This document shows positions 1-64,000 of a stretch of DNA of 64,000 nt, piece by piece. The notes beneath the pieces are model-generated. The model was not told the DNA's origin, did no database searches, and saw only the letters and a list, made by a program, of their open reading frames with translations. How positions within the stretch are numbered: the stretch's first letter is position 1; every line of letters begins with the position of its first letter. This stretch comes from Tuwongella immobilis (lineage in GTDB: Bacteria; Planctomycetota; Planctomycetia; Gemmatales; Gemmataceae): assembly GCF_901538355.1 (NCBI RefSeq), contig NZ_LR593887.1, forward strand, positions 434,001 through 498,000, read 5' to 3'. A program made the position numbers and the translations under genes.

Positions 1-417
1 ATCTTTCCCTCAACGAAAGGTGTAGTGATTCATGGAGAGATGGGCAATCTACAGATTGTTTGCATCGGGGAAACTCTTGGCACTCAAATCAAGCCAATTT
101 CCATTTTTGCCCCTGGTTTGTTAGGATTTGGTGATCATATCAACTTAGGATTTAGTTTTTTTAGTTTACAAAGAGCTTACTCAGAGAAAGACAAGTGGCT
201 TTCTCTGCTCATCGATGGAAATTGCAATCCGGATTGTCTTGTGATTTACTCCAATAACAAGCTCGAGCGGATTCCTTTGATGAGCCTACCAGCAAAGAGG
301 GAACCTTATTTACAAAGATATCGTCTCGAACTTAACCGTCCCCAAGTCATTCCACTGGAGGCTTTGACTCATGGAACAGAAGAAGTCAGACAGAGACTCA
401 AGCCAGAAAATAACTAA
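1..417 (+). CDS. Unrecognised protein, AT-rich gene, possibly cut by the window edge
   Basis: The reading frame is open from the first base to a stop at 415-417 (138 codons). GTG at 25 and ATG at 40 are possible internal starts, but neither has a convincing ribosome site, so the gene may begin outside the window. I do not recognise the family. The product looks soluble and mixed alpha/beta, with an aromatic centre (GFGDHINLGFSFF) and a charged C-terminus; no signal peptide or membrane segment is visible. Base composition and codon choice are much more AT-rich than every other gene here, which suggests acquisition by transfer. The size would fit a contact-toxin immunity protein, but that is a guess only. 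Confidence 0.5.
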   Translation: MFPSTKGVVIHGEMGNLQIVCIGETLGTQIKPISIFAPGLLGFGDHINLGFSFFSLQRAYSEKDKWLSLLIDGNCNPDCLVIYSNNKLERIPLMSLPAKREPYLQRYRLELNRPQVIPLEALTHGTEEVRQRLKPENN

Positions 418-776
418 GACCATCCAGTATCGCATTCGATTGGCTCTCGGGCAGTGATTGACATTTGATCTCGACGTTGAGGGTTTCGAGTTCGTCAAGT
501 TGCAAGATACTTGGACACTCACCAGATCTATGTGGTTTTCTTCGGATTCTTTGATGATTACCCGTGATTCCATCCCGTTTTCCATCATTCTCCCCGTGTT
601 GAATGGGGAGTTGCTGTTGTCTCGGGCGCTGCACTCGATTCAGACGCAATCGCTCTTGGGGCAGGGCGAGCGTTCCCGGCGTTCCGATCCACCGTGTCGG
701 CCACAGTGGATCGCCGATCTGCCCCAGATCCACCGATGTCTCGGCTGCATCGAGCATTCGCAGTTGCGGCACCGGA
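418..776. other. Intergenic stretch without a supportable gene
   Basis: Several overlapping frames are open on both strands, but none has a start with a ribosome site, a recognisable domain or a signal sequence. Composition changes from AT-rich on the left (continuing the first gene) to GC-rich on the right, so a transfer boundary may lie near 580-620. I see no RNA gene. Confidence 0.4.
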
Positions 777-2441
777 TCATGTGGGATGATGCAGCAGGTA
801 GGTTTGATAGCCGCCGGAGAGATTGTTCACGGAGAAGCCCGCTTGTGTGAGCACCCGCGTGGCGAGGTAGCCGCGCTGACCCACTTGGCAGTAGGCGACA
901 ATTGGGCGATCGCGTGGCAATTCGTGCAGCCGTTGCCGCAACTCATCCACCGGGAGATTCACCGCGTCGGGAATGTGTCCCTTGGCGTATTCCAACGGGG
1001 TGCGGACATCCACGACCCATGGCACGAGTCCGGAGGCGGCTGGAGCGGAATCGCGGGCGGCGGCCAATTCTTCCCAGTTGATTTGCGGGTGTTCGCCGCG
1101 TAATCGACCCGCTGCGACAAATCCCAACATATTGATGGGGTCTTTGGCCGAGCCAAACTGCGGAGCGTAGCACAACTCGGATTCTTCGAGTTGATACACG
1201 GTCATTCCCGCTTGAATGGCCATCGCCAACACGTCAATCCGTTTATCGACTCCCGCTCCGCCAACCCCCTGGGCACCCAGAATCTTGCCAGTGTCGGGAT
1301 CGTACAGCAGCTTCAGCGTCATCCCTTCTGCGCCGGGATAGTAACTCGCATGATGGGCCGGGTGAATGTACGCCTTCAGATACGGGCGATTGAGTCGCTT
1401 GAGTGTCTTTTCCGAGGAGCCGGTCATTGCTCCGATCTTGCCGAAAAAGCCGACAATTGCGGTGCCTTGCGTGCCGCGATAGCGCGTATCTCGGCCGAAT
1501 ACCTGATCGGCGGCAATGCGGCCTTGCCGATTCGCTGGTCCCGCCAGGGGCACCTGGGTGCGCTCCTGGCTGTTGAAATCGACGGTTTCGATGACATCGC
1601 CGACAGCGTAAATATCCGGGTCTGAGGTTTGCAGTCGGTCGTTGACGCGAATTCCGCCGCGTGGACCGGTTTCCAGCCCGGCGTCTACCGCCAGCTTGTT
1701 CTCGGGCCGCACGCCAATGCCCAAAATCACTACCTGAGCGGGGAGCGATTCACCCGATGCCAGTTCGACAATCAGCCCATCCGGCCCGGTGCGGATGGCA
1801 CGGGTGGAATCGTTGAGTTTCAGTTGCACGCCGTGTTGGCGCAGCGTGGCCGCCAGTGGAGTGGTCATTTCCGGATCAAACGGCGTGAGAATTTGCGGAT
1901 TCCGTTCGATGACCGTGGTCTGAATGCCCCGATGCACCATATTTTCCGCCAATTCCAGGCCGATGAATCCGGCCCCCACCAACACCACCTGCTTGGTGCC
2001 CGCGTCGATGGCTTGCTTGATGCGGTCCATGTCTTGCAAGTTTCGCAGTGTGAAGACGTTCGGCAGATCCAGCCCCGGCATCTCGGGCCGAAGCGGGGCC
2101 GCACCAGGAGCCAAAATCAGCTTGTCGTAATGCTCCTGCGAGGTGATTCCAGTGAGCAGATTGCGCAGCGTGACCGTGTGGTTGGCGCGGTCAATCGATT
2201 CGACCTGGGTACGAACGCGGACATCCAGCCGAAAGCGTTCGCGGAGTCGTTCCGGGGTGACGACCAGCAGTTTGTTGCGGTCGGGAATCATCTCGCCGAT
2301 GTGGTACGGTAGCCCGCAATTGGCAAACGAGACATCGGGGCCGCGTTCGATGACCAAAATTTCGGCATCTTCGGACAATCGACGAGCGCGTGCGGCCGCC
2401 GATGCGCCACCGGCGACGCCACCAACAATGATCAGTTTCAT
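777..2441 (-). CDS. CoA-disulfide reductase / persulfide reductase with C-terminal rhodanese domain
   Basis: A 554-residue flavoprotein of the single-cysteine pyridine nucleotide-disulfide reductase family. The FAD-binding GGVAGGASAA lies at residues 7-16 and the signature SFANCG places the redox cysteine at Cys42. A second Rossmann motif (VGAGFIGLELAE) binds NAD(P)H. The last ~100 residues are a rhodanese domain with its own cysteine in YCQVGQRG (about Cys518). Such CoADR-RHD enzymes reduce CoA-disulfides, CoA-persulfides or polysulfides in the cytoplasm. The ATG at 2441 is preferred to an upstream alternative because homology begins exactly there. It is the last gene of a minus-strand set with two rhodaneses and an ArsR regulator, which points to sulfane-sulfur handling. 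Confidence 0.9.
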   Translation of the reverse strand: MKLIIVGGVAGGASAAARARRLSEDAEILVIERGPDVSFANCGLPYHIGEMIPDRNKLLVVTPERLRERFRLDVRVRTQVESIDRANHTVTLRNLLTGITSQEHYDKLILAPGAAPLRPEMPGLDLPNVFTLRNLQDMDRIKQAIDAGTKQVVLVGAGFIGLELAENMVHRGIQTTVIERNPQILTPFDPEMTTPLAATLRQHGVQLKLNDSTRAIRTGPDGLIVELASGESLPAQVVILGIGVRPENKLAVDAGLETGPRGGIRVNDRLQTSDPDIYAVGDVIETVDFNSQERTQVPLAGPANRQGRIAADQVFGRDTRYRGTQGTAIVGFFGKIGAMTGSSEKTLKRLNRPYLKAYIHPAHHASYYPGAEGMTLKLLYDPDTGKILGAQGVGGAGVDKRIDVLAMAIQAGMTVYQLEESELCYAPQFGSAKDPINMLGFVAAGRLRGEHPQINWEELAAARDSAPAASGLVPWVVDVRTPLEYAKGHIPDAVNLPVDELRQRLHELPRDRPIVAYCQVGQRGYLATRVLTQAGFSVNNLSGGYQTYLLHHPT

Positions 2442-2515
2442 GATTCGGGTTCCTATGTCCGCCCATCGGAATTCGACGGGCGGAACCAAAGCGGAGGAGA
2501 AGGGCAGGGGACGGC

Positions 2516-2920
2516 TTACTTCGCGACTTCAAATCCAGCGGTAATCAGATCATCGTAGCCAGTCTTGAGCGCGCGAGCGTCAAACCCTTGCTTTTCCAGC
2601 AGTTCCGCCACTTTCAGGCAGCGAGCGCCAAAGGCACAATGCAGGTACAAAATTTTATCTTTGGGCAATTGCTTCGTCAGTTCCAGCAGTTTGGCTTGGG
2701 TGCGGAGCTGGCTGGAAGGCAGATGCTTGGCATCCTTGATGTGGCCATCCTCCCACTCGGCCGGTTCGCGGACATCCACCAGCACGGCTTTGCCCGATTT
2801 CAAATTCGCTTTGACCGTCTCCAGCGAATCCTTCGTATGTTCGGCGGCGGTCAGGGGGGCGATTCCGGTGGCCAATCCGAGCAGGGCCAGCAGTCCCATT
2901 CCCAGCATCAAACGCATCAT
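2516..2920 (-). CDS. Exported single-domain rhodanese
   Basis: A 134-residue protein: a hydrophobic signal peptide at residues 1-24 (MMRLMLGMGLLALLGL...), probable cleavage after TAAE, then one rhodanese domain. The domain has the typical DVREPAEWEDGHI segment and an active-site loop CAFGARC with catalytic Cys95; the loop carries a second Cys six residues on, which is unusual. Rhodaneses carry sulfur as a cysteine persulfide. The export signal puts this one outside the cytoplasm, in contrast to the two neighbours. It lies 74 bases upstream of the CoA-disulfide reductase gene and about 100 bases downstream of the rhodanese-DUF2892 gene, all on one strand. Start chosen at the paired ATGs that begin the signal peptide. 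Confidence 0.88.
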   Translation of the reverse strand: MMRLMLGMGLLALLGLATGIAPLTAAEHTKDSLETVKANLKSGKAVLVDVREPAEWEDGHIKDAKHLPSSQLRTQAKLLELTKQLPKDKILYLHCAFGARCLKVAELLEKQGFDARALKTGYDDLITAGFEVAK

Positions 2921-3022
2921 GCGTGGCGTCCTTTCGTGACGATTGATCCGCGGTTGTTGGTCGATCATCGACCATGTTCGTGGCTCAATGATGATTCCAA
3001 TTGTGTGGCAGCGATCCGACGA

Positions 3023-3568
3023 TTATCGGGAGCAACTCGCCGGCCCGCGGTTCCACGGCATGCGGGCGATGAGCATGCCCATGCCGCAGGTGTCGGTGAT
3101 GCCGGCAAACACCAGGCCCGCCCCAACGAACCCCGGCACAATCAGTGCCCACGGGGTCAGCAGGCTTGCCAGCGTTCCCAAGAATACCAGCGCTCCGGCG
3201 GCAATGCGAACTTGTCGTTCCAACGACATGACTTTTTTGCCGCGAACCACCGGCAGCGTGCATTCCGCCCAGGCCGTCGTGCCGCCTTCGACATTCACGA
3301 CATTGGTGTACCCCGCCGCCAGGAACTTTTCGCAGGCTTGCTTGCCGCGACTGCCCGAGCGACAAATCAGGAAAATCGGTTGATCCGCAGACGATTGACG
3401 ATTTTGCATCACCGCCGCCGGGTCCAATTCCGTCAACGGCACATTCCGCGCGGGCGTGGCGTGCAGTTCTTGATATTCCATCGGGGTTCGTACGTCAATC
3501 AGATCGATCGTTTCGCCCTTTGAAATGCGAGCATTCAGCTCGCGGGGATGAATGGTCGAAATACTCAT
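3023..3568 (-). CDS. Rhodanese fused to DUF2892 membrane domain (YgaP-like)
   Basis: A 181-residue protein with two parts. Residues 1-110 form a cytoplasmic rhodanese domain (IDLIDVRTPMEYQELHA, active loop CRSGSRG, Cys69). Residues about 117-172 form the DUF2892 hairpin with two hydrophobic segments (IAAGALVFLGTLASLL and ALIVPGFVGAGLVFAGI). E. coli YgaP has the same architecture and is a membrane-anchored sulfurtransferase. Start ATG at 3568 follows AAGGA at a normal distance. It is the second gene of the ArsR-led operon. A likely role is relaying sulfane sulfur at the membrane; this is inferred from family and neighbours. Confidence 0.9.
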   Translation of the reverse strand: MSISTIHPRELNARISKGETIDLIDVRTPMEYQELHATPARNVPLTELDPAAVMQNRQSSADQPIFLICRSGSRGKQACEKFLAAGYTNVVNVEGGTTAWAECTLPVVRGKKVMSLERQVRIAAGALVFLGTLASLLTPWALIVPGFVGAGLVFAGITDTCGMGMLIARMPWNRGPASCSR

Positions 3569-3622
3569 GGGAAATTCCTTTGTGTTGAAATGTCTCGATA
3601 ATTCGATCTGTTGGCGACGGCA

Positions 3623-3931
3623 TCAGCCGCCCTCTCCGCTGGCAAAGCGCTTGCGGATGCAGGTCATGAAATCTTTCAGGCACGGCTCGGTGATTTTGTA
3701 ATAGACATTGCGACCATCGCGTTCCGGGGCGAGCAGGCCGCAGCGTTGCATCAGCCGCAGGTGGCCCGAGGCGATGTTGCTGGGAATCCCGCAGGCATCG
3801 GCCAGTTCGCCGACCGTGTAGCTGGCTTCCAGGAGCATCTCGACGATCCGCAGCCGATGGGGATGCGCGAGCGTCTTGAGGCACTCTGCGGCCATATTCA
3901 TGCGATCCAAGCTAATCCAGTTGTCGCTCAT
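3623..3931 (-). CDS. ArsR/SmtB-family repressor, likely controlling the rhodanese operon
   Basis: A 102-residue winged-helix regulator. The helix-turn-helix is TVGELADACGIPSNIASGHLR (split: helix 2 at residues 39-47, recognition helix about 50-60), followed by the beta-hairpin wing RDGRNVYY. Cysteines are at 17, 47, 64, 84 and 91. The classical ArsR metal loop ELCVCD is absent. The pair Cys84/Cys91 in the last helix, plus Cys47, could form a redox or persulfide switch as in SqrR/BigR, although the spacing differs from those proteins. First gene of the minus-strand set, 54 bases before the rhodanese-DUF2892 gene. It probably binds its own promoter region around 3963-3987. A metal-responsive role cannot be excluded. 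Confidence 0.88.
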   Translation of the reverse strand: MSDNWISLDRMNMAAECLKTLAHPHRLRIVEMLLEASYTVGELADACGIPSNIASGHLRLMQRCGLLAPERDGRNVYYKITEPCLKDFMTCIRKRFASGEGG

Positions 3932-3962
3932 GATCGGGTCCCTCGGCTTGTCTACGAATACT

Positions 3963-3987
3963 ATATGTCGAGATGTTGCGATATGTC
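3963..3987. promoter_or_regulatory. Direct repeat upstream of the ArsR gene, candidate operator
   Basis: The heptamer ATATGTC occurs at 3963-3969 and 3981-3987, 18 bases apart, within the only AT-rich patch between the ArsR start and the phoD terminator. ArsR-type repressors usually bind imperfect dyads near their own promoter. The assignment is positional and weak, because no good inverted symmetry is visible. Confidence 0.25.
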
Positions 3988-4010
3988 AAGCGGAATTTGA
4001 TCCATATGCA

Positions 4011-4050
4011 AAAATCCCCAGGGATCATTCGTAGCAGTGAACCCTGGGGA
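4011..4050 (-). terminator. Intrinsic terminator of the phoD gene
   Basis: TCCCCAGGG at 4015-4023 pairs perfectly with CCCTGGGGA at 4042-4050. On the minus strand the stem is followed immediately by a run of five T. It sits about 30 bases after the phoD stop codon, which is the textbook arrangement for a rho-independent terminator. Confidence 0.82.
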
Positions 4051-4081
4051 GCGTCTAGTGATTTATTGGTTCGCGTGAAAA

Positions 4082-5680
4082 TTATGCGGATTTCGCACCA
4101 GCTTGGCCGGCTTCCACCACAAACGACTTCGCGGTCACGACTTTGCCGCCCGGCTTGGTCACATCTTCCACGATCACATAATCGCTTTGCCAGTTCTTGG
4201 GCGTCACGATGCAGCGGACGTAACCCCGTTGTTGGTCATGGAATTTGACCGTGGGATTGCGCGACATCAGCACATCCAGCAACTTGGGGACTTTCGGTCC
4301 GTTTCCGCCGGACGAAATGCTGGTGCCAACGAATTCGGTGGCGACCACCGGCGTTTCCGGCTTGCGGTCATCCACATGCAGATCGTTGACCCAGTTGCTG
4401 TGAATATCGCCGGTGAGCACGACCGGATTGGCAATCTTGCGATCGGCCATGAATTGCACCAGGGCCATGCGTTCGTGAGCGGCGCCCGGCCATTGATCCA
4501 TGGAGTAGAGCGCATCGCCTTCGGCAGGCCGCAGCGCCACCATGCCCATCATCACTTGTTGGGCCAGCACGTTCCAGGTGCCCTTGGAGGCGAGCAGCGA
4601 ATCTTGCAGCCAGCCGCGTTGCTTCATGCCCAGCAGCGAATTCTTGGGATTGAGCGCGGCTTCGTTCAGCGGTTTGGCTCCATCGCCGTTGGGCTGATCG
4701 GTACGATATTGCCGGGTGTCCAGCACCAGCAGTTCCGCCAGCCGACCGAACGACGCTTTGCGATACAGTTGCATATCCGGCCCCTTGGGGAGTGACCGGG
4801 CCCGCAGCGGCATGGCTTCGTAATAGGCTTGATAGGCGAAGGCGCGTTGCTTCAGGAACGCCACCGGATCGACGCCTTTCTTTTCGGAAATATCGTTGGC
4901 GTAGTTGTTATCGAATTCGTGATCGTCCCAGGTGACAAACCAGGGGCATTGGGCGTGCATGCCGTGCAGCAGCGGATCCGAACGATATTGCGCATGCCGA
5001 CCGCGATAATCTTCCAGCGACAGAATTTTGGTCTTTGCCGGGCCGGTGTGCTTGCGAACCCGCTTGTCGGCACCCGCATATTCGTAGATGTAGTCGCCCA
5101 GGTGGAAGACCAGATCCAGATTGTCTTGGGCCATCTGCTCGTAGGCCGTGTACAAGCCAGTTTCGTAATGTTGGCAGGACGCAAAGGCGAACCGCAGCGA
5201 TTCCGGCATGGAGTCTGCCGCGGGCAGGGTGCGGGTGCGGCCGATGGGGCTGGTGACATCGCCGGCGCGGAATCGGTAGAAATACCAGCGATTGGGGGCC
5301 AATCTGCTCACTTCCACATGCACGGAATGTCCCAATTCCGGGGTGGCGTTGGCGGTGCCAGACTGCACGACTTTCTTGAACTGCTCATCGTCGGCCAATT
5401 CCCAGGTCACGGCCACCGTCTCGGGCGTCATTCCGTAATCGGGCTGCATCGGCTTGGGGGCCAATCGCGTCCAGAGCACCACACTGGTGGCATCTGGATC
5501 GCCGGAAGCCACGCCCAGGGCAAACGGATTGTCTGTGAAGCGGATTTTGCGATCGGCCGCCCGCGATTGCGTGGCCAAATTCGGCAGCGCAGCCAACGCC
5601 GCGCCATACGACAAAAATAACCGACGCGAAACGCCATTTTCGGAACGAACGGCCTGAGCCAATTGGGACAGATCGAGCAT
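4082..5680 (-). CDS. phoD: PhoD-like alkaline phosphatase/phosphodiesterase, Tat-exported
   Basis: A 532-residue secreted metallophosphoesterase. The N-terminus has a twin-arginine signal (SRRLFLS at about 18-24, then a hydrophobic run). An N-terminal Ig-like PhoD_N domain is followed by the catalytic domain with FAFASCQHYE, LGDYIYEY, TWDDHEFDNNY and VVLTGDIHSN, which supply the Fe/Ca ligands known in PhoD. The family releases phosphate from phosphomono- and diesters outside the cytoplasm. The ATG at 5680 is chosen because the longer frame would add a Cys-rich stretch with no homology. It is monocistronic, with its own terminator at 4011-4050. I see no obvious Pho box upstream. Confidence 0.93.
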   Translation of the reverse strand: MLDLSQLAQAVRSENGVSRRLFLSYGAALAALPNLATQSRAADRKIRFTDNPFALGVASGDPDATSVVLWTRLAPKPMQPDYGMTPETVAVTWELADDEQFKKVVQSGTANATPELGHSVHVEVSRLAPNRWYFYRFRAGDVTSPIGRTRTLPAADSMPESLRFAFASCQHYETGLYTAYEQMAQDNLDLVFHLGDYIYEYAGADKRVRKHTGPAKTKILSLEDYRGRHAQYRSDPLLHGMHAQCPWFVTWDDHEFDNNYANDISEKKGVDPVAFLKQRAFAYQAYYEAMPLRARSLPKGPDMQLYRKASFGRLAELLVLDTRQYRTDQPNGDGAKPLNEAALNPKNSLLGMKQRGWLQDSLLASKGTWNVLAQQVMMGMVALRPAEGDALYSMDQWPGAAHERMALVQFMADRKIANPVVLTGDIHSNWVNDLHVDDRKPETPVVATEFVGTSISSGGNGPKVPKLLDVLMSRNPTVKFHDQQRGYVRCIVTPKNWQSDYVIVEDVTKPGGKVVTAKSFVVEAGQAGAKSA

Positions 5681-5825
5681 GGAGATTTCTCCGATGAGGC
5701 GGGGGAGGCGATTGCCCGACTCGCAGCAAGACGGGCAAACCTCATGATGGTATGCTAGCGAATGACCGCAGCAATGCCCCATGAAGTTCCCATGAAAATC
5801 GTCGACAATCCCGGAGAAGATTCCA

Positions 5826-6155
5826 ATGCAATCACCCTGGAACGTGCTGGAGAATCTGCCCGAACCCGCCGCACAGGAACAGTTTCTGACGCTGTTGCAA
5901 GCGCGTGGCGTGCATCTGGAACGGATCGTCTCCCATGGGCATGTTTCGCCGCCGGGATTCTGGTACGATCAACCGCAAACCGAGTGGGTGCTGCTCGTGC
6001 AAGGCACCGCCACGCTCACCGTCGGCGACATCACCCACGAACTCAAAACCGGCGATTCGCTGCGGATTCCGGCGCATGCCCGGCATCGGGTTGATCGCAC
6101 AGACACCAATCCCCCCACGATTTGGATCGCGCTGCATGTCACCGATGCCGCATAA
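5826..6155 (+). CDS. Small cupin-domain protein
   Basis: A 109-residue single-domain cupin. Residues about 48-95 carry the two cupin motifs in shortened form (TEWVLLVQGTATLTVGD and GDSLRIPAHARHRVD), with His85, Glu and His as candidate metal ligands. No signal peptide. Start ATG at 5826 lies 6 bases after GGAGAAG. Divergent from phoD and convergent with the methyltransferase gene, with a hairpin between them. Small cupins of this type bind a metal and a small substrate, but the substrate cannot be read from the sequence. Confidence 0.8.
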   Translation: MQSPWNVLENLPEPAAQEQFLTLLQARGVHLERIVSHGHVSPPGFWYDQPQTEWVLLVQGTATLTVGDITHELKTGDSLRIPAHARHRVDRTDTNPPTIWIALHVTDAA

Positions 6156-6171
6156 TCGCCGCTCCATCGGG

Positions 6172-6207
6172 CCAACACCGTTTACCCCCAGAACGGGACG
6201 GTGTTGG
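6172..6207. terminator. Hairpin between convergent genes
   Basis: CCAACACCGT at 6172-6181 is perfectly complementary to ACGGTGTTGG at 6198-6207. It lies between the cupin stop (plus strand) and the methyltransferase stop (minus strand, 6209), so it probably ends both transcripts. Only a weak T-run follows. Confidence 0.6.
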
Positions 6208-6208
6208 T

Positions 6209-6907
6209 TCAAGAGCGTTGAGCGGTCCACGCGTGAATCAGTCCCGTTTGTAGGAACAGAATCGGCGACTGGAAGCCCCCTTCGGCAATCATCGACCGAA
6301 TTTGCTCGACGGGCAGCACCGCCACATCCCGGCCATAAACGACGCGCATCTTTTCCAATTGTTCCGGGGGGGATCCTGTCTCTCGCATCAAGCGAATCCA
6401 AATCTCCAGCAGGCGTTGATATTCGTCGGAACTGGTGTCGGAGGCCAAATCGGCGCTCACCAACGTGCCCCCGCTGCGCAATCGCTCCGCGATGCCTCGA
6501 AAGAATGCGATGCGGGCTTCTGGCGCGAGGATGAATTGCGATACCAGCAACGATGTTGCCGCGTGGAATGGTTCGCTCGGTGGAAGCGAATCCAGGTAGC
6601 CCCGGTGAAACTCGCAGCGTGCGGTGATGCCGCAATCTTCGGCTTTGCGGCGGCAGACTTCCAACATGGGGGCCGATGGTTCGACCAACGCGAACTGCCA
6701 CCCGGGGAATTTCTGGGCCAGAGCGATGACCTCGGCACCCGTCCCCGCACCCACGCAAAGAATTCTGGCGTCGGCGGGCAGATCCGCAAGGATTGCTCCC
6801 GTCAGCAGATGCAACGCATCCCGCAAACCCGCGAGTTTGGCGAATCGCTGGTCATACGATGCGGCATGGGATTGATCGAACGCGACAAGTGGTTCGTTTT
6901 GCGACAT
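6209..6907 (-). CDS. Class I SAM-dependent methyltransferase
   Basis: A 232-residue Rossmann-fold methyltransferase: motif I is ILCVGAGTGAEVIALA, followed by the acidic-strand segment FALVEPSAPML and motif IV around FHAATSLLVSQFIL. The end of the protein has the usual antiparallel strands. The frame stays open to 7051, but those extra 48 residues have no homology-like character, and conserved sequence begins at MSQNEPLVAFDQSHAASYD, so the ATG at 6907 is preferred even though no strong ribosome site precedes it. The substrate is unknown; the family covers small molecules, lipids and quinones. Confidence 0.8.
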   Translation of the reverse strand: MSQNEPLVAFDQSHAASYDQRFAKLAGLRDALHLLTGAILADLPADARILCVGAGTGAEVIALAQKFPGWQFALVEPSAPMLEVCRRKAEDCGITARCEFHRGYLDSLPPSEPFHAATSLLVSQFILAPEARIAFFRGIAERLRSGGTLVSADLASDTSSDEYQRLLEIWIRLMRETGSPPEQLEKMRVVYGRDVAVLPVEQIRSMIAEGGFQSPILFLQTGLIHAWTAQRS

Positions 6908-7156
6908 GGAATGTTTCGGGCTGGAGATGGGAACCGAGTGGAGTTCCGGGCACGATTGGGCCAAAATCGCGACCATTTCGTGAGAATCCGGCACGCTTGC
7001 AACCATACAAGCACCCAGACACGATATTGCCAGAGGTTCCATCGCACACATCCCCGGCGATTTGCGGGAAATTTGTTCGCATCGGCGGGGGAGATGCGGT
7101 TTAATCGGTGGTGAATTCCGTCAATTGGAATGGCTCACCAGCATCGGGAAGATTGC

Positions 7157-8350
7157 ATGACCGCCCTGCCTGCCGATTGTGTGGATCGCATCCGCCGCGC
7201 GATCAATCGGGATCGCCTCCTTGCCACCGCTACCGAACTCATCGCGGTGCCCAGTCCCACCGGGCAAGCGGGAGCGGTGTCGGATCGACTGGCGGAACTC
7301 ATTACGGCAGATGGGTTTGCGGTGCGACGTGAAATTGCCGATCACCCGGCAGCACCGGCGGTTCTGGCAACGCTCGACAGCGGCAAGCCCGGTCCCACGA
7401 TGCAATTCAACGGGCATCTGGATGTGGTGCATCTACCGTTTGTGCCGCCGCGCGTGGAAGGGAATCGGCTGCTGGGGTCGGGCAGTTGCGATATGAAAGC
7501 GGGAGTGGCGGCGGCGTGGGAGGCGGTGCGGGCGCTGCGAGATGCCGATGCCTTGCCGATGGGGAAGATCTTATTTTCCGCCAATGATCTGCACGAGGCA
7601 CCCTGGGGACTGGGTGAGCAGCTCAATGCCCTGATTCGAGCGGGGATTCATGGGGATGCGGTGCTGATTCCCGAATCGCTGCGAACCCCGTTGCCGATTG
7701 CCGGTCGTGGATCGGCGACGTGGAAATTGCATCTCCGTCGATCGGGGGAGCCGGTCCACGAAGTCTATCGCCCGATGGATGAACCCAGTGTGATCGCGGC
7801 GGCGGCGGATTGGGTGGCCCGGCTGGAGCAATTCGACCGCGAACTGGCCCAAGAATCGCATCCGTTGGCCGGGGCGGCGTCTGTGTTTATCGGGCAGATT
7901 CATTCCGGCGAAATCTACAATCAATATCCGCAAGTCTGCATGATCGAAGGGACGCGCCGCTGGCTGGATGGCACATCCAGTGATGCCGTTCGGGCCGATT
8001 TCTTCGCGCGACTGGATGCGCTAGCCCGCGATCGGGGCGTGACCGTCGATTGCGAATGGAAGTTGATCCGCGAGGCATTCCAACTCGATCCGCACTGTCG
8101 GTTGGTCGAGGCATTCCAGGCCAATCACGCGTTATTGTCTGGTGAGCCGCTGCCGATTGGCGCGAAGCGATTTGTCGATGATGGCAACAGTTTCTGGGGC
8201 ATCGCAGGCATCCCGGCGATTACCCACGGGCCGATTGCCGCTGGGGCTCACACCGTTCATGAGTGGGTGGATCTGGACGATTTGGTGCGTGTGGCGACGT
8301 TGTATGCGCTCACGGCTGTCTCATTTTGCTCGGGAGAATCGCTCGTATGA
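7157..8350 (+). CDS. M20-family metallopeptidase/deacylase
   Basis: A 397-residue zinc-dependent hydrolase of the M20 family (acetylornithine deacetylase/ArgE, DapE, carboxypeptidase G2 relatives). Metal-site motifs are FNGHLDVVH (His87, Asp89) and GSGSCDMKAG (Asp112), followed by the NDLHEAPWG region for the catalytic acid and a C-terminal histidine in AAGAHTVHEW. No signal peptide, so cytoplasmic. The ATG at 7157 follows GGGAAG; a start at 7130 would lack a ribosome site. The stop overlaps the next start as ATGA, so it is translationally coupled to a class III aminotransferase. The pair suggests deacylation and then transamination of an N-acyl amino compound; this is inference. Confidence 0.85.
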   Translation: MTALPADCVDRIRRAINRDRLLATATELIAVPSPTGQAGAVSDRLAELITADGFAVRREIADHPAAPAVLATLDSGKPGPTMQFNGHLDVVHLPFVPPRVEGNRLLGSGSCDMKAGVAAAWEAVRALRDADALPMGKILFSANDLHEAPWGLGEQLNALIRAGIHGDAVLIPESLRTPLPIAGRGSATWKLHLRRSGEPVHEVYRPMDEPSVIAAAADWVARLEQFDRELAQESHPLAGAASVFIGQIHSGEIYNQYPQVCMIEGTRRWLDGTSSDAVRADFFARLDALARDRGVTVDCEWKLIREAFQLDPHCRLVEAFQANHALLSGEPLPIGAKRFVDDGNSFWGIAGIPAITHGPIAAGAHTVHEWVDLDDLVRVATLYALTAVSFCSGESLV

Positions 8351-9753
8351 ACACGCCCGTATCGCAGGTCGGAATGCGCGCTGCCAGCAGCATGCCCGAG
8401 TTGATCGCCGAGGCGCAAACCAGCGAAGAACGCTTCCTGCGGCAAATTTTCGTCCGCGATCAGATGGCGGAGTGGTCGAAATCTCCGCTGTTGATGAATC
8501 GCGCCGAAGGGGTGCATTATTGGGACGTGACCGGCAAGCGGTATCTGGATGCGCTATCGGGCATCTACACCGTCAGCGTCGGCCATGGCAATCGCCGGGT
8601 GATCGACGCGATTCGGCAGCAATTCGACATGCTGCATTTCTCGCCGCCGATGCACGGAACCAACCCCGTCGCCGTGCAACTGGCAAACCTCATTGCCGAG
8701 GTGGCACCGGGCGATCTCAACACGGTGAAATTCGAATGCGCTGGCAGCGAAGTCACCGAAGCCGCCATCAAAATTGCCCGGCAATATCACAAACTCACCG
8801 GCAATCCCGGCAAATACAAGATCATCACCCGATACCAATCGTGGCATGGCTCGACGTTGGGGGCCCTCTCCGCATCCGGCTTGAAGAGTCGCAAGACGGT
8901 GAATGAGCCATTGGCACCGGGCTTTCTGCATGTGTTTCCTCCCACATGCTACCGTTGCCCGTTCGGGAAGCAGTACCCCAGCTGCGACATCACCTGCGCC
9001 ACGCTGATTGGCGATGTCATGGAAATGGAAGACCCCGCGACGGTGGCCGCCGTCATGGTCGAACCGATTGGCCACACCGGCGGAATTATCGATCCGCCAC
9101 CAGAATATCTTCCGAAGCTGCGGGAATTGTGTACAAAGCATAACGTCTTGTTGATTTTCGATGAAATCATCACCGGCATGGGCCGCACCGGGGAATTGTT
9201 TGCCGCCGACACCTTCGGCGTGGTGCCCGATGTGCTGGTGACCGCCAAGGGATTATCCGGCGGATTTCTGCCGCTCTCGGCAATGATTACCCGCAAGCCG
9301 ATTGCCGACGCCTTTTGGGGGCCGATCGAAACCAATCCCGGATTCGTCGAAGGGCACACCTTTGAAGGGCACCCGATTGCCTGCGCTGCGGGCATCGCCG
9401 TGTTGCGCGAGATTCTCGAACGCGATCTCTGCGCCAACGCCCGCGCTCAAGGGCAGGTGCTGCGCGCGGGGTTTGAGCGGCTGAGCCAAAAATACGGCAT
9501 CATCGGCGACATTCGCGGCAAGGGGCTGTTGCAAGGCGTGGAATGGGTGGCCGATGTCCCCAGCAAGCGCCGATTCGCCGACCCCATTGGCATGAAGATC
9601 GGCCGCCGCGCGTTGCACAACGGGCTGCTGTGTCGATTCGATCCGCACTGGCTGGCATTCGGCCCGGCACTCATTTCGACCACCGAACAGATCGAAGAAA
9701 TGCTCGATTTGCTCGACCGAAGTATTGACGAAGTCTTCCACAACCGGGGCTAG
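8347..9753 (+). CDS. Class III PLP-dependent aminotransferase
   Basis: A 468-residue fold-type I aminotransferase of the omega-amino acid/acetylornithine group. It shows GVHYWDVTGKRYLDALSGI at the N-terminus, LIFDEIITGMGRTG with the PLP-binding Asp272, and TAKGLSGGFLPLSA with the Schiff-base Lys301, followed by EGHTFEGHPIACAAG. The family moves amino groups from omega-amino acids, diamines or beta-alanine-type donors to keto acids. Start ATG at 8347 overlaps the M20 stop (ATGA). The exact substrate is undetermined; the coupled M20 enzyme suggests an N-acylated diamine or amino acid pathway. Confidence 0.88.
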   Translation: MNTPVSQVGMRAASSMPELIAEAQTSEERFLRQIFVRDQMAEWSKSPLLMNRAEGVHYWDVTGKRYLDALSGIYTVSVGHGNRRVIDAIRQQFDMLHFSPPMHGTNPVAVQLANLIAEVAPGDLNTVKFECAGSEVTEAAIKIARQYHKLTGNPGKYKIITRYQSWHGSTLGALSASGLKSRKTVNEPLAPGFLHVFPPTCYRCPFGKQYPSCDITCATLIGDVMEMEDPATVAAVMVEPIGHTGGIIDPPPEYLPKLRELCTKHNVLLIFDEIITGMGRTGELFAADTFGVVPDVLVTAKGLSGGFLPLSAMITRKPIADAFWGPIETNPGFVEGHTFEGHPIACAAGIAVLREILERDLCANARAQGQVLRAGFERLSQKYGIIGDIRGKGLLQGVEWVADVPSKRRFADPIGMKIGRRALHNGLLCRFDPHWLAFGPALISTTEQIEEMLDLLDRSIDEVFHNRG

Positions 9754-9836
9754 GATTCGCTTCCCCCCAAAGAATCCATGCGGTAGAATAGAATTCTTGG
9801 CATGGATTCGCACTCTCGCATGGGGTCGAAGGATTT

Positions 9837-10937
9837 ATGGAACTGGGTGTGGCCGCTGTTCTCGATCGCCTGCGCCGGCATCGAATCCTGGCGGCGTTGC
9901 CTTTACTCGAAGCAACCAGCGTTATCGCCCCGAAATCAGCCGACGCTGATTCGTTCGTGGAGGCATTGTACGAACGCGGCTGGATCACCTCGTACCAACG
10001 TCAAGCCCTGATGCGACGCGACCAATTGCTGTCGCTGTCGCATTATCAGTTATTGGAGCGTCTCGGCTCGGGCGGGGTGTCGCATGTCTACAAAGTCCGC
10101 GACACCCGGACCAATCGCTTGGCCGCGCTCAAAGTGCTGCACGAAGATGCCCAGACCAATCCGGAAACGCTCGCCCGATTCGAGCGCGAAATCACGGTGG
10201 CAACGCATCTGGTGCATCCGAATATCGTGCAAGCGATTGATGCCGATATTGCCGCCGGGAAAGTCGCATATCTGGCCATGGAATTTCTGCCCGGCATCGA
10301 TTTGAGCCACGTGCTCATCCAAGCCACCCGCGTGGCGTTGCAGCCGGCATGCGTCTACATCGCACAGGCGGCATTGGGATTGCAGCACGCCCATGAGAAC
10401 GGTTTGATTCACCGGGACATCAAACCCGCAAATTTGCTGGTGACGGTCCCCGATTCGCCGACCGCGCCCACGGCTGCCGAAGTCGCCCAATCCAGCGACG
10501 GCAAAGTGTTGAAGATTCTCGACTTAGGATTGGCCCGCACCCAACGATCCAGCCAAAGCGATGTCGGCATGTCGGTGACGGGGCACGGGACGCTGTTGGG
10601 CACACCCGATTACATGGCACCGGAGCAGGGGCGCGATCCTCGCGGCGTCGATATTCGCGCAGATATTTATTCGTTGGGGTGCACCTTTTTTCATTTACTG
10701 ACCGGGAAAGTACCATTCGACGGCGGCAATGTGATGCAGAAATTGTTCCGCCACGTCTCCGAGCCACCGCCGCGAGTCGAACGCTACCTTCCGAATGTGC
10801 CCAAACCGTTGGCCGATCTGGTCGCGTGGATGATTACCAAAACCCCTGCCGAACGACCCCCGCAGCCTTGGATTGTCGCCAAACGGCTGCAAGCCTTGGG
10901 CCTCATCGATTCGCTGCCCATCCCCAACTTGACCTGA
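9837..10937 (+). CDS. Soluble Ser/Thr protein kinase
   Basis: A 366-residue Hanks-type kinase without membrane segments. A ~65-residue N-terminal extension (FVEALYERGWITSYQRQALM) of a type common in planctomycete kinases precedes the catalytic domain. Key elements are the glycine loop LGSGGVSHVY (76-84), Lys99 in LAALKVL, the catalytic loop HRDIKPANLL (Asp194), and MAPEQ in the activation segment. The magnesium motif reads DLG (229-231) rather than DFG, a tolerated and frequent bacterial variant. Start ATG at 9837 follows GAAGGA. No cognate phosphatase or substrate gene is adjacent. The domain ends near the C-terminus, so there is no sensor domain. Confidence 0.9.
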   Translation: MELGVAAVLDRLRRHRILAALPLLEATSVIAPKSADADSFVEALYERGWITSYQRQALMRRDQLLSLSHYQLLERLGSGGVSHVYKVRDTRTNRLAALKVLHEDAQTNPETLARFEREITVATHLVHPNIVQAIDADIAAGKVAYLAMEFLPGIDLSHVLIQATRVALQPACVYIAQAALGLQHAHENGLIHRDIKPANLLVTVPDSPTAPTAAEVAQSSDGKVLKILDLGLARTQRSSQSDVGMSVTGHGTLLGTPDYMAPEQGRDPRGVDIRADIYSLGCTFFHLLTGKVPFDGGNVMQKLFRHVSEPPPRVERYLPNVPKPLADLVAWMITKTPAERPPQPWIVAKRLQALGLIDSLPIPNLT

Positions 10938-11085
10938 TCCGTTGCGGATGTCGGGACCGAACCGGCCGCCATTCGCGTGGAGAACCGCATTCGGGAGCTC
11001 GCCAGGCGGACTCGAATCGGATCGCCCGGAAATGATCGCAGGTTCCCGGAGCACATTCCAATTCGAGCCGCTGAGACCACTCCAT

Positions 11086-11128
11086 GAGTCCGACGCCGAG
11101 CGATTCAGGCGATGCTCGGCGAGGACTC
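11086..11128. terminator. Strong hairpin between convergent kinase and nuclease genes
   Basis: GAGTCC (11086-11091) plus CGCCGAGC (11094-11101) pair with GCTCGGCG (11114-11121) and GGACTC (11123-11128), giving a 14-pair stem with a small asymmetric bulge. It lies between the kinase stop and the nuclease stop, which face each other. No T-tract is seen, so termination is inferred from position. Confidence 0.5.
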
Positions 11129-11153
11129 CTGGCGGAAATTCAAGCCAGTGAAT

Positions 11154-12914
11154 TTACGGTTGCGGTGTGGATGAGTAGCGGAAGCTGGCCACCAGTGGGG
11201 TATGGTCGCTCAACCCCGGCGTCGCCAGCATCAAATCGCTGCGCACCACAATCTGCCGAAAGACGAATCCGACATCGTCCGCCAGCACCGCATTGATCGC
11301 AATTCGATCCAATTCGCCCAGCGGATGCGTGCTGCGGTTCGCGGCTGGAATGTTCTCATGCAGATCGATGAGATCATCGTTCGGCGTATTCGTTTCCATC
11401 CCCAGCAGCACCCCCATATCCGTTTGGGCCGTGGTGTCGGCATGCGGTTTTCGCGTGTTCATATCTCCCAGAACCACCACCGCCAATCCCGGCGTTTCTT
11501 GCTGTTGTTTGGTCAGATAGTGGTTCATGACCCGCGCTTGCTTCTTCCGTTGAGTAATATCAGCGACATCTTTGCCGGCTTTGAGGTGGCAGTTGATGAC
11601 GATCATCTTCTTGGTGGTGCCATCGGGCAGGGATTGCGTGAGCGTCATCACACAATGCTTGGATGGGACTTTGTAGAGATTGTTATTGCCATAATCGGCA
11701 TTCGGAATTCGAGCGAAGGTCGCCGTGGCTCCTAGATCCCGCACCAGAAACGCCACATCTTGTTCCGTGCTCGTATCGTTGCCTTGCACAAACCCCACTT
11801 GATAGGTGACGCCATACTTGGCTTTCACCTCGTTGGCGAGATCCTTGACCACCTTTTCATTTTCGATTTCTTGCAGCGCAATGATATGCGGCAGGCCACA
11901 ATCGCGGATCACCTTCCCGGCTTGTTCCACCCGACTCTTGTAAATCGCGGGCGAGTCCGCACTCTGCTGGACGGCCGTCTGCGATTGATTGTCCGAAAGA
12001 TCCGCATCGAAGAACCATTCCAAATTCCACGTCATGATGTGATATTCGCCATTTTCGATCAGCGTTGGCGAGCTGGCAGCGGGAGTCGGCGGAGTGGTGC
12101 CGTTGGTGCTCGAGTCGCCCGGCTGAGGGGCCGCTGCGACCGGATTCGGCACCGCTCCACCCGGCTGGAAGATCCGATGCGCCAAGGTGGCATCATCAAT
12201 AAACGGGTTGCTTTTGCCTTGAAGCGCTGCAATGCGAGAATTGCGGGCCGCTTCCTCGGCATCCACCGGATCCGCCAAATGCCAGGCCAGCAGCGTCGAT
12301 TTTTGCCCATCAAAGAAATTCAGATCAATTCCCTGATTGCCATAAATCGTGCGGAAGTAGAACATCGCCCGCGCAACATTCCCTTTGCTGGCCTCGCGCG
12401 GCTCGAATCGGCCACTGGCGTATTCGCTGTAGTCGTCGATGTTCGCTCCCGGAATCCCGGTCAGATAGGTTGGGCTGTTCCAAAACTTTTGCGTTTGGGC
12501 ATCCGGAATCTCGGCGAACGGTAAATTGCCACGCGATTCGTTGATTCGGCTGTACGACGGGTACAGATGGTGCAAATCGCACTTCTTCTTCTCTTTGTTG
12601 GCAGCCCCGAATTTGGATTGCGGCCAAACATGCTCCGTGTTCACCACCGTACTCGGCGGAATCGTCGTCGTGGCGTACAGCACACCGCTGTAAATCAACC
12701 GCACCTTCCCGTTGTTATTGGCGACGTTCGAGAAGAGGTGATGTCGGGCTTGCGCGTACGAGTAAATCGTGGTCGGCGAGTATTCGGTCCGCACCAGTTC
12801 TTCCAGAGCCGCGCCTTGTTTCGTGGGGTGGATCGGTTGCGCGCTCAGGGCCAGCGGGAACAGGAGTATCGCCGCGAAAACTCCAAAACAGCCTCGGTTC
12901 CAAACATGTTGCAT
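11154..12914 (-). CDS. Secreted fusion of endonuclease I (NucM-like) and an EEP-family phosphodiesterase
   Basis: A 586-residue exported protein with two nuclease modules. After a signal peptide (1-25, ending SAQPIHP) comes an endonuclease I/NucM domain with NTEHVWPQS (92-100), DLHHLYPS (113-120) and NESRGN. A Pro/Thr-rich linker (about 265-298) leads to an endonuclease/exonuclease/phosphatase domain: MTWNLEWFFD, ALQEIENEK, CHLKAGK, GDMNTRKP, LDRIAIN and SDHTPLV, all the usual catalytic positions. It should degrade extracellular DNA and perhaps remove terminal phosphates. ATG at 12914 is chosen because AGGTG lies 5 bases upstream; the longer frame starts with TTG. Monocistronic, convergent with the kinase gene. 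Confidence 0.9.
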   Translation of the reverse strand: MQHVWNRGCFGVFAAILLFPLALSAQPIHPTKQGAALEELVRTEYSPTTIYSYAQARHHLFSNVANNNGKVRLIYSGVLYATTTIPPSTVVNTEHVWPQSKFGAANKEKKKCDLHHLYPSYSRINESRGNLPFAEIPDAQTQKFWNSPTYLTGIPGANIDDYSEYASGRFEPREASKGNVARAMFYFRTIYGNQGIDLNFFDGQKSTLLAWHLADPVDAEEAARNSRIAALQGKSNPFIDDATLAHRIFQPGGAVPNPVAAAPQPGDSSTNGTTPPTPAASSPTLIENGEYHIMTWNLEWFFDADLSDNQSQTAVQQSADSPAIYKSRVEQAGKVIRDCGLPHIIALQEIENEKVVKDLANEVKAKYGVTYQVGFVQGNDTSTEQDVAFLVRDLGATATFARIPNADYGNNNLYKVPSKHCVMTLTQSLPDGTTKKMIVINCHLKAGKDVADITQRKKQARVMNHYLTKQQQETPGLAVVVLGDMNTRKPHADTTAQTDMGVLLGMETNTPNDDLIDLHENIPAANRSTHPLGELDRIAINAVLADDVGFVFRQIVVRSDLMLATPGLSDHTPLVASFRYSSTPQP

Positions 12915-13221
12915 CGGAACACCTGTCATGTGAAGTGGTGAGCAAAAGAAGCGATCGCATATCAAGCTAATCAGTAGAATGACATTGTCAATAAGATTCT
13001 TGGATCGAAACTGCTGAAAATTGAAGTTTCAAATAGTCTCGTCTTTGATGTGTGGATTTGGAGAAGAATGGATGTGGGGAACCGGGATCTGTCGGGACTG
13101 AGGTGGGGGGATGGTTCATCGCGGCGGGGTACTTTCCGTTCCTTCTTGAAATGCGTAAGCGACTGACAATGAATGCGAAACGTGGGGGGAAATTTCGCGA
13201 GGGCACGTTGGGAGGATGCGC
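12915..13221. other. Divergent intergenic region of nuclease and Old Yellow Enzyme genes
   Basis: About 307 bases without a gene. The part next to the nuclease gene is AT-rich and contains the perfect 5+1+5 palindrome TGACATTGTCA at 12980-12990, which overlaps a minus-strand TTGACA (12991-12986). A matching -10 box is not clear. The rest holds nothing I can assign apart from the GGAGG ribosome site at 13211-13215. Confidence 0.35.
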
Positions 13222-14328
13222 ATGACAACAACATTGTGGACGCCGGTGCAGGTGGGGGCGTTGGAGTTGCCGAATCGGATGGTGATGGCTCCGATGACGC
13301 GGAATCGGGCCGGGGCGGGGAATGTGCCCACGGAATTGGCGGTGGAATACTACCGTCAGCGTGCCTCGGCGGGATTGATCATCGGGGAAGGAACGCAGGT
13401 ATCGCCGCAAGGGGTGGGCTATCCTGGGACGCCGGGCATCCACACGCCGGAGCAGATTGCCGGTTGGCGACAAGTGACGGATGCCGTTCATGCGGCGGGC
13501 GGTCGAATGTTTCTGCAATTGTGGCATTGTGGCCGCGTCTCGCACTCGTTCTTCCATGGGGGGGAATTGCCCGTCGCTCCATCGCCGATTGCAATCAACG
13601 CCAAGACGTTGCAGTTTCGTGGAGATGGTGGTGTGCCCTTCGAGGTGCCGCGACCGCTGGAACGCCATGAAATTCCGCAAGTGATTGACCAGTTTCGGCT
13701 TGGAGCGATTGCTGCCCAGCAAGCCGGATTCGACGGCGTCGAAATTCACGGTGCCTTCGGATACCTGCCCGATCAATTCTTGCAAGATGGCTCGAATCAA
13801 CGAACGGATGATTACGGGGGGAGCATCGCCAATCGCGCCCGATTCCTGCTTGAAATCGCCGAGACGGTGATTGGCGTGTGGGGGGCAGACCGGGTCGGGG
13901 TGAAGTTATCGCCCAGCAACACGTACAACGACATGCGCGATTCCAATCCGGTGGCCACATTTGGCTATGCGATTGAGCAATTGAACGCCATGAAGCTGGC
14001 GTATTTGCACATCATGGGGGCCAGCGAGGCCGATTTGCGGCACGGTGGAAATGCGATTCCGTTGGCCGTATTTCGTCCGAAAGTGACCGTGTCCCTGATC
14101 GCCAATCAGGATTACGACCGCGAAAAAGCAATGGCGGCGGTGGCCAGTGGGGACGCCGATTTGGTGTCGTTCGGTCGGCTGTTTTTGGCCAATCCCGATC
14201 TGCCCGCGCGATTCCAACACCATGCCCCGTTGAATTTGCCGAACCCCGCCACGTTCTACGGCGGCGGCGCGGAAGGCTACACCGATTACCCATTCTGGCA
14301 GCCGGAACTGGCGACGGCCAGTTCGTGA
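13222..14328 (+). CDS. Old Yellow Enzyme family FMN oxidoreductase (alkene reductase-like)
   Basis: A 368-residue TIM-barrel flavoenzyme. It shows MAPMTRNRA near the N-terminus, LQLWHCGRVSH (99-109), GVEIHGAFGYLPDQFL (173-187) and the FMN phosphate-binding end region ASGDADLVSFGRLFLANPDL. Family members reduce activated C=C bonds or nitro groups with NAD(P)H. The substrate-anchoring pair is normally His-x-x-Asn or His-x-x-His; here it is His176 and Phe179, while the proton-donor Tyr181 is kept. That could narrow or change the substrate range. ATG at 13222 is chosen because GGAGG lies 6 bases upstream, whereas ATG at 13216 touches it. Confidence 0.88.
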   Translation: MTTTLWTPVQVGALELPNRMVMAPMTRNRAGAGNVPTELAVEYYRQRASAGLIIGEGTQVSPQGVGYPGTPGIHTPEQIAGWRQVTDAVHAAGGRMFLQLWHCGRVSHSFFHGGELPVAPSPIAINAKTLQFRGDGGVPFEVPRPLERHEIPQVIDQFRLGAIAAQQAGFDGVEIHGAFGYLPDQFLQDGSNQRTDDYGGSIANRARFLLEIAETVIGVWGADRVGVKLSPSNTYNDMRDSNPVATFGYAIEQLNAMKLAYLHIMGASEADLRHGGNAIPLAVFRPKVTVSLIANQDYDREKAMAAVASGDADLVSFGRLFLANPDLPARFQHHAPLNLPNPATFYGGGAEGYTDYPFWQPELATASS

Positions 14329-14389
14329 TGCTTCGTCGCCGATTGCGAACCTCCCGCGGTGGCAAATGCTCACTTCGGGAGCATCAATC

Positions 14390-14759
14390 GCTTCTCCGAC
14401 GGAATCGACGACCGAGGTTGGCATGAAGCTGTGGCTGGATGATGTTCGTGATCCCCGGAGTGTCAAAATCCAAGAAGATTTTGGTGCGGATGGGGATGAA
14501 TTGTGGGTCAAAACCGCGGCGAGCGCGATTCATTATCTTCGCCAAGGAATCGTCGAATCGATTTCGCTGGATCACGATCTCGGCCCGCCCTCCGCTGGCA
14601 CGGGATTGGATGTGGCCCGGTTCATCGAAGAACAGGCATTCTACGGCACCATTCCCAAGTTGGTGTGGGCCGTTCATTCCACCAATCCGGTTGGTCGAAA
14701 AGCCATGACGCAGGCGATGACGAAGGCGGACGAATTCTGGAATGCCTCTCCGACGGAAT
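14390..14759. repeat. Pair of direct repeats bracketing the cREC gene
   Basis: The 13-mer TCTCCGACGGAAT is present at 14393-14405 and again at 14747-14759; extending left gives 16 bases with a single mismatch (14390-14405 and 14744-14759). The first copy lies just upstream of the cREC start codon and the second covers the last codons of the gene. The origin is unknown; duplication or insertion scars are possible. Confidence 0.45.
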
Positions 14760-14761
14760 GA
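14423..14761 (+). CDS. Stand-alone cREC-type receiver-like protein
   Basis: A 112-residue protein matching the cyclic-phosphate-processing receiver variant (cREC): it begins KLWLDDVRDP (Asp5, Asp6), has the diagnostic ISLDHDLG around residues 48-55 and ends with a VHSTNPVG segment. In this family the acidic pocket of a receiver fold is thought to act on RNA or nucleotide phosphates rather than receive a histidine phosphate; the function here is unproven. Start ATG at 14423 because conserved sequence begins at once; the frame is open a little further upstream. The family assignment is from memory of the motif, so moderate. Confidence 0.65.
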   Translation: MKLWLDDVRDPRSVKIQEDFGADGDELWVKTAASAIHYLRQGIVESISLDHDLGPPSAGTGLDVARFIEEQAFYGTIPKLVWAVHSTNPVGRKAMTQAMTKADEFWNASPTE

Positions 14762-14821
14762 GCATGCAGTTGCTTGAGTGAATTATTGATTGCAGTGATG
14801 TGGACCGTGAAGGGGCACAAT

Positions 14822-14856
14822 CTCCGGCGCACTCGACGAATGCGAGTGTGCCGGAG
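14822..14856. terminator. Long hairpin between cREC gene and lipoprotein gene
   Basis: CTCCGGCGCACTCG (14822-14835) pairs with CGAGTGTGCCGGAG (14843-14856) with one G-T pair and a 7-base loop. It lies between convergent stops at 14761 and 14925, so it probably ends one or both transcripts; there is no clear T-run. Confidence 0.55.
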
Positions 14857-14924
14857 GTGAATCCGTCAGCGAAGCCGCTGGGCGATTCGGGACTGCGGAT
14901 CGGAAGGCGATACGGGGCCAGGAG

Positions 14925-15353
14925 TTAGCGTTTGCCGCGACTGGGGACCAGCACTTTCAGTTCGCCACCCGCAGCGGGAACCTCCATCACCCCAATCGGA
15001 ATCGGGTTGACGCTTTTGCCTTGCAGTTGATCGCCCGAGGGGGGCAGCACGGTGACATCGTGCGCTCCCACCGCTGCACCCGACAGCTTGCCATCGTCCA
15101 GGATGGTGCTCAATTCAAAGCTGCCATCGTCCCCAATTCGGCCATTCGCCAAAATCGTGGGGTCACTCTTGAGGCGAAACGTCACCAATCCGCTGACGGC
15201 GGTGGGCTTGCTCGTCGCCTTGTCGAGCACCACTCCCTTGACGGGGACCGTCTTCGGGGCGGGCTTGTCGCTGCCGCCGGTGCTGCATCCCAGCAGCGTT
15301 CCGCTGAGTAGCAGCAACGCCAGCGTGCGTCGGATGAAATTCCAATTGCTCAC
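14925..15353 (-). CDS. Small lipoprotein with carboxypeptidase-regulatory-like beta domain
   Basis: A 142-residue predicted lipoprotein. The signal peptide ends in a lipobox (LLGC, Cys23), followed by a disordered Ser/Gly/Pro segment and one beta-sandwich domain ([30 protein letters not shown]) of the kind common behind planctomycete DUF1559 genes. It uses a GTG start that overlaps the DUF1559 stop as GTGA, so translation is coupled. This DUF1559-lipoprotein pairing recurs in Gemmataceae genomes, as far as I recall. The function is unknown; a cell-envelope role is inferred. Confidence 0.75.
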
Positions 15354-16291
15354 CAGTCGCTCCCCAACGGATTGCCATCACGCGGATCGGCCACGTTCGC
15401 CCAGGTGATATCGGTGATGGACGAATTGACGAAGCGCACCGAACCATCCGCCAGTGCGACGTTCACGCCGCCGGTATGCGCGGATTGCGAACGCCCGGAA
15501 TCGCAGTTGTTCATCCAACGTGGATTGGATTGAAACTTGAGGCAGCTTTCCCAGTTGGCGACGCCACTTTTGTACGGCCCGGCACAGACAAACGGCCGCC
15601 AGCCGCCATTGGCATCCGCCCACAGCGAACCGTTGAGAATCGACAGATCCCCGCTGTTGCCACAAGTGATAAACACTTCGGAGAACATCATCGTATTCGA
15701 AGTGCCATCCGAGAACGAAGTCATCTTGTTGTAGTAGTCGGGCGAGCCGGTCGCGCCATTGCCAAATGCCAGGAAGTTGGCCCCGTAGCTGGTCCCGGCC
15801 CAGGCATTGGCCCCACCATACGGCGTGGAGCACTTCCCATTTTGATGCGATGGATCCGATGGGCAGATGAACGTCTTCACGGTCCGGTCAAACGGCCCAC
15901 CGCCGTAACCTGCGGGCGACACCAGCGAATAGATGTTGCCTTGCTCGACGTATGCCAGCAACGCATGGTAAATCGTGTAATTGGTGCCCTGCATCGGGCC
16001 GGAAGTGGTTGACATGCAGCCGGCAAGTCCGGGATCGGCACAATACGCCGACGCATACGGAAAAACCTGGTTGGCATCGTGATAATTGTGCGTCGCCAGG
16101 GCCAATTGCTTGATGTTGTTCTGGCACGACATGCGAGCGGCGGCTTCGCGCACTTTTTGAACGGCAGGCAGCAGTAAGCCGATCAAAATGGCGATGATGG
16201 CGATGACCACCAGCAGTTCAATTAGGGTAAACGCCGTCCGTGCCCTCCGGACACGTCGACCGATCGGCAGCAAATCGGATCGCATTGGCAT
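15350..16291 (-). CDS. DUF1559 prepilin-like protein
   Basis: A 313-residue protein of the planctomycete-expanded DUF1559 family. The N-terminus has a basic leader and a type IV pilin-like processing site and helix ([20 protein letters not shown], then [20 protein letters not shown]). The body has paired cysteines and ends with the family signature [17 protein letters not shown] (H-x-G-G-x-N-V-x-x-x-D-G-S). The product is likely processed by prepilin peptidase and held in the envelope as a pseudopilin. ATG at 16291 has GGAG 7 bases upstream. Coupled to the lipoprotein gene downstream. Confidence 0.9.
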
Positions 16292-16477
16292 TCCACACTC
16301 CGAAAAGAAACGAAAGGAATCATCCGGGGTAGGGGCGATGAACGGAATCCCTACCATGACGACAACATTGCATGCAATTCCGAGGCCGAAACGACTTTCT
16401 CAGATTGTTTTCATGCGAATGATTCGGAAAGAATCGGAAATGAACAGGGATTCGACTTTGGAGGGGGGAAATGCAAG

Positions 16478-16529
16478 ATCGCACTGCCTGAAAACTGCAC
16501 AAAGATTGCGCGATCTTCAGGCAGGCGAT
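16478..16529 (-). terminator. Hairpin downstream of the DUF3500 gene
   Basis: CTGCCTGAA (16484-16492) pairs with TTCAGGCAG (16516-16524), and ATCGC (16478-16482) with GCGAT (16525-16529), giving a 14-pair stem with one bulged base. It starts 12 bases after the DUF3500 stop on the minus strand and is followed by a moderately T-rich stretch. A terminator is the simplest reading. Confidence 0.5.
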
Positions 16530-16540
16530 TGGATCAATGA

Positions 16541-17605
16541 TTAGATCGACTTGCGAGCCACTTGCACGAAGGTGTGGACGTGCGGCAACACGCGGAAATT
16601 CCAGACAATCCCCGGACCTTCCAGCCGCCAGAAGTGCCACGGCTTGTCGTCTGTGGAGGTCTTGTCGCGGTAGAAGGCGAGGTGAATTGCGTCCATACCG
16701 CCGGTGGTGCGAATGATTTCCATGACTTCATCGACATCGGTTTGCCGATACGGGGCCAGCACGGTTCGCATGACATCTTCGACATGCTTGCGTTGATCGG
16801 CCTTTAGCGATGCCAGCGCGATGCCGGGACGCGGTTGACCTTGCGGGCGGAAGCGGATCGAGGCTTCTTGTTCGCCAGGCGAGCCGGTGACGGTCGCCAG
16901 TTTGCGTTGACCTTCATCCAAGGCATCGAACACCGACAGAACTGCCTTGGTTTGCGGCAAAAAGACGTTCTTATCGCTGTAACCGTTGGGGCTGTGACCG
17001 TAGTAAATCGGGCCACCGAAGGCGACGTCCGCTTGCGAATCGCCATCGCAGCGCACGGTCAGGTGATGCCCCGCGAATACCCAGGCGTATTTGCCATTGT
17101 TGGTGGGATCGCCGAACAGCGTCACCCCGCACCCTTCCAGCGAACCGGAATTGTCGAACGTGCCGCCACGGGTGAGATAGTGCATGCCTTGCTCGCCCGA
17201 GCTGATCGCCTTCAGGATGCGCTCGATGAGTTCGGTTTGCGGCTTGGTGTACACTTCTTCGATGGTCTTGCCGATGGCTCGGTTGTACATCCGCATGCGC
17301 GTCGGAGTCGCTTTGCCGTTGTTCGAGCCATGGTCAAACGGCAGCACTTCTTTTTTCTGGTCAGCAGTCAGCGTGCCGAAGAGTTCCTGAATCAGCATTT
17401 CGGCTTGGCGATCGACTTTGGCGGCAGGCTTGCTGGCCGTCGCTGGCGGGGCGGCCGTCAGCAACGACGCACCCGGTACACTGAGAAGTCCGGTCGCAAC
17501 CGTTGTAGCCGCAACGGTTTGCACAAATTGGCGGCGATCCACCGACACACGCGGCGTCTCGACACAGTCGGGGCAGGCGGGAGAGGCTTGGGATTCTGGC
17601 ATCAT
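16541..17605 (-). CDS. DUF3500 protein, Tat-exported
   Basis: A 354-residue secreted protein. The N-terminus has a twin-arginine-like signal (DRRQFVQTVAATTV, then a hydrophobic run and an Ala-rich cleavage region). The remainder matches DUF3500: the segments TPTRMRMYNRAIG, WVFAGHHLTVRCDGD and HFWRLEGPGIVWNFRVLPHV are typical of that family. The biochemical role is unknown; some members lie in nutrient-scavenging loci. Start at 17605 because AAGGAG precedes it at a good distance; the longer frame lacks a ribosome site. Divergent from the PL11 lyase gene. Confidence 0.85.
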   Translation of the reverse strand: MMPESQASPACPDCVETPRVSVDRRQFVQTVAATTVATGLLSVPGASLLTAAPPATASKPAAKVDRQAEMLIQELFGTLTADQKKEVLPFDHGSNNGKATPTRMRMYNRAIGKTIEEVYTKPQTELIERILKAISSGEQGMHYLTRGGTFDNSGSLEGCGVTLFGDPTNNGKYAWVFAGHHLTVRCDGDSQADVAFGGPIYYGHSPNGYSDKNVFLPQTKAVLSVFDALDEGQRKLATVTGSPGEQEASIRFRPQGQPRPGIALASLKADQRKHVEDVMRTVLAPYRQTDVDEVMEIIRTTGGMDAIHLAFYRDKTSTDDKPWHFWRLEGPGIVWNFRVLPHVHTFVQVARKSI

Positions 17606-18026
17606 CGGCAGAGTCTCCTTCCGAGATGGTTCGGAACCGATTGGAGAGAGTAGCGGATGGGCATCCGATCGCTTCAGTGTAGGCACACCCCACGAAGCGA
17701 TGCGACGAAAATTTCCCGAATTTTTCACCATCCCCGGCACGTTCGCCAGGGACTACCCTTGCCGACGCCGCAGAAGGGCTCGTCATTCATGCTCGGGACA
17801 AGATCTTTCGGGGCAATCGTCCACATCGGGCAGCGCCATGACTGGAATCCAGCGCTCAAAGGCATAAATTCCGACCGATGCCGATTCGTGGAAAATTTTC
17901 CGCACATTGGCCGGGAAAATGTCCACAAATGCATTCCTTTTCAGGGAATTTCAGTAGACATCCAATTCGGATTTCGCCATGCTTCAGTCACATGGAGGAT
18001 TTTCCACACCTTGCCGAGGGATTGGC
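17606..18026. other. Divergent intergenic region, DUF3500 / pectin lyase
   Basis: 421 bases without a supportable gene. The part 17880-17960 is AT-rich and contains the perfect 12-base palindrome GGAAAATTTTCC at 17890-17901, a candidate operator. A ribosome site GAGGG lies at 18016-18020 before the lyase start. I cannot name a promoter with confidence. Confidence 0.35.
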
Positions 18027-19940
18027 ATGATGCGCGGGTGGTTGGCCGGCATTTTGGGCATCTCCGCGTTGGCCTTGGGGCATCTCTGCGGCATCGCGTC
18101 CGCTCCGCCAGATCCCTCGGAATCCGCCGTCAATCCTCCCCGTTTCCGCATTCTGGAACGACTCGATCGCGGATTGATCGCGCTGCGAACATCCGACACC
18201 CAAGTCACCCTCAGTTGGCGATTATTGGCCACCGATCCCGAATCGATCGCCTTCGAAATCGATCGGCAAATCGGTTCTCAACCTCCAACGCCCTTATGCT
18301 CTAAACCGTTGAGCCATGCGACCTTCTGGCAGGATTCGCCGCCGGATTTCGCCCAGCCGATTACCTACACGCTGCGGGCCGCCGCCCACGCCAACCCGCA
18401 AGTTCCACCTCTGGCAAAAGTGACGATACCAGCTCAATTACCGATTCAATCGTATTTGCGAGTGCCGATCCAAGTGCCCGCATCGCACACCCCCAATGAT
18501 GGGTCGGTGGGCGATCTCGATGGCGATGGGCAATTGGAAATCGTCCTGAAATCGGAACAGCGCCCGCGAGATAATTCCCAACCCGGTGACACGGGGGAAA
18601 CGCTGCTGGATGCCTATCGTCTGGATGGCACGCAGCTTTGGCGAATTCACCTGGGGCCGAATATCCGCGAAGGGGCCCATTACACGCAATTTTTGGTCTA
18701 CGATTTCGATGGCGATGGTCGGGCGGAAGTGATGCTGAAAACCGCCGATGGCACGCGCGACGGCACCGGGCAAATCCTCGGCGATCCGCAGGCCAACCAC
18801 CGCAACGAGCAGGGGTTCATTCTCACCGGACCGGAGTTTCTCACGGTTTTCGAGGGGGCCACCGGCAAGGCGCTCGCCACGGTCGATTATCTTCCGGCTC
18901 GGGGAACCGTCCGCGATTGGGGGGATGCTTACGGCAATCGCGTCGATCGATTTTTGGCCGGAGTTGCCTATCTGGATGGGGAGCGGCCCAGCGCGATTTT
19001 CTCACGCGGCTACTACACCCGTACCGTGTTGGTGGCCTGGGATTTCCGCGAGGGGAAACTCACCCGTCGCTGGACATTCGATAGCAATCGTGCCAATCGA
19101 GCCGTTGATTCCGGCGATCGCTTCGATGGACAAGGCGACCATAGTTTGAGCATTGCCGATATCGACGCCGATGGCTGCGATGAGATTATTTTCGGGGCCA
19201 TGACCATCGATCACAACGGACAGCCGTGCTATTCCACGAATCTTGGCCACGGCGATGCGCTGCACGTCTCGGATTTTGATCCCGCTCGCCAAGGGCAAGA
19301 AGTCTTCAATATCCATGAAAAACGGCCTGCCGTGGGCGTGTCGTTCCGCGATGCCAAATCGGGAGCAACGCTTTGGAGCAAAGCCTCGGGCGATGTTGGA
19401 CGCGGGATGATTGCCGATATCGATCCCCGCTACCCCGGTGCGGAAAGTTGGGCCGCCGGTCCAGGGCTTACGGGCGTATGGGATTGTACCGGAAAATCGA
19501 TCTCGCGGCGTCGCCCCCGTGCCACTGCCTTTGTCCTTTGGTGGGATGGTGATCCGCTCCGGGAACTGCTCGATCGCAACCGCATCAGCAAATGGAATCC
19601 CGAAACGGAAAGTGAATCCACGCTGCTGGTTGCGGAAAATTGTCTGGCCAATAACGGCTCCAAAGGATCGCCCGTTCTGGTGGGCGATCTTCTGGGCGAC
19701 TGGCGGGAAGAGGTGGTGCTGCGCAGTAGCGACAACCGCGAACTGCGAATCTTCACCACGCCGATCCCCACCGAGCAACGGATGGTCACGCTCCTGCACG
19801 ATGCCCAATATCGCTGTGCCATCGCTTGGCAGAATGTTGGGTACAATCAGCCGCCGCATCCCAGTTTCTTTCTGGGACACGGCATGGGCAGCGCACCCTG
19901 GCCACGAATCCGCGTGCCCAGCCGGATGAACGACCGCTGA
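18027..19940 (+). CDS. Family PL11 rhamnogalacturonan lyase
   Basis: A 637-residue secreted polysaccharide lyase resembling YesW/YesX. It has a signal peptide (1-28), an N-terminal fibronectin-like domain, and an eight-bladed propeller with repeated calcium-type loops (VGDLDGDGQLEI, YDFDGDGRAEVMLKTADG, IADIDADGCDEIIFG). The PL11 elements WGDAYGNRVDRFLAG, GYYTRTVLVAWD, GLGHGDALHVSD-like NLGHGDALHVSDFDP and HDAQYRCAIAWQNVGYNQPPH are all present. The family cleaves the rhamnogalacturonan I backbone by beta-elimination. ATG at 18027 follows GAGGG. No other pectin gene is adjacent, so it probably acts as a scavenging enzyme. Confidence 0.92.
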   Translation: MMRGWLAGILGISALALGHLCGIASAPPDPSESAVNPPRFRILERLDRGLIALRTSDTQVTLSWRLLATDPESIAFEIDRQIGSQPPTPLCSKPLSHATFWQDSPPDFAQPITYTLRAAAHANPQVPPLAKVTIPAQLPIQSYLRVPIQVPASHTPNDGSVGDLDGDGQLEIVLKSEQRPRDNSQPGDTGETLLDAYRLDGTQLWRIHLGPNIREGAHYTQFLVYDFDGDGRAEVMLKTADGTRDGTGQILGDPQANHRNEQGFILTGPEFLTVFEGATGKALATVDYLPARGTVRDWGDAYGNRVDRFLAGVAYLDGERPSAIFSRGYYTRTVLVAWDFREGKLTRRWTFDSNRANRAVDSGDRFDGQGDHSLSIADIDADGCDEIIFGAMTIDHNGQPCYSTNLGHGDALHVSDFDPARQGQEVFNIHEKRPAVGVSFRDAKSGATLWSKASGDVGRGMIADIDPRYPGAESWAAGPGLTGVWDCTGKSISRRRPRATAFVLWWDGDPLRELLDRNRISKWNPETESESTLLVAENCLANNGSKGSPVLVGDLLGDWREEVVLRSSDNRELRIFTTPIPTEQRMVTLLHDAQYRCAIAWQNVGYNQPPHPSFFLGHGMGSAPWPRIRVPSRMNDR

Positions 19941-19978
19941 TGCAACGCAAATCGATCGGCCACACCGAATCGGCGGAA

Positions 19979-20737
19979 TCAGTCGTTGTCGGCATCATCG
20001 CCTTGCAGCACATCCGCGAAGAATGTCAGCCACTTGCTAATGCGCTCCAAATCTTGCGGGCGAGCGGGCGATGGAATCCGGAGCATCGCCGTGCGGGTCT
20101 TGCTCAACGGAATGGCATATTCCTGATACTGAATCGACGAAATGCTGACTTCTGCGGGAGAAGTCGGAGCTTCGGTCGCGGCTGGGCGGACTTTCTCCGC
20201 TTTGGGTTCGTGCAGATCAGCCGAAGTCGGCATTTCGGCTAAGGATGTGTACAGGATGCCGTTTCGCAACAGACCGCAGGTTTCCATGCTGCTGCGAAAC
20301 AGCTTGGCCACTTCCGCGGCGTTGTCCGAGAGAATCCCGAAATTGTGAATCAGCGCATTGGCGAACATCGACGGAAGCGATTTGCCCGCAAACGCTTTCA
20401 GCAGTTCATCATACAACACGGGCGATCGTGCCGCCAACGCCAGCGATTCCATGCGGTCGCTGTCACTGAGCGGGTGCAAAATGCGCTTGCCAATCGCCGA
20501 GACTTTGTACACGCTGCCTTCGCGTTCCAGCAGGCCAAAGTGTGTCAATGTGCCAATCTTCGTGGTGACGGCTCCGGTGACGCCGCGATGCCCCAACGCC
20601 TCGGCAATCGCCTCGCGGCTGAAGGTGCCTTCGCCCAGATTTTGCCGCACCTGTGCGAGAAATCCCACTGCTTCTTGCAGGGCAAATGACGGGCTGCGGC
20701 GGCCGCGCTCTTTTCGATCGCTATCATCGCTCATCAT
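19979..20737 (-). CDS. Hypothetical winged-helix-like protein
   Basis: A 252-residue soluble protein. Residues about 16-90 look like a winged-helix unit (FSREAIAEALGHRGVTGAVT, then KIGTLTHFGLLEREGSVYKVS), similar in feel to DUF5343-type modules of small-molecule or phage-related regulators. The middle is helical, followed by a Pro/Ala/Glu-rich linker (165-195) and a short C-terminal domain. There is no signal or membrane segment. The start is one of two adjacent ATGs (20737 or 20734); GGAGG spacing favours the second. Convergent with the lyase gene. Function unknown; a regulatory role is plausible only. Confidence 0.65.
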   Translation of the reverse strand: MMSDDSDRKERGRRSPSFALQEAVGFLAQVRQNLGEGTFSREAIAEALGHRGVTGAVTTKIGTLTHFGLLEREGSVYKVSAIGKRILHPLSDSDRMESLALAARSPVLYDELLKAFAGKSLPSMFANALIHNFGILSDNAAEVAKLFRSSMETCGLLRNGILYTSLAEMPTSADLHEPKAEKVRPAATEAPTSPAEVSISSIQYQEYAIPLSKTRTAMLRIPSPARPQDLERISKWLTFFADVLQGDDADND

Positions 20738-20877
20738 GAACCTCCGTTTAGGAGTGATGATAGTTCCACGTCTTGTCTATGTCAATCTCGGTCGGGAAAA
20801 GTCCGCGATTTCGTCGCGTTGATCGCCGGCTATGTCAGAATTTCAGCGAAAGCGACCATTCAAATCGCGCGGAGCGG

Positions 20878-22251
20878 TCATGGTGTCGCAGGAATCGGCT
20901 GACCTTCTGCCAACTGCGCTGCTGGCATCGCCAGTCGATCGTCTGCCGATGGTTCGCTCCAGGTTTTGCCATCGCGTTGAATCGCCGTCAGTTGCAGTTG
21001 GTCGCCCAGAATCGCGCCAATCTGCACGGGAGTACGCACCGCTTTGTCATCCACCACCCGAAAGACGATGCCGCCTTCCGCCAGTTTCAGGTACGCCGCC
21101 GTGGGAATGGTCCAACTTTCCGGTAACGGGATGGCCAATTCCGCTCGCACATACATTCCCGGTCGCAAGCGACCCTCGGGGTTGGGCAGGTCCATTTCGG
21201 TGCGCAGGGTCCGCGAGCCAGCGTCCAGACTCCACGCCGTGCGGGCGACGGTCAGCGCCAGCGGTGGTTGACGCAGTGCCGGAATGTGCAGCGTCACCGG
21301 CGCGCCTTTGCGAACCAGCCCGGCATCTAACTCCGGCACCTCCACGCTGACACGCAGTTTTTCTTCTCGTGAAATCACGAAAATCGGTGAGGTCAATCCC
21401 GGCTGTAAGTAGTGGCCAGTATCCACGTTGCGCCGTGTGATGACCCCATCATACGGGGCACGCAATTGAGCGTATTGCACCATTACCTCTTGGCGTCGCA
21501 GGTCGGCGCGGGCGACTTCCCGACGCGCCTTCGCCGTGTTGACATCGGCCATGGCCCGATCGCGCTCGGCGACGCTCTTGCGAGCCACCGCCTGGGCCGT
21601 CGCCACGCGGGCAATCGCTTCTTCACGTCCCGCCACGGCCGCCTTAAACTGATTCAGCGTCTCATCTTGCGTCTGCCGATCCACAACGCCGCTTTGCACC
21701 AACATATTGATGCGATTGGATTCCGATTCCCAACGATCGTGAACCGCCTCGGCCCGTTTCAGGCCCGCTTTCGCCTCCGTTACCAATGCCTCGGCGGCGA
21801 GAATCTGCGCTTCGGCGGTGGCAAGGTGCTGATTCGCTTGTTCGATTTCCGTAAATGCTTGCTGGGTCAGGGCTTGCTTCTGTTTCAGATCTTCTTCCAT
21901 TTCCGGCACCGCGATCTCGGCCAGCAGTTCCCCCGGTTCGAGCAGTTTGCCCTGGGCATCGAATTTCGGTCCTCGGACGCGCTGGTCAATGTCCACGGCA
22001 ACTTTGCGGACGTAGCCCGTCACATGGGCGAAGATCGGCGTCTCTTCGTCCGCTCGAATGGTGCCAGGCTGTTCCACGCGCCGCACGAGCGATAGCTTCT
22101 TCGGCGAAATAACGGAAATCGTTGGCCCAGAAGCGGTTGCGCTGGTTGCCGTGGTTGTCGATGGCGTCCCGGAGCCGGCCCGCTGGCAACCTGCGGTCCA
22201 AAGCAGCAATAGCCCCAATCCCACGCTCCAAACGATCTTTGAATCGGACAT
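20878..22251 (-). CDS. RND efflux periplasmic adaptor (HlyD/AcrA family) lipoprotein
   Basis: A 457-residue membrane fusion protein. A lipobox (TAGC, Cys22) follows the signal peptide. A barrel-sandwich half (IFAHVTGYVRKVAVDIDQRV) is followed by a long coiled coil (about 115-250, rich in Ala/Glu/Gln/Lys), the second half (YAQLRAPYDGVITRRNVDTGHYL), and a beta-barrel plus membrane-proximal domain with RLRPGMYVRAEL. It links the inner-membrane pump to the outer-membrane channel. Last gene of the efflux operon, 22 bases after the pump gene. Confidence 0.93.
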   Translation of the reverse strand: MSDSKIVWSVGLGLLLLWTAGCQRAGSGTPSTTTATSATASGPTISVISPKKLSLVRRVEQPGTIRADEETPIFAHVTGYVRKVAVDIDQRVRGPKFDAQGKLLEPGELLAEIAVPEMEEDLKQKQALTQQAFTEIEQANQHLATAEAQILAAEALVTEAKAGLKRAEAVHDRWESESNRINMLVQSGVVDRQTQDETLNQFKAAVAGREEAIARVATAQAVARKSVAERDRAMADVNTAKARREVARADLRRQEVMVQYAQLRAPYDGVITRRNVDTGHYLQPGLTSPIFVISREEKLRVSVEVPELDAGLVRKGAPVTLHIPALRQPPLALTVARTAWSLDAGSRTLRTEMDLPNPEGRLRPGMYVRAELAIPLPESWTIPTAAYLKLAEGGIVFRVVDDKAVRTPVQIGAILGDQLQLTAIQRDGKTWSEPSADDRLAMPAAQLAEGQPIPATP

Positions 22252-22273
22252 GCTCGATTGCTCCGCGATGAAT

Positions 22274-25200
22274 TCAAACGGTCGTGGTGGGACGATAGTA
22301 CGGGCTTTCCGGATCGGTGGGATCCAGCGAAATCGGCTTGCGGGGAAAGAGCCCCATCAGCAGCGCAAATCCTGCTGGCAACAGTAGTAACGTCGCAGCA
22401 GTGGCAGCAATCAACCCGCCAATGACGGCCCGTCCCAGCGGGGCAGTCTGGTCGCCGCCTTCGCCGATGCCAAGCGCCATCGGAATCATCCCGGCGATCA
22501 TTGCCAGGCTGGTCATGAGAATCGCCCGAACCCGTTGTCGGGCTGCCGTTTCCGCCGCAACTCGCGGCGATAATCCCTTACGGAGTCCACGTTCGGCAAA
22601 CGTGACCAGCAAAATGGCGTTCGCCACCGCCACCCCAATCGCCATGATTGTACCCATAAACGATTGCAGATTCAGCGTCGTCCCGGTGACCAGCAGCATC
22701 CCCACCACACCGGCGATGACCGCAGGCACCGCCAGAACGGCCACAAGGGCCAAGCGAATCGACTGAAAGTATGCTGTCAACAGGAGTAACGTCACGCCGA
22801 CCGCCACGAATAGCCCGAATCGCAAGCCCGAAAATAACTCTTGCAGCGGTGTGATTTGTCCGCGAATGTCGACATTTACACCGGCGGGCGGCTTCCCCAA
22901 TCGCGTGATGGCGGCTTGAATGGCGCGCGAGACCCGCCCGAGATCGTCGCCGGCGATATTGGCCGTCATGCTGACAATCCGCTGCATGTTGTAGCGATCT
23001 AATTCGCCTGGCATCGTCCCTTCGCGGACCGTCGCCACATCCCGCAGGAGTCGCCGGCCCGTCTCGCCGCCCTTGACCGGGACTAATTCCAGATCCCGAG
23101 GCGAGCGCAAGAGTGCCTGCGGAATTTCGACCTGCACCTGATAGCCGATGCCCGACGCGGGGTCACGCCAGTAACTGGGCACTACGAACCGGCTGGAAGA
23201 TGTCGCCGCAACCAGTGATTTCGCAACATCTTCCGCCGAAACACCGCTCAGCGATGCCTTTTCTCGATCGACTTTCACTTCGACGGTGGGGTAATCCAAC
23301 GATTGCGAAAATTGGAGATCACACAGTGCGGGAATTTGCTGCAACTCGGCGAACAGTTGGTTCGCGAAGGCCCGATTCGCCGTCATGTTTGTCCCTGAAA
23401 CCTGCACTTCGATCGGCGTGGGCGAGCCGAAACTCATGACTTCGTTGATGATGTCTGCGGGTTCAAACGACAGCCGCAATTCGGGAAGCCGAGCCGCAAC
23501 TCGTTCTGGGGCAACACCTTCGGCAAGCCATTTCTCGCGCGTCCACTGCTGCAGATGCGGAAGCAGCCGCTCACGTAATTGTTGTTTGATCGTGTCGATT
23601 CTCGGGCCACCGGGCTTGATCGACACCCGCATCACCGCCTCTTCCGGCCCGCCAGTCCACAAGTAGACGCTGTTGATGGGGTAACTCGACGGCACCACCC
23701 CGACATAGCCCAGCGTGATGTCAATATGCTCGGGGCCAACGATGCGGGTTATTTCCGCAAGTGCTTCCTGGGTAATCTGTTCCGTCTGTTCGATGCGGGT
23801 TCCCACGGGGGCTCGCAAGCGGAATTGGAATTGGCCCGAATCGACCTGCGGGAAAATTTCTTGGCCCAGTTGTGGACCCAGAAACACGACTATTCCGATC
23901 GCTCCGGTCAGGTAGAGTGGAATCACCAGCCAGCGCAGCTGCAGCAGCAACCCCAAGCCGGGCAACGGGATCCCGCGTGACTCGTGAGTGCTGGTCGAAT
24001 GCCGATTGCGAAGCAGCCAGACGCTGAGCACCGGAACCAGTGTGCTGGAAAGCAGATACGACGAAATCATCGCAAAGCCGACCGCCAGCGAAAGCGGAAT
24101 GAACAGCGCTTGGGCCGCACCCTGCATGAAAATCGACGGAATGAACACCGCTAGAATGCATAGCATCGCCAGAAATCGCGGCACGGCGGTTTCGGCATTC
24201 CCGGCGCGGACCGCTTCCGCAACGGATGGTGTGCGTTGCATTTGCGTGTGGATATTCTCCACTTCGACGGTTGCTTCATCGACCAGAATGCCGACCGCGA
24301 GCGCCAGTCCTCCCAAACTCATGAGATTGATTGTGTGTCCGCACAATGCCAGGGCGACAATCGATCCAATGAGCGCGAGAGGGATGTTCAACACCACAAC
24401 GATCACACTTCGCCAGTCGCGGAGGAACACCAGCACCATCAATCCAGTGAGCACGGCTCCGAGAATTGCCTCAATGCCGACACCTTTGATCGAATTGGTG
24501 ACATATGGCGACTGATCGAATTCAAACTGCACCTGAATGTCGGGCGGGAGTGCCGCTTGCATTTGTGGGATGTTGGTGCGGATATTCTCGACCACGGAGA
24601 GCGTCGAGGCTTCGGCTCGCTTGGTCGCCAGGATGTAAACCGCACGTTTCCCATTGACCAACGCATAGCCCGTGGGAATGTCCGTTGAATCTTCGATGAT
24701 TGGAGCAACGTCGCGCAGAAAGACGCCATCGCGCACGGGGATTTCGCCTAACTCCTTGGGCTGCATGACCATGGAGTTCACGGGCACCAACGGCATCGAA
24801 TCAATGGTGCGGATGGCACCAGACGGGCTGACCGCATTACCGGCGACCAGGGCATTCACCACATCATCGGCAGAAAGTTGGTAGGCCCGCATTCGGTCGG
24901 GATCAGCGCGGACAACCACCGTTCGCTGACTGCCACCAAACGGAGGCGGGGCGGAGACGCCGGGAATCTTGGCGAACATCGGCCGCACTTTGAAGAGTGC
25001 TTGGTCTTGGATTTGGCCGATTGTTTTTGTCTCGCTGGATAACACCAAATATCCGACCGGCACGCTGCCGGTATCGAAGCGCATGATGAACGGCGGCACG
25101 GTCCCGGGAGGCATGAACGCGCGCGATCGATTGACGTAACCCACCGTTTCCGCAAGGGCTTGCGCCATATCGGTGCCCGGATGGAACACCAATTTCATCA

Positions 25201-25468
25201 GGCTGACGCCTTGGACGTTCTTGCTTTCGACGTGGTGGATTCCACCGATGTAGAGAAAGTGATATTCGTAATAGTTTGCGATGAGCCCTTCCATCTGCGC
25301 GGGGTCCATCCCGCCATACGGCTGGCAGACGTAAACCACGGGCAGATTGAGGGATGGGAAAATATCGATCTTCATGCGGCTGAGGGCGAGCAGCCCACCG
25401 GCGATGAGGGCAACCATGGCCACCATGACCGTGATCGGCCGCCGCAGCGCGAACGTGATCGGATTCAT
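22274..25468 (-). CDS. RND-family efflux pump, inner-membrane subunit
   Basis: A 1064-residue AcrB/MexB-size transporter with twelve membrane helices and two large periplasmic loops. It opens with the canonical ITFALRRPITVMVAMVALI. Helix 4 carries LAVGILVDEATVEVENIH: the proton-relay Asp-Asp of AcrB reads Asp-Glu here, a variant seen in many environmental RND pumps. The ATG at 25468 has AAGG upstream; the frame before it begins with TTG. It lies between the TolC gene (18-base gap) and the adaptor gene, forming a complete tripartite system. The hydrophobic pore type suggests drugs or lipophiles rather than metal ions. Confidence 0.94.
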   Translation of the reverse strand: MNPITFALRRPITVMVAMVALIAGGLLALSRMKIDIFPSLNLPVVYVCQPYGGMDPAQMEGLIANYYEYHFLYIGGIHHVESKNVQGVSLMKLVFHPGTDMAQALAETVGYVNRSRAFMPPGTVPPFIMRFDTGSVPVGYLVLSSETKTIGQIQDQALFKVRPMFAKIPGVSAPPPFGGSQRTVVVRADPDRMRAYQLSADDVVNALVAGNAVSPSGAIRTIDSMPLVPVNSMVMQPKELGEIPVRDGVFLRDVAPIIEDSTDIPTGYALVNGKRAVYILATKRAEASTLSVVENIRTNIPQMQAALPPDIQVQFEFDQSPYVTNSIKGVGIEAILGAVLTGLMVLVFLRDWRSVIVVVLNIPLALIGSIVALALCGHTINLMSLGGLALAVGILVDEATVEVENIHTQMQRTPSVAEAVRAGNAETAVPRFLAMLCILAVFIPSIFMQGAAQALFIPLSLAVGFAMISSYLLSSTLVPVLSVWLLRNRHSTSTHESRGIPLPGLGLLLQLRWLVIPLYLTGAIGIVVFLGPQLGQEIFPQVDSGQFQFRLRAPVGTRIEQTEQITQEALAEITRIVGPEHIDITLGYVGVVPSSYPINSVYLWTGGPEEAVMRVSIKPGGPRIDTIKQQLRERLLPHLQQWTREKWLAEGVAPERVAARLPELRLSFEPADIINEVMSFGSPTPIEVQVSGTNMTANRAFANQLFAELQQIPALCDLQFSQSLDYPTVEVKVDREKASLSGVSAEDVAKSLVAATSSSRFVVPSYWRDPASGIGYQVQVEIPQALLRSPRDLELVPVKGGETGRRLLRDVATVREGTMPGELDRYNMQRIVSMTANIAGDDLGRVSRAIQAAITRLGKPPAGVNVDIRGQITPLQELFSGLRFGLFVAVGVTLLLLTAYFQSIRLALVAVLAVPAVIAGVVGMLLVTGTTLNLQSFMGTIMAIGVAVANAILLVTFAERGLRKGLSPRVAAETAARQRVRAILMTSLAMIAGMIPMALGIGEGGDQTAPLGRAVIGGLIAATAATLLLLPAGFALLMGLFPRKPISLDPTDPESPYYRPTTTV

Positions 25469-25486
25469 CGGCAAACCTTGTGAGAC

Positions 25487-27127
25487 TCAGGGCGAGACAG
25501 GCATTGTGCCAGTTGCGGCGGTGGTTGTCGAGACTTGCGGGAGAAAATGGGGAAGATTGACCGCCTGGACGACACAATGAGCCGGGTGGCCTAACGCACG
25601 GTAAAGGCGAAAATGGGCGCGATTGGCATCGGCGATCGCCCGATAGTAATCATCGTAAGCCTGTGCGAGTGCCTGGATCGACGCCAGCACTTCCTGCGGG
25701 CGGAACACCAACACCAGCACCTCGCCCACGCGGCGGGTTTGGCCCATGCCGGCAATCGATTTGCTGGCAGTGTCTTCGGCTTCTCGCAGGCCGATTTCGG
25801 CTTCGTTCACTCGGTTGGTCGCCCGCTTGGCGGCGGCGTGTGCCTGCACCACTTCGGCGGCAATGCGGTCTTGCAGCCGGAATAACTCGATGACGGCGAT
25901 TTGATTTTCCGCTTGCCGTTCACGCACGATCGCTCGGTTGCCCAAACCGAGATTCTGAAACTCCCAGATGAGTTGGAAGTCGAGACTGTTTCGCAGGTTA
26001 AAATCACGCATCTGATCGTTGACCCCACCGCCGAACAGCCCCGAGGAGAGGCCACCGGATGGATTGGTTGCGTTGCCACGCAGCAGGACGCTGGGCACGA
26101 GTGGGCGAATTTTTTCCTGCTTGATGCGGGCCAGTGTCGCTTGGACGATCGCTTGTTGGCTCGTGAGTTCCGGTCGATAGGTTAATGCGACGGGAATCAG
26201 ATCATCCACGGGCACCGCCAGGTTGATGAGTTCAATGCGGGTTTGCGGCGGTTCGATTGGCTCGACGATGGCCGAGGGATTCAGCCGTAACAGCCTTGCC
26301 AATTCGGCACTTGCGACTTGCCAACGCTCATATGCGACTTCCACCGATTGGCGACGGCGGGAGCGTTCGGAACGGGACCGATTGGTTTCTAACGCTGGGG
26401 CAAGTCCAGGGGCCAACTGATCGGTTTGTCGCACGGCTTCGTCGGCCCGTTGGACCGTGTCAATGGCACCGGCCAACTCGCCACGCGCTTGCTGGACCGC
26501 GAAGTAGGCATCGGCCACTTGCAACATGGTATCATTGAGCGAAGTTTGCACATCCGCTTGACGCGATTGCACGATCTGTTTGGCGGAGAGCGGGGCGTAG
26601 ATCGCATCGGTAACCGCGAATGTCATCGCGGGGCCAGCACCGACCAAGAATGAACTGCGGCTAGTTGTAAACACTTGGCCGACAATGTCTTGGATCTGCC
26701 CATCGTGTCGCGCGTAGTTGGCTCCGATTTGCACATTCGGCAGCATCAATGCCTTGGCCCGTTGCAGTTGCGCTTGGGCCGCTTGCACGCGCTGGGTCGC
26801 CACCGCAACGTCCAACGGTCGAACACCCGCCAGATGCAGAGCCGTAGGCAAATTGATCGGTAACGATGTGCCGATCGTTTGAGCAGCAGGCGTTTGCGGC
26901 AGCGGCAATGTTCCACGGGGGCGATCCGATTGCCCGGGCGGCATCGTCGGTTGCGACGGAACCACTTGTGTCGCAATCGGTTGTGAAATTGGCGCGTATG
27001 CGGAAACCGGGGCCGGGGACTGCCCGTGGCTGACGCCGATGAGCGTCAGACTACTGGCGATCCCAAACAGCCCATTGCGCAGAAGTCGAAGGCGACGTTT
27101 GACAATGCCGAGGGTGTGTCCGTGCAT
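25487..27127 (-). CDS. TolC-family outer-membrane efflux channel
   Basis: A 546-residue protein with a signal peptide (1-36, ending VSHGQ), a Pro/Gln-rich periplasmic linker (40-90) and two copies of the TolC helical hairpin (residues about 95-290 and 300-500). Repeated helices such as VQAAQAQLQRAKALMLPNVQIGA are cut between the copies, as in other OEP proteins. First gene of the minus-strand efflux operon TolC-RND-adaptor. ATG at 27127 preceded by AAGGA. The long N-terminal linker is typical of planctomycete members. Confidence 0.9.
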   Translation of the reverse strand: MHGHTLGIVKRRLRLLRNGLFGIASSLTLIGVSHGQSPAPVSAYAPISQPIATQVVPSQPTMPPGQSDRPRGTLPLPQTPAAQTIGTSLPINLPTALHLAGVRPLDVAVATQRVQAAQAQLQRAKALMLPNVQIGANYARHDGQIQDIVGQVFTTSRSSFLVGAGPAMTFAVTDAIYAPLSAKQIVQSRQADVQTSLNDTMLQVADAYFAVQQARGELAGAIDTVQRADEAVRQTDQLAPGLAPALETNRSRSERSRRRQSVEVAYERWQVASAELARLLRLNPSAIVEPIEPPQTRIELINLAVPVDDLIPVALTYRPELTSQQAIVQATLARIKQEKIRPLVPSVLLRGNATNPSGGLSSGLFGGGVNDQMRDFNLRNSLDFQLIWEFQNLGLGNRAIVRERQAENQIAVIELFRLQDRIAAEVVQAHAAAKRATNRVNEAEIGLREAEDTASKSIAGMGQTRRVGEVLVLVFRPQEVLASIQALAQAYDDYYRAIADANRAHFRLYRALGHPAHCVVQAVNLPHFLPQVSTTTAATGTMPVSP

Positions 27128-27278
27128 GATTCCATTCCTTGAAATGGTGCCAATCCTTCGGCACAGTCGGGCGAAGTCGTTGGTGGTGGTATCGTCGCGG
27201 TTGGGGCGGTTTCTCTAGGCGGATTGTGGAGGAATTCGCAAAATGGCCCGAATTCGGTAAAGCCGCAGGTTGGGCAAA

Positions 27279-29419
27279 CTACGGAAGGATGCGAAGTTTT
27301 CCCAGGCGATTGCCATCCGCGTAGCGTTTGCGAGCGGCGGACAATGCCGCTGTGATGGCATCGGCCGATGCGGGGCGACCTGTGGCATCCACAGCGTGGG
27401 AAATCGTCAAGGAACGCGGCGCAATCATCGCCAGCAAATCGCCGAAGTCGTAATGCGACAAAGCGTTCGGGACGACATTCGTGAATTGATTCTGTGACAG
27501 GGGAGTCTGTGTGACCCACTGCCAGGAGAGGATCGATCGTTCGAGTGTCAGCGACTTCACCGATGGTTCCAAGGCCGCCAGATGCAGCCCAATCGGACCA
27601 CAGGAACCGATCGCAACCAGTTCCACACCATGCGGTTGAGCATTCAGATGCTTCAACAATATCTGTCCATCCTCGACCCGCTGACCGAGCAGCGGTCGAT
27701 TCAAGTGCATGGCCAAAAACGCTTCGCGCGAATCGACGCCGTGATAATTGGGCTTTCCGGCAGGCGAAATGCCTGGCGCGGTGGTTCCCATGCCTCGCAA
27801 ATCGGCGGCGATTACAGTTCGCCCCGCCGCGAGCGCATCCGCGAACCATAGCCCGATCGGGGATCGATCGCCATCGGATTTTGCGCAAGTCCATGGCCTG
27901 CTTCATGAAGCAGTAGAATTGGCGGGAGTTTGGCGGCTGCTCCGGTCATGGTCTTGGAGCGAATTTCCGCAATTGTCAGTGGAACGCCAGATTTCGGTGT
28001 GATAATTTGCGTGCGAATCATTCGGTCGCCGACGGTGCGTGGCTCGCTCCAGGGCGATGCGGTGAAGTCCAGTCGGCTGGGCGAAATGCCAATCAGTCGG
28101 CGAATGGTATCTTGTTGTTGAGCAAAGGTTTGTGACAATTGCTGACGTTTGACGGCGAGTTCGGCGGCCCATTGCGCATTGAGGGTGAAGACGCTGACGC
28201 CGTGACGATCTTCTAATATTTGACCCGATCGCGTGCAGTTGAGATCGGCGACGGATTCAAGCGGCAACTCAGTTTCGGTGATCGGCGAATCGATGTGCTT
28301 CAGCCAGCGGGACATCCAGCGCACCATGCCTTCGCGGTGGGCTTTGGGGTAGCCGTGTGGCGTGTCGGATTCGAGAAGCTCGACCCGTTCGGGGAATCCG
28401 AGTCGGGAATAGAGCCGTTTCGCTTCGCGGAATGTGGTCCAGGTGCCTTGAATGTCGAAAAAATCGCGGGTGGCGGCACAAATGAGCGTCGGTTTGGGGG
28501 CACGCAACGCCAGAAAATCGGCGTGATCGAAGCCTGCGGCGACCTGCCCAGGGAGGTTCTGTTCGCCATCTTGCGGGCCGATGGTGGCAAATAATCGTTC
28601 GAATGTGGTGAGATAACACGATGGGGCGGCCGCTTGAATGCGGTCGTCGAGTGCCATCAGATATGCGGTGAGCGTGCCACCGCCGGAGCAGCCGGTGCAG
28701 CCGATCCGCTTGGCATCGACCTCGGGCCGACTGGTGAGATAATCCACCGCGCGGATGGCGTCCCAAATGCGATAGCTGGCGGTGCAACGGCCGCCGAGTA
28801 ATGCTCCAACGCCCGTCATGGTATGTTCGGAGGTGCTGCCGGGGAGCGTCGGCTTCCCGAGTGCGTCCAACGCTTGCACGCGCTCGCCTTGTCCAATCGG
28901 ATCATACGTCATCGCCACAAAGCCATTCTGTACCAGCAGTTGCGCTGCTCGCTGTTGATAGTCGGCGGCTTTGCCGGTCTGACTGTGTCCCACTGGAATC
29001 AGCACCGCTGGGAAGGGACCAGGCCCATCGGGGAGATATAAATTGGCGGTCACATGATGATTAGGGCGACTTTCAAAGATCATTTTTTCGATGCGATACC
29101 CCTTGCGGACCAACGTGCCGGTTCGCTCGGGACGCAAGGGCGTTCGTTCGGGGAATCCACCGATGGCGGTGATGAACTGCTGACGCAGCCGATTCTGACG
29201 TGCGGTAATCTGTTCGGGTGTCTGTGCGGCGGCGACATCGGCGAGTCGGGCCTGAAACGCCGGTTGGCATTCCGCCTGAAGGAATGCATCCAGCCATTTG
29301 CGAGCGGGAATGTCGCGGAATCGCGGATCGTTCGCAGGGTCGGCCGCCATCGCCGAGCAACCGAACCACAGCCCGCCCACCATCAGCATTCGTCCGAACC
29401 ACTTGCCTAGCAACGACAT
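27279..29419 (-). pseudogene. Exported double alpha/beta-hydrolase with a frameshift
   Basis: Two frames together encode one ~714-residue protein. The first part (from ATG 29419, signal peptide ending CSAMAADP) is an acetyl-xylan-esterase/prolyl-oligopeptidase-like hydrolase with the nucleophile motif GCTGCSGGG and a HGYPKAHREGM segment. The second hydrolase-like part starts PPILLLHEAGHG and is broken at the CCCC tract (27859-27862 on the plus strand as GGGG). With five C the frame continues as DPPIGLWFADALAAGRTVIA and runs to 27279. The 27812 stop is thus an artefact of the shift. The gene is a recent pseudogene, a slippage-variable gene or a sequencing error. The second module lacks an obvious nucleophile elbow. 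Confidence 0.85.
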
Positions 29420-29558
29420 CGGCGCATCTCCCGCACTGCGAGTGATTCTTCCCCAGATGCCGATGCTAATCCGCTCGCCACGCCATTGCAAGCAATCGCA
29501 CGCGAAAAGATTTCACGAGGCGGAATTGCACCATTGGCATGACCATTCGGGTGTGGTG

Positions 29559-29583
29559 GCTCCCCCGAGTGGGGTGGGGGAGC
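29559..29583 (-). terminator. GC-rich hairpin after the GH3-like gene
   Basis: GCTCCCCC (29559-29566) pairs with GGGGGAGC (29576-29583). It lies 24 bases after the stop of the GH3-like gene on the minus strand. No T-run follows, so it may mark mRNA ends rather than act as a classical terminator. Confidence 0.35.
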
Positions 29584-29606
29584 GGCTGCGGCGATTGTGG
29601 GTGGGG

Positions 29607-31169
29607 TTAGTTGCGGGTGGCGAAGAATTCGGTCATTTGCAGGGTGAGTTTGCCGCTGTTATCCATTCGCGGCAGTTTGTGCTGTCCGCCCAGTTTGCCG
29701 ACCGATTTCATCCATTCCAGGAAGCCACCGGGGGGGACGATGCGGATTTCGGGCAGCAGCATGGTCAGGTCGCCAACGCGGTGTGCCTGATAATCTTCGT
29801 TGATGCGTGAGAGTGTGGTGTCCAAGACTTCGGCGAATTGTCGCAGGTCTTTCGGCGGCGTTTTGAATTCGATGAAGTAGCGATGGTAGCCGGGTTTGCT
29901 CGGATCGTTGGGGAAGATGGGGCCGACGTGCCAATCGATGCTGGTGGCGCCGGTGGCGGCGGAGGCTTCGGCGACGGCCTTTTCCACTTCTTCGCTGATG
30001 AGATGTTCCCCGAATGCGGAGAGGAAATACTTTGTTCGACCGGTGAATTGAATCAGCGGAATATCGCGGCGTTCGAAGCGGACGGTGTCGCCGACCAAGT
30101 AGCTGAAGACGCCGGCGCAAGTGGTCAGTACGACGGCGTAATTGACATTGAGATCGACATTCGCCAATGTGTGCCGGGGAGCGTCGGGGTTGCCGAGTTC
30201 CTCGAAGGGGATGAACTCGAAGAAGATGCCGTGATCGGGGATGATCCGAAGTCGTTGATGGCGTGGATCTTCCGTCGCAATGAAACCTTCCGAGCAGGGG
30301 TAGGTTTCGATCATCTTGACTTGATCGGAACCGATTTCGCGCTCAAAGAGTTCGCGGTAGGGGTCGAACTTGGTGCCGCCGTGGACGACGAGGCGGAGTG
30401 TGGGCCAAATTTCGGCGAGCGTGGCTTTGCCGGTGCGCTGCTTGAGGCGATCGAACAGCACAATCAGCCAAGCGGGGATGCCGGAGATGGCAGTGATTGG
30501 CAGATTGGCAGAAAGGTCGGCCAGGCGTTCGATTTTCTCTTCCCAGTTGGTGAGCAGGCTGATTTCCAACGGGGGGAAGGTGTACGGTCGGACAATGGGC
30601 GAAACTTCGCGGGAGGCGATGCCGCTCAAATCGCCGCTGAGTGATCCGTTCGGAAGTCGATTCAAGGCGGTGCTGCCGCCGAAGAAGAACAGAAGTCCCG
30701 TCAGGGTTTCATCTTGCGGAAAGCAGGCGCGGTACAATCCAAAGGTGGTGAACGCCGCTTTGCGATTGGAATTGAGCATGTCCCGAGTGACGGGGATGTA
30801 TTTGGTGGTGCCCGAGGTGGTGCCCGACGACAGGGCGTAATACGGGGCATCTTCCGGCCAGGTGGTGCCAGCCAGGGTGGGGTACGAATCTCTCCAGTAG
30901 CCGGTCCAGAATGCCTCGTAATCGCGGACGGGCACGCGGCGTTGGTAGTCGCGGATGCTGCGGATGCGGCGGAAATCGTGATCGATGCCGAAGCGCGTCT
31001 GTTTCGCCCGCTGAATCAGACTCATCAGGGTGCGTTCTTGGGTGGCGGCAAGATCCAGATGGTCGAGGGTGAGCATCCGCTTGCGGGCCGCGAGATTGAC
31101 CGCCCGATCCGCAACGCGACGAGTCAACCGATGGTCCGCCACACCAGCCAGCAACGACGTGACACCCAT
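29607..31169 (-). CDS. GH3-family adenylating ligase (auxin-responsive GH3-like)
   Basis: A 520-residue enzyme of the ANL superfamily GH3 branch. It has the ATP-phosphate loop YALSSGTTSGTTKYIPVT, the middle motif YPCSEGFIA, YLVGDTVRF and FGEHLISEEVEKAV, all GH3 hallmarks. Plant members conjugate jasmonate or auxin to amino acids; bacterial members exist but their acyl substrates are mostly unknown. No signal peptide. ATG at 31169 is chosen because the longer frame has no homology before it. About 120 bases downstream of the DUF4240 gene on the same strand. Confidence 0.88.
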   Translation of the reverse strand: MGVTSLLAGVADHRLTRRVADRAVNLAARKRMLTLDHLDLAATQERTLMSLIQRAKQTRFGIDHDFRRIRSIRDYQRRVPVRDYEAFWTGYWRDSYPTLAGTTWPEDAPYYALSSGTTSGTTKYIPVTRDMLNSNRKAAFTTFGLYRACFPQDETLTGLLFFFGGSTALNRLPNGSLSGDLSGIASREVSPIVRPYTFPPLEISLLTNWEEKIERLADLSANLPITAISGIPAWLIVLFDRLKQRTGKATLAEIWPTLRLVVHGGTKFDPYRELFEREIGSDQVKMIETYPCSEGFIATEDPRHQRLRIIPDHGIFFEFIPFEELGNPDAPRHTLANVDLNVNYAVVLTTCAGVFSYLVGDTVRFERRDIPLIQFTGRTKYFLSAFGEHLISEEVEKAVAEASAATGATSIDWHVGPIFPNDPSKPGYHRYFIEFKTPPKDLRQFAEVLDTTLSRINEDYQAHRVGDLTMLLPEIRIVPPGGFLEWMKSVGKLGGQHKLPRMDNSGKLTLQMTEFFATRN

Positions 31170-31288
31170 GCCGCAAAATCCTTCCCACGAAACGCACGCG
31201 CTGCGCATGCAAATATCCCCTACCAGTGTAGGGCGCAACCCGGTCAAAGGCGAGCGGTTGTGCTGCATCCGGCCGGGAGAGAACGGGC

Positions 31289-31795
31289 TCAATTCCCCGC
31301 ATCAGGTGATTCGTCGCTTGGCCAGCCGGCTTGATTGGAACAGGATTCTCGGGAGATGCCGGAGTTGGGGACTTCGCCGAATTTTTCTTCGTGCAGATGC
31401 CAGGACAGGTAGCACATGGCCTCGCATTCAGCGTCGCAGATGGCTTTGGCGGGATCGGCGAGAACCGCTTCGTAGTATGCTCGTCCAATGGCGACAATGA
31501 AGCCGCGGCAGTACAGAAAGCCATCATCCGAGCCATCGGTGTGGGCGTGAATGTCGGCGCGGTCGATGTCAAAGAGTTTGCGTTCGAGAATGCGATCGAA
31601 GGCGAGTAACTCCTCTTGGGATAGGGAGTTGAGTTCTTCGGTGATGGCGTCGATGACATCGTCGAGCGTCTCTTCGAGGGCGAGTGCGCGTTCTTCGGAG
31701 AGTTTGCCGGCGACGAGTTTGTCGCGGGTTTTGGTTTTGCCGCCGACTGCCATCCAGCCGGTTTCGATGATGGCCCAAAATCGGTTCTCATCCAT
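31289..31795 (-). CDS. DUF4240 protein
   Basis: A 168-residue acidic protein opening with MDENRFWAIIETGW, the signature of DUF4240. It continues with a charged helical region and LYCRGFIVAIGRAYYEAVLADP; the C-terminal ~25 residues look disordered. The family function is not established; members are often found as stand-alone cytoplasmic proteins, some near toxin-immunity loci. The start ATG is at once followed by the conserved motif. It shares a strand with the GH3-like ligase gene downstream. Confidence 0.85.
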   Translation of the reverse strand: MDENRFWAIIETGWMAVGGKTKTRDKLVAGKLSEERALALEETLDDVIDAITEELNSLSQEELLAFDRILERKLFDIDRADIHAHTDGSDDGFLYCRGFIVAIGRAYYEAVLADPAKAICDAECEAMCYLSWHLHEEKFGEVPNSGISRESCSNQAGWPSDESPDAGN

Positions 31796-31834
31796 GAGGA
31801 AATCCGATCAATCGATGATGGTGGAAATGACAAT

Positions 31835-31914
31835 GGCTCCCGACGCAGCATGCCGCGTGAGGAGCCAAAAGACAAGTCCGAATGAGGAAGCGTTGGCCGG
31901 TCGTGCGTCGGGAG
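31835..31914 (-). promoter_or_regulatory. Alternative hairpins between methyltransferase and DUF4240 genes
   Basis: GGCTCC (31835-31840) can pair with GGAGCC (31861-31866). The overlapping CTCCCGACGCA (31837-31847) is perfectly complementary to TGCGTCGGGAG at 31904-31914. The two structures exclude each other, as in a transcription attenuator. The short one is followed on the minus strand by a T-rich stretch, so a plain terminator for the methyltransferase gene is also possible. Confidence 0.35.
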
Positions 31915-31923
31915 ACGGGTCGA

Positions 31924-32577
31924 TCAGGCGCTGGCGGGGTTGTTCCCGGGCGCATCGGTGCGATACTTTTTGCAGGTGTAGACACCGCCGGGCGGCATGT
32001 TGAGCGGCACCAGCTCGAACTTCACTTGCTGGAAGTACTTGCGATACAATCGCCAGTAGACATACGGCATGTTGGTGAGCTGTCGGAAGTCACCTTCGGG
32101 GCTGAGTCGTCGGGCGCTGCTGGCGATGATGGCATCGCGCAGTTCGGCGGGGAACGACGGCAGCGGCAAGCCGGAAACAACGTGATCGACGGTGGGGATT
32201 CCCCGCGAGTCGAGCAGTTCGTCCATCTTGGCGGCATCGGCTTCGGCGATATCGGCACCGGGGAATCGTGCCCGGAGTCGGGCGCAGAAATCCGGGTCGC
32301 GTTCGACGACAATCAGCTTGGTATGCGGCTTGACCCGTTTGAGGAGTTCCGCCGTGATCGGCCCGGTGCCGGCACCTAACTCGATAATGCACTGGGCTTT
32401 ATCGAAATCGATGCCTCGCAGCATGGCTCGGGACAGGAATCCCGAACTGGGCGAGAAGGAGGCGATGGCGGTTCCATGCTTGAGGAACTTTTGCGTCATC
32501 AGCATCCAGTCGGGCCGTCGTTTTTCCGAGCGTTCCGGGGGTGGCGAGGGCAACTTCTCATCGGGTGCGGTCGTCAT
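31924..32577 (-). CDS. Phospholipid N-methyltransferase-like SAM methyltransferase
   Basis: A 217-residue class I methyltransferase. A disordered N-terminus is followed by the helix MLMTQKFLKHGTAIASFSPSS, motif I CIIELGAGTGPITAELL, VVERDPDF, and the catalytic-loop segment VVSGLPLPSFP. This order resembles bacterial PmtA-type phosphatidylethanolamine methyltransferases and KsgA relatives. The start overlaps the hydrolase stop upstream as ATGA, so the two are co-translated. Lipid as substrate is inferred from family. Confidence 0.8.
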   Translation of the reverse strand: MTTAPDEKLPSPPPERSEKRRPDWMLMTQKFLKHGTAIASFSPSSGFLSRAMLRGIDFDKAQCIIELGAGTGPITAELLKRVKPHTKLIVVERDPDFCARLRARFPGADIAEADAAKMDELLDSRGIPTVDHVVSGLPLPSFPAELRDAIIASSARRLSPEGDFRQLTNMPYVYWRLYRKYFQQVKFELVPLNMPPGGVYTCKKYRTDAPGNNPASA

Positions 32578-33416
32578 GTCGTCGCTCGAGTCGGGTTCTT
32601 AAAAATCAACTGCGTCCAATGGGGTTGCGAGGTGGGTTGCGCATCGGTTAGGAAGTGCACCACCAGCCGATTGATCATCCAGGCTTTTTCAATCTGCGGA
32701 GCATGCCCACATTTGGGAATCATCAGGAAATGCCCCTGCGGGAGTTCGCGGGCGGCGATTTCAGCGGTTTCGGGGTCGACAATCTTGTCTTCTTGGGCGG
32801 CGATCAGCAGCGTGGGGCTTTGCAGGTGCTTCAGCTTGCTGCGAACGGTGTGCTCCATGGTGCCGCGAATGGTGCGCAGCAGGCCAGTTTTCCAGCGTCG
32901 GTTGGGGAACCGGGATTGATAGTACTCGACCATTCCCCGATCGATGTGCTGTCGCTTGTAGAAGACTCCCTTAACGACGGCAGGCATATCGTTGTGACGA
33001 ACGCCTTCCATAAAGGGGAGTTTTTCTTCGTCGCCCATGCCGGAGGGGCAGATGAGCACAACGCGGGAGACCAATTCGGGGTATCGGGTGGCAAACTCGA
33101 CGGCCACCTTCCCGCCCAGACTGCTGGCGACGAGATGGTAGGGGGGCGTTTGCACGAATTGATCGAGATACGCATGCAATTGTTCGACTAAGAAGTCGAT
33201 CGTGATCGGGAGTCCGTCTCGAATCCGACGATGCAGCACTTCCCCCTCGTAGGCCAAGATATTCGGGGTATGCACATCAAAGAATCGGGACCAAAAACGG
33301 CGGTTGCGGTACCAGGATTCCGCCTGTTCCGCCAACCCATTGATCAGGACCAGCGGTTGTCGGCGACCATACCCCTGAGGGGCGATCCGATCCAGCCAGG
33401 TCTGAAACGATGACAT
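32574..33416 (-). CDS. Alpha/beta-hydrolase
   Basis: A 280-residue cytoplasmic hydrolase. It shows the oxyanion segment LVLINGLAEQAESW, the nucleophile elbow ASSLGGK (Ser), the acid EDKIVDPETAE and His in IPKCGHAPQIEKA, giving a full Ser-Asp-His triad. It resembles esterases and dehalogenase-like fold members. ATG at 33416 is chosen since the upstream extension has no homology. Coupled by ATGA to a phospholipid-methyltransferase-like gene, which suggests joint action on a lipid; that is inference. Confidence 0.82.
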   Translation of the reverse strand: MSSFQTWLDRIAPQGYGRRQPLVLINGLAEQAESWYRNRRFWSRFFDVHTPNILAYEGEVLHRRIRDGLPITIDFLVEQLHAYLDQFVQTPPYHLVASSLGGKVAVEFATRYPELVSRVVLICPSGMGDEEKLPFMEGVRHNDMPAVVKGVFYKRQHIDRGMVEYYQSRFPNRRWKTGLLRTIRGTMEHTVRSKLKHLQSPTLLIAAQEDKIVDPETAEIAARELPQGHFLMIPKCGHAPQIEKAWMINRLVVHFLTDAQPTSQPHWTQLIFKNPTRATT

Positions 33417-33790
33417 GGACGCATGCTCCTGAGCCACGGCTTCATCATGAAAGCCGATTGACACGCATGGGAGAGCCGTCGAGATGACTATCTCGCATCG
33501 GGTCTTGGCCATTGTACGACCACTCTGAACCCATTTCCATCGTGGAATTCACCGGATTCCGATTTTCCCATCCTAGAATCCGGTTCGTGAGAATCTCCCG
33601 AAGATTTATGGATTCTTCTCCAGATCGCCAAATAGTTGCGAATTGAGTGGTCGGCACAATCGATTCAATCCGGCAAAAAGTCTCAACCGGTTTGGGGGAT
33701 TGTGCCGATCATTCCAAAACAGGACAGCCGGAAATGGCTGAAATCGACGCTGTTGGGTCGTTGGGAGCGATTTCCGGGGGTGATTGGATC
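33417..33790. other. Divergent intergenic region upstream of the polysaccharide export gene
   Basis: 374 bases without a supportable gene. A frame is open on the plus strand from 33647 into the export gene but lacks a ribosome site until GGGGG at 33776-33780. I see no clear promoter or dyad. Confidence 0.35.
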
Positions 33791-34657
33791 ATGACGCAAT
33801 TTCACGAGATGTGTCCCATGCACACGACGACGAACGCCCGCATTTGCCGGGGCTGGCTGATGGCGGCCCTCGTGCTGCTGGGGTTGGGGTGCCACTCCAC
33901 CAAGCAACACACCGTTGCACTGCCTCCACCGGGGACTGTGCCCAATGAAATGAACATGATTACCCTCCCCCCGTATGTGATTGCCCCGCCCGATGAATTG
34001 CTCATCGAAGTGGTGGCGGCTCCCACCGAAGCCGGCAAACCACCCACGCTGCTGACCCCGCAGCCGATCAGCGGGCGGCATCCGGTGCGGCCCGATGGCA
34101 CGGTCGGACTCGGCGTCTACGGGATGGTGCAAATGGCCGGCCTGACGCTCGATCAAGCCAAAGAATCCATCCGCACGTTCCTTGCGCCACGGGTGAATAT
34201 CAAGCCCGAAGCCTTGCTCGTGGTGGTGGATGTCATCGGCTTTAACTCCAAGCAATACTTCGTCATTACGGATGGCGGCGGTCTGGGCGAAGGGGTGTTT
34301 CCATTCCCCTGTACCGGCAACGAAACCGTGCTCTCGGCGCTGGCCAACATCAACGGCATTCCGCAAGAAGGCTCGAAGCGGAACATCTGGGTCGCTCGCC
34401 GGAGTCCGCACGGGGGGCCGGATCAGATTCTGCCCGTCGATTGGGTCGGCATCACGCAGCATGGCATCACCGAAACCAACTGGCAGGTGTTGCCCGGCGA
34501 CCGGGTCTACGTCAAGGCCGACAAGTTTGTGAAGGCCGATCGCACGCTTAGCAAGGTGCTGGCTCCGTTCGAGCGGATCTTTGGTGTGACCCTCTTGGGT
34601 GCCAACACGTACAACCAAGTCTCGGGACGCGGCTTGCAGAACAACTTGAACCGCTAA
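33791..34657 (+). CDS. Polysaccharide export lipoprotein (Wza-like, short form)
   Basis: A 288-residue predicted lipoprotein: signal region followed by a lipobox (LGLGC, Cys34). A Poly_export domain follows (YVIAPPDELLIEVVAA, VRPDGTVGLGVYGMVQMAGLTLDQA) and then SLBB-like segments, ending NTYNQVSGRGLQNN. It should form or gate an outer-membrane export path for exopolysaccharide. The start is uncertain: ATG 33791 has GGGGG 10 bases upstream, while ATG 33809 and 33818 are possible. It heads a set of three exported proteins. Confidence 0.85.
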   Translation: MTQFHEMCPMHTTTNARICRGWLMAALVLLGLGCHSTKQHTVALPPPGTVPNEMNMITLPPYVIAPPDELLIEVVAAPTEAGKPPTLLTPQPISGRHPVRPDGTVGLGVYGMVQMAGLTLDQAKESIRTFLAPRVNIKPEALLVVVDVIGFNSKQYFVITDGGGLGEGVFPFPCTGNETVLSALANINGIPQEGSKRNIWVARRSPHGGPDQILPVDWVGITQHGITETNWQVLPGDRVYVKADKFVKADRTLSKVLAPFERIFGVTLLGANTYNQVSGRGLQNNLNR

Positions 34658-34678
34658 TCCCAACCATCGGCTAGAATA

Positions 34679-34706
34679 GTGGGGGCTGCTCTGTGGTGGC
34701 CCCCAC
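34679..34706 (+). promoter_or_regulatory. Hairpin between the first two genes of the export cluster
   Basis: GTGGGGGC (34679-34686) pairs perfectly with GCCCCCAC (34699-34706) around a 12-base loop. It lies 21 bases after the export gene stop and ends just before the TTGAGGG ribosome site of the next gene. It may be a partial terminator or a processing and stability element. No T-run follows. Confidence 0.4.
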
Positions 34707-34723
34707 AACTTGAGGGTGCAAAC

Positions 34724-35272
34724 ATGCAACGATCATGGCGATGGTTGGCAGCGGCGGCTCTGGTGGCATCACTCGGCTGGACCGAATCCGCTTCCGCCCA
34801 AGTCACCTACGGCAACCCTGGCGGATATGTCCGTCAACCGGTGGGTGGTCCCGGATTCGGCCCGAATGTGTTCAACCGCCAGTATCAGCCGATTAGCCCG
34901 TATCTGAATCTGTTGAACAACGGCAATAACCCAGCCGTGAACTACTACTACAATGTGCGACCCGGGGTGCCTGCGGGGGGATTCGTTGGCCCGAGCGGAC
35001 AATTCAACCCGCTGCAACAACGGCAAGGCTACTTCGGATCGGTGCCCACGTTCGAACAGAGCGTTGATCCGAACTACAACCCGGATTCCTTGCCGGAAAG
35101 TTACCTCAGTCCTACTGGGCATGGTAGTTCGTTCTACACGCATCGAAACTATTATTCGGTGCCGGGAGCGTACCGCGGTGGGGCGGGAGCGGCAGTTGGG
35201 CGACCGATGACGGCTCCGCAACGACCTGCGGCTTCGACCGGGAGCGGCGGCGGGAATTCCCCGACTCGCTAA
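34724..35272 (+). CDS. Exported planctomycete-type hypothetical protein
   Basis: A 182-residue exported protein. The signal peptide is at residues 1-25 (WLAAAALVASLGWTESASAQ). The mature part is rich in Gly, Pro, Asn and Tyr and contains ISPYLNLLNNGNNPAVNYYY, a pattern that recurs, from memory, in many planctomycete exported proteins. The tail is Gly/Ser/Pro-rich and disordered. TTGAGGG precedes the ATG at 34724. It lies between a polysaccharide export lipoprotein and another low-complexity exported protein, so an envelope or matrix role is suggested. Confidence 0.7.
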   Translation: MQRSWRWLAAAALVASLGWTESASAQVTYGNPGGYVRQPVGGPGFGPNVFNRQYQPISPYLNLLNNGNNPAVNYYYNVRPGVPAGGFVGPSGQFNPLQQRQGYFGSVPTFEQSVDPNYNPDSLPESYLSPTGHGSSFYTHRNYYSVPGAYRGGAGAAVGRPMTAPQRPAASTGSGGGNSPTR

Positions 35273-35381
35273 TGCGATCATTGGATCGTGGATGGCATAG
35301 ACGAATGGTTGCGGCGTCACTCGCATTCGTGCGAGGGGCCCGCGAGGATGGATCCCAAAACTCTCTCCAAGGACCGGAGAC

Positions 35382-37064
35382 GTGAAACCAACTTGCACGA
35401 ACGGGCATGCTGCCCGAGTGATCGGTCGAATGGGACCGAATCTGGCCCGCGTCGCACGGTCGGTGCAACGCTCCTTGCTCTTGACAGGAGTTTTGGCGCT
35501 GACCAGCACGGGTGCCCTGTACGCTCAACAAGCGGCGGAGTCTGCCCCGGTGAAACCGCGAGCGCAGTTGCTCGCCCCGCGACCCGCCGCATCATCGCAA
35601 CCGACGGAATCGCAACGACTTGAAGTCGGCGCACCACGCGGATACATCTCCCGTGGCCAGTCGCCGGATGCGTTGCCGCCGATCATTCTGCCGGATGGAC
35701 CGCTTCCCAGTGCCACGGCCGCAGCGCCGGTCTCGCATGACCGATCGACGATGCCGCTGACTCCGCCCGCAGAACCGATTTCGTTCCTGCCGCCGAGTTC
35801 GCCCGCCAGTACGGTGCTGTTGCCGCCAACGGGTGAGCCGTACACGCCTTCGCCGAATGCGAAATCGACAACGCCGTACAATCCGCAAACGGCCTCGGCA
35901 CAACCATCGAACGGCCCTTCGACGCACTCGTCGGCGGCTTCGAGCGGATCATCGGTATTGCCGCCGTTGCCGCCCCAGCGACGGATGGTCAATCCGCCGA
36001 AAGCCCAAAAGGCCGGGTGGACGAATTTTCTGGGCATGCGGATTCTCGGCAAGCCGACTCCGAAGCCGATCGCACAGACCGCGATCCTGCCAAAGAGTCC
36101 CTATGGCAATGCAAGTCAGTCGGGGTATCCTGGTATGTCGGCGAATCCGACACAGATGCCGACTTCGACAGGGATCACTCCCGCTTCCGGTCTGAGTACC
36201 GCCGCACAAGCGAGTCTGACGGTGCCGACACCGGGTTTGTTGCCGCCAACGGGTGCACCGATGATGCCACCGACTGGGGCACCGCTGATGCCGCCGACGG
36301 GTGCGCCGATGCCGCGTTCCCTGGCGGCTGCGGAATCTCCGATGGGGCTGCCCGGTGCATCGATGCCAGGCGGGCCGACCATGGTGTCGAACAAACCGGC
36401 GTATCGCTGGTATGGCTATGGTGCGCCGACGCCGGGTGCCAATCCGTATGCTCCGACGGGGGTGTATTCGCCGCCGCCGACGGATTGGTTCTCCAAATCG
36501 GGAGCAACTCCGGGGGCAATTCCGGTCACGCTGCCGGATGCATCGGTCGCCATGCAGTCGGCAGTGCCGATGGGTGGGTATCCCTCCATGACAGAACCGC
36601 CGTTGGCGCGAGCGACGCCGGCAGATGGTCGTCTCCTCGTTCCAGGGGCCGCGAATGCCCCGATGACTGATTCGATGGCTGCGTCGCAAGCGATGAATCG
36701 GCAATCGGTTGCGTTCCCGAATGCGGTCGCTCCGAATGCGAATTCGGGAACCACCTCGGGGATGCCGGCGGTGGTCGCTCTGCAGCCGCAACCTGCGACG
36801 GGCTATGTGGCCCGTGGGGTGGCCCCAGATCGGGAGCCAGCACAAGAAATGTCGGTGCCGGAAATGGCGACAACGCGCATCCGCGATTTGCGTGATGCCC
36901 GCATCGACAATCTGATGGTGATGGCACGCGGTGAGAAGCATTTGCTGATTCAGGTGACGATCCCACAGGCATCGGAGGCGAACGCCATCGCCGATCGAAT
37001 CAGCGGAATTCCCGAATTGACGCAATATCGCATTGACTTCGAGATCCGCGTGCGCCAACGCTAA
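35382..37064 (+). CDS. Exported Pro/Ala/Ser/Met-rich protein with a small C-terminal folded domain
   Basis: A 560-residue protein starting with GTG at 35382 (GGAG just upstream). A signal peptide ends near ALYAQQA. Residues about 50-490 are low-complexity (Pro, Ala, Ser, Thr, Gly, Met), including an eight-residue tandem repeat PPTGAPMM. The last ~70 residues (IRDLRDARIDNLMVMARGEK, then a beta-strand-rich end) form a compact domain resembling a BON-like module. Third gene of the polysaccharide export cluster. A cell-surface or periplasmic linker role is inferred only. No family is recognised with confidence. Confidence 0.7.
   Translation: MKPTCTNGHAARVIGRMGPNLARVARSVQRSLLLTGVLALTSTGALYAQQAAESAPVKPRAQLLAPRPAASSQPTESQRLEVGAPRGYISRGQSPDALPPIILPDGPLPSATAAAPVSHDRSTMPLTPPAEPISFLPPSSPASTVLLPPTGEPYTPSPNAKSTTPYNPQTASAQPSNGPSTHSSAASSGSSVLPPLPPQRRMVNPPKAQKAGWTNFLGMRILGKPTPKPIAQTAILPKSPYGNASQSGYPGMSANPTQMPTSTGITPASGLSTAAQASLTVPTPGLLPPTGAPMMPPTGAPLMPPTGAPMPRSLAAAESPMGLPGASMPGGPTMVSNKPAYRWYGYGAPTPGANPYAPTGVYSPPPTDWFSKSGATPGAIPVTLPDASVAMQSAVPMGGYPSMTEPPLARATPADGRLLVPGAANAPMTDSMAASQAMNRQSVAFPNAVAPNANSGTTSGMPAVVALQPQPATGYVARGVAPDREPAQEMSVPEMATTRIRDLRDARIDNLMVMARGEKHLLIQVTIPQASEANAIADRISGIPELTQYRIDFEIRVRQR
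36243..36311 (+). repeat. 24-bp coding tandem repeat
   Basis: Three consecutive copies (36243-36266, 36267-36290, 36291-36311, the last short) encode PPTGAPMM, PPTGAPLM and PPTGAPM inside the low-complexity exported protein. Most differences between copies are third-base changes, so the repeat is old or kept at the protein level. Confidence 0.7.
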
Positions 37065-37080
37065 ACGCCTGGCGAACCGT

Positions 37081-37149
37081 CGAATGCCACGCTCCGCACG
37101 GATGAGGTCGCCTCTGGGCGAAATCGTCTGCGGAGCGTGTGGCATTTCG
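37081..37149 (+). terminator. Long imperfect inverted repeat after the export cluster
   Basis: The 18 bases 37081-37098 are complementary to 37129-37149 except for three bulged bases; the loop contains a nested GAGG-CCTC hairpin. It begins 17 bases after the stop of the low-complexity protein and ends before the ribosome site of the next gene. It may be a terminator or a small mobile hairpin element. Confidence 0.45.
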
Positions 37150-37191
37150 GGAGGTGGATTGCGACGGGGACACAGCGGAGCGAGGCGGACG

Positions 37192-37701
37192 ATGTTGGCA
37201 CGTCGGTTGGGGATGTTGACCCTGCTGAGTTACTGGCAGGGGGGCTTTCTGTTTTATGGCACGGTGGTGGTGGCCGTCGGCGCGGATGTGCTCGGCTCGG
37301 ATCGCGAGCAGGGATTCATCACCCGCCAGGTCGCGTGGTATCTGAACATCATCGGCTTTGGAGTGTTGACACTGCTGGCCGTGGACTTGTGGCGGGGGGC
37401 GGAATACCGTCGGCCCGTCAATTCCGGTCGGCGGCGAATCCTCTGGCTGCTTTGGGGCATCCAACTGGTAAACGTCTCGGCATTGGCTGGCATTCACCCG
37501 CACATGGATGCTCTGCTCGATGCCGAGACGCATGAGATTTTGGCCCGCCCGGAGTTTCGTGGTTGGCATCGCTGGTATCTGCGAATCTGGACGATTCTCT
37601 GGCTAACGCATCTGGTGGATGTGGGCTATCGACTGCAAGCCTGGCGAGCGGCGGATGGCGAACCTGGGCCGCAATCGCCGTCTCCATCCGATGCGCGGTA
37701 G
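37192..37701 (+). CDS. Small multi-pass membrane protein
   Basis: A 169-residue integral membrane protein with four hydrophobic segments (LLSYWQGGFLFYGTVVVAVG, YLNIIGFGVLTLLAVDL, ILWLLWGIQLVNVSALAGI, WYLRIWTILWLTHLVDVGY). The charged motif RQVAWYLN and several His/Trp residues near the membrane faces are visible, but no known family is recognised. The ATG at 37192 is chosen because hydrophobic sequence starts there and a purine-rich GAGGCGG region precedes it. It lies 72 bases before the PaiB-like gene on the same strand. Confidence 0.65.
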   Translation: MLARRLGMLTLLSYWQGGFLFYGTVVVAVGADVLGSDREQGFITRQVAWYLNIIGFGVLTLLAVDLWRGAEYRRPVNSGRRRILWLLWGIQLVNVSALAGIHPHMDALLDAETHEILARPEFRGWHRWYLRIWTILWLTHLVDVGYRLQAWRAADGEPGPQSPSPSDAR

Positions 37702-37773
37702 CGATGTCGTGGCCGGGATGATGCTGCGAGTGGCATGGCTGGAAGCGCTGGCGAGATGGCTGGGGAGTGGTTC

Positions 37774-38397
37774 ATGTATGTGCCGAAATCGTTTCAGCAG
37801 TCCGACCCAGCGATTCTGGCGGAATTGATCCAGCGTGAGCCGTTCGGGTTGCTGCTGCATGTCGCGGATGGGGCACCGTTTGGTAGCCATGTGCCGTTCC
37901 TGTTCGATGCGGATGATGGGCCGCATGGCACGCTGATCGGCCATTTGGCGCGAGCGAATCCGCAGGCGAATCTGTCGCCGAATGCGCCGGTGACGGTGAT
38001 TTTTTCCGGGCCGCATGCGTACATTTCGCCACGGTGGTATGCCGAGCCAGAGACGGTTCCGACTTGGAACTTTCTCGCGGTGCATGCGCAGGGCACCTGG
38101 CAGCCGATCACCGATCGCAACGAATCGCTGGCCGTGCTTTCCCGATTGACCAATCATTTTGAATCCAGCGCAGATCACCCCTGGACATTCGACCCGACAA
38201 GCCCATTGGCCGAAAAATTGGTCCAGGCCATTGTCAGTTTTCGCATCCCGGTGACGAGCATGCAGGGGAAGTGGAAGCTCAGCCAGAATCAACCGCATCT
38301 CCGCTGGCAGCGAGTGGTTACGGAATTGGAGCAATCGAGCCGCGACAACGACACCGATTTGGCCGCGTGGATGCGTCGCTTTCCACCGGCGGAATGA
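37774..38397 (+). CDS. PaiB-like FMN-binding split-barrel protein
   Basis: A 207-residue protein of the PaiB/FMN_bind_2 family. It begins MYVPKSFQQSDPAILAELI and contains FGLLLHVADGAPFGSHVPFL, HGTLIGHLARANPQ, VTVIFSGPHAYISPRWY, VPTWNFLAVHAQG and MQGKWKLSQNQ, all characteristic. Bacillus PaiB was described as a negative regulator of sporulation and protease genes, but the fold binds FMN and many members are probably enzymes. GGGGAG precedes the ATG at 37774. Confidence 0.9.
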   Translation: MYVPKSFQQSDPAILAELIQREPFGLLLHVADGAPFGSHVPFLFDADDGPHGTLIGHLARANPQANLSPNAPVTVIFSGPHAYISPRWYAEPETVPTWNFLAVHAQGTWQPITDRNESLAVLSRLTNHFESSADHPWTFDPTSPLAEKLVQAIVSFRIPVTSMQGKWKLSQNQPHLRWQRVVTELEQSSRDNDTDLAAWMRRFPPAE

Positions 38398-38478
38398 AGT
38401 TCGGATGAAGGGGACATCTCGGTCTACAATGACGGCAGATCCCCGCAGAATCGCCCAGTCTCTGACAGTAGGATACCG

Positions 38479-39900
38479 ATGAGTTCACCGCAAGAATCGT
38501 CTGCCGATGCCGCGGAGCGTCCGGCATCAGAACCCCCCGCGGCGGCCCGTTCGCAAGATCCCCATCCGGCCCACCCCGTGACCCCTCCCGCAGCCACTCC
38601 ACCAGGAACGCCGCCGCTGGCCGCATGGCCCAAAGGTGGGATGTTGGTGCTGGTGCTGCTGGCGGGCATCCAATTTGCGCACATTTTGGACTTCATGATT
38701 TTGATGCCGCTTGGCCCGCGATTCATGACCGAACTCGGCATCAAGGCGGATCAATTCGGTCTGCTGGTGGCTGCGTATGCGATTGCTGCCGGTGTGTCGG
38801 GACTATTCGCCGCCGCTCGGATCGATCGCTTTGACCGCAAATGGGCACTGCTGACCGTCTTTGCTGGGTTTACGCTGGGCACGTTCGCATGTGCGGTGGT
38901 TCCGGGATACGGAATGCTGCTGGCCGCGCGAGCGATTACCGGCATTTTCGGCGGGCTGATCGGGGCATTGGCGCTGACGATTGTGGGCGATTTCTTCCCG
39001 CCGCATCGCCGTGGATTCGCCACCGGCGTGGTGATGTCGTCGTTCTCGATCGCCACGATTGTCGGGATTCCCGCTGGGCTGTGGTTGGCCAGTTGGGGCA
39101 ATCGTGCGACGCCGTTTTGGGCGATTGGCGCAGTGGCGGCGATCCTGTGGGGGCTGGCGTTGGCGGTGTTGCCGTCAATGCGTGGCCACCTGAACCGTCC
39201 CTTTGCCCGGCAACAGGGCGATACCTTCCGCATGCTCACCTCCGGCCCGGCACTGCGGGCTTATGCGATGATGATGTTCCTGATTCTCAGTACGGCGATG
39301 ATGATTCCGCACCTGGCGTCATTCATGCAGCTCAACCTGGGATTCCCCGAGCGATTGCTGCCGTGGGTCTATGTGGCCGGCGGCGGGGCGACGCTGATTA
39401 CCACCGCGCAATTCGGGCGGCTGGCGGATCGCTTCGGCAAAGTGCGGGTCTTTCGCATTCTCGCCATCGCCGCGATTTTGCCCATGCTCGTGATTACGCA
39501 AATGACCGAATCGAGCGTGGCCTGGGCGATCGTGATGACGACGCTGTTCATGATTCTGACCAGCGGCCGAATGGTGCCCGCCATGGCGCTGGTCACCAGC
39601 ACCGTGAAGCCGGAATTTCGTGGTAGTTTCATGAGCATCATCGGATCGGTGCAGCAATTGTCGATGGGGCTGGCGTCGTTGCTGGGCAGCTTGGTGCTAT
39701 TCCAACAGACGGAACAATCGCCCATTCAGCATTACGATACGCTCGGTCTGTTGGGAACGGTGGCGGCATTGCTGGCGATTGTGCTGGTTGGCTCGCTGCG
39801 TCCGCTGCATGTGCCCGCGCCCGCAGCTACCACCGCAACTCCCAGCCCAGCGCCGACACCTGCCGCGGCTCCCACTCCCGCGCCAGCGGTAATTCGCTGA
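38479..39900 (+). CDS. MFS transporter
   Basis: A 473-residue major facilitator with twelve predicted helices and disordered Pro/Ala-rich N- and C-terminal tails (residues 1-50 and 445-473). The loop 2-3 region reads AARIDRFDRKWAL, and helix 4-5 shows RAITGIFGGLIGALALTIVGD. This resembles the arabinose/drug-efflux DHA1 branch (AraJ/YdhP type). The substrate is not deducible. It stands alone between the PaiB-like gene and the acidic-protein gene. The start ATG at 38479 has only a weak ribosome site. Confidence 0.88.
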   Translation: MSSPQESSADAAERPASEPPAAARSQDPHPAHPVTPPAATPPGTPPLAAWPKGGMLVLVLLAGIQFAHILDFMILMPLGPRFMTELGIKADQFGLLVAAYAIAAGVSGLFAAARIDRFDRKWALLTVFAGFTLGTFACAVVPGYGMLLAARAITGIFGGLIGALALTIVGDFFPPHRRGFATGVVMSSFSIATIVGIPAGLWLASWGNRATPFWAIGAVAAILWGLALAVLPSMRGHLNRPFARQQGDTFRMLTSGPALRAYAMMMFLILSTAMMIPHLASFMQLNLGFPERLLPWVYVAGGGATLITTAQFGRLADRFGKVRVFRILAIAAILPMLVITQMTESSVAWAIVMTTLFMILTSGRMVPAMALVTSTVKPEFRGSFMSIIGSVQQLSMGLASLLGSLVLFQQTEQSPIQHYDTLGLLGTVAALLAIVLVGSLRPLHVPAPAATTATPSPAPTPAAAPTPAPAVIR

Positions 39901-40081
39901 GAACCGCGGTGATTTTCGACGAACCGGGGGACTGACATAAGAATTCGGGAAGACTCTACCGTCTTGCGGAGGATATGCTACAATACCCCGGTTAATTCGA
40001 TCCGCGCATTGCGAGAGATCCCGCACCCGTCGGTAATTCCCGGCGATTGTCCTGGTGGTCTCTTGTTCGAGATGGAACATC

Positions 40082-41014
40082 ATGAGCCAGCCGAAAGCCA
40101 CCGAATCGCTCAGTTCTTGGGATCAGTTGGCACTCGAACTGGGCCTGGAGCCTGCACCTCCCGCTCCGGCCGCAGTTCCCGCCCCGGCACCGACCGAATC
40201 GGCAGAATCGCCTGAACATCCGCCCGAACAATCGCCCGAATCGGGGGCATCGGCTTCGGCATTGGCACCCATCCAACCCTCGGCCCCCGAAGTCGAATCC
40301 GCGCATCATTCGGAACATCATCATGTGGTGGTGACCACCGAAATCCACGAAACCATCGTGACGACAACCGTCGAAATCGATGGCACCAGCGATGATGTGG
40401 AAACGCCCACGGAAATCGATGATTCGGAAATCGAATATGTGGCGGAAGTTGTCGATGAGGCCGTCGAAGAAGAGGTCGACAACGAATTCGCACTGGGCAA
40501 ACCCGTCGTGGAAGTGGCCGAAGCCCCGCTCGAACCGATCAATTTGCGTCCATCCCGACCGATGCCTTGGCCGACGGATGATGAGCCGGAACCCGATGAA
40601 GAGGAAGCGGTTGCGGAAACTGTAACTGCGCCGGTGGCGGATGCGGAAGTCGAGGCCGGTGAAGGGGCCGCCGCGGATGCCGGTCAACCGGGTGGTGGCA
40701 AACGCCGTCGTCGTCGTCGCCGTCGATCCGGTCGCGGGAAAGGCGAGCCAGTGGCCGCAGCAGCCGGAGCGCGGGTCGATCATACCGATGATGATGAAAA
40801 TGATACCGAAGGCATGGAGCCGGAATCCGCATCGGTGATCGAGCGGATCAGCGATCTGGACGAGGAAGAATCGGAACTGGAACCGGTGGTGGCTGCCCCG
40901 CGGGTGCCCGTGCCGGTCCGTCCAGTGGCGGAAACCGATCAAGAATTGCTCGCAAATTGGAATGTGCCCAGTTGGAGTGATTTGATTGCCGGTTTGTATC
41001 GTCCCGAGCGTTAA
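40082..41014 (+). CDS. Highly acidic hypothetical protein with an Arg-rich patch
   Basis: A 310-residue soluble protein, strongly acidic and Pro/Ala/Glu/Val-rich. The N-terminus ESLSSWDQLALELGL is the most structured-looking part. Residues about 205-225 contain a run of Arg and Lys (KRRRRRRRRSGRGKG) in an otherwise negative protein, which hints at nucleic-acid contact. The C-terminal ENWNVPSW-like LLANWNVPSWSDLIAGLY may be a second conserved element. No family recognised. It lies 25 bases before the GNAT gene and shares its terminator at 41562-41597. Confidence 0.65.
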   Translation: MSQPKATESLSSWDQLALELGLEPAPPAPAAVPAPAPTESAESPEHPPEQSPESGASASALAPIQPSAPEVESAHHSEHHHVVVTTEIHETIVTTTVEIDGTSDDVETPTEIDDSEIEYVAEVVDEAVEEEVDNEFALGKPVVEVAEAPLEPINLRPSRPMPWPTDDEPEPDEEEAVAETVTAPVADAEVEAGEGAAADAGQPGGGKRRRRRRRRSGRGKGEPVAAAAGARVDHTDDDENDTEGMEPESASVIERISDLDEEESELEPVVAAPRVPVPVRPVAETDQELLANWNVPSWSDLIAGLYRPER

Positions 41015-41039
41015 GCGTTCTTACGAGGACTTTCGTACC

Positions 41040-41489
41040 ATGGCTGATGCCATCATCGAAGTTGTGCCGATGGACGAACTCCCGCTCATCGTGGAGTTAT
41101 ACAACCAAATCTTTCGCCCCTCGAAGGATATTGAGTCGTTCCGTCGTCGCTACTTGGGACGGTATAACATCCTGCAAATGGTCGCCCGCGTGGAAGAGAA
41201 ACCCGTGGGGTTCTTCCTGGGGTTTGAACTGAAACCGACCACGTTTTTTGCGTGGTTTTACGGGGTTTCGCCGGATTATCGTCGGCAGGGAATCGCCTCA
41301 CAACTCATGGAGGCGGCGCATTCCTGGGCCAAATCGCACGAATATGAAGTGATGCGACTCGAATGCCACAACCAGCATCGCCCGTTGTTGCATCTGGCGA
41401 TTGTCCTGGGGTATAACGTCGTTGGCATCCGCTGGGATGCCGACCGCACGGATAACCTCGTGCTATTCGAAAAGTATCTCGACGATTGA
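41040..41489 (+). CDS. GNAT-family N-acetyltransferase
   Basis: A 149-residue single-domain acetyltransferase. Motif A is complete: FYGVSPDYRRQGIASQLMEAA holds the Q/R-x-x-G-x-G/A acetyl-CoA loop (written here as positions 74-95). The fold continues with VMRLECHNQHRPLLHLAIVLGYNVVGIRW. GAGGA precedes the ATG at 41040. It follows the acidic protein and ends before a strong terminator. The substrate is unknown; the family modifies amines on proteins, antibiotics or metabolites. Confidence 0.88.
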   Translation: MADAIIEVVPMDELPLIVELYNQIFRPSKDIESFRRRYLGRYNILQMVARVEEKPVGFFLGFELKPTTFFAWFYGVSPDYRRQGIASQLMEAAHSWAKSHEYEVMRLECHNQHRPLLHLAIVLGYNVVGIRWDADRTDNLVLFEKYLDD

Positions 41490-41561
41490 TCGCGGGATGC
41501 GAGTGACCGTCGCTCACCGGCCCTGTCGCGGTCGCTGAAGTGTGACGATCAGCCGAATGTG

Positions 41562-41597
41562 CCCCATGGCGAAGGCAATCCTTCGTCATGGGGTTTT
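41562..41597 (+). terminator. Intrinsic terminator after the GNAT gene
   Basis: CCCCATGGCGAAGG (41562-41575) pairs with CCTTCGTCATGGGG (41580-41593) with one mismatch and a four-base loop, followed by TTTT. The stem is long and the T-run is in the right place for the plus strand. The opposite-strand surface gene ends at 41605, so it may also stop that transcript. Confidence 0.85.
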
Positions 41598-41604
41598 CGT
41601 TTGG

Positions 41605-44010
41605 CTATCCGACAAAGACGCCGTTTCGTTCGCCGGAAAATGGAGTCAAATCGAGCAGCGTGGGGGCGGGGGCGTTCGGTTGCAACGTCTTGCCCGCGTA
41701 AGCGATGATGCGATTGCCGGTGCCTTCGCCGACGATCAGATCCAGTTGCGAATCTCCGTCTAGATCGCCGATCGCCACTCGGATTCCGGAGCGGTTGGCG
41801 GGGTCGCCTGCAAAGAAGTTGGTGATTGGGGTTTGCGTGCCGTTTCGCAGCGCGGTGCCATCCAGCGCGAAGATGCGTGGCCCACCACCGGGGCCGCCAC
41901 CGACAATCAGATCGGCCGCGCCATCGCTGGTGAGGTCGCCAGCACTGACGAAGACGCCATTTCGGAGAGTGGATTCGAAGACGAAAAAGTCGGCTACCCA
42001 TTTGGGCGGCAGGCCGTTGGGCGCGTTCTGGGTGATGCTGCTGCCGGTAAAAATCGCCAATCGGGGGCCGCCACCGTTGCCCGCCGCGACGAGTAATTCC
42101 GCGAATCCGTCTCCGTCCATGTCGGCAATGGCGGTTCGCACGCCGCCGCGAAATGCGGGATCTTCGATTCCAAAGAAATCGTTAATCGGTGTCAGATCGT
42201 TGCCGCCCGCGAACAGTCGCACGCGTGGCCCACCACCGACATCGGGCGAAATGGCGAGTTCGGCCGTGCCATCGCTGGTGAGGTCGCCTGCACTGACAAA
42301 GATTCCACCCTGGAAGCTCGCCTCGAATGGGGCCAATCGCCGCCATTCGCCGCCGGTTGCGCCGTCGTAAATCACGACTTCCGAGGCGATTCCCGGCCCC
42401 GACCCAACGATAATATCGCGGATCCCGTCGCCGGTAATGTCCGCCGTGGCGACACGCACGCCCCCGGTGAACAAGGTGCCGAATGGCGTGAAGGTTTGGA
42501 GCGTCGCGCCGCCGCGGCTGAGAATCGCCACCGATTGACTGCCTCCCACCGCGAAGCTCCACTCGGGGATTGTCGGCGGCGTCGGGGGCGTGGGCGGTGT
42601 CGGCGGTGTCGGCGGGGGAGCTGTGACGGTGATGGTCACTTCCTCGGCGGTGGTGGCGATCAGTTCGCCATCGTCGGTGCGAAAAGTGAACCGATCGGTT
42701 CCGATGAAGCCGGCTTGCGGGGTGTAAATCCAATTGTTGCCACTGCGGGCGAGCGTGCCGTGGGTCGGTGCGGTCAGTGTGAATGTCCGCAGCGGGTCAT
42801 TCTCGGCATCGGTTCCGGAGAGCGAAATCATCAGGCTGCCATTCGCGAGCATTTGCAGCGATTGGCTGGTGGCGGTGGGAGCGGTGTTGGCATAATTGGT
42901 GGTCAGCAGATACCAGCCGGCTTCGGTAGCGGTCATGGGCGCGGGTGGGGGCGTGACCGCATTCGGGAAATAGAGCGATTGCAGGGTGGTGACCTGCGTT
43001 TGGGCACGGGTGGTGTCGCCGCTGATCTGGTGGGCAAAGCCCAGGATCGCGGTGCGGGCCCGTTGGCCATCCAAACTCAGGGCATCGGATTCCCAACCTT
43101 GCAGATTCGTGGCTGCGTTGATGGCCGCGAGTTGATCCTGCGCCAATTCGGAATTCCGATCGATCAGCCCGTAAATGGCGGGAGTCGCAATCAGGTAGCC
43201 GGGGTAGGCGTTGACCGTGGGCGAAAAGTTGTCGGTGGCCCCATTCTCGAATTTCGCAGTCCGGAAAATGCCGTTCGCATCCAGCAAGTCGGTCAGCACC
43301 GCCGAGCGAACCGATTCCGCTTTCGCAAATGCGGCATCCGATTCGGCGGGATCATTCCAAACGGTGGCCAGCAGCCGGGCATAACCCCAATACCCCAAGA
43401 CGACTTCAGAATTATCGGCCAGGAATTTGACCTTGTAATTGTCGCGGGCCCAGGTGAGCGAATCGGCCTGCGTCAGGCGGTCCATCACGTTCGCAATCGT
43501 CTGAAATGTTTGCCGCATCGCCGAAGTTTGCAGCCACGACCGATCCCCACCACGCCGGACGTACAACCAAGTTAAATCAAGAACCATCGCCGCGTTGGAA
43601 TCCTCGGCATCGGCGGGCGTGGACGGCGTTCCGGGGGAGGCAATCGGGTTGCCCGCGGTGGTGGCGTACCATTGCGAATCGGTCACCCCCACCGAGTTGA
43701 GGTGGCGGAGATGCCATTCGATCAATTGCCGGGTGTTGATGAGATCTTGCTGCGTCCAGAGATTCGACAACAGTAATGCGCGTTGGGCTTGCATGGCGAA
43801 ATACGATTCGACTTTGAAGCCGGTGGCGCCGTTCGACTGGATGCCCAAATCGGGGCGGGGAATGATCGCGCCGTAGCCAGGTTGGGTGGGGTCGCTGAGC
43901 AATTGCTGATCACGGATAAAGTCGGCGGCAAGGTTGGCGCTGGGGGCGGTCCGATCTTCCAACGGCAGACATTGCGGCTGAAATCGTCGGGAGACTGTCA
44001 TCGGTGGCAT
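41605..44010 (-). CDS. LEDR-type secreted protein with helical toroid, Ig-like and FG-GAP domains
   Basis: About 801 residues. The N-terminus lacks a classical signal peptide but has CLPLEDRTAPS, a motif shared with the other giant protein of this window (ERLEDRVTPS) and typical of planctomycete surface proteins. Residues about 30-370 look like an alpha-helical glycosidase-like toroid (WLYVRRGGDRSW, YWGYARLLATVW). A cadherin/Ig-like domain (about 385-475) and a Pro/Thr linker (PPTPPTPP) lead to an FG-GAP-like propeller with repeated DxDxDG loops. Start at ATG 44010 or 44001; an upstream TTG is less likely. A surface polysaccharide-binding or -degrading role is inferred. Confidence 0.82.
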   Translation of the reverse strand: MPPMTVSRRFQPQCLPLEDRTAPSANLAADFIRDQQLLSDPTQPGYGAIIPRPDLGIQSNGATGFKVESYFAMQAQRALLLSNLWTQQDLINTRQLIEWHLRHLNSVGVTDSQWYATTAGNPIASPGTPSTPADAEDSNAAMVLDLTWLYVRRGGDRSWLQTSAMRQTFQTIANVMDRLTQADSLTWARDNYKVKFLADNSEVVLGYWGYARLLATVWNDPAESDAAFAKAESVRSAVLTDLLDANGIFRTAKFENGATDNFSPTVNAYPGYLIATPAIYGLIDRNSELAQDQLAAINAATNLQGWESDALSLDGQRARTAILGFAHQISGDTTRAQTQVTTLQSLYFPNAVTPPPAPMTATEAGWYLLTTNYANTAPTATSQSLQMLANGSLMISLSGTDAENDPLRTFTLTAPTHGTLARSGNNWIYTPQAGFIGTDRFTFRTDDGELIATTAEEVTITVTAPPPTPPTPPTPPTPPTIPEWSFAVGGSQSVAILSRGGATLQTFTPFGTLFTGGVRVATADITGDGIRDIIVGSGPGIASEVVIYDGATGGEWRRLAPFEASFQGGIFVSAGDLTSDGTAELAISPDVGGGPRVRLFAGGNDLTPINDFFGIEDPAFRGGVRTAIADMDGDGFAELLVAAGNGGGPRLAIFTGSSITQNAPNGLPPKWVADFFVFESTLRNGVFVSAGDLTSDGAADLIVGGGPGGGPRIFALDGTALRNGTQTPITNFFAGDPANRSGIRVAIGDLDGDSQLDLIVGEGTGNRIIAYAGKTLQPNAPAPTLLDLTPFSGERNGVFVG

Positions 44011-44220
44011 CCACACGGAGAATCGCAAATCAGTTCGACGCTAGAACTGAATTCTGCGCATCCGTGGCCGGATTGCACAAGGATGAATCGTGCGAATGGA
44101 AAAAAGGAGAATGTTGGATCGGCGACGATGTGCGGAGCGGGCCGCAATCGAACCGCGTCGGCCAATCCCCGCTGGGAGCCGTTGCGCTGCCAGCGGAGAG
44201 GGGCGCGATTGGAGATTGCC

Positions 44221-45534
44221 TTAGCGACGTTTGGCGGCGTCAGCGGCTTCCGCTTCCGCAGCGGCGGCGGCTTCGGCGGCTTCGGCTTCGGCTTCCGCAG
44301 CGGCGGCGGCTTCGGCTTGGGCGGCCATGGCTTCTTCGGGGGTGGGCCATTTGGGCAGCGGGTCCGGGAACGACATCCACGATTCGGGACCGCCGGCCAT
44401 TTCCGCATCGGTCAGCAGGCATTGTTCCAAGGCGGCTCGCAATTTCGCTTCGTCCAGATGGCGACCGATGAACACCAATTCCTGGCGGCGGTCATCGTAT
44501 TCGCCTTCGAATTCCGCGAGGATATTGGCGACGGTTTCTGGATCATCCGGCCATTCTTCCTGGGGAACGCCGGACCACCAGACGGCATGCGGTGACAACT
44601 CCGTGAGCACGCCCGCTTGCGACCAAAGGCCGATCCAGTTGAGTCGATTGGCGATCCAACAGAATCCCTTGGAACGCAGGACTTGGCCGAACAAGGCACG
44701 ATCCCGCAGGAATGCGCCCAACCGCTCGGGGTGAAACGGTTTGCGAGCGCGGAAGACAAAGCTGGTGATGCCGTATTCGGCGGTTTCCGGCAATTCCTGG
44801 CCACGCAGCACCGCCAACCAGCCGGGAGCTTGCGAAGCGCGTTGGAAATCGAATCGCCCCGTGTTGATGATTTCGTGCAGCGAAACTTGGCTGCGTTCCG
44901 TGCGAATGATCTTCGCATGGGCATTCAGCGACCGGAGAATCGCTTCCAATTCATCCTGTTGCGGCGGCGTGAGTTGATCGATCTTGTTCAGCAGAATCAC
45001 ATCTGCGAATTCGACTTGATCCAGCAGCAGATCGACCACTTGGCGATCATCGGCTTCGTTGATGCCCAGCTTGCGATCGAGCAGATCATCGACCGATTGA
45101 TAATCCGCCAGGAAATTCGCGCCATCCACCACCGTCACCATGGTATCCAACCGGGCGACCTGGGAGAGCGATTGGCCGTTTTCATCTTCAAAGGTGAATG
45201 TCTCGGCTACGGGCAGCGGCTCGGAAACGCCCGTCGATTCGATTAGCAGATAATCAAACCGCTTCTCGTTGGCCAATTTGGTGATTTCTTGCAGCAGATC
45301 CTCGCGGAGGGTGCAGCAAATGCAGCCATTCTGCATTTCCACGAGTTTTTCGTCGGTGCGAGACAGACTCGCTTCGCCGGTCTTGACCAGCGCGCCGTCG
45401 ATGTTCACTTCCGACATATCGTTGACGATGACTGCCACCCGCATCCCTTCGCGGTTGTGCAGCACATGATTCAGCAGCGTGGTTTTGCCGGCCCCAAGAA
45501 AGCCCGACAGCACGGTGACAGGCAACGCGCCCAT
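44221..45534 (-). CDS. CobW/ZNG-type metallochaperone GTPase
   Basis: A 437-residue G3E GTPase of the COG0523 group. Walker A is [10 protein letters not shown] (11-20), the metal motif GCICCTL has Cys71, Cys73 and Cys74, and [15 protein letters not shown] and NKIDQL complete the GTPase site. The C-terminal CobW_C domain (about 240-385) is intact. The usual His-rich metal loop is missing; the last ~35 residues are instead almost only Ala and Glu and end in KRR. ATG at 45534 follows GAGGAGAGG. The family delivers zinc or other metals to client enzymes; a palindrome and direct repeats upstream may be its operator. Confidence 0.9.
44252..44316 (-). repeat. 26-bp direct repeat in the CobW tail
   Basis: The same 26 bases occur at 44252-44277 and 44291-44316, encoding the Ala/Glu-rich end of the CobW-type protein. 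This indicates recent expansion of the tail by slippage or unequal crossing-over. Confidence 0.7.
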
Positions 45535-45556
45535 GTTCCAGCCTCTCCTCAGTTCA

Positions 45557-45585
45557 CAGATGCATCTGGTATGATATGGTATGAT
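45557..45585 (-). promoter_or_regulatory. Palindrome plus helical-phase direct repeats before the CobW gene
   Basis: CAGATGCATCTG at 45557-45568 is a perfect 12-base palindrome. Next to it GGTATGAT occurs at 45568-45575 and 45578-45585, ten bases apart, so the copies lie on one face of the helix. It is directly upstream of the CobW ribosome site. CobW genes are often under Zur control, but the repeat does not match the Zur box I know. Confidence 0.35.
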
Positions 45586-45599
45586 TTTGTTATCCATTT

Positions 45600-46155
45600 G
45601 TCACGGGCAGATCCCGCCTGTCCATCGAGTTGGCCAGTCCGCGACAGCGACAACCATGCTCATTTCGCCGATTTTTGCGGGAAATTCCGCAGAGATGCCA
45701 TCGCCAGAAATTGCGAAAATTCCGGTGCGACGCTCGGCATTGGGAAGTGACACAGGCCGGGCTGCGGTTCCAATCGGCAATCGCAAGCGCATCTTCCCGG
45801 CGATGGCGGATGGGGTGCCCGACAGACCGCAAATTCGGATTGTGGTGAGAATCGATCGTCCCAAGTCGCCCGGTTGGGACGCAACAATGGGCATGCCCCG
45901 ACGTTCGCCAATCTCCACGAATAAATTGGCACCAAATCGCCCCAATATCTTGACAAGTCGCTCCAATCCCCGGATACTAATGCCAGACGACCGATCCAGG
46001 TGGGCAACGCCGGAAGTCCAACCAGGCAACGACGTTCCGTCTCGAAACGATGTGCTGAATGCTTGTGCGTCTGTTGGATTAGCAGGTTTCCTCCCCCACC
46101 CCTGGGCAAAACCTCCTCCCAACCCCAACCGCCACAACGACTTCGGTCACCCAGA
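45600..46155 (+). other. CRISPR leader region, no gene
   Basis: Between the CobW upstream region and the first CRISPR repeat several frames are open on both strands, but none has a ribosome site or a recognisable domain. One long minus-strand frame (to 46292) is made partly of translated CRISPR repeats. The part near the array contains a candidate promoter (45950-45978) and a polypurine/polypyrimidine stretch at 46085-46130. This side is inferred to be the leader because the opposite end carries the decayed repeat. Confidence 0.5.
45950..45978 (+). promoter_or_regulatory. Candidate promoter for the CRISPR array
   Basis: TTGACA at 45950-45955 (perfect -35) is followed after 17 bases by GATACT at 45973-45978 (4 of 6 to the -10 consensus). 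It would start an RNA near 45985, about 170 bases before the first repeat and in the direction expected from the ATTGAAAC repeat end. Evidence is positional. Confidence 0.33.
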
Positions 46156-47421
46156 GGCGCAGTCCGCACGAGCGATTCGAGCTCATTGAAACGATCGAAG
46201 CCCGGAAACGGTACATCGCGGCCCGCGATGCGATGCTGGCCGCGTGGCGCAGTCCGCACGAGCGATTCGAGCTCATTGAAACTCAACCCCATCCGTCCCG
46301 CGTAGGGTGATGGCGTGCTGGCGCAGTCCGCACGAGCGATTCGAGCTCATTGAAACCTTGAATCTTGAACCATTCGATACCTGATTCATTCGACACGGCG
46401 CAGTCCGCACGAGCGATTAGAGCTCATTGAAACGCGAGGTATGCCAGCCGCTGCTCGCTGGTAAGTTGGGGCGCAGTCCGCACGAGCGATTAGAGCTCAT
46501 TGAAACCGTCGGAGAAAAAACTCTTATTGAACTGCCGAATTCTCTCCGGCGCAGTCCGCACGAGCGATTAGAGCTCATTGAAACGTATCAGCTCTGGATA
46601 CATTTCCTCACCTCATTTGATCGTGGCGCAGTCCGAACGAGCGATTAGAGCTCATTGAAACCCGATAAATTCCTCCCGAGGATCGATGCCGGTTGCGACC
46701 CAGGGCGCAGTCCGAACGAGCGATTCGAGCTCATTGAAACCGTAACAATCCTGGTGGACTAGATAGCTGACATAGACCATGGCGCAGTCCGAACGAGCGA
46801 TTAGAGCTCATTGAAACGTTTTGACATCGTTGGCGTAACCCGCCTTGATGGTGTGGCGCAGTCCGCACGAGCGATTAGAGCTCATTGAAACCAGTCTTGG
46901 TGGACCAAGTAACTGACGTATGTCATCGAGGCGCAGTCCGCACGAGCGATTAGAGCTCATTGAAACGATCTGGACATCGTACCCCGCCCCGAGCGGATCA
47001 CCTGGGGCGCAGTCCGCACGAGCGATTAGAGCTCATTGAAACACGATCAGGAAGTTCTGGTAGAAATTCCATTGGTACGAGTCGTCGGCGCAATCCGCAC
47101 GAGCGATTAGAGCTCATTGAAACGAGAATGCACCGAGATCGTCGTTGCGAATGTCCCGGTAATGGCGCAGTCCGAACGAGCGATTAGAGCTCATTGAAAC
47201 GTGATTTCGATTCCGTTGGCGAACAGCCTTCCTCTAAAAGGGCGCAGTCCGCACGAGCGATTAGAGCTCATTGAAACAGGATGCCCAGCGGCTGCATCAC
47301 ACCGTTACCGTTGACGATGGCGCAGTCCGCACGAGCGATTCGAGCTCATTGAAACCCCCTTACACTCTCACAGCGGGTGTCCGCTACTCCAGGCGCGGTC
47401 CGCACGAGTGATTCGAGTTTC
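46156..47421 (+). CRISPR. CRISPR array, 16 full repeats and one decayed repeat, no adjacent cas genes
   Basis: The 37-base repeats start at 46156, 46246, 46320, 46397, 46470, 46548, 46625, 46704, 46781, 46855, 46930, 47006, 47087, 47164, 47241 and 47319; a decayed copy starts at 47392. Each begins GGCGCAGTCC and ends ATTGAAAC, with an internal GAGC/GCTC stem (positions 15-18 and 26-29). Position 12 (C or A) and position 23 (C or A) vary, and repeat 13 has A at position 7. Spacers are 36-44 bp, except the first at 53 bp. The ending matches the AUUGAAAC-type 5' handle of type III (and some type I) crRNAs and sets transcription to the plus strand, with the decayed repeat at the trailer end. No cas1, cas2, cas6, cas10 or other cas gene is in this window, so processing must depend on genes elsewhere. 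Confidence 0.97.
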
Positions 47422-47454
47422 GACTTCGCGGAAGGTGGGGCGGGGGAGAGCCGC

Positions 47455-47811
47455 GTGAGCAAGAAAAAGGCGTTGCGGGCGGCGTTTCGAGAGGCGGTTT
47501 TTTCGCGGGCGAAGCATCGCTGTGAGTGCTGCGGCGTTGCGGGATTCGATCGGCAGGCGGGAAGTGGGAATGGCGTGCCACTCGATGCCCATCATATCGA
47601 AGATCGACACACCTTTGCCCATGGCGGCTATGTTCTGGAAAATGGCATCGCGGTCTGCGATGACTGCCATCTCAAGGCCGAGGCGTATCACATGAATCGC
47701 GAGCCGGAGCCGGGATTCTGGCCGCATGAATTGTATGCCAAAATTGGCTCATCCCATGCCGATGCACTCGCGGCGGATGCCGAACATGCAGAACGCCCCA
47801 GCACGAATTGA
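47455..47811 (+). CDS. Small HNH endonuclease-like protein next to the CRISPR trailer
   Basis: A 118-residue protein with a zinc-supported HNH motif: CECCG (first Cys pair), LDAHHIEDRH (His-His core), NGIAVCDDCH (Asn and second Cys pair). The N-terminus is basic (KKKALRAAFREAVFSRAKHR), and the C-terminal 40 residues look disordered. GTG at 47455 is chosen because GGGGGAGAG lies just upstream; the frame further left runs into the decayed CRISPR repeat. Only 34 bases separate that repeat from the start, so the gene may be read through from the array. It could be a restriction-type nuclease, a homing-type remnant or a defence effector; undecided. Confidence 0.8.
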   Translation: MSKKKALRAAFREAVFSRAKHRCECCGVAGFDRQAGSGNGVPLDAHHIEDRHTFAHGGYVLENGIAVCDDCHLKAEAYHMNREPEPGFWPHELYAKIGSSHADALAADAEHAERPSTN

Positions 47812-47825
47812 CCGTGTGGGGCGTT
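47792..47825 (+). terminator. Hairpin overlapping the HNH stop codon
   Basis: AACGCCCCA (47792-47800) pairs perfectly with TGGGGCGTT (47817-47825); the stop codon at 47809-47811 is in the loop. A short T-rich stretch follows. It lies between convergent genes and probably ends transcripts from the CRISPR/HNH side. Confidence 0.45.
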
Positions 47826-47924
47826 GAGCATTTTCCGGCATCGGAATCGAATCGGGGATCACTTGCGATGGAGCATCTGCAAATGCTTGTGCCTGCCGAG
47901 CGACCCCACAAATCCCCGTAATGA

Positions 47925-49457
47925 TCATTTTTCCTGGCGAAATGAGTCGCAGACATTCCACAAATCGCTGGATGATTGAACCGAGAACAGCGGGCGACGT
48001 GCGGATGCCGTTCGGGAGGCCAGGGCGTGGGATAGGGCTGCACCGCCATCGCCTTGGGCGGCGGCGAATTTGGTGGTTCGCACGCAAATCAGCTCGGTGC
48101 CTGTGCGGATGATCCAGGTGCCATCGACCGCTGCGGCCCCGTAGACGACATCGCCCACGGCGGAATATCGGGCGGCTTCGAGTTCTTCTTTGGATACCGG
48201 AGGTCCGCCGCCGGGGCCGCGGTTGGGGTTGCTGGGTGCCGGGGGTAATTTGGCGGCGGCTTGCCGTTTGGCGTCGTCTTGGCGTTTGCGAAATTCGTCG
48301 GGCGACCAGAGACGATTGATCGCGATCTTTTCAAATGATGATCCCGCACGGATCACCGTACTCACGCCATATTTTCCGAAAAAGAACACATGCCCATCGG
48401 CTCCCACCGGAGTCGCCCAACAGGGATTATCCAGCCGTTCCACATAGCATTCCTCGCCCGTCTCGGCATTCAGGCAGGTGATGACGCCCATTTTCGTGAC
48501 AAAGTAGACGTGTCCCTGATACACCAGTGGGCTGGCGTGGTGGGATACCGCTTTTTTGCCGTTCCAGCGGGTGACGAATTCGGCGGAATCGTTGGTCCAC
48601 TGCAATTCGACGCAGCAATTGGACTGCGCGGATGCCTTGGGATCGGGCTTCATGCGGTTCTCGCCCGCGCCGATGATGATGCGATTGCCCAATACCGTCG
48701 GCGACGGGATGGTGTTGCCGACCAATCCATCTCGATTGGCGATTGGCTTGCCCGTCTGGGCATCATACGCCGTCAGCGAGCCACCACTGCTGACAATCAC
48801 GATGGAGCGTCCGCCGGATTGCAGAATCACCGGAGAGGTCCACGAGACGCGATTGGTGCGGTCGGTTTTCCAGCGATTTTTCCCCGTCGCTTTATCAATC
48901 GCCAGCAGATACGATCCGCCCATATCGTCGATGAGAACAATCACACATTCCGCCGTCTGGGTGGGGGAACTGCCGATGCCGTGATTGTTTTTGAATGCCC
49001 CATATTCGGTGGCCAGCGAGCGTTTCCATTTGAGATCGCCCTGATGACTGAAGGCAATCAGATCGCCCGATTCAAAGAATGCGTAGATGCCTTCGGAATC
49101 GACCACCGGAGTGGGAGCGGCGCGGGACATCATCGGATTATTCTTGCCACGCTGCGAAGCGGGTAAGGAACGCCACCATGCCATTTTGCCCGATTTGAGT
49201 TCAATTGCCGCCACGACGATCTTTTCTTTTTCATCGCCTTCGACTGCAGTGATCATCACGCGATCATTCCAGATGATCGGCGAAGATTGACCGTAGCCGG
49301 GCAGCGGAGTTCGCCAAGCGATATTCTCACTCGGAGACCAACTGAGCGGAAGTTGCTGAGCACGCGAGGTGCTGCTGCCATCGCCGCGGAAGCCGGGCCA
49401 ATTCGTGGCCGGTGCCTCGGCGGGGAGCATCAGCGACAGCAAAACGGGCATCCACAT
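47925..49457 (-). CDS. PQQ-like beta-propeller protein
   Basis: A 510-residue predicted exported protein with a short hydrophobic N-terminus (MWMPVLLSLMLPAEAPA). It opens with WPGFRGDGSSTSRAQQLPLSW, split by the family-typical NWPGFRG and IAWRTPLPGYGQSSPI elements of planctomycete PQQ_2 propellers. Blades repeat the pattern Ala-x-Asp/Asn-x-Ala-Thr-Gly-Lys (AIDKATGKNRWKT, AYDAQTGKPIAN, CLNAETGEECYVE). No catalytic motif of true quinoprotein dehydrogenases is seen, so PQQ binding is doubtful; a scaffold role like BamB is as likely. AAGGA precedes ATG 49457. Confidence 0.85.
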   Translation of the reverse strand: MWMPVLLSLMLPAEAPATNWPGFRGDGSSTSRAQQLPLSWSPSENIAWRTPLPGYGQSSPIIWNDRVMITAVEGDEKEKIVVAAIELKSGKMAWWRSLPASQRGKNNPMMSRAAPTPVVDSEGIYAFFESGDLIAFSHQGDLKWKRSLATEYGAFKNNHGIGSSPTQTAECVIVLIDDMGGSYLLAIDKATGKNRWKTDRTNRVSWTSPVILQSGGRSIVIVSSGGSLTAYDAQTGKPIANRDGLVGNTIPSPTVLGNRIIIGAGENRMKPDPKASAQSNCCVELQWTNDSAEFVTRWNGKKAVSHHASPLVYQGHVYFVTKMGVITCLNAETGEECYVERLDNPCWATPVGADGHVFFFGKYGVSTVIRAGSSFEKIAINRLWSPDEFRKRQDDAKRQAAAKLPPAPSNPNRGPGGGPPVSKEELEAARYSAVGDVVYGAAAVDGTWIIRTGTELICVRTTKFAAAQGDGGAALSHALASRTASARRPLFSVQSSSDLWNVCDSFRQEK

Positions 49458-49481
49458 GGTGACGTTCCTTTCGAATCAATC

Positions 49482-50570
49482 TCAGAAGCCCGAGCCAGAA
49501 ACCACTTCACCGCCGTTGCGCGTGGCAATCGCTCGCCAGGTGTTGATGTCGACGTTGTCGGTGACAAACCGAACGCTGCCATCGCCAAACGCGACATTCA
49601 CCCCGCCAGGAAAATTGCTGCGTGCGGACAACCACCCCATGCCGTGCGCGGTGGCATCCGGCGTGGGGGAATTCGGTGGCAGCGCAGCGGAGAATCCGTT
49701 GGCGGTGGCGTTGCCCCAAATCCAAGAGCCTCCGCGATTTCCACGCCAACTCGTGGCCGAGGTGTGATCCCCCGCGACCAACGGCGGCGATGCCCCGAAG
49801 CCGGGATTTGCGCCCGCTCCGCCGGTGAAGAGGCTTCGACCGGGAACACTCGCGATCTGCCGCCGACGTTCTTCAGGCGTCGTATCGGCAAATGCTTTGG
49901 TGAGGTTGGTATTCAGCCCCAACAGCGTTTGCGACATCACCATGGTGTTGCTGGTGCCATCGGTGACATCCGCGAAGCGCACGCCAGGGCCATAAAAGAA
50001 CATGCCATCGGTGGGGAATCGGGTGTCGTAGCCATTGGCTGCGGTGCCGCCTGGCCCGGCCAATCCCGAACCGAGATTCACCACATAGCTGGTGCCCGCA
50101 TGGGTGCCACCGCCCGAATTGGTGGTGAACAGCGGATTCTGAGCGTCTCCCGGGCAGAGCATCGTCTTCACCGGGGTGGCCGCTGCGCCCGCCATCAATG
50201 GATTGAGCTGAAACGACGGCGTGGGGAACGTGCCGACAAACAACGGCTGAGTGGTGTCGATCTGCCGGCCGAGATTTTCTTGCTCGATATACGGCAGCAA
50301 TTGAGCATGAACCGAAAATCCGAACGAGTTGCCATTGCCGCCAGTGGCCGCTCGCATGCCGGGAATCGAGCCCGTGGCGTTCTCAAAGCTGTGCATCGCC
50401 AGGGCGAGTTGCTTCAGGTTGTTCTGGCTGGACATGCGTGCGGCTGCCGAGCGGACTTTTTGCACCGCCGGGAGCAGCAGCCCAATCAGAATGGCGATGA
50501 TCGCAATCACCACCAGTAATTCGATTAACGTAAACGCGGTTCGATTTCGCAGACGCATCATACTTCCCAT
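49482..50570 (-). CDS. DUF1559 prepilin-like protein (second copy)
   Basis: A 362-residue DUF1559 protein. The leader [20 protein letters not shown] gives a prepilin-type cleavage site and helix, followed by [20 protein letters not shown]. The C-terminus has the signature [19 protein letters not shown] and a final [10 protein letters not shown]. It belongs to a different subgroup from the copy at 15350-16291 (few cysteines, longer body). TGAGGA precedes ATG 50570. The PQQ-like protein gene follows 25 bases downstream, so the two may share a transcript. Confidence 0.9.
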
Positions 50571-51254
50571 CGAGTCCTCAATTCCTTCGCCGTCTAGATG
50601 AGGGAGTGCAAGGTACAACAAATTAAGACGGCATGGATATGGTAGTGCGAAGTATGACGCTGATCAAGTCGGTATTACGAATTAAAACTATGGACGGATT
50701 TCTAGCGATTCGCGCCGCAGCGAACGATTCGGTTCCCAGTGTGAATGTCGAAATCAAGAGGATCGATTCTGGAAAAAATTGTGAACCGATCAATCGTGTG
50801 AATCGAATCGAATTGAGGCTGGTGGAAAATTAGTTTTCATCATTTGAGTCGTTTGTATCCAAATAAAATAAACCACAAACAATGGGAGGGGCGAATTATC
50901 CTTGGTAAACCTCGCGAATTTCGGAGAGTTAACTCCGGGTTTTGACCGGAAATCCGGAGGTTTAGTAAGATTGGTTCGATTTGGCGGTTCAAGAGATCGG
51001 TGATTTGCTTGCGAATAGAACATACGGATAACCACCATAATTTTGATGTGAGCAAAGCATTCAGCTCTGGGAAGAAAATAAATTGCCAGAATGGGAAAAA
51101 AGATTATCAGCCATAGTTGCACTTCGTTTCCGACCAATCCACAATAGAAGCGAGAACGATGTGGGCCAGAGTGTTTTGATATCACGATGTCTCACAGTTT
51201 CGAAGATTCGCCCCGTTCCGGATTTTTGTCCGTAATCGATTCAACTAAGGTGAG
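50571..51254. other. AT-rich intergenic region before the giant surface protein gene
   Basis: 684 bases, clearly richer in A and T than the surroundings. Two short frames (66 codons plus strand, 131 codons minus strand) are open, but they lack ribosome sites and domains, and I do not call them. The ribosome site AAGGTGAG at 51247-51254 belongs to the surface protein gene. The region probably holds the promoter of that gene; I cannot place it exactly. Confidence 0.4.
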
Positions 51255-54200
51255 ATGATGCTCCCCCTGATTCGCCGTCTGTGGGCCGGTAAACTGCGCA
51301 CACAATCCCCTCAACCCCGCAAATCCCCATTCCTTTCGACGGAACGATTGGAAGACCGTGTGACCCCTTCATTCGGTCTGTCGGGCCTGTTGTCGCCGAC
51401 TGCGGCAGGAAGCATCCCCATCGCACAGGTGGGAGCTGGCGCACGATTGGCCAGTGTGGACACCGCGCAATCGGAATTGCTCAACGGGTTGATTCAAAGT
51501 CTGACCGGCGGCGGTTCGGTCAGTTTGACTGCGGTGGATTATCAAGGGCTGAGCAACGCCGATTTGAATTTGAATGCGATTCTCACCAGTTTGCAGACGC
51601 AACTCAGTTTGGCGAATCCGCAACAAGCACTGAATGCCAATGTCACGATCCCGCAGTTGCTCACCGCCGCCGCCTCGGCTGCCAATGCGGATGGCAACAC
51701 GGCGGTTGCGACGATTTTCAACAATCTGGGAACGCAAATTGGGGCACTCGCAGGCACCATTCGGCTGGGCGATTTGTTTGATATTTCGCTGCCCAACGGC
51801 AATCTGGCGCAAGCTCAACTGAACGCGCTGGATTTGTTGACCGGCGGCGTGCAGTTGTTCAACTTCCAGAACGTGTTGACCACCACCTCGCCGATTTCGA
51901 TTCCGGGGGTGGATCTCGGTATCGCCTCGATTGCTAGCTTGCAACTGCGAGCGCAAGTCGTTGAACCGCCAGTATTTGTGATCGGCGGCGCCGGCAGCCA
52001 GTTCAACACCGCCGCCATTCGCATTGCCACCGATGTCGATTTGGTCGATGTCGATTTGGATATTTCGGATATCGTCGATGATATTTTGGGCCTGCCGTTG
52101 GTGGGGGCATTGGCGAATGTGACGGCGGAAGCCTCCATTGCCGAGTTGAGCATCTACACCGAAGTGGCTGCGGGTTCGGGAACCATTCAATCGATCAACG
52201 CGCTGACCAACGCGATTACGCTCTCGTCGACTCCGTCCATCGCCAATGTGTATCTCGGTCAAATCGCGGATAGTGTCTTCTTCAATCGCAATTCGGTGAT
52301 TAACCCCGCCACCGATGTCACGCCTGGCGTCGTTGGGTCGGTGCAGTTGGGGATCGTCGCATTGGGCATCCCGCTGCTGGATCTTACGGCGGTCGATTTG
52401 AACTTGCGATCCACTGCGTTGGGGTCGCCGGCCTCCCCGATTGTCACCAATTACACGCCGCCGTATCCGGACTTCGACACCGTTTCCGCCGGTGGGGCGG
52501 GGGTGGCCAATCTCGTCTCCACGCTGGTCAGCAATCTCGAATTGTCTGCGAACATTCTTGGTCTGCCGGTCGTGGGCGGCTTGAATACGCTGCTCAATAC
52601 GCTGCTCAACAACACCGTCAACGACACCATCGTGCAAGGCGTGCTGACACCCGTGTTGACGGGGGTGGTCGATCCGCTGCTCGATTCGCTTGGTATCGGC
52701 ATCGGCGAGATGGATTTGGCCGTTCTCGGGGTCGATTCACCGGATGTGCCGACGGCGGTGAACGACTCGCTGCTGACGCTGCAAAATCGGCCCGTGAGTG
52801 CCGCGATTCTCAACAACGATCTGAATCCCAACGGGTTGGCGATTACCGTGCAGATTGTCGGCAATCCGGCCAGCGGCGTCGTGATTCTCAACGCCGATAA
52901 CACGGTCACCTACACGCCCAACGCGGGATTCCTGGGCACGGATTCGTTCTCGTATCAAATCACCGATTCGTTCGGTCGCGTTTCCAATACCGGCAACGTG
53001 GCGGTTTTCGTGGGAACGGCCACGGCCAACAACCAAGCGCCGAACATCAACCCCGACACGGCTACGGTGGCGACCAACGGCACGGTCAATATCGCTGTGC
53101 TGGCCAATGACACCGATCCCAACGGCGATCCGATTTCGATCATTGGCGCGAGCAAGGCCGCCAATGGGACGGTGGTGGTCAACGCGAATGGGACCATCAC
53201 CTACACGCCGAATGCCGGATTCACGGGCATCGATCAATTCAGCTACGGTGCCGGCGATGGCAAAGGCGGCGTCGGCAGCGCGATGGTGACGGTAACGGTC
53301 GGTACCACGGGTGGAAATACCGGGCCGAACATCAACCCCGACACGGCCAACGGCACCCAAGGCGATGCGTTGGTCGTCTCCGTTTTGGCCAACGACACCA
53401 CGCCCACCGGAAAAGCCCTCACCGTCATCGGCGTCAGCCAACCAGCAAACGGCAAGGCGGTCATCAATGGCGATGGCACGGTGACCTACACGCCGAATGC
53501 GTCGTTCTTCGGCCAAGATCGCTTCACCTATACCGCCGCCGATGTCAACGGCTTGTTCGGCGGAGCGACGGTCACCATCACCGTGGCCCGCGACAACGTC
53601 AATCCGGTCATCAACCCCGACACGGCCAACGCCCTGAACACCGGCAATGTTGTGGTGCCCGTGTTGGCCAACGATACTGACGGCGACGGCGATCCGCTCA
53701 CCATCAGCGGCATCACGCAGCCGGCCAATGGGAAGGCGGTCATCAACGCCAATGGCACGGTGACCTACACGCCGAATGCCGGATTCGTCGGCGATGATAG
53801 CTTCACCTACACCGCCGTGGATGGTTTCGGCGGCAGTGGCTCCGCGTCGGTGACGATTACCGTTAGCAACCCGAATTCCTCGCCGACGGTGAATCCGGAC
53901 ACGGCGGATGTCACCAACAATACCTCGGTGACGATTCCGGTGCTGGATAACGATACCGATGGTGATGGCGATCCGCTGACGGTGAGCAACGTCACGCAGC
54001 CGGTCAACGGCACGGTCACCATCAATCCCGATGGCACGATTACCTATACGCCGAACGCCGGATTCGTGGGCGATGATAGCTTCACCTACACGGCCAGCGA
54101 CGGTCGCGGTGGAAGTGGTTCCGCGACGGTGAATGTCAGCGTGGCTCGGGCGAATGTCGCTCCGGTTGTGCGCAATGACACTGCCAATACGCTCATCAAT

Positions 54201-55700
54201 CGCCTGGTGACGGTCCCCGTGTTGGCCAACGACACCGATGGCGATGGCGATTCGCTGACGATCACCAACGTCAGCCAGCCGCGAAATGGGACCGTGGTGC
54301 TCAATGCCAACGGCACCATCACCTACACGCCTCGCACGGGATTCACTGGCACGGATAGCTTTACCTACACGGCCAGCGATGGATTCGGCGGCAGTGGCTC
54401 CGCGACGGTGGCGGTCACGGTCGGCATGGGCGGCGGACAGTCCGGCGGTGGCGACGGTGGCAATCGCTCGCCGATGGCGTTCGGCGATTCCGCGTTCACC
54501 GAAATCGGACAACCCACCACCGTCAACGTCCTGGCCAACGATGTCGATCCGGATGGCGATCCGTTGAGCGTCGCTTCGGTCACGCAACCGGCTGAGGGCA
54601 GCGTGGTCATCAATCCCGATGGCACGGTCACCTTCACGCCGAATGCCGGATTCCAAGGCACGGTTGTGTTCCAATACACCGTGACGGATGGCCGTGGCGG
54701 ATCGTCGGGCAATATCGTGCAAGTGGTGGTCGGTCGGGCTCCGGGCGATGGCCCGCCGGTGATTCCGGAACTGCGGCAATATGTCGTGGGTGCCGATACC
54801 GGTGGTGGCCCGCGTGTCACGGTGTACAACCCGGACGGCTCCACGAAGTTCAACTTCTTCGCCTATGATCCCAATGGCCGCTTCGGCGTCAGCGTGGCGA
54901 TGGGTGATATTGACGGCGACGGGGTGTCCGACATTCTCACCTCGCCGGGCTTCGGTGGTGGGCCGCACATTCGCGTGCTGAGCGGCAAAGATCTCACACC
55001 GATTGTCGATTTCTTCGCATTCAATCCGGAATTCCGCGGCGGCGTCTCGATCTCGACCGGCGACCTCAACGGCGACGGTCGCAACGATATCGTCGTGGCG
55101 GCGGGACCGGGGGGCGGGCCGCATGTCCGTGTGATCGATGGCACGAAGATCAATCTGCTCGATGCGGGCGGGGTGATTACCGAAGCGGCGCTGATGGCCA
55201 ATTTCTTTGCCTTCGACAGCACCTTCGGCGGTGGCGTCTCGGTGGCGGTCACCGATTTGGATCTCAACGGCGTGGGCGAATTGATCACCGGCTCGGGCCC
55301 CGGCGGTCCGCCGCTGGTGCGCGTCTGGGATGTGCCGACCATGACGTTGACCCGCGAATTCTTCGCCTTCGACCCCTCCTTCTCGCAAGGGGTGAACGTC
55401 GGCGGTCGGGGCCAATTCATCGTGGTCGCGGCTGGTCGGGGTGGAATTCCCCGCGTGCAGGTGTTCAAGGGCGTGCAACAGGAATTGATCTCGGACTTCT
55501 TGGCGTATGAGCCGACCTTCACCGGCGGTGCTCGCGTCAACTTTGCCGAGACGGTGGATGCCTCGAATCCGCTGTTCCTCATCGGGGCGGGGGTTGGTGG
55601 TGGGCCGCGGATTCGTGTGCTGCGACCGACCGGCGAAACGGTTCTGCCCGATTACTTTGCCTTCGAGCCGTCCTTCCGCGGCGGTGTCTATGTGAACTGA
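51255..55700 (+). CDS. Giant LEDR surface protein with seven cadherin-like units and FG-GAP-like domain
   Basis: A 1481-residue protein. The N-terminus has ERLEDRVTPSFG (about 31-42), the planctomycete LEDR motif. Residues about 45-490 are a Leu/Asn/Val-rich beta domain. Seven cadherin-like Big_9-type units follow (about 496-1165), each with VLANDTDGDGDPL and TYTPNAGFVGDDSFTYTA cores; four consecutive unit starts are exactly 279 bases apart. The C-terminal ~310 residues have FG-GAP-like repeats (DIDGDGVSDI, DLNGDGRNDI, DLDLNGVGELI) that should bind calcium. It is most likely a calcium-stabilised adhesin or S-layer-like matrix protein. The 1005-codon antisense frame is a composition artefact. 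Confidence 0.9.
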   Translation: MMLPLIRRLWAGKLRTQSPQPRKSPFLSTERLEDRVTPSFGLSGLLSPTAAGSIPIAQVGAGARLASVDTAQSELLNGLIQSLTGGGSVSLTAVDYQGLSNADLNLNAILTSLQTQLSLANPQQALNANVTIPQLLTAAASAANADGNTAVATIFNNLGTQIGALAGTIRLGDLFDISLPNGNLAQAQLNALDLLTGGVQLFNFQNVLTTTSPISIPGVDLGIASIASLQLRAQVVEPPVFVIGGAGSQFNTAAIRIATDVDLVDVDLDISDIVDDILGLPLVGALANVTAEASIAELSIYTEVAAGSGTIQSINALTNAITLSSTPSIANVYLGQIADSVFFNRNSVINPATDVTPGVVGSVQLGIVALGIPLLDLTAVDLNLRSTALGSPASPIVTNYTPPYPDFDTVSAGGAGVANLVSTLVSNLELSANILGLPVVGGLNTLLNTLLNNTVNDTIVQGVLTPVLTGVVDPLLDSLGIGIGEMDLAVLGVDSPDVPTAVNDSLLTLQNRPVSAAILNNDLNPNGLAITVQIVGNPASGVVILNADNTVTYTPNAGFLGTDSFSYQITDSFGRVSNTGNVAVFVGTATANNQAPNINPDTATVATNGTVNIAVLANDTDPNGDPISIIGASKAANGTVVVNANGTITYTPNAGFTGIDQFSYGAGDGKGGVGSAMVTVTVGTTGGNTGPNINPDTANGTQGDALVVSVLANDTTPTGKALTVIGVSQPANGKAVINGDGTVTYTPNASFFGQDRFTYTAADVNGLFGGATVTITVARDNVNPVINPDTANALNTGNVVVPVLANDTDGDGDPLTISGITQPANGKAVINANGTVTYTPNAGFVGDDSFTYTAVDGFGGSGSASVTITVSNPNSSPTVNPDTADVTNNTSVTIPVLDNDTDGDGDPLTVSNVTQPVNGTVTINPDGTITYTPNAGFVGDDSFTYTASDGRGGSGSATVNVSVARANVAPVVRNDTANTLINRLVTVPVLANDTDGDGDSLTITNVSQPRNGTVVLNANGTITYTPRTGFTGTDSFTYTASDGFGGSGSATVAVTVGMGGGQSGGGDGGNRSPMAFGDSAFTEIGQPTTVNVLANDVDPDGDPLSVASVTQPAEGSVVINPDGTVTFTPNAGFQGTVVFQYTVTDGRGGSSGNIVQVVVGRAPGDGPPVIPELRQYVVGADTGGGPRVTVYNPDGSTKFNFFAYDPNGRFGVSVAMGDIDGDGVSDILTSPGFGGGPHIRVLSGKDLTPIVDFFAFNPEFRGGVSISTGDLNGDGRNDIVVAAGPGGGPHVRVIDGTKINLLDAGGVITEAALMANFFAFDSTFGGGVSVAVTDLDLNGVGELITGSGPGGPPLVRVWDVPTMTLTREFFAFDPSFSQGVNVGGRGQFIVVAAGRGGIPRVQVFKGVQQELISDFLAYEPTFTGGARVNFAETVDASNPLFLIGAGVGGGPRIRVLRPTGETVLPDYFAFEPSFRGGVYVN
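52745..54752 (+). repeat. Seven tandem cadherin-like coding repeats
   Basis: Unit starts are near 52745, then 53040, 53325, 53604, 53883, 54162 and 54471. Spacings of 285, 279, 279, 279 and 309 bases show three exactly equal periods. Units 4 and 5 are the most alike, which indicates recent amplification by unequal exchange, while the outer units have diverged. Confidence 0.85.
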
Positions 55701-55708
55701 TCGCACTC

Positions 55709-55743
55709 GAACCCGAGGCTTGCGTGATGCCAGCCTCGGGTTC
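55709..55743. terminator. Perfect hairpin between the surface protein and WD40 genes
   Basis: GAACCCGAGGCT (55709-55720) pairs perfectly over 12 bases with AGCCTCGGGTTC (55732-55743). It lies between two convergent stops (55700 and 55767) and is very likely a bidirectional terminator, although no long T-run follows. Confidence 0.7.
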
Positions 55744-55766
55744 ATCTGATGCAACTCTCCCTTGCA

Positions 55767-58700
55767 TCATCGACCGGGCAGACGGATCACTTCGACCGTC
55801 GGCCCGGTTGTCATTCGCGGCTTCACTCCCAATCCCACGATCGCAAATTGATCATCTGGCGTGAGCGATAGCCCATATGCTGGCCCTTCGGGAATCGCCT
55901 GCTCGCCGACCAGTTTTCCATCGACCACGCGCCACACAGTCAAATGGCCGGTCTGTTTCGGCGCAAGCCCCGCAACCACCAACAGTTGACCATCTCGCGT
56001 CAGCCGCATCTGATTGATCCAACCGGGATGAGCCGGGGGATTCGGTTCACCCGCAGTCGGCTTCAGGCCCGGATGCACGAATTCGCGCTGCACCGTGCCA
56101 TCGGCAACATTCCAGACCCGAATGGTGCGATCGCTGGAGCCGGAAATCAGCGATTTTCCATCGGCGGTCCAGACCACCGCAAAGATCGCTTCGCGGTGCC
56201 CCTTGGGATTGGTTTTCTCATCGTAGGCTTTGAATTCCCGCACCAGATTACCGCTGGCGACATCCCACAATTTCAGGCTCCGATCGAAACTCGCCGAGAC
56301 GACTTGCTTGCCATCCGGCGACCAGGCCACGCCATACACCACTTCCGGCTGCATGGTCGCGTTCAGATGCGCTTTGATTTCCTTGACGACTTGGCCTTTC
56401 TCCGCGTCCCAAATGCGGACCAATCCATCATGGCACCCCGTGACAATCTGTTTGCCATCCGGTGAAAATGCCAGGCAATCGACGATATTCGGATGGTTCA
56501 GACTTCGATAGGAATCCTCGGGCGAAATGCGCCACGCTCGAGCGATGCCATCCGCCCCACCGGCGACCAGCGTATCGGGTTGCAGCCATTGCAGGATGCT
56601 GGCCCCCTTGGGATGCTCAAACTGCTGGATGGGCTTACCGAATGCTTCGGGGAGTGGTTGGCCGATTTGGTACGGAATTTTCCAAGCGAGAATCGTGCCA
56701 TCATCGAGCGATGCCGCCACCACGGGATTATTCGGATGGAACTGCACGGCCAACACCTTCGGCGCGGGCTTGCCCATGGGCGGTGTCGGCAGCGGAATCG
56801 TCCCCACTTGCTGGCCATCCGCGTAGTGGTAGATGCGCAGGACCGAATCCGCCCCGACCGCCGCCAGCGATTGCGAATTGCGATGGACCGCCAGCGCGAC
56901 AATCGGCCCCGGCACACCCTCATAGGCCCGTTCGCGGTTGCCGTTGCCGCTGTTCCATTGCACGATTGCGCCCGTGGCATCTGCCGAAAACAGATGCCCG
57001 CTATTGCTCGGGGCAATCAGATGCGTGATCGGCTTGTCGGATGCGACAATCGATTGCCGGAACGGGCTGGTGCTGATCTGAATTCGGCGATCGCTGGACG
57101 CGGTAATCAGCCATTGTTGATTGGAATGCGCTGCCACACCCAGAACGGCGGTACCGTGGCTGATGGTCTGGATTTCCTCGTTGGTAGCGAGTTCCCAGAT
57201 GCGGCCTAGATTGTCGCTGCTGCCGGTCAGCAATCGCTTGCGATCGGCGGTGAAGGCGACGCTGAGCACCTGTGCGGGGTGCTGCTGCGTGGATTCGCGG
57301 TTTTCGTTGAGGATCACCGTGCGGACTTGCTTTCCGGTGGCAATCGCAATGGCGGCCCCATCCCGGCTGAAGGTCACGGCGGCAATCGCGTCTGGGAATG
57401 GCCCGAAGGTGCGAATCGGCTTCAGTGTCGCGGATTCCCGCAGGACCGCGACTTTGTCTGCGCCCGCAGTGAGCAGCTGCGAGCCATTCGGATGCACCGC
57501 CAACGACGTGATTCCGCCCGGATGAATCGCCAGCGCGGTCGGTTGGAGTGTGTCGCGGATGCGGGTGGCATTGTCGCCGCTGACAAGCAGCGTGCGGCCA
57601 TCGGGGGTGATGCTCACGCCTGTGACGGTTTTCGGCAGGTCGCTCCATTCCAGCAGTCGGGTGCCGGTGAGCATGTCCCACAATTCCACGGCAAGCTGCT
57701 CGCCACGTCGGCAGGTGATGGCGATGCGCTCGGCATTGTTGGTGCTGCTGATGGCGAGGATTTCCCCCGTGGTGGTAGCGTGTTGCAACACCTTGCCATC
57801 GGCGAGTTGCACGCGGTCGAGACTGCCATCAGCACTGCCGCAAACCGCGAATTGACCATCGCTACTGAGCGCGAATCGGAATGGCTTGCCGGAAATTTTG
57901 GCCGGTTGGCCGATGGGGTTTCGCATGCCGTCGAGTGTCAGCAGGGTGCCATCGCGATTCCCGATCACGATCGCATCGCGATTCGGCAAAAAGCGTGCTT
58001 CGCTGGCGTCGCCGGGGAGCAGTTTGGCGGCGATGAGATTCAGCGGAATTGCGCGTAGTTGCTTGTTGCCGGCGGTCACGAAGAGTTGCTGGCCATCGGC
58101 ACGAAATTGCACATCGGCAATGCCTTCGGCGATGGGGAATTGCTCCAGGAGCGTTCCTTCTGCGTCCAGGATTCGCACGAGTTTTTCCGGGCCGCTGACG
58201 GCGATGCGCGAGGCATCTGCACTCAGGGCGATTCGGTCGATGTCGCCGGGCAGGGTTCGTTTCAGTGCGGTTGGTTTGCGATCGGCGAGCGTCCAGCCGA
58301 TGACCGTTTTTTGACGGCTGGCGGCGACGAGGATTTTGCCATCGCGGCTCAATTGCATCGCCGTGATGGGGCCATCGTGCGGGATGCTGCCCAAGAGGGG
58401 GCCATCGTCGAGCTTCCAATGGCGAATGGTGCCATCGTCGCTGCCGGTCAGCAGCGTGCCATTCGGGCCGAGGAGCATTTGCCGCACTGTGCCGGTATGC
58501 CCGTTGAGTGTGCGAATTTCTTTGCCGTCGGCGAGTGAAATCAGGGTGATGCTGGCATCGGTCCCGCCCACGGCGGCCAGCGGCGGGTTCGGAATCATCG
58601 TCAGCAGGGACCCCGCTTTGGTCAATGCGGGGAATTTTTTCTGCTCGGCGCCATCCTTGAATAATCGCAAGACGCGATCATTCCCGAGAATGCCCATGGT

Positions 58701-60401
58701 GACGCCGTCAGTCGCCAAGCCGATGGCGGCGACGGGTTGTCCGCCGAGTGTCACGGTGCGTTCGATTTGCCCATTGGTCAGATTCCAAAGGCGGATTTGC
58801 TGATCGTTGCTGAGCGTGATGAGGCGGTTGCCGTCGCTGCTCAATTCGGTGCGAATTGGCAGATCGGGGTGGTTCCAGGGCTGTGGCAGTTGGCCGGGGA
58901 GTTTCCAGACGCGCAAGACGCGATCGCTGCCGATGGTCAGCAGGCGATCATTTCCCGGACTGAACTGCATGCTGGAAATGCTCTCCGCCGGGACGCTCCA
59001 ATTGGCGACTTCGCGGTTGCCGTTGAAATTCCACAAACGCAGGCTGCCTGTGCTGTCCACACTGGCGATCCACTCGGAATTGTTGCTGATGGCGGTCACG
59101 CGAATCGGGGCGGTGTGCCCACGATATTCCCGCTCGATTCCGCCGTTATCGCGTCGCCAGACACGGACGACATGATCGGCGGCGATGGTGACAATGCGGC
59201 CACTGTCGCTGCTGGGCAGATGCCCGGTGACGGCGGCGGCGTGGGCGAGATCGCGGCCCGGTTGCAAGGGCATCTGCCAGGTGCGCAAGACGCCATCCGC
59301 TCCGCCGGTCCAGAGCAGATTGCCGCCCGGATTGGGCTGCACGCTGGTGATTCCGCCGGAATGCGCCACGACCGTCATCAGCGGTTTGGCGTCGGCTTGC
59401 AGCAGTTGCAGCGTTCCATCGGCGGTCCCGCGAAACAGCGTTTGCCCATTTGCCGCAATTGCGACGGCTTTGGTCACACTCGGCAGTTCCGGCAGCTCCG
59501 CCCGTGAATTGCCGGTGGTCAGATCCAATAGCCGACCTTTGCGGTCGTTGGTGCCCACGATTGCGAGATTGCCGTCGTTGCTGGTGCCGAATGCGGTAAT
59601 CTCGGCGGTGAGCGGCGGGATGGTTGGCGTCGTTGGCAGCGGAGTTTGCCACACGCTGATTTTGCCATTGCTGGATGCCGTGTAGAGCGGGTTGCTATTG
59701 GGAGAAATCGCCATCGCGGTGATGGGGCCGGAAGCGGTGCCGATGGTGCCGAGCGCTTGGCCGGTGGTGGGTGCCCAAAATCGGAGAACGCCATCGGTGC
59801 CTGCCGTGGTGAGAAAGCTGTTGTTCGGGGCCAAGGCGACGCCGGAAATAGGCCCGACATGCCCGACCAACGGCGGAATCGGCTTCATGTCGTTGGCGTT
59901 CCACACTTTGGCGGTGCCATCGCTGCCTGCCGCGCTGACGAGTTTGCCATCGTTGGAAACCGCAATCCCCGTGATCGGGTGGCCGAGCGCAAGTTCCTGC
60001 TGCGGCTTGCGATCGGGTAGATTCCAATAGCGGACTTGATTATCCGACCCCGCGGATGCCAGGAATTTTCCATCCGGCGAAATGGCGACCGCAAGCACCA
60101 GATTGGTATGCCCCTGCGGATTGATGGGGTTGCTGTAATAGGTCCGCAGCGGGGCACCAGTGGCGCGATCCCAGAGCCGAATGGTTTTGTCAAAGCTGCC
60201 AGTGGCGATGATGGAGCCATCGGGCGTGACGGCGGTGGAATAAATGGCTTCGTCGTGGCCGATGAGCCGCAGATTCGGCGTCGGCGGATTTTGAGCAAGG
60301 CCCGTGCCGATGTGCAGAAAGAGTCCGGCCAGCAGAATCGCTGCCAACCAGCGGCCACGGCGAACAGTCGATCCGGGCGGTGAATGATGGGGTAGGCGCA
60401 T
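55767..60401 (-). CDS. Very long WD40-repeat protein, exported
   Basis: A 1544-residue protein with a signal peptide (about residues 15-37, WLAAILLAGLFLHIGTGLAQ). Nearly the whole length consists of WD40 repeats, more than twenty, recognisable by GH-x(n)-ASGSxDxxxRxW patterns such as SIIATGSFDKTIRLWD, FLASAGSDNQVRYWN and SLISGSSDRTIRVWN. It should fold into three or more propellers. There is no kinase or protease domain. ATG 60401 follows GAGGA; an upstream ATG (60425) is less likely. Comparable giant WD40 proteins are frequent in planctomycetes; partners and role are unknown. Confidence 0.9.
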   Translation of the reverse strand: MRLPHHSPPGSTVRRGRWLAAILLAGLFLHIGTGLAQNPPTPNLRLIGHDEAIYSTAVTPDGSIIATGSFDKTIRLWDRATGAPLRTYYSNPINPQGHTNLVLAVAISPDGKFLASAGSDNQVRYWNLPDRKPQQELALGHPITGIAVSNDGKLVSAAGSDGTAKVWNANDMKPIPPLVGHVGPISGVALAPNNSFLTTAGTDGVLRFWAPTTGQALGTIGTASGPITAMAISPNSNPLYTASSNGKISVWQTPLPTTPTIPPLTAEITAFGTSNDGNLAIVGTNDRKGRLLDLTTGNSRAELPELPSVTKAVAIAANGQTLFRGTADGTLQLLQADAKPLMTVVAHSGGITSVQPNPGGNLLWTGGADGVLRTWQMPLQPGRDLAHAAAVTGHLPSSDSGRIVTIAADHVVRVWRRDNGGIEREYRGHTAPIRVTAISNNSEWIASVDSTGSLRLWNFNGNREVANWSVPAESISSMQFSPGNDRLLTIGSDRVLRVWKLPGQLPQPWNHPDLPIRTELSSDGNRLITLSNDQQIRLWNLTNGQIERTVTLGGQPVAAIGLATDGVTMGILGNDRVLRLFKDGAEQKKFPALTKAGSLLTMIPNPPLAAVGGTDASITLISLADGKEIRTLNGHTGTVRQMLLGPNGTLLTGSDDGTIRHWKLDDGPLLGSIPHDGPITAMQLSRDGKILVAASRQKTVIGWTLADRKPTALKRTLPGDIDRIALSADASRIAVSGPEKLVRILDAEGTLLEQFPIAEGIADVQFRADGQQLFVTAGNKQLRAIPLNLIAAKLLPGDASEARFLPNRDAIVIGNRDGTLLTLDGMRNPIGQPAKISGKPFRFALSSDGQFAVCGSADGSLDRVQLADGKVLQHATTTGEILAISSTNNAERIAITCRRGEQLAVELWDMLTGTRLLEWSDLPKTVTGVSITPDGRTLLVSGDNATRIRDTLQPTALAIHPGGITSLAVHPNGSQLLTAGADKVAVLRESATLKPIRTFGPFPDAIAAVTFSRDGAAIAIATGKQVRTVILNENRESTQQHPAQVLSVAFTADRKRLLTGSSDNLGRIWELATNEEIQTISHGTAVLGVAAHSNQQWLITASSDRRIQISTSPFRQSIVASDKPITHLIAPSNSGHLFSADATGAIVQWNSGNGNRERAYEGVPGPIVALAVHRNSQSLAAVGADSVLRIYHYADGQQVGTIPLPTPPMGKPAPKVLAVQFHPNNPVVAASLDDGTILAWKIPYQIGQPLPEAFGKPIQQFEHPKGASILQWLQPDTLVAGGADGIARAWRISPEDSYRSLNHPNIVDCLAFSPDGKQIVTGCHDGLVRIWDAEKGQVVKEIKAHLNATMQPEVVYGVAWSPDGKQVVSASFDRSLKLWDVASGNLVREFKAYDEKTNPKGHREAIFAVVWTADGKSLISGSSDRTIRVWNVADGTVQREFVHPGLKPTAGEPNPPAHPGWINQMRLTRDGQLLVVAGLAPKQTGHLTVWRVVDGKLVGEQAIPEGPAYGLSLTPDDQFAIVGLGVKPRMTTGPTVEVIRLPGR

Positions 60402-60557
60402 GCGGTATCCTCGGAACAGTGACATTCCCGGCGAGCGACATCGTGGCAGCCGTTGCAGTGTCGCAGCTTCCCGGCAGCGCGTCAACCATCTGCCCAAATG
60501 CGAGTCGTGCGAGCGGTGCGAGTCGCGGGGAATGTCCATCCGATGGCATGCCGACGA

Positions 60558-61154
60558 TCAGCGTTCCGTGAGCAGGCGGATCAATTCGGCAATCGATCGC
60601 GCTTCGACTTTCTTCATCAAGCGAGCGCGGCGGTCTTCCACCGCGCGAACGCTCAGCCCCAGCGACTCCGCCATTTCGCGGTTGGTTTTTCCGGCGGCGA
60701 TCAGCTCCAGCACTTCGCGCTCCTTGCCGGTCAGCGTGGCGAGTCGCGCTTGGCCATCGGCGACGCGACTGCGAGCCTCGCGGTCTTGCCGGTCTTTCTC
60801 CAATGCTTTACGAAGGTGGCCGAGTAATTCTTCCAGTCGGAATGGCTTTTCGAGCAGGGTCATTGCGCCGAGTGTCATCGATTCGACGGCGATGCGAACA
60901 TCGGCATGGCCGCTAATCATGATGATCGGCAGCGTGATGCCATCATCGGCCAAACGTCGCTGCAATTCCAACCCGGTCAGGCCGGGCATTTTGATGTCCA
61001 GCACCAAACAGCCGATCGGGTCGCTGCCACATTCGGCCAGGAACGCTTCCGCCGAGCCAAAGCCCTGCACCCGTTGCCCCAGCAGAGTCCCCGCGCTGGC
61101 GATGGCGCGGCGCACCGCTTCATCATCATCGACCACGTAAATCGTTGGTTCCAC
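60558..61154 (-). CDS. FixJ/NarL-type response regulator
   Basis: A 198-residue regulator. The receiver domain has DDD at 9-11, phospho-acceptor Asp53 in LVLDIKMPG, Ser80 in ISGHADV and Lys104 in LEKPF. A LuxR-type helix-turn-helix follows (LTGKEREVLELIAAGKTNRE, then MAESLGLSVRAVEDRRARLM). It uses a GTG start; the ribosome site GAGGAG is in the last codons of the kinase gene, 6 bases upstream, so the pair is coupled. The name FixJ reflects architecture only. Confidence 0.92.
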   Translation of the reverse strand: MEPTIYVVDDDEAVRRAIASAGTLLGQRVQGFGSAEAFLAECGSDPIGCLVLDIKMPGLTGLELQRRLADDGITLPIIMISGHADVRIAVESMTLGAMTLLEKPFRLEELLGHLRKALEKDRQDREARSRVADGQARLATLTGKEREVLELIAAGKTNREMAESLGLSVRAVEDRRARLMKKVEARSIAELIRLLTER

Positions 61155-61160
61155 GGGGGG

Positions 61161-62207
61161 TTACTCCTCGTCCGAATTCCGGGGGAAAATCATGGCGAAT
61201 TCGCTACCATCGGCGCTGGTCTGGATCAATTCCAATTTGCCACCCTGATATTCCATCAGGGAACGGCTCAGCGACAAGCCCAATCCCATGCCATCGGGTT
61301 TGGTGGTGTAAAATTGTTGAAACAATCGTTCGGGTTCGCGCACGCCGGTGCCGCTATCGCGGACGCGGATTCGCACTGCATCGTCGGAACGCGTGACGGA
61401 AATCGTCACGATTCGGGCCGTGCTGGGGCGTTCGGTGGTGGCATCCATTGCGTTTTGGACCAAATTCAGCAGCACTTGTTCGATTTGGGTGCGATCGCCA
61501 ATCCACATCGGGGCATCGGATGAGGGATGGGCCAGCAGTTGGATTCCCTTGCGGCGGGCTTGCCAATCGCACAGTTGCACGACGAATGCGACTAATTCAT
61601 TCAACGGGATGGTTTCGTATTTCGGCTCCGTGCGACGGGCCAATCGTCGGACGCTGCGGATAATGTCGGCGGCTCGCCCGGATTGCTGCGTGATTTCCAG
61701 CAATGCGGCAGTCAACTCGGGAGATGCGCTGTCGCATTGTTCCGCAAAGCGATTGGCGAGATCGGCTTGCAGGCTGATTGCCGCCAATGGTTGATTCAAT
61801 TCGTGGGCCAATCCCGCCGCAATCTGACCCAGCAGCGACAATCGCCCCAGATGCGCCAACGATGCCTCGTGTTCGTGGGCCCGCTGTTCGGCCTGTCGGC
61901 GCAGAATGCCCAAAAGGGTGGTCATGCCAATGGCGAAAATCGCCAGACAGCGATTGGTGATGACTTTCCACATTTCGGTGCTGCCGCGTTCGGGCACGAT
62001 TCCCATTTTGGCGAAGGTCAGCACACCGCAAACCGCCGCAATCACCGGGGCCGCCCAGGGCGATCGTGCCTTCAATGCCAACAGAACCGCGAAGGTGTAG
62101 GGCACCGCGCTGGCCACGCCCAACGGGAGCGACAAATCGACCAGGAAGACTACCACCACCAACACGATCGCCCCCGCAAGTGGCGAACGAGACAACAGCG
62201 ACCCCAT
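61161..62207 (-). CDS. Membrane sensor histidine kinase (FixL/PhoR-like)
   Basis: A 348-residue kinase. Three to four hydrophobic helices (about 10-100) form a membrane sensor without a clear ligand-binding domain, followed by HAMP-less coiled coil and HisKA (AAGLAHELNQPLAAI, His135). The ATPase domain has the N box NLVQNAMDATT, G1 VRDSGTGV, F box FQQFYTTK and G2 GMGLGLSLSRS. ATG 62207 follows GGGAGG at 6-7 bases; a longer frame with a CxxC-rich N-terminus would need a TTG start and is rejected. It heads the two-component pair and is divergent from cobA-nirB, so nitrogen-oxide control is possible. Confidence 0.9.
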   Translation of the reverse strand: MGSLLSRSPLAGAIVLVVVVFLVDLSLPLGVASAVPYTFAVLLALKARSPWAAPVIAAVCGVLTFAKMGIVPERGSTEMWKVITNRCLAIFAIGMTTLLGILRRQAEQRAHEHEASLAHLGRLSLLGQIAAGLAHELNQPLAAISLQADLANRFAEQCDSASPELTAALLEITQQSGRAADIIRSVRRLARRTEPKYETIPLNELVAFVVQLCDWQARRKGIQLLAHPSSDAPMWIGDRTQIEQVLLNLVQNAMDATTERPSTARIVTISVTRSDDAVRIRVRDSGTGVREPERLFQQFYTTKPDGMGLGLSLSRSLMEYQGGKLELIQTSADGSEFAMIFPRNSDEE

Positions 62208-62361
62208 GCGAAAGCCTCCCAATCCAGCGACCGGTTGCCCGCGACTTGTGCAGCAAGGGCAGGCGTCCTGCTTGCATCCTGCGCAGTCGATGTCGGGGGA
62301 TGACTCCAAAAATCGACCACGGATCGAAACCGAGAATTCCCGAAAAACCTCTCGTGATATG

Positions 62362-62375
62362 CGTGGAAAACCACG
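62362..62375 (+). promoter_or_regulatory. Small hairpin with T-run upstream of the nitrite operon
   Basis: CGTGG-AAAA-CCACG at 62362-62375 is followed by TTTTT. It lies 34 bases before the sigma-54 promoter, so it is not in that transcript. It could be an activator site or a terminator of upstream read-through. Confidence 0.3.
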
Positions 62376-62408
62376 TTTTTATCACGTGCCAATTGAGAAA
62401 ATTTGTGG

Positions 62409-62425
62409 TTGGCACGGGGGTTGCA
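62409..62425 (+). promoter_or_regulatory. Sigma-54 promoter of the cobA-nirB operon
   Basis: TTGGCACGGGGGTTGCA matches the sigma-54 consensus TGGCACG-N4-TTGCW in every conserved position, with GG and GC separated by exactly ten bases. Transcription should start near 62435, 54 bases before the cobA ATG. The element also completes an inverted repeat CGTGCCAA (62385-62392)/TTGGCACG (62409-62416), which could serve as an operator. An NtrC-like activator would be needed and is not in the window. Confidence 0.78.
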
Positions 62426-62488
62426 TTCGGTGTGTCTCGTCGTCGAATTCCAATGGCTTCTCCCGATTTGTGCCTTAGGACCCTGTTT

Positions 62489-63328
62489 ATGACGCAGCAT
62501 TCTCCGTCGCCTCCCCTGGTGTCGGCCAGGCGGGTTGCGCCCATCGTCCGTCGTGGCACGGTCTACCTGGTTGGTGCCGGCCCGGGTGCATCGGATCTGA
62601 TGACGCTGCGGGGATACCGCATCTTGCGTGCCGCGGACGTGGTTTTTCACGATGCTCTGATCGCCCCGGAAGTATTAGCAGAAGCGAATCCGTTCGCCCA
62701 GTTGATTTCGGTGGGCAAACGGGGATATTGTGTCGGTTCCACCCGTCAAGAAACCATCCATGATGCGCTCGTTCGCTGGGCGAAACTGGAGAAATCGGTC
62801 TGCCGATTGAAGTGCGGCGATCCGTGTATTTTTGGACGCGGCGGCGAGGAAGCGGTGCATTTGGCCGGGGCGGGGGTGCCGTTCGAACTGGTGCCCGGCG
62901 TCACTTCGGCGATTGGCGGCTGTGCCCTGGCAGGAATTCCGCTCACGCACCGCGATGTTGGCCAATCGCTGGCATTGATTACCGCTCATCACGACCCCGA
63001 TTCGGCGGAATGCACCCACGATTGGGCCGCGCTGGCTCGATTGACCACGTTGGTGTGCTACATGGGCTATCGGCATCGGCACCGAATCGCGGCCAAGCTG
63101 CTGGCGGCGGGCAAATCCGGACAGACGCCGGTGGCGATTCTGCAAGCCGCGACCATGCCCCATGAGCAGATCACCATTACCACATTGGAATCACTGGCGG
63201 TTTCGACTTCCGAATTTGTCCCCGATGCTCCCGGTCTGATTGTCATTGGCGAAGTCGTTCGCTTTCGGGAGCAATTGTTCCCATTCGCATCGTCCCTGGC
63301 CGATTGTTCCCAAGGAGTGACCGCATGA
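62489..63328 (+). CDS. cobA: Uroporphyrinogen-III C-methyltransferase (SUMT)
   Basis: A 279-residue SAM-dependent methyltransferase that makes precorrin-2, the precursor of siroheme. The N-terminal motif VYLVGAGPGASDLMTLRG (about 25-42), LKCGDPCIFGRGGEE, VPGVTSAIGGCALAGIPLTHR and CYMGYRHRHRIAAKLLAAG are diagnostic. It is the single-domain form without the CysG dehydrogenase part, so another enzyme must finish siroheme. ATG 62489 follows TAGGA. The stop overlaps the nirB start as ATGA: the cofactor enzyme and the siroheme-dependent nitrite reductase are co-translated under a sigma-54 promoter. Confidence 0.93.
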   Translation: MTQHSPSPPLVSARRVAPIVRRGTVYLVGAGPGASDLMTLRGYRILRAADVVFHDALIAPEVLAEANPFAQLISVGKRGYCVGSTRQETIHDALVRWAKLEKSVCRLKCGDPCIFGRGGEEAVHLAGAGVPFELVPGVTSAIGGCALAGIPLTHRDVGQSLALITAHHDPDSAECTHDWAALARLTTLVCYMGYRHRHRIAAKLLAAGKSGQTPVAILQAATMPHEQITITTLESLAVSTSEFVPDAPGLIVIGEVVRFREQLFPFASSLADCSQGVTA

Positions 63329-64000
63329 TCGCACCGGCAATTCCGCAGAAGCCCAAATTGGTCGTCATCGGCAATGGCATGGCCGGGGCGCGCCTGCTCG
63401 AAGACATCCTGGCGGCAGATCCCGACCGCTTTGACATTACCGTGTTCGGCGATGAACCGTATGGCAATTACAATCGAATTTTGCTGTCGAATGTGCTCAA
63501 TGGCAGTCAGGAACCCACGGAAATCTTCCTGAATCCGTTGGCCTGGTACGCGGAGAATGGCATCACCTTGCATGCGGGCAAGCGGGTGACGGCGGTGGAT
63601 CGGGCGGCCCGGACGGTCACGGCGGACGATCTCACGGTTCCGTATGATGTACTGGTGTTTGCGACGGGGAGCAAGCCGTTTGTGCCGCCGATTCCGGGGA
63701 CAACGCTGCACGGCGTATTCGTGTTCCGCACGCTGGATGATTGCCGAAATATCGCGGAATATGCACTCGATGCCAAGAAAGCGGTGGTCATTGGCGGCGG
63801 GCTGTTGGGATTGGAAGCCGCCAAGGGGTTGATGACGCATCAGGTGGAAGTGACCGTCGTAGAGATGGCACCCTGGCTGATGAGCGTGCAGCTCGATGAA
63901 TCGGGCGGCCAAGTCCTCCAGCAGACCATCGAAAAAATGGGCATTCTCGCCCGCACCAAGACCAGCACCCAGGCCATTTTGGGCCATCGACGGGTCACCG
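63325..64000 (+). CDS. nirB: Nitrite reductase (NAD(P)H) large subunit, N-terminal part (runs off the window)
   Basis: 225 residues to the window edge, without a stop. The start shows an FAD-binding domain (KLVVIGNGMAGARLLEDILA, ITVFGDEPYGNYNRILLSNVLNG), followed by the NAD(P)H-binding Rossmann motif VVIGGGLLGLEAAKGL and the typical TGSKPFVPPIPG. This segment is identical in layout to the NirB/NasD N-terminus; the [4Fe-4S]/siroheme domains should follow outside the window. A stand-alone rubredoxin-type reductase is possible, but the ATGA coupling to cobA favours NirB. Confidence 0.85.
   Translation, partial: MIAPAIPQKPKLVVIGNGMAGARLLEDILAADPDRFDITVFGDEPYGNYNRILLSNVLNGSQEPTEIFLNPLAWYAENGITLHAGKRVTAVDRAARTVTADDLTVPYDVLVFATGSKPFVPPIPGTTLHGVFVFRTLDDCRNIAEYALDAKKAVVIGGGLLGLEAAKGLMTHQVEVTVVEMAPWLMSVQLDESGGQVLQQTIEKMGILARTKTSTQAILGHRRVT

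What the first reader, a model, noticed from the sequence alone, without database searches (positions are those of the whole stretch)
46741..46929. Spacers 8 and 10 encode the same peptide with different codons
The reverse complement of spacer 8 (46741-46780) reads MVYVSYLVHQDCY, and that of spacer 10 (46892-46929) reads SMTYVSYLVHQD. The DNA differs mainly at synonymous positions. The array therefore took up the same window of one protein-coding gene from two diverged invaders. With plus-strand transcription, both crRNAs are antisense to the mRNA, as type III RNA targeting requires.
Basis: partly seen in the sequence, partly recalled or inferred. Interest (0 to 1): 0.68.

Follow-up and report, generated by a model that had tools for sequence, protein, structure and literature searches.

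The report
Two CRISPR spacers, one encoded peptide
A bacterial immune memory array holds two separately stored fragments that spell the same piece of protein with different codons, most likely because the cell met two related but diverged invaders and kept nearly the same spot of the same gene each time; this is real but of a known kind, and the gene itself was not found in the collections searched.

Summary
Spacers 8 and 10, reverse complemented, read M[V/T]YVSYLVHQD in one frame. Their peptide score is 54; the best pair in 150 shuffled arrays averaged 28 (maximum 36). They overlap by 35 nt with 10 differences; all 7 inside YVSYLVHQD are silent (2 of 300,000 random trials). No other pair in this array stands out; 9/11 fails.

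The array has no cas1 nearby and no cas gene among the ORFs scanned. A sister array with homologous leader sits beside a stand-alone Cas6. The genome also holds III-B cmr genes, a I-G operon and Cas6-RT-Cas1 with its own array. Leader and promoter-like site imply + transcription, so both crRNAs are antisense to the inferred mRNA.

Best reading: two acquisitions at nearly the same site of one conserved gene in two diverged invaders. The gene stays unidentified: no search returned a convincing homologue. Antisense orientation is not general here (10 of 16 spacers, p = 0.45). Overlapping spacer pairs are already described (PMC5071653, passages). Interest is modest.

The parts
45950..45978 (+). 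promoter-like site TTGACA-17-GATACT in the leader; the sister array's leader shows the same hexamers and spacing by eye
   Evidence: 1 site found on this stretch; shuffles mean 0.7, s.d. 0.8; leader sequences
45999..46155 (+). leader; 45999-46144 aligns with the leader of the sister array at C1:839447
   Evidence: local alignment score 32.5, against 12.0 and 10.5 for the two pairs that involve the RT-array leader
46156..47428 (+). CRISPR array: 16 intact 37-nt repeats (0-2 differences from GGCGCAGTCCGCACGAGCGATTAGAGCTCATTGAAAC), a decayed 17th, 16 spacers of 36-44 nt (spacer 1: 53 nt)
46741..46780 (-). spacer 8; minus strand encodes MVYVSYLVHQDCY
46892..46929 (-). spacer 10; minus strand encodes SMTYVSYLVHQD
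46585..46624 (+). spacer 6; no open frame on the minus strand, so a counter-example to 'all crRNAs antisense' (or from non-coding DNA)
47392..47428 (+). decayed terminal repeat (13 differences) marking the trailer end

Best explanation
Spacers 8 and 10 are two separate acquisitions from homologous copies of one strongly conserved protein-coding gene carried by two diverged mobile elements, probably phages. The older one (10, leader-distal) would mismatch the later invader at 10 of 35 positions, so a second spacer (8) was taken from nearly the same place. Transcription from the leader gives crRNAs antisense to the gene's mRNA, usable by the III-B Cmr complex encoded elsewhere in the genome. Shown: array, leader, codon-phased homology, orientation, presence of III-B genes. 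Inferred: two invaders, their being phages, acquisition in trans by a distant Cas1, Cmr as the user, and acquisition or retention biased to this spot.
For: Peptide score 54 against shuffled best-pair 28.0, s.d. 2.5, maximum 36; 7 of 7 differences silent in the nine-residue core. Repeats across the array differ by 0-2 bases from the consensus while the two spacers differ at 10 of 35 positions. The only places in the host genome within 3 mismatches of the peptide pattern are the two spacers, so the source is foreign or lost. Leader homology plus shared promoter-like hexamers and the decayed last repeat give + transcription and put spacer 8 on the younger side. III-B genes Cas10, Cmr1, Cmr3, Cmr4, Cmr6 and Csx1; stand-alone Cas6 beside the sister array.
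Against: No convincing homologue of the peptide was found: IMG/VR (and concatenated), species genomes, 392 Planctomycetota, 95 same-family genomes, phages and plasmids. Source, gene and number of invaders are therefore inferred. The array as a whole shows no significant antisense bias (10 of 16, p = 0.45; 8 of 12 among the clearer cases, p = 0.39).
Confidence: 0.8

Rival explanations
1. Both spacers come from two paralogous or repeated copies of the gene inside a single invader (or a multi-copy mobile element), so only one kind of invader was met.
For: Spacer sequence alone cannot separate paralogues from orthologues.
Against: Ten of the eleven residues from the shared Met to Asp are identical despite many silent changes, as expected of an orthologue under strong constraint; paralogues in one genome are often less constrained (general knowledge). 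Not tested directly.
Confidence: 0.12
2. Spacer 10 was duplicated within the array and the copy mutated.
For: The two spacers lie two units apart. A near-identical spacer pair (R7/R21, differing in the last base only) exists in the RT array of this genome.
Against: The repeats stayed nearly identical while the spacers differ at 10 of 35 overlapping positions. All 7 core changes are silent in one frame, which a non-coding array copy would not select for. The ends are shifted by 3 and 5 nt.
Confidence: 0.02
3. Primed adaptation (a sub-reading of the best explanation): the older mismatched spacer recruited the I-G machinery (Cas3, Cas4-Cas1) to re-sample the same locus in the later invader.
For: I-G Cas3, Cas8, Cas7, Cas5-6 and Cas4-Cas1 are in the genome. 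In Legionella I-C, older imperfect and newer perfect spacers on overlapping sites were read this way (PMC5071653, passages). Type III repeat clusters without their own cas1-cas2 usually carry PAMs, attributed to type I modules in trans (PMC8482600, passages).
Against: The two ends on the crRNA 5' side differ by 5 nt, so not one fixed PAM position. No CRISPR-like repeat was seen in C1:1422000-1452000 around the I-G operon, and the array repeat is not tied here to I-G. No PAM can be read without a source sequence.
Confidence: 0.15
4. RNA-derived (another sub-reading): the spacers were copied from RNA by the Cas6-RT-Cas1 protein, perhaps from RNA phages with small genomes, which would explain both the repeated hit on one spot and the absence from DNA collections.
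For: Cas6-RT-Cas1 with Cas2 in the genome. If all 16 spacers came evenly from relatives of one genome, the expected number of such coincidences is 0.165 for 4 kb against 0.017 for 40 kb. No DNA homologue found.
Against: The RT array's spacers are shorter (mean 34.4 against 39.4 nt with spacer 1 left out, p = 8e-6) and its leader does not align well with this one, so RT-Cas1 probably does not feed this array. Most spacers have no known source anyway (general knowledge). No RNA-virus sequence was compared beyond what the phage collection may hold.
Confidence: 0.06
5. Chance similarity of two unrelated spacers.
For: On DNA alone 1 of 200 shuffled sets reached the same best-pair score.
Against: Peptide score 54 against maximum 36 in 150 shuffled arrays, and 7 of 7 silent changes.
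Confidence: 0.005

Closest known systems
Legionella pneumophila I-C spacer pairs on overlapping regions of LME-1 (PMC5071653, passages read)
   Same: Two spacers of one array cover overlapping sites of one kind of mobile element; the older one mismatches the current element.
   Different: There the element is known and the older spacer has mismatches in PAM or seed; here the source is unknown, 10 of 35 positions differ, 7 of them silently inside the nine-residue core, and the array has no cas1 nearby.
Type III arrays served in trans by other adaptation modules, with coding-strand bias (PMC8482600, passages read)
   Same: Array without cas1 beside it, in a genome with both type I and III-B genes; this pair is antisense to the inferred mRNA.
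   Different: No PAM could be read, and the array as a whole shows no significant strand bias.
Marinomonas mediterranea III-B with RT-Cas1 (PMC5576922, passages read)
   Same: A genome with type I, type III-B and RT-Cas1 together; crRNA sharing is conceivable.
   Different: Here RT-Cas1 (fused to Cas6) sits with its own array 2.3 Mb from the cmr genes and 3.9 Mb from this array along the contig.

Membership tests
CRISPR array | near-identical direct repeats separated by unique spacers of regular length | tested here: met
   16 intact 37-nt repeats, 16 spacers, 15 of them 36-44 nt
CRISPR array | leader with promoter on one side, decayed repeat on the other | tested here: met
   the promoter is a consensus match only
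Type III-B array | cas10/cmr genes linked to the array | tested here: not met
   no cas gene among the 10 ORFs scanned with PADLOC and the 10 with Pfam between 33683 and 49457; the cmr genes lie at C1:2051090-2059759
Type III-B array | a III-B effector and a Cas6 present in the same genome | tested here: met
   Cas10, Cmr1, Cmr3, Cmr4, Cmr6 and Csx1 (Cmr5 not looked for); stand-alone Cas6 beside the sister array
Type III-B array | spacers predominantly antisense to transcripts | tested here: inconclusive
   spacers 8 and 10 yes; array 10 of 16, p = 0.45
RNA-derived spacers (RT-Cas1) | array linked to RT-Cas1 by leader, repeat and spacer length | tested here: not met
   leader alignment weak (10.5), repeats differ, spacer lengths differ p = 8e-6
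Type I-G array | PAM at protospacers and linkage to I-G cas genes | not testable with these tools
   no protospacer found, so no PAM; the I-G operon is about 0.95 Mb away

The most novel reading that the evidence does not exclude
The invader family is one with a very small genome not represented in DNA collections, possibly an RNA phage, so that the same 40-nt stretch was hit twice, and the array records constraint on a viral protein that nobody has sequenced: spacer pairs that differ only silently would then be a database-free way to read conserved protein segments of unknown viruses.
Probability: 0.06. Interest if true: 0.6.

Novelty: new member of a known kind. Interest (0 to 1): 0.3.

Why it matters
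Codon-phased similarity between two spacers of one array gives coding origin, reading frame, strand and amino-acid constraint of an invader gene without any source sequence. Applied to whole spacer collections, this pairwise test could give frame and orientation for spacers whose origin is unknown, and locate spots that hosts target repeatedly in diverged phages. For this genome alone it is one clear example and no more.

Tried and rejected
Peptide searches for the source gene: exact YVSYLVHQD back-translation in IMG/VR and in the species genomes collection; relaxed versions in IMG/VR (2 stretches; 3; 1; 2; 13). All 21 stretches were read: the first 8 lie in frames of 11-57 aa; of the 13, 11 lie in frames of 21-104 aa and two in frames of 253 and 238 aa, none with YVSY before the match. 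With 2 mismatches: 392 Planctomycetota genomes gave 7 places in 6 other genomes against 4 in the reversed control (one in a 611-aa frame reading HECYLVHQD, six in frames of 10-96 aa); 95 same-family genomes, the own one included, gave 1 place in another genome, in a 73-aa frame, against 1 in the control. tblastn of the spacer-8 unit in phages and plasmids: none at E up to 10, but so short a query is near the detection limit. PDB: none for the spacer-8 unit. PHROGs: none for both units. Pfam gave PHD_2 (E 0.0016) and DUF1820 (E 0.17) for spacer 8 only, both below their cut-offs; PHD_2 partly covers repeat-derived residues and the spacer lacks the first PHD cysteines (their position is recalled); rejected.

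Other spacers: array against phages (3 records) and plasmids (13 records), only matches at E 0.4 or weaker; concatenated peptides of eight spacers in IMG/VR (2 stretches matched a pattern, none confirmed, none shown); QWNFYQN of spacer 12.

Spacer pair 9/11 (AGY-DV) looked similar by eye: p = 0.2, rejected. Repeat relatives: only the own genome among 95 family genomes; 23 stretches with one match each in species genomes, taken as chance and not read further.

Strand test: (a first training set) gave 10 of 16, 3 of 8 and 17 of 22 minus; (other training set, calibrated) gave 10 of 16, 3 of 8 and 18 of 22.

Papers: PMC8482600, PMC5513706, PMC5576922 and PMC5071653 read as passages, PMC6401485 as outline with abstract. 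Searches listed no title or abstract on this array or on a silent-difference spacer pair; they are narrow, only listings were read, and they do not show absence from print. Searches looked for RNA-phage spacers and type III priming.

Full report
What is there. The window (C1:434001-498000 of a single-contig 6,690,754-base genome) holds a CRISPR array at 46156-47428: 16 intact 37-nt repeats, one decayed terminal repeat and 16 spacers, 15 of 36-44 nt and the first of 53 nt. The genome's size and its place as the only member of its genus among 95 family genomes suggest a Gemmataceae-type planctomycete such as Tuwongella; that name is recalled and comes from no call. No cas gene was recognised among the 10 ORFs scanned with PADLOC and the 10 scanned with Pfam between 33683 and 49457, and the two cas1 genes of the genome are far away.

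The observation. Spacer 8 (46741-46780) and spacer 10 (46892-46929) read MVYVSYLVHQDCY and SMTYVSYLVHQD on the minus strand. Aligned on the shared ATG they overlap by 35 nt with 10 differences. Three of these fall in one V/T codon. The other seven all lie in the nine codons YVSYLVHQD and all are silent: six third-position changes and a first-position change in a Leu codon. Random placement of 7 substitutions kept the nine residues in 2 of 300,000 trials; 10 random changes in 35 nt gave 10 identical residues in any frame in 5 of 40,000. Across all 120 spacer pairs and frames the pair scores 54; the best pair of 150 shuffled arrays averaged 28.0, s.d. 2.5, maximum 36. On DNA alone it is still the best pair of this array, but 1 of 200 shuffled sets did as well. 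The second resemblance I noticed by eye, spacers 9 and 11, fails (p = 0.2).

Orientation and age. A pattern search of the whole genome for pairs of TTGAAA, which would miss arrays with other repeat ends, revealed a sister array at C1:839447-840100 with repeat GTCACAGACCTAACGAGCGCACAGAGCTCATTGAAAC, 8 spacers, beside a stand-alone Cas6. Its leader aligns with that of the window array, and both carry TTGACA-17-GATACT (scanned for the window only). With the decayed repeat at the far end, this sets transcription on the + strand and makes spacer 8 the younger of the two, if acquisition was at the leader end as usual (general knowledge). Both crRNAs are therefore antisense to the inferred mRNA.

Machinery in the genome. 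III-B: Cmr1, Cas10, Cmr3, Cmr4, Cmr6 and Csx1 at C1:2051090-2059759. I-G: Cas3, Cas8, Cas7, Cas5-6 and Cas4-Cas1 at C1:1428131-1435946. A 1017-aa Cas6-RT-Cas1 with Cas2 and a 22-spacer array at C1:4366429-4371665. The window and sister arrays share spacer length (39.4, spacer 1 left out, and 40.1 nt, p = 0.53), whereas the RT array has shorter spacers (34.4 nt, p = 8e-6), a different repeat and a leader that aligns only weakly. So RT-Cas1 is not the obvious feeder of the window array, and which Cas1 filled it remains open. PMC8482600 (passages) reports that 95% of type III repeat clusters lacking their own acquisition genes carry PAMs, attributed to type I modules acting in trans. That is a plausible model here but untested, because no protospacer is known.

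Strand test. Using host codon usage, calibrated on cas genes of this genome (74-77% of 34-40-nt fragments assigned to the right strand), 10 of 16 window spacers, 3 of 8 sister-array spacers and 18 of 22 RT-array spacers look minus-coding, that is, antisense crRNA (p = 0.45, 0.73 and 0.004). Restricted to clear cases the counts are 8 of 12, 1 of 4 and 5 of 6 (p = 0.39, 0.63 and 0.22), so even the RT-array bias rests on weak single calls, and two of its spacers are near-copies of each other. Stop codons alone exclude minus-strand coding for spacer 6 and plus-strand coding for spacers 3 and 8.

Search for the source. The peptide pattern occurs in the own genome only in the two spacers, allowing 3 mismatches. 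It has no exact match in IMG/VR or in the species genomes collection. Relaxed patterns in IMG/VR and mismatched searches of 392 Planctomycetota and 95 same-family genomes returned matches that do not sit in a shared gene. tblastn against 50,697 phage and 72,556 plasmid records found nothing, with a query near the detection limit.

Mechanism. Two acquisitions from orthologous genes of two diverged invaders explain the data best. The ends are shifted by 3 and 5 nt, so the same place but not the same base was chosen, which argues against one fixed motif. If all 16 spacers came evenly from relatives of one genome, so close a coincidence is expected 0.017 times for a 40-kb genome and 0.165 times for 4 kb. 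So either the spot is favoured (by acquisition, priming or survival of spacers on conserved sequence) or the invader is small. Spacers on overlapping sites of one element, the older one imperfect, were described in Legionella I-C arrays (PMC5071653, passages), so the kind of event is known; here the divergence is larger and mostly silent. Confidences of the priming and RNA readings are those of sub-readings and are not exclusive of the best explanation.

Verdict. A real and clean example of a known kind, with an unidentified source. The wider use would be the pairwise silent-difference test as a database-free reader of frame and constraint in spacers of unknown origin.

Noticed in passing
L016 14430-19666 (C1:4366429-4371665): Cas6-RT-Cas1 fusion (1017 aa) with Cas2 and a 22-spacer array; 18 of 22 spacers look antisense by host codon usage (p = 0.004; 5 of 6 clear cases, p = 0.22), a hint of strand-selective acquisition or retention in the RT array.
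   Followed up: partly
L016 18561-18593 and 19527-19559: Spacers R7 and R21 of the RT array are identical except for the last base (A/G), 14 units apart: re-acquisition or a copied spacer.
   Followed up: no
L041 13448-14101 (C1:839447-840100): Sister array of the window array with a related 37-nt repeat and homologous leader, beside a stand-alone Cas6 on the minus strand (L041 11658-13193); neither cas1 of the genome is near it.
   Followed up: yes
L014 6132-13947 (C1:1428131-1435946): Type I-G operon with Cas4-Cas1 but no array-like repeat found within C1:1422000-1452000.
   Followed up: partly
window 46193-46245: The first (leader-end) spacer is 53 nt long and 68% G+C, well outside the 36-44 nt range of the rest; possibly an irregular or host-derived insertion.
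   Followed up: no
window 46818-46854 and 46967-47005: Spacers 9 and 11 share AGY..DV on the minus strand with a two-codon gap; not significant (p = 0.2).
   Followed up: yes
window 47377-47811: Small HNH endonuclease ORF (Pfam HNH, E 1.7e-5) that begins at the trailer end of the array.
   Followed up: no
window 52858-54700: Family of direct repeats with a period of about 280-310 nt (60-80% alike) in a region with long ORFs on both strands.
   Followed up: no
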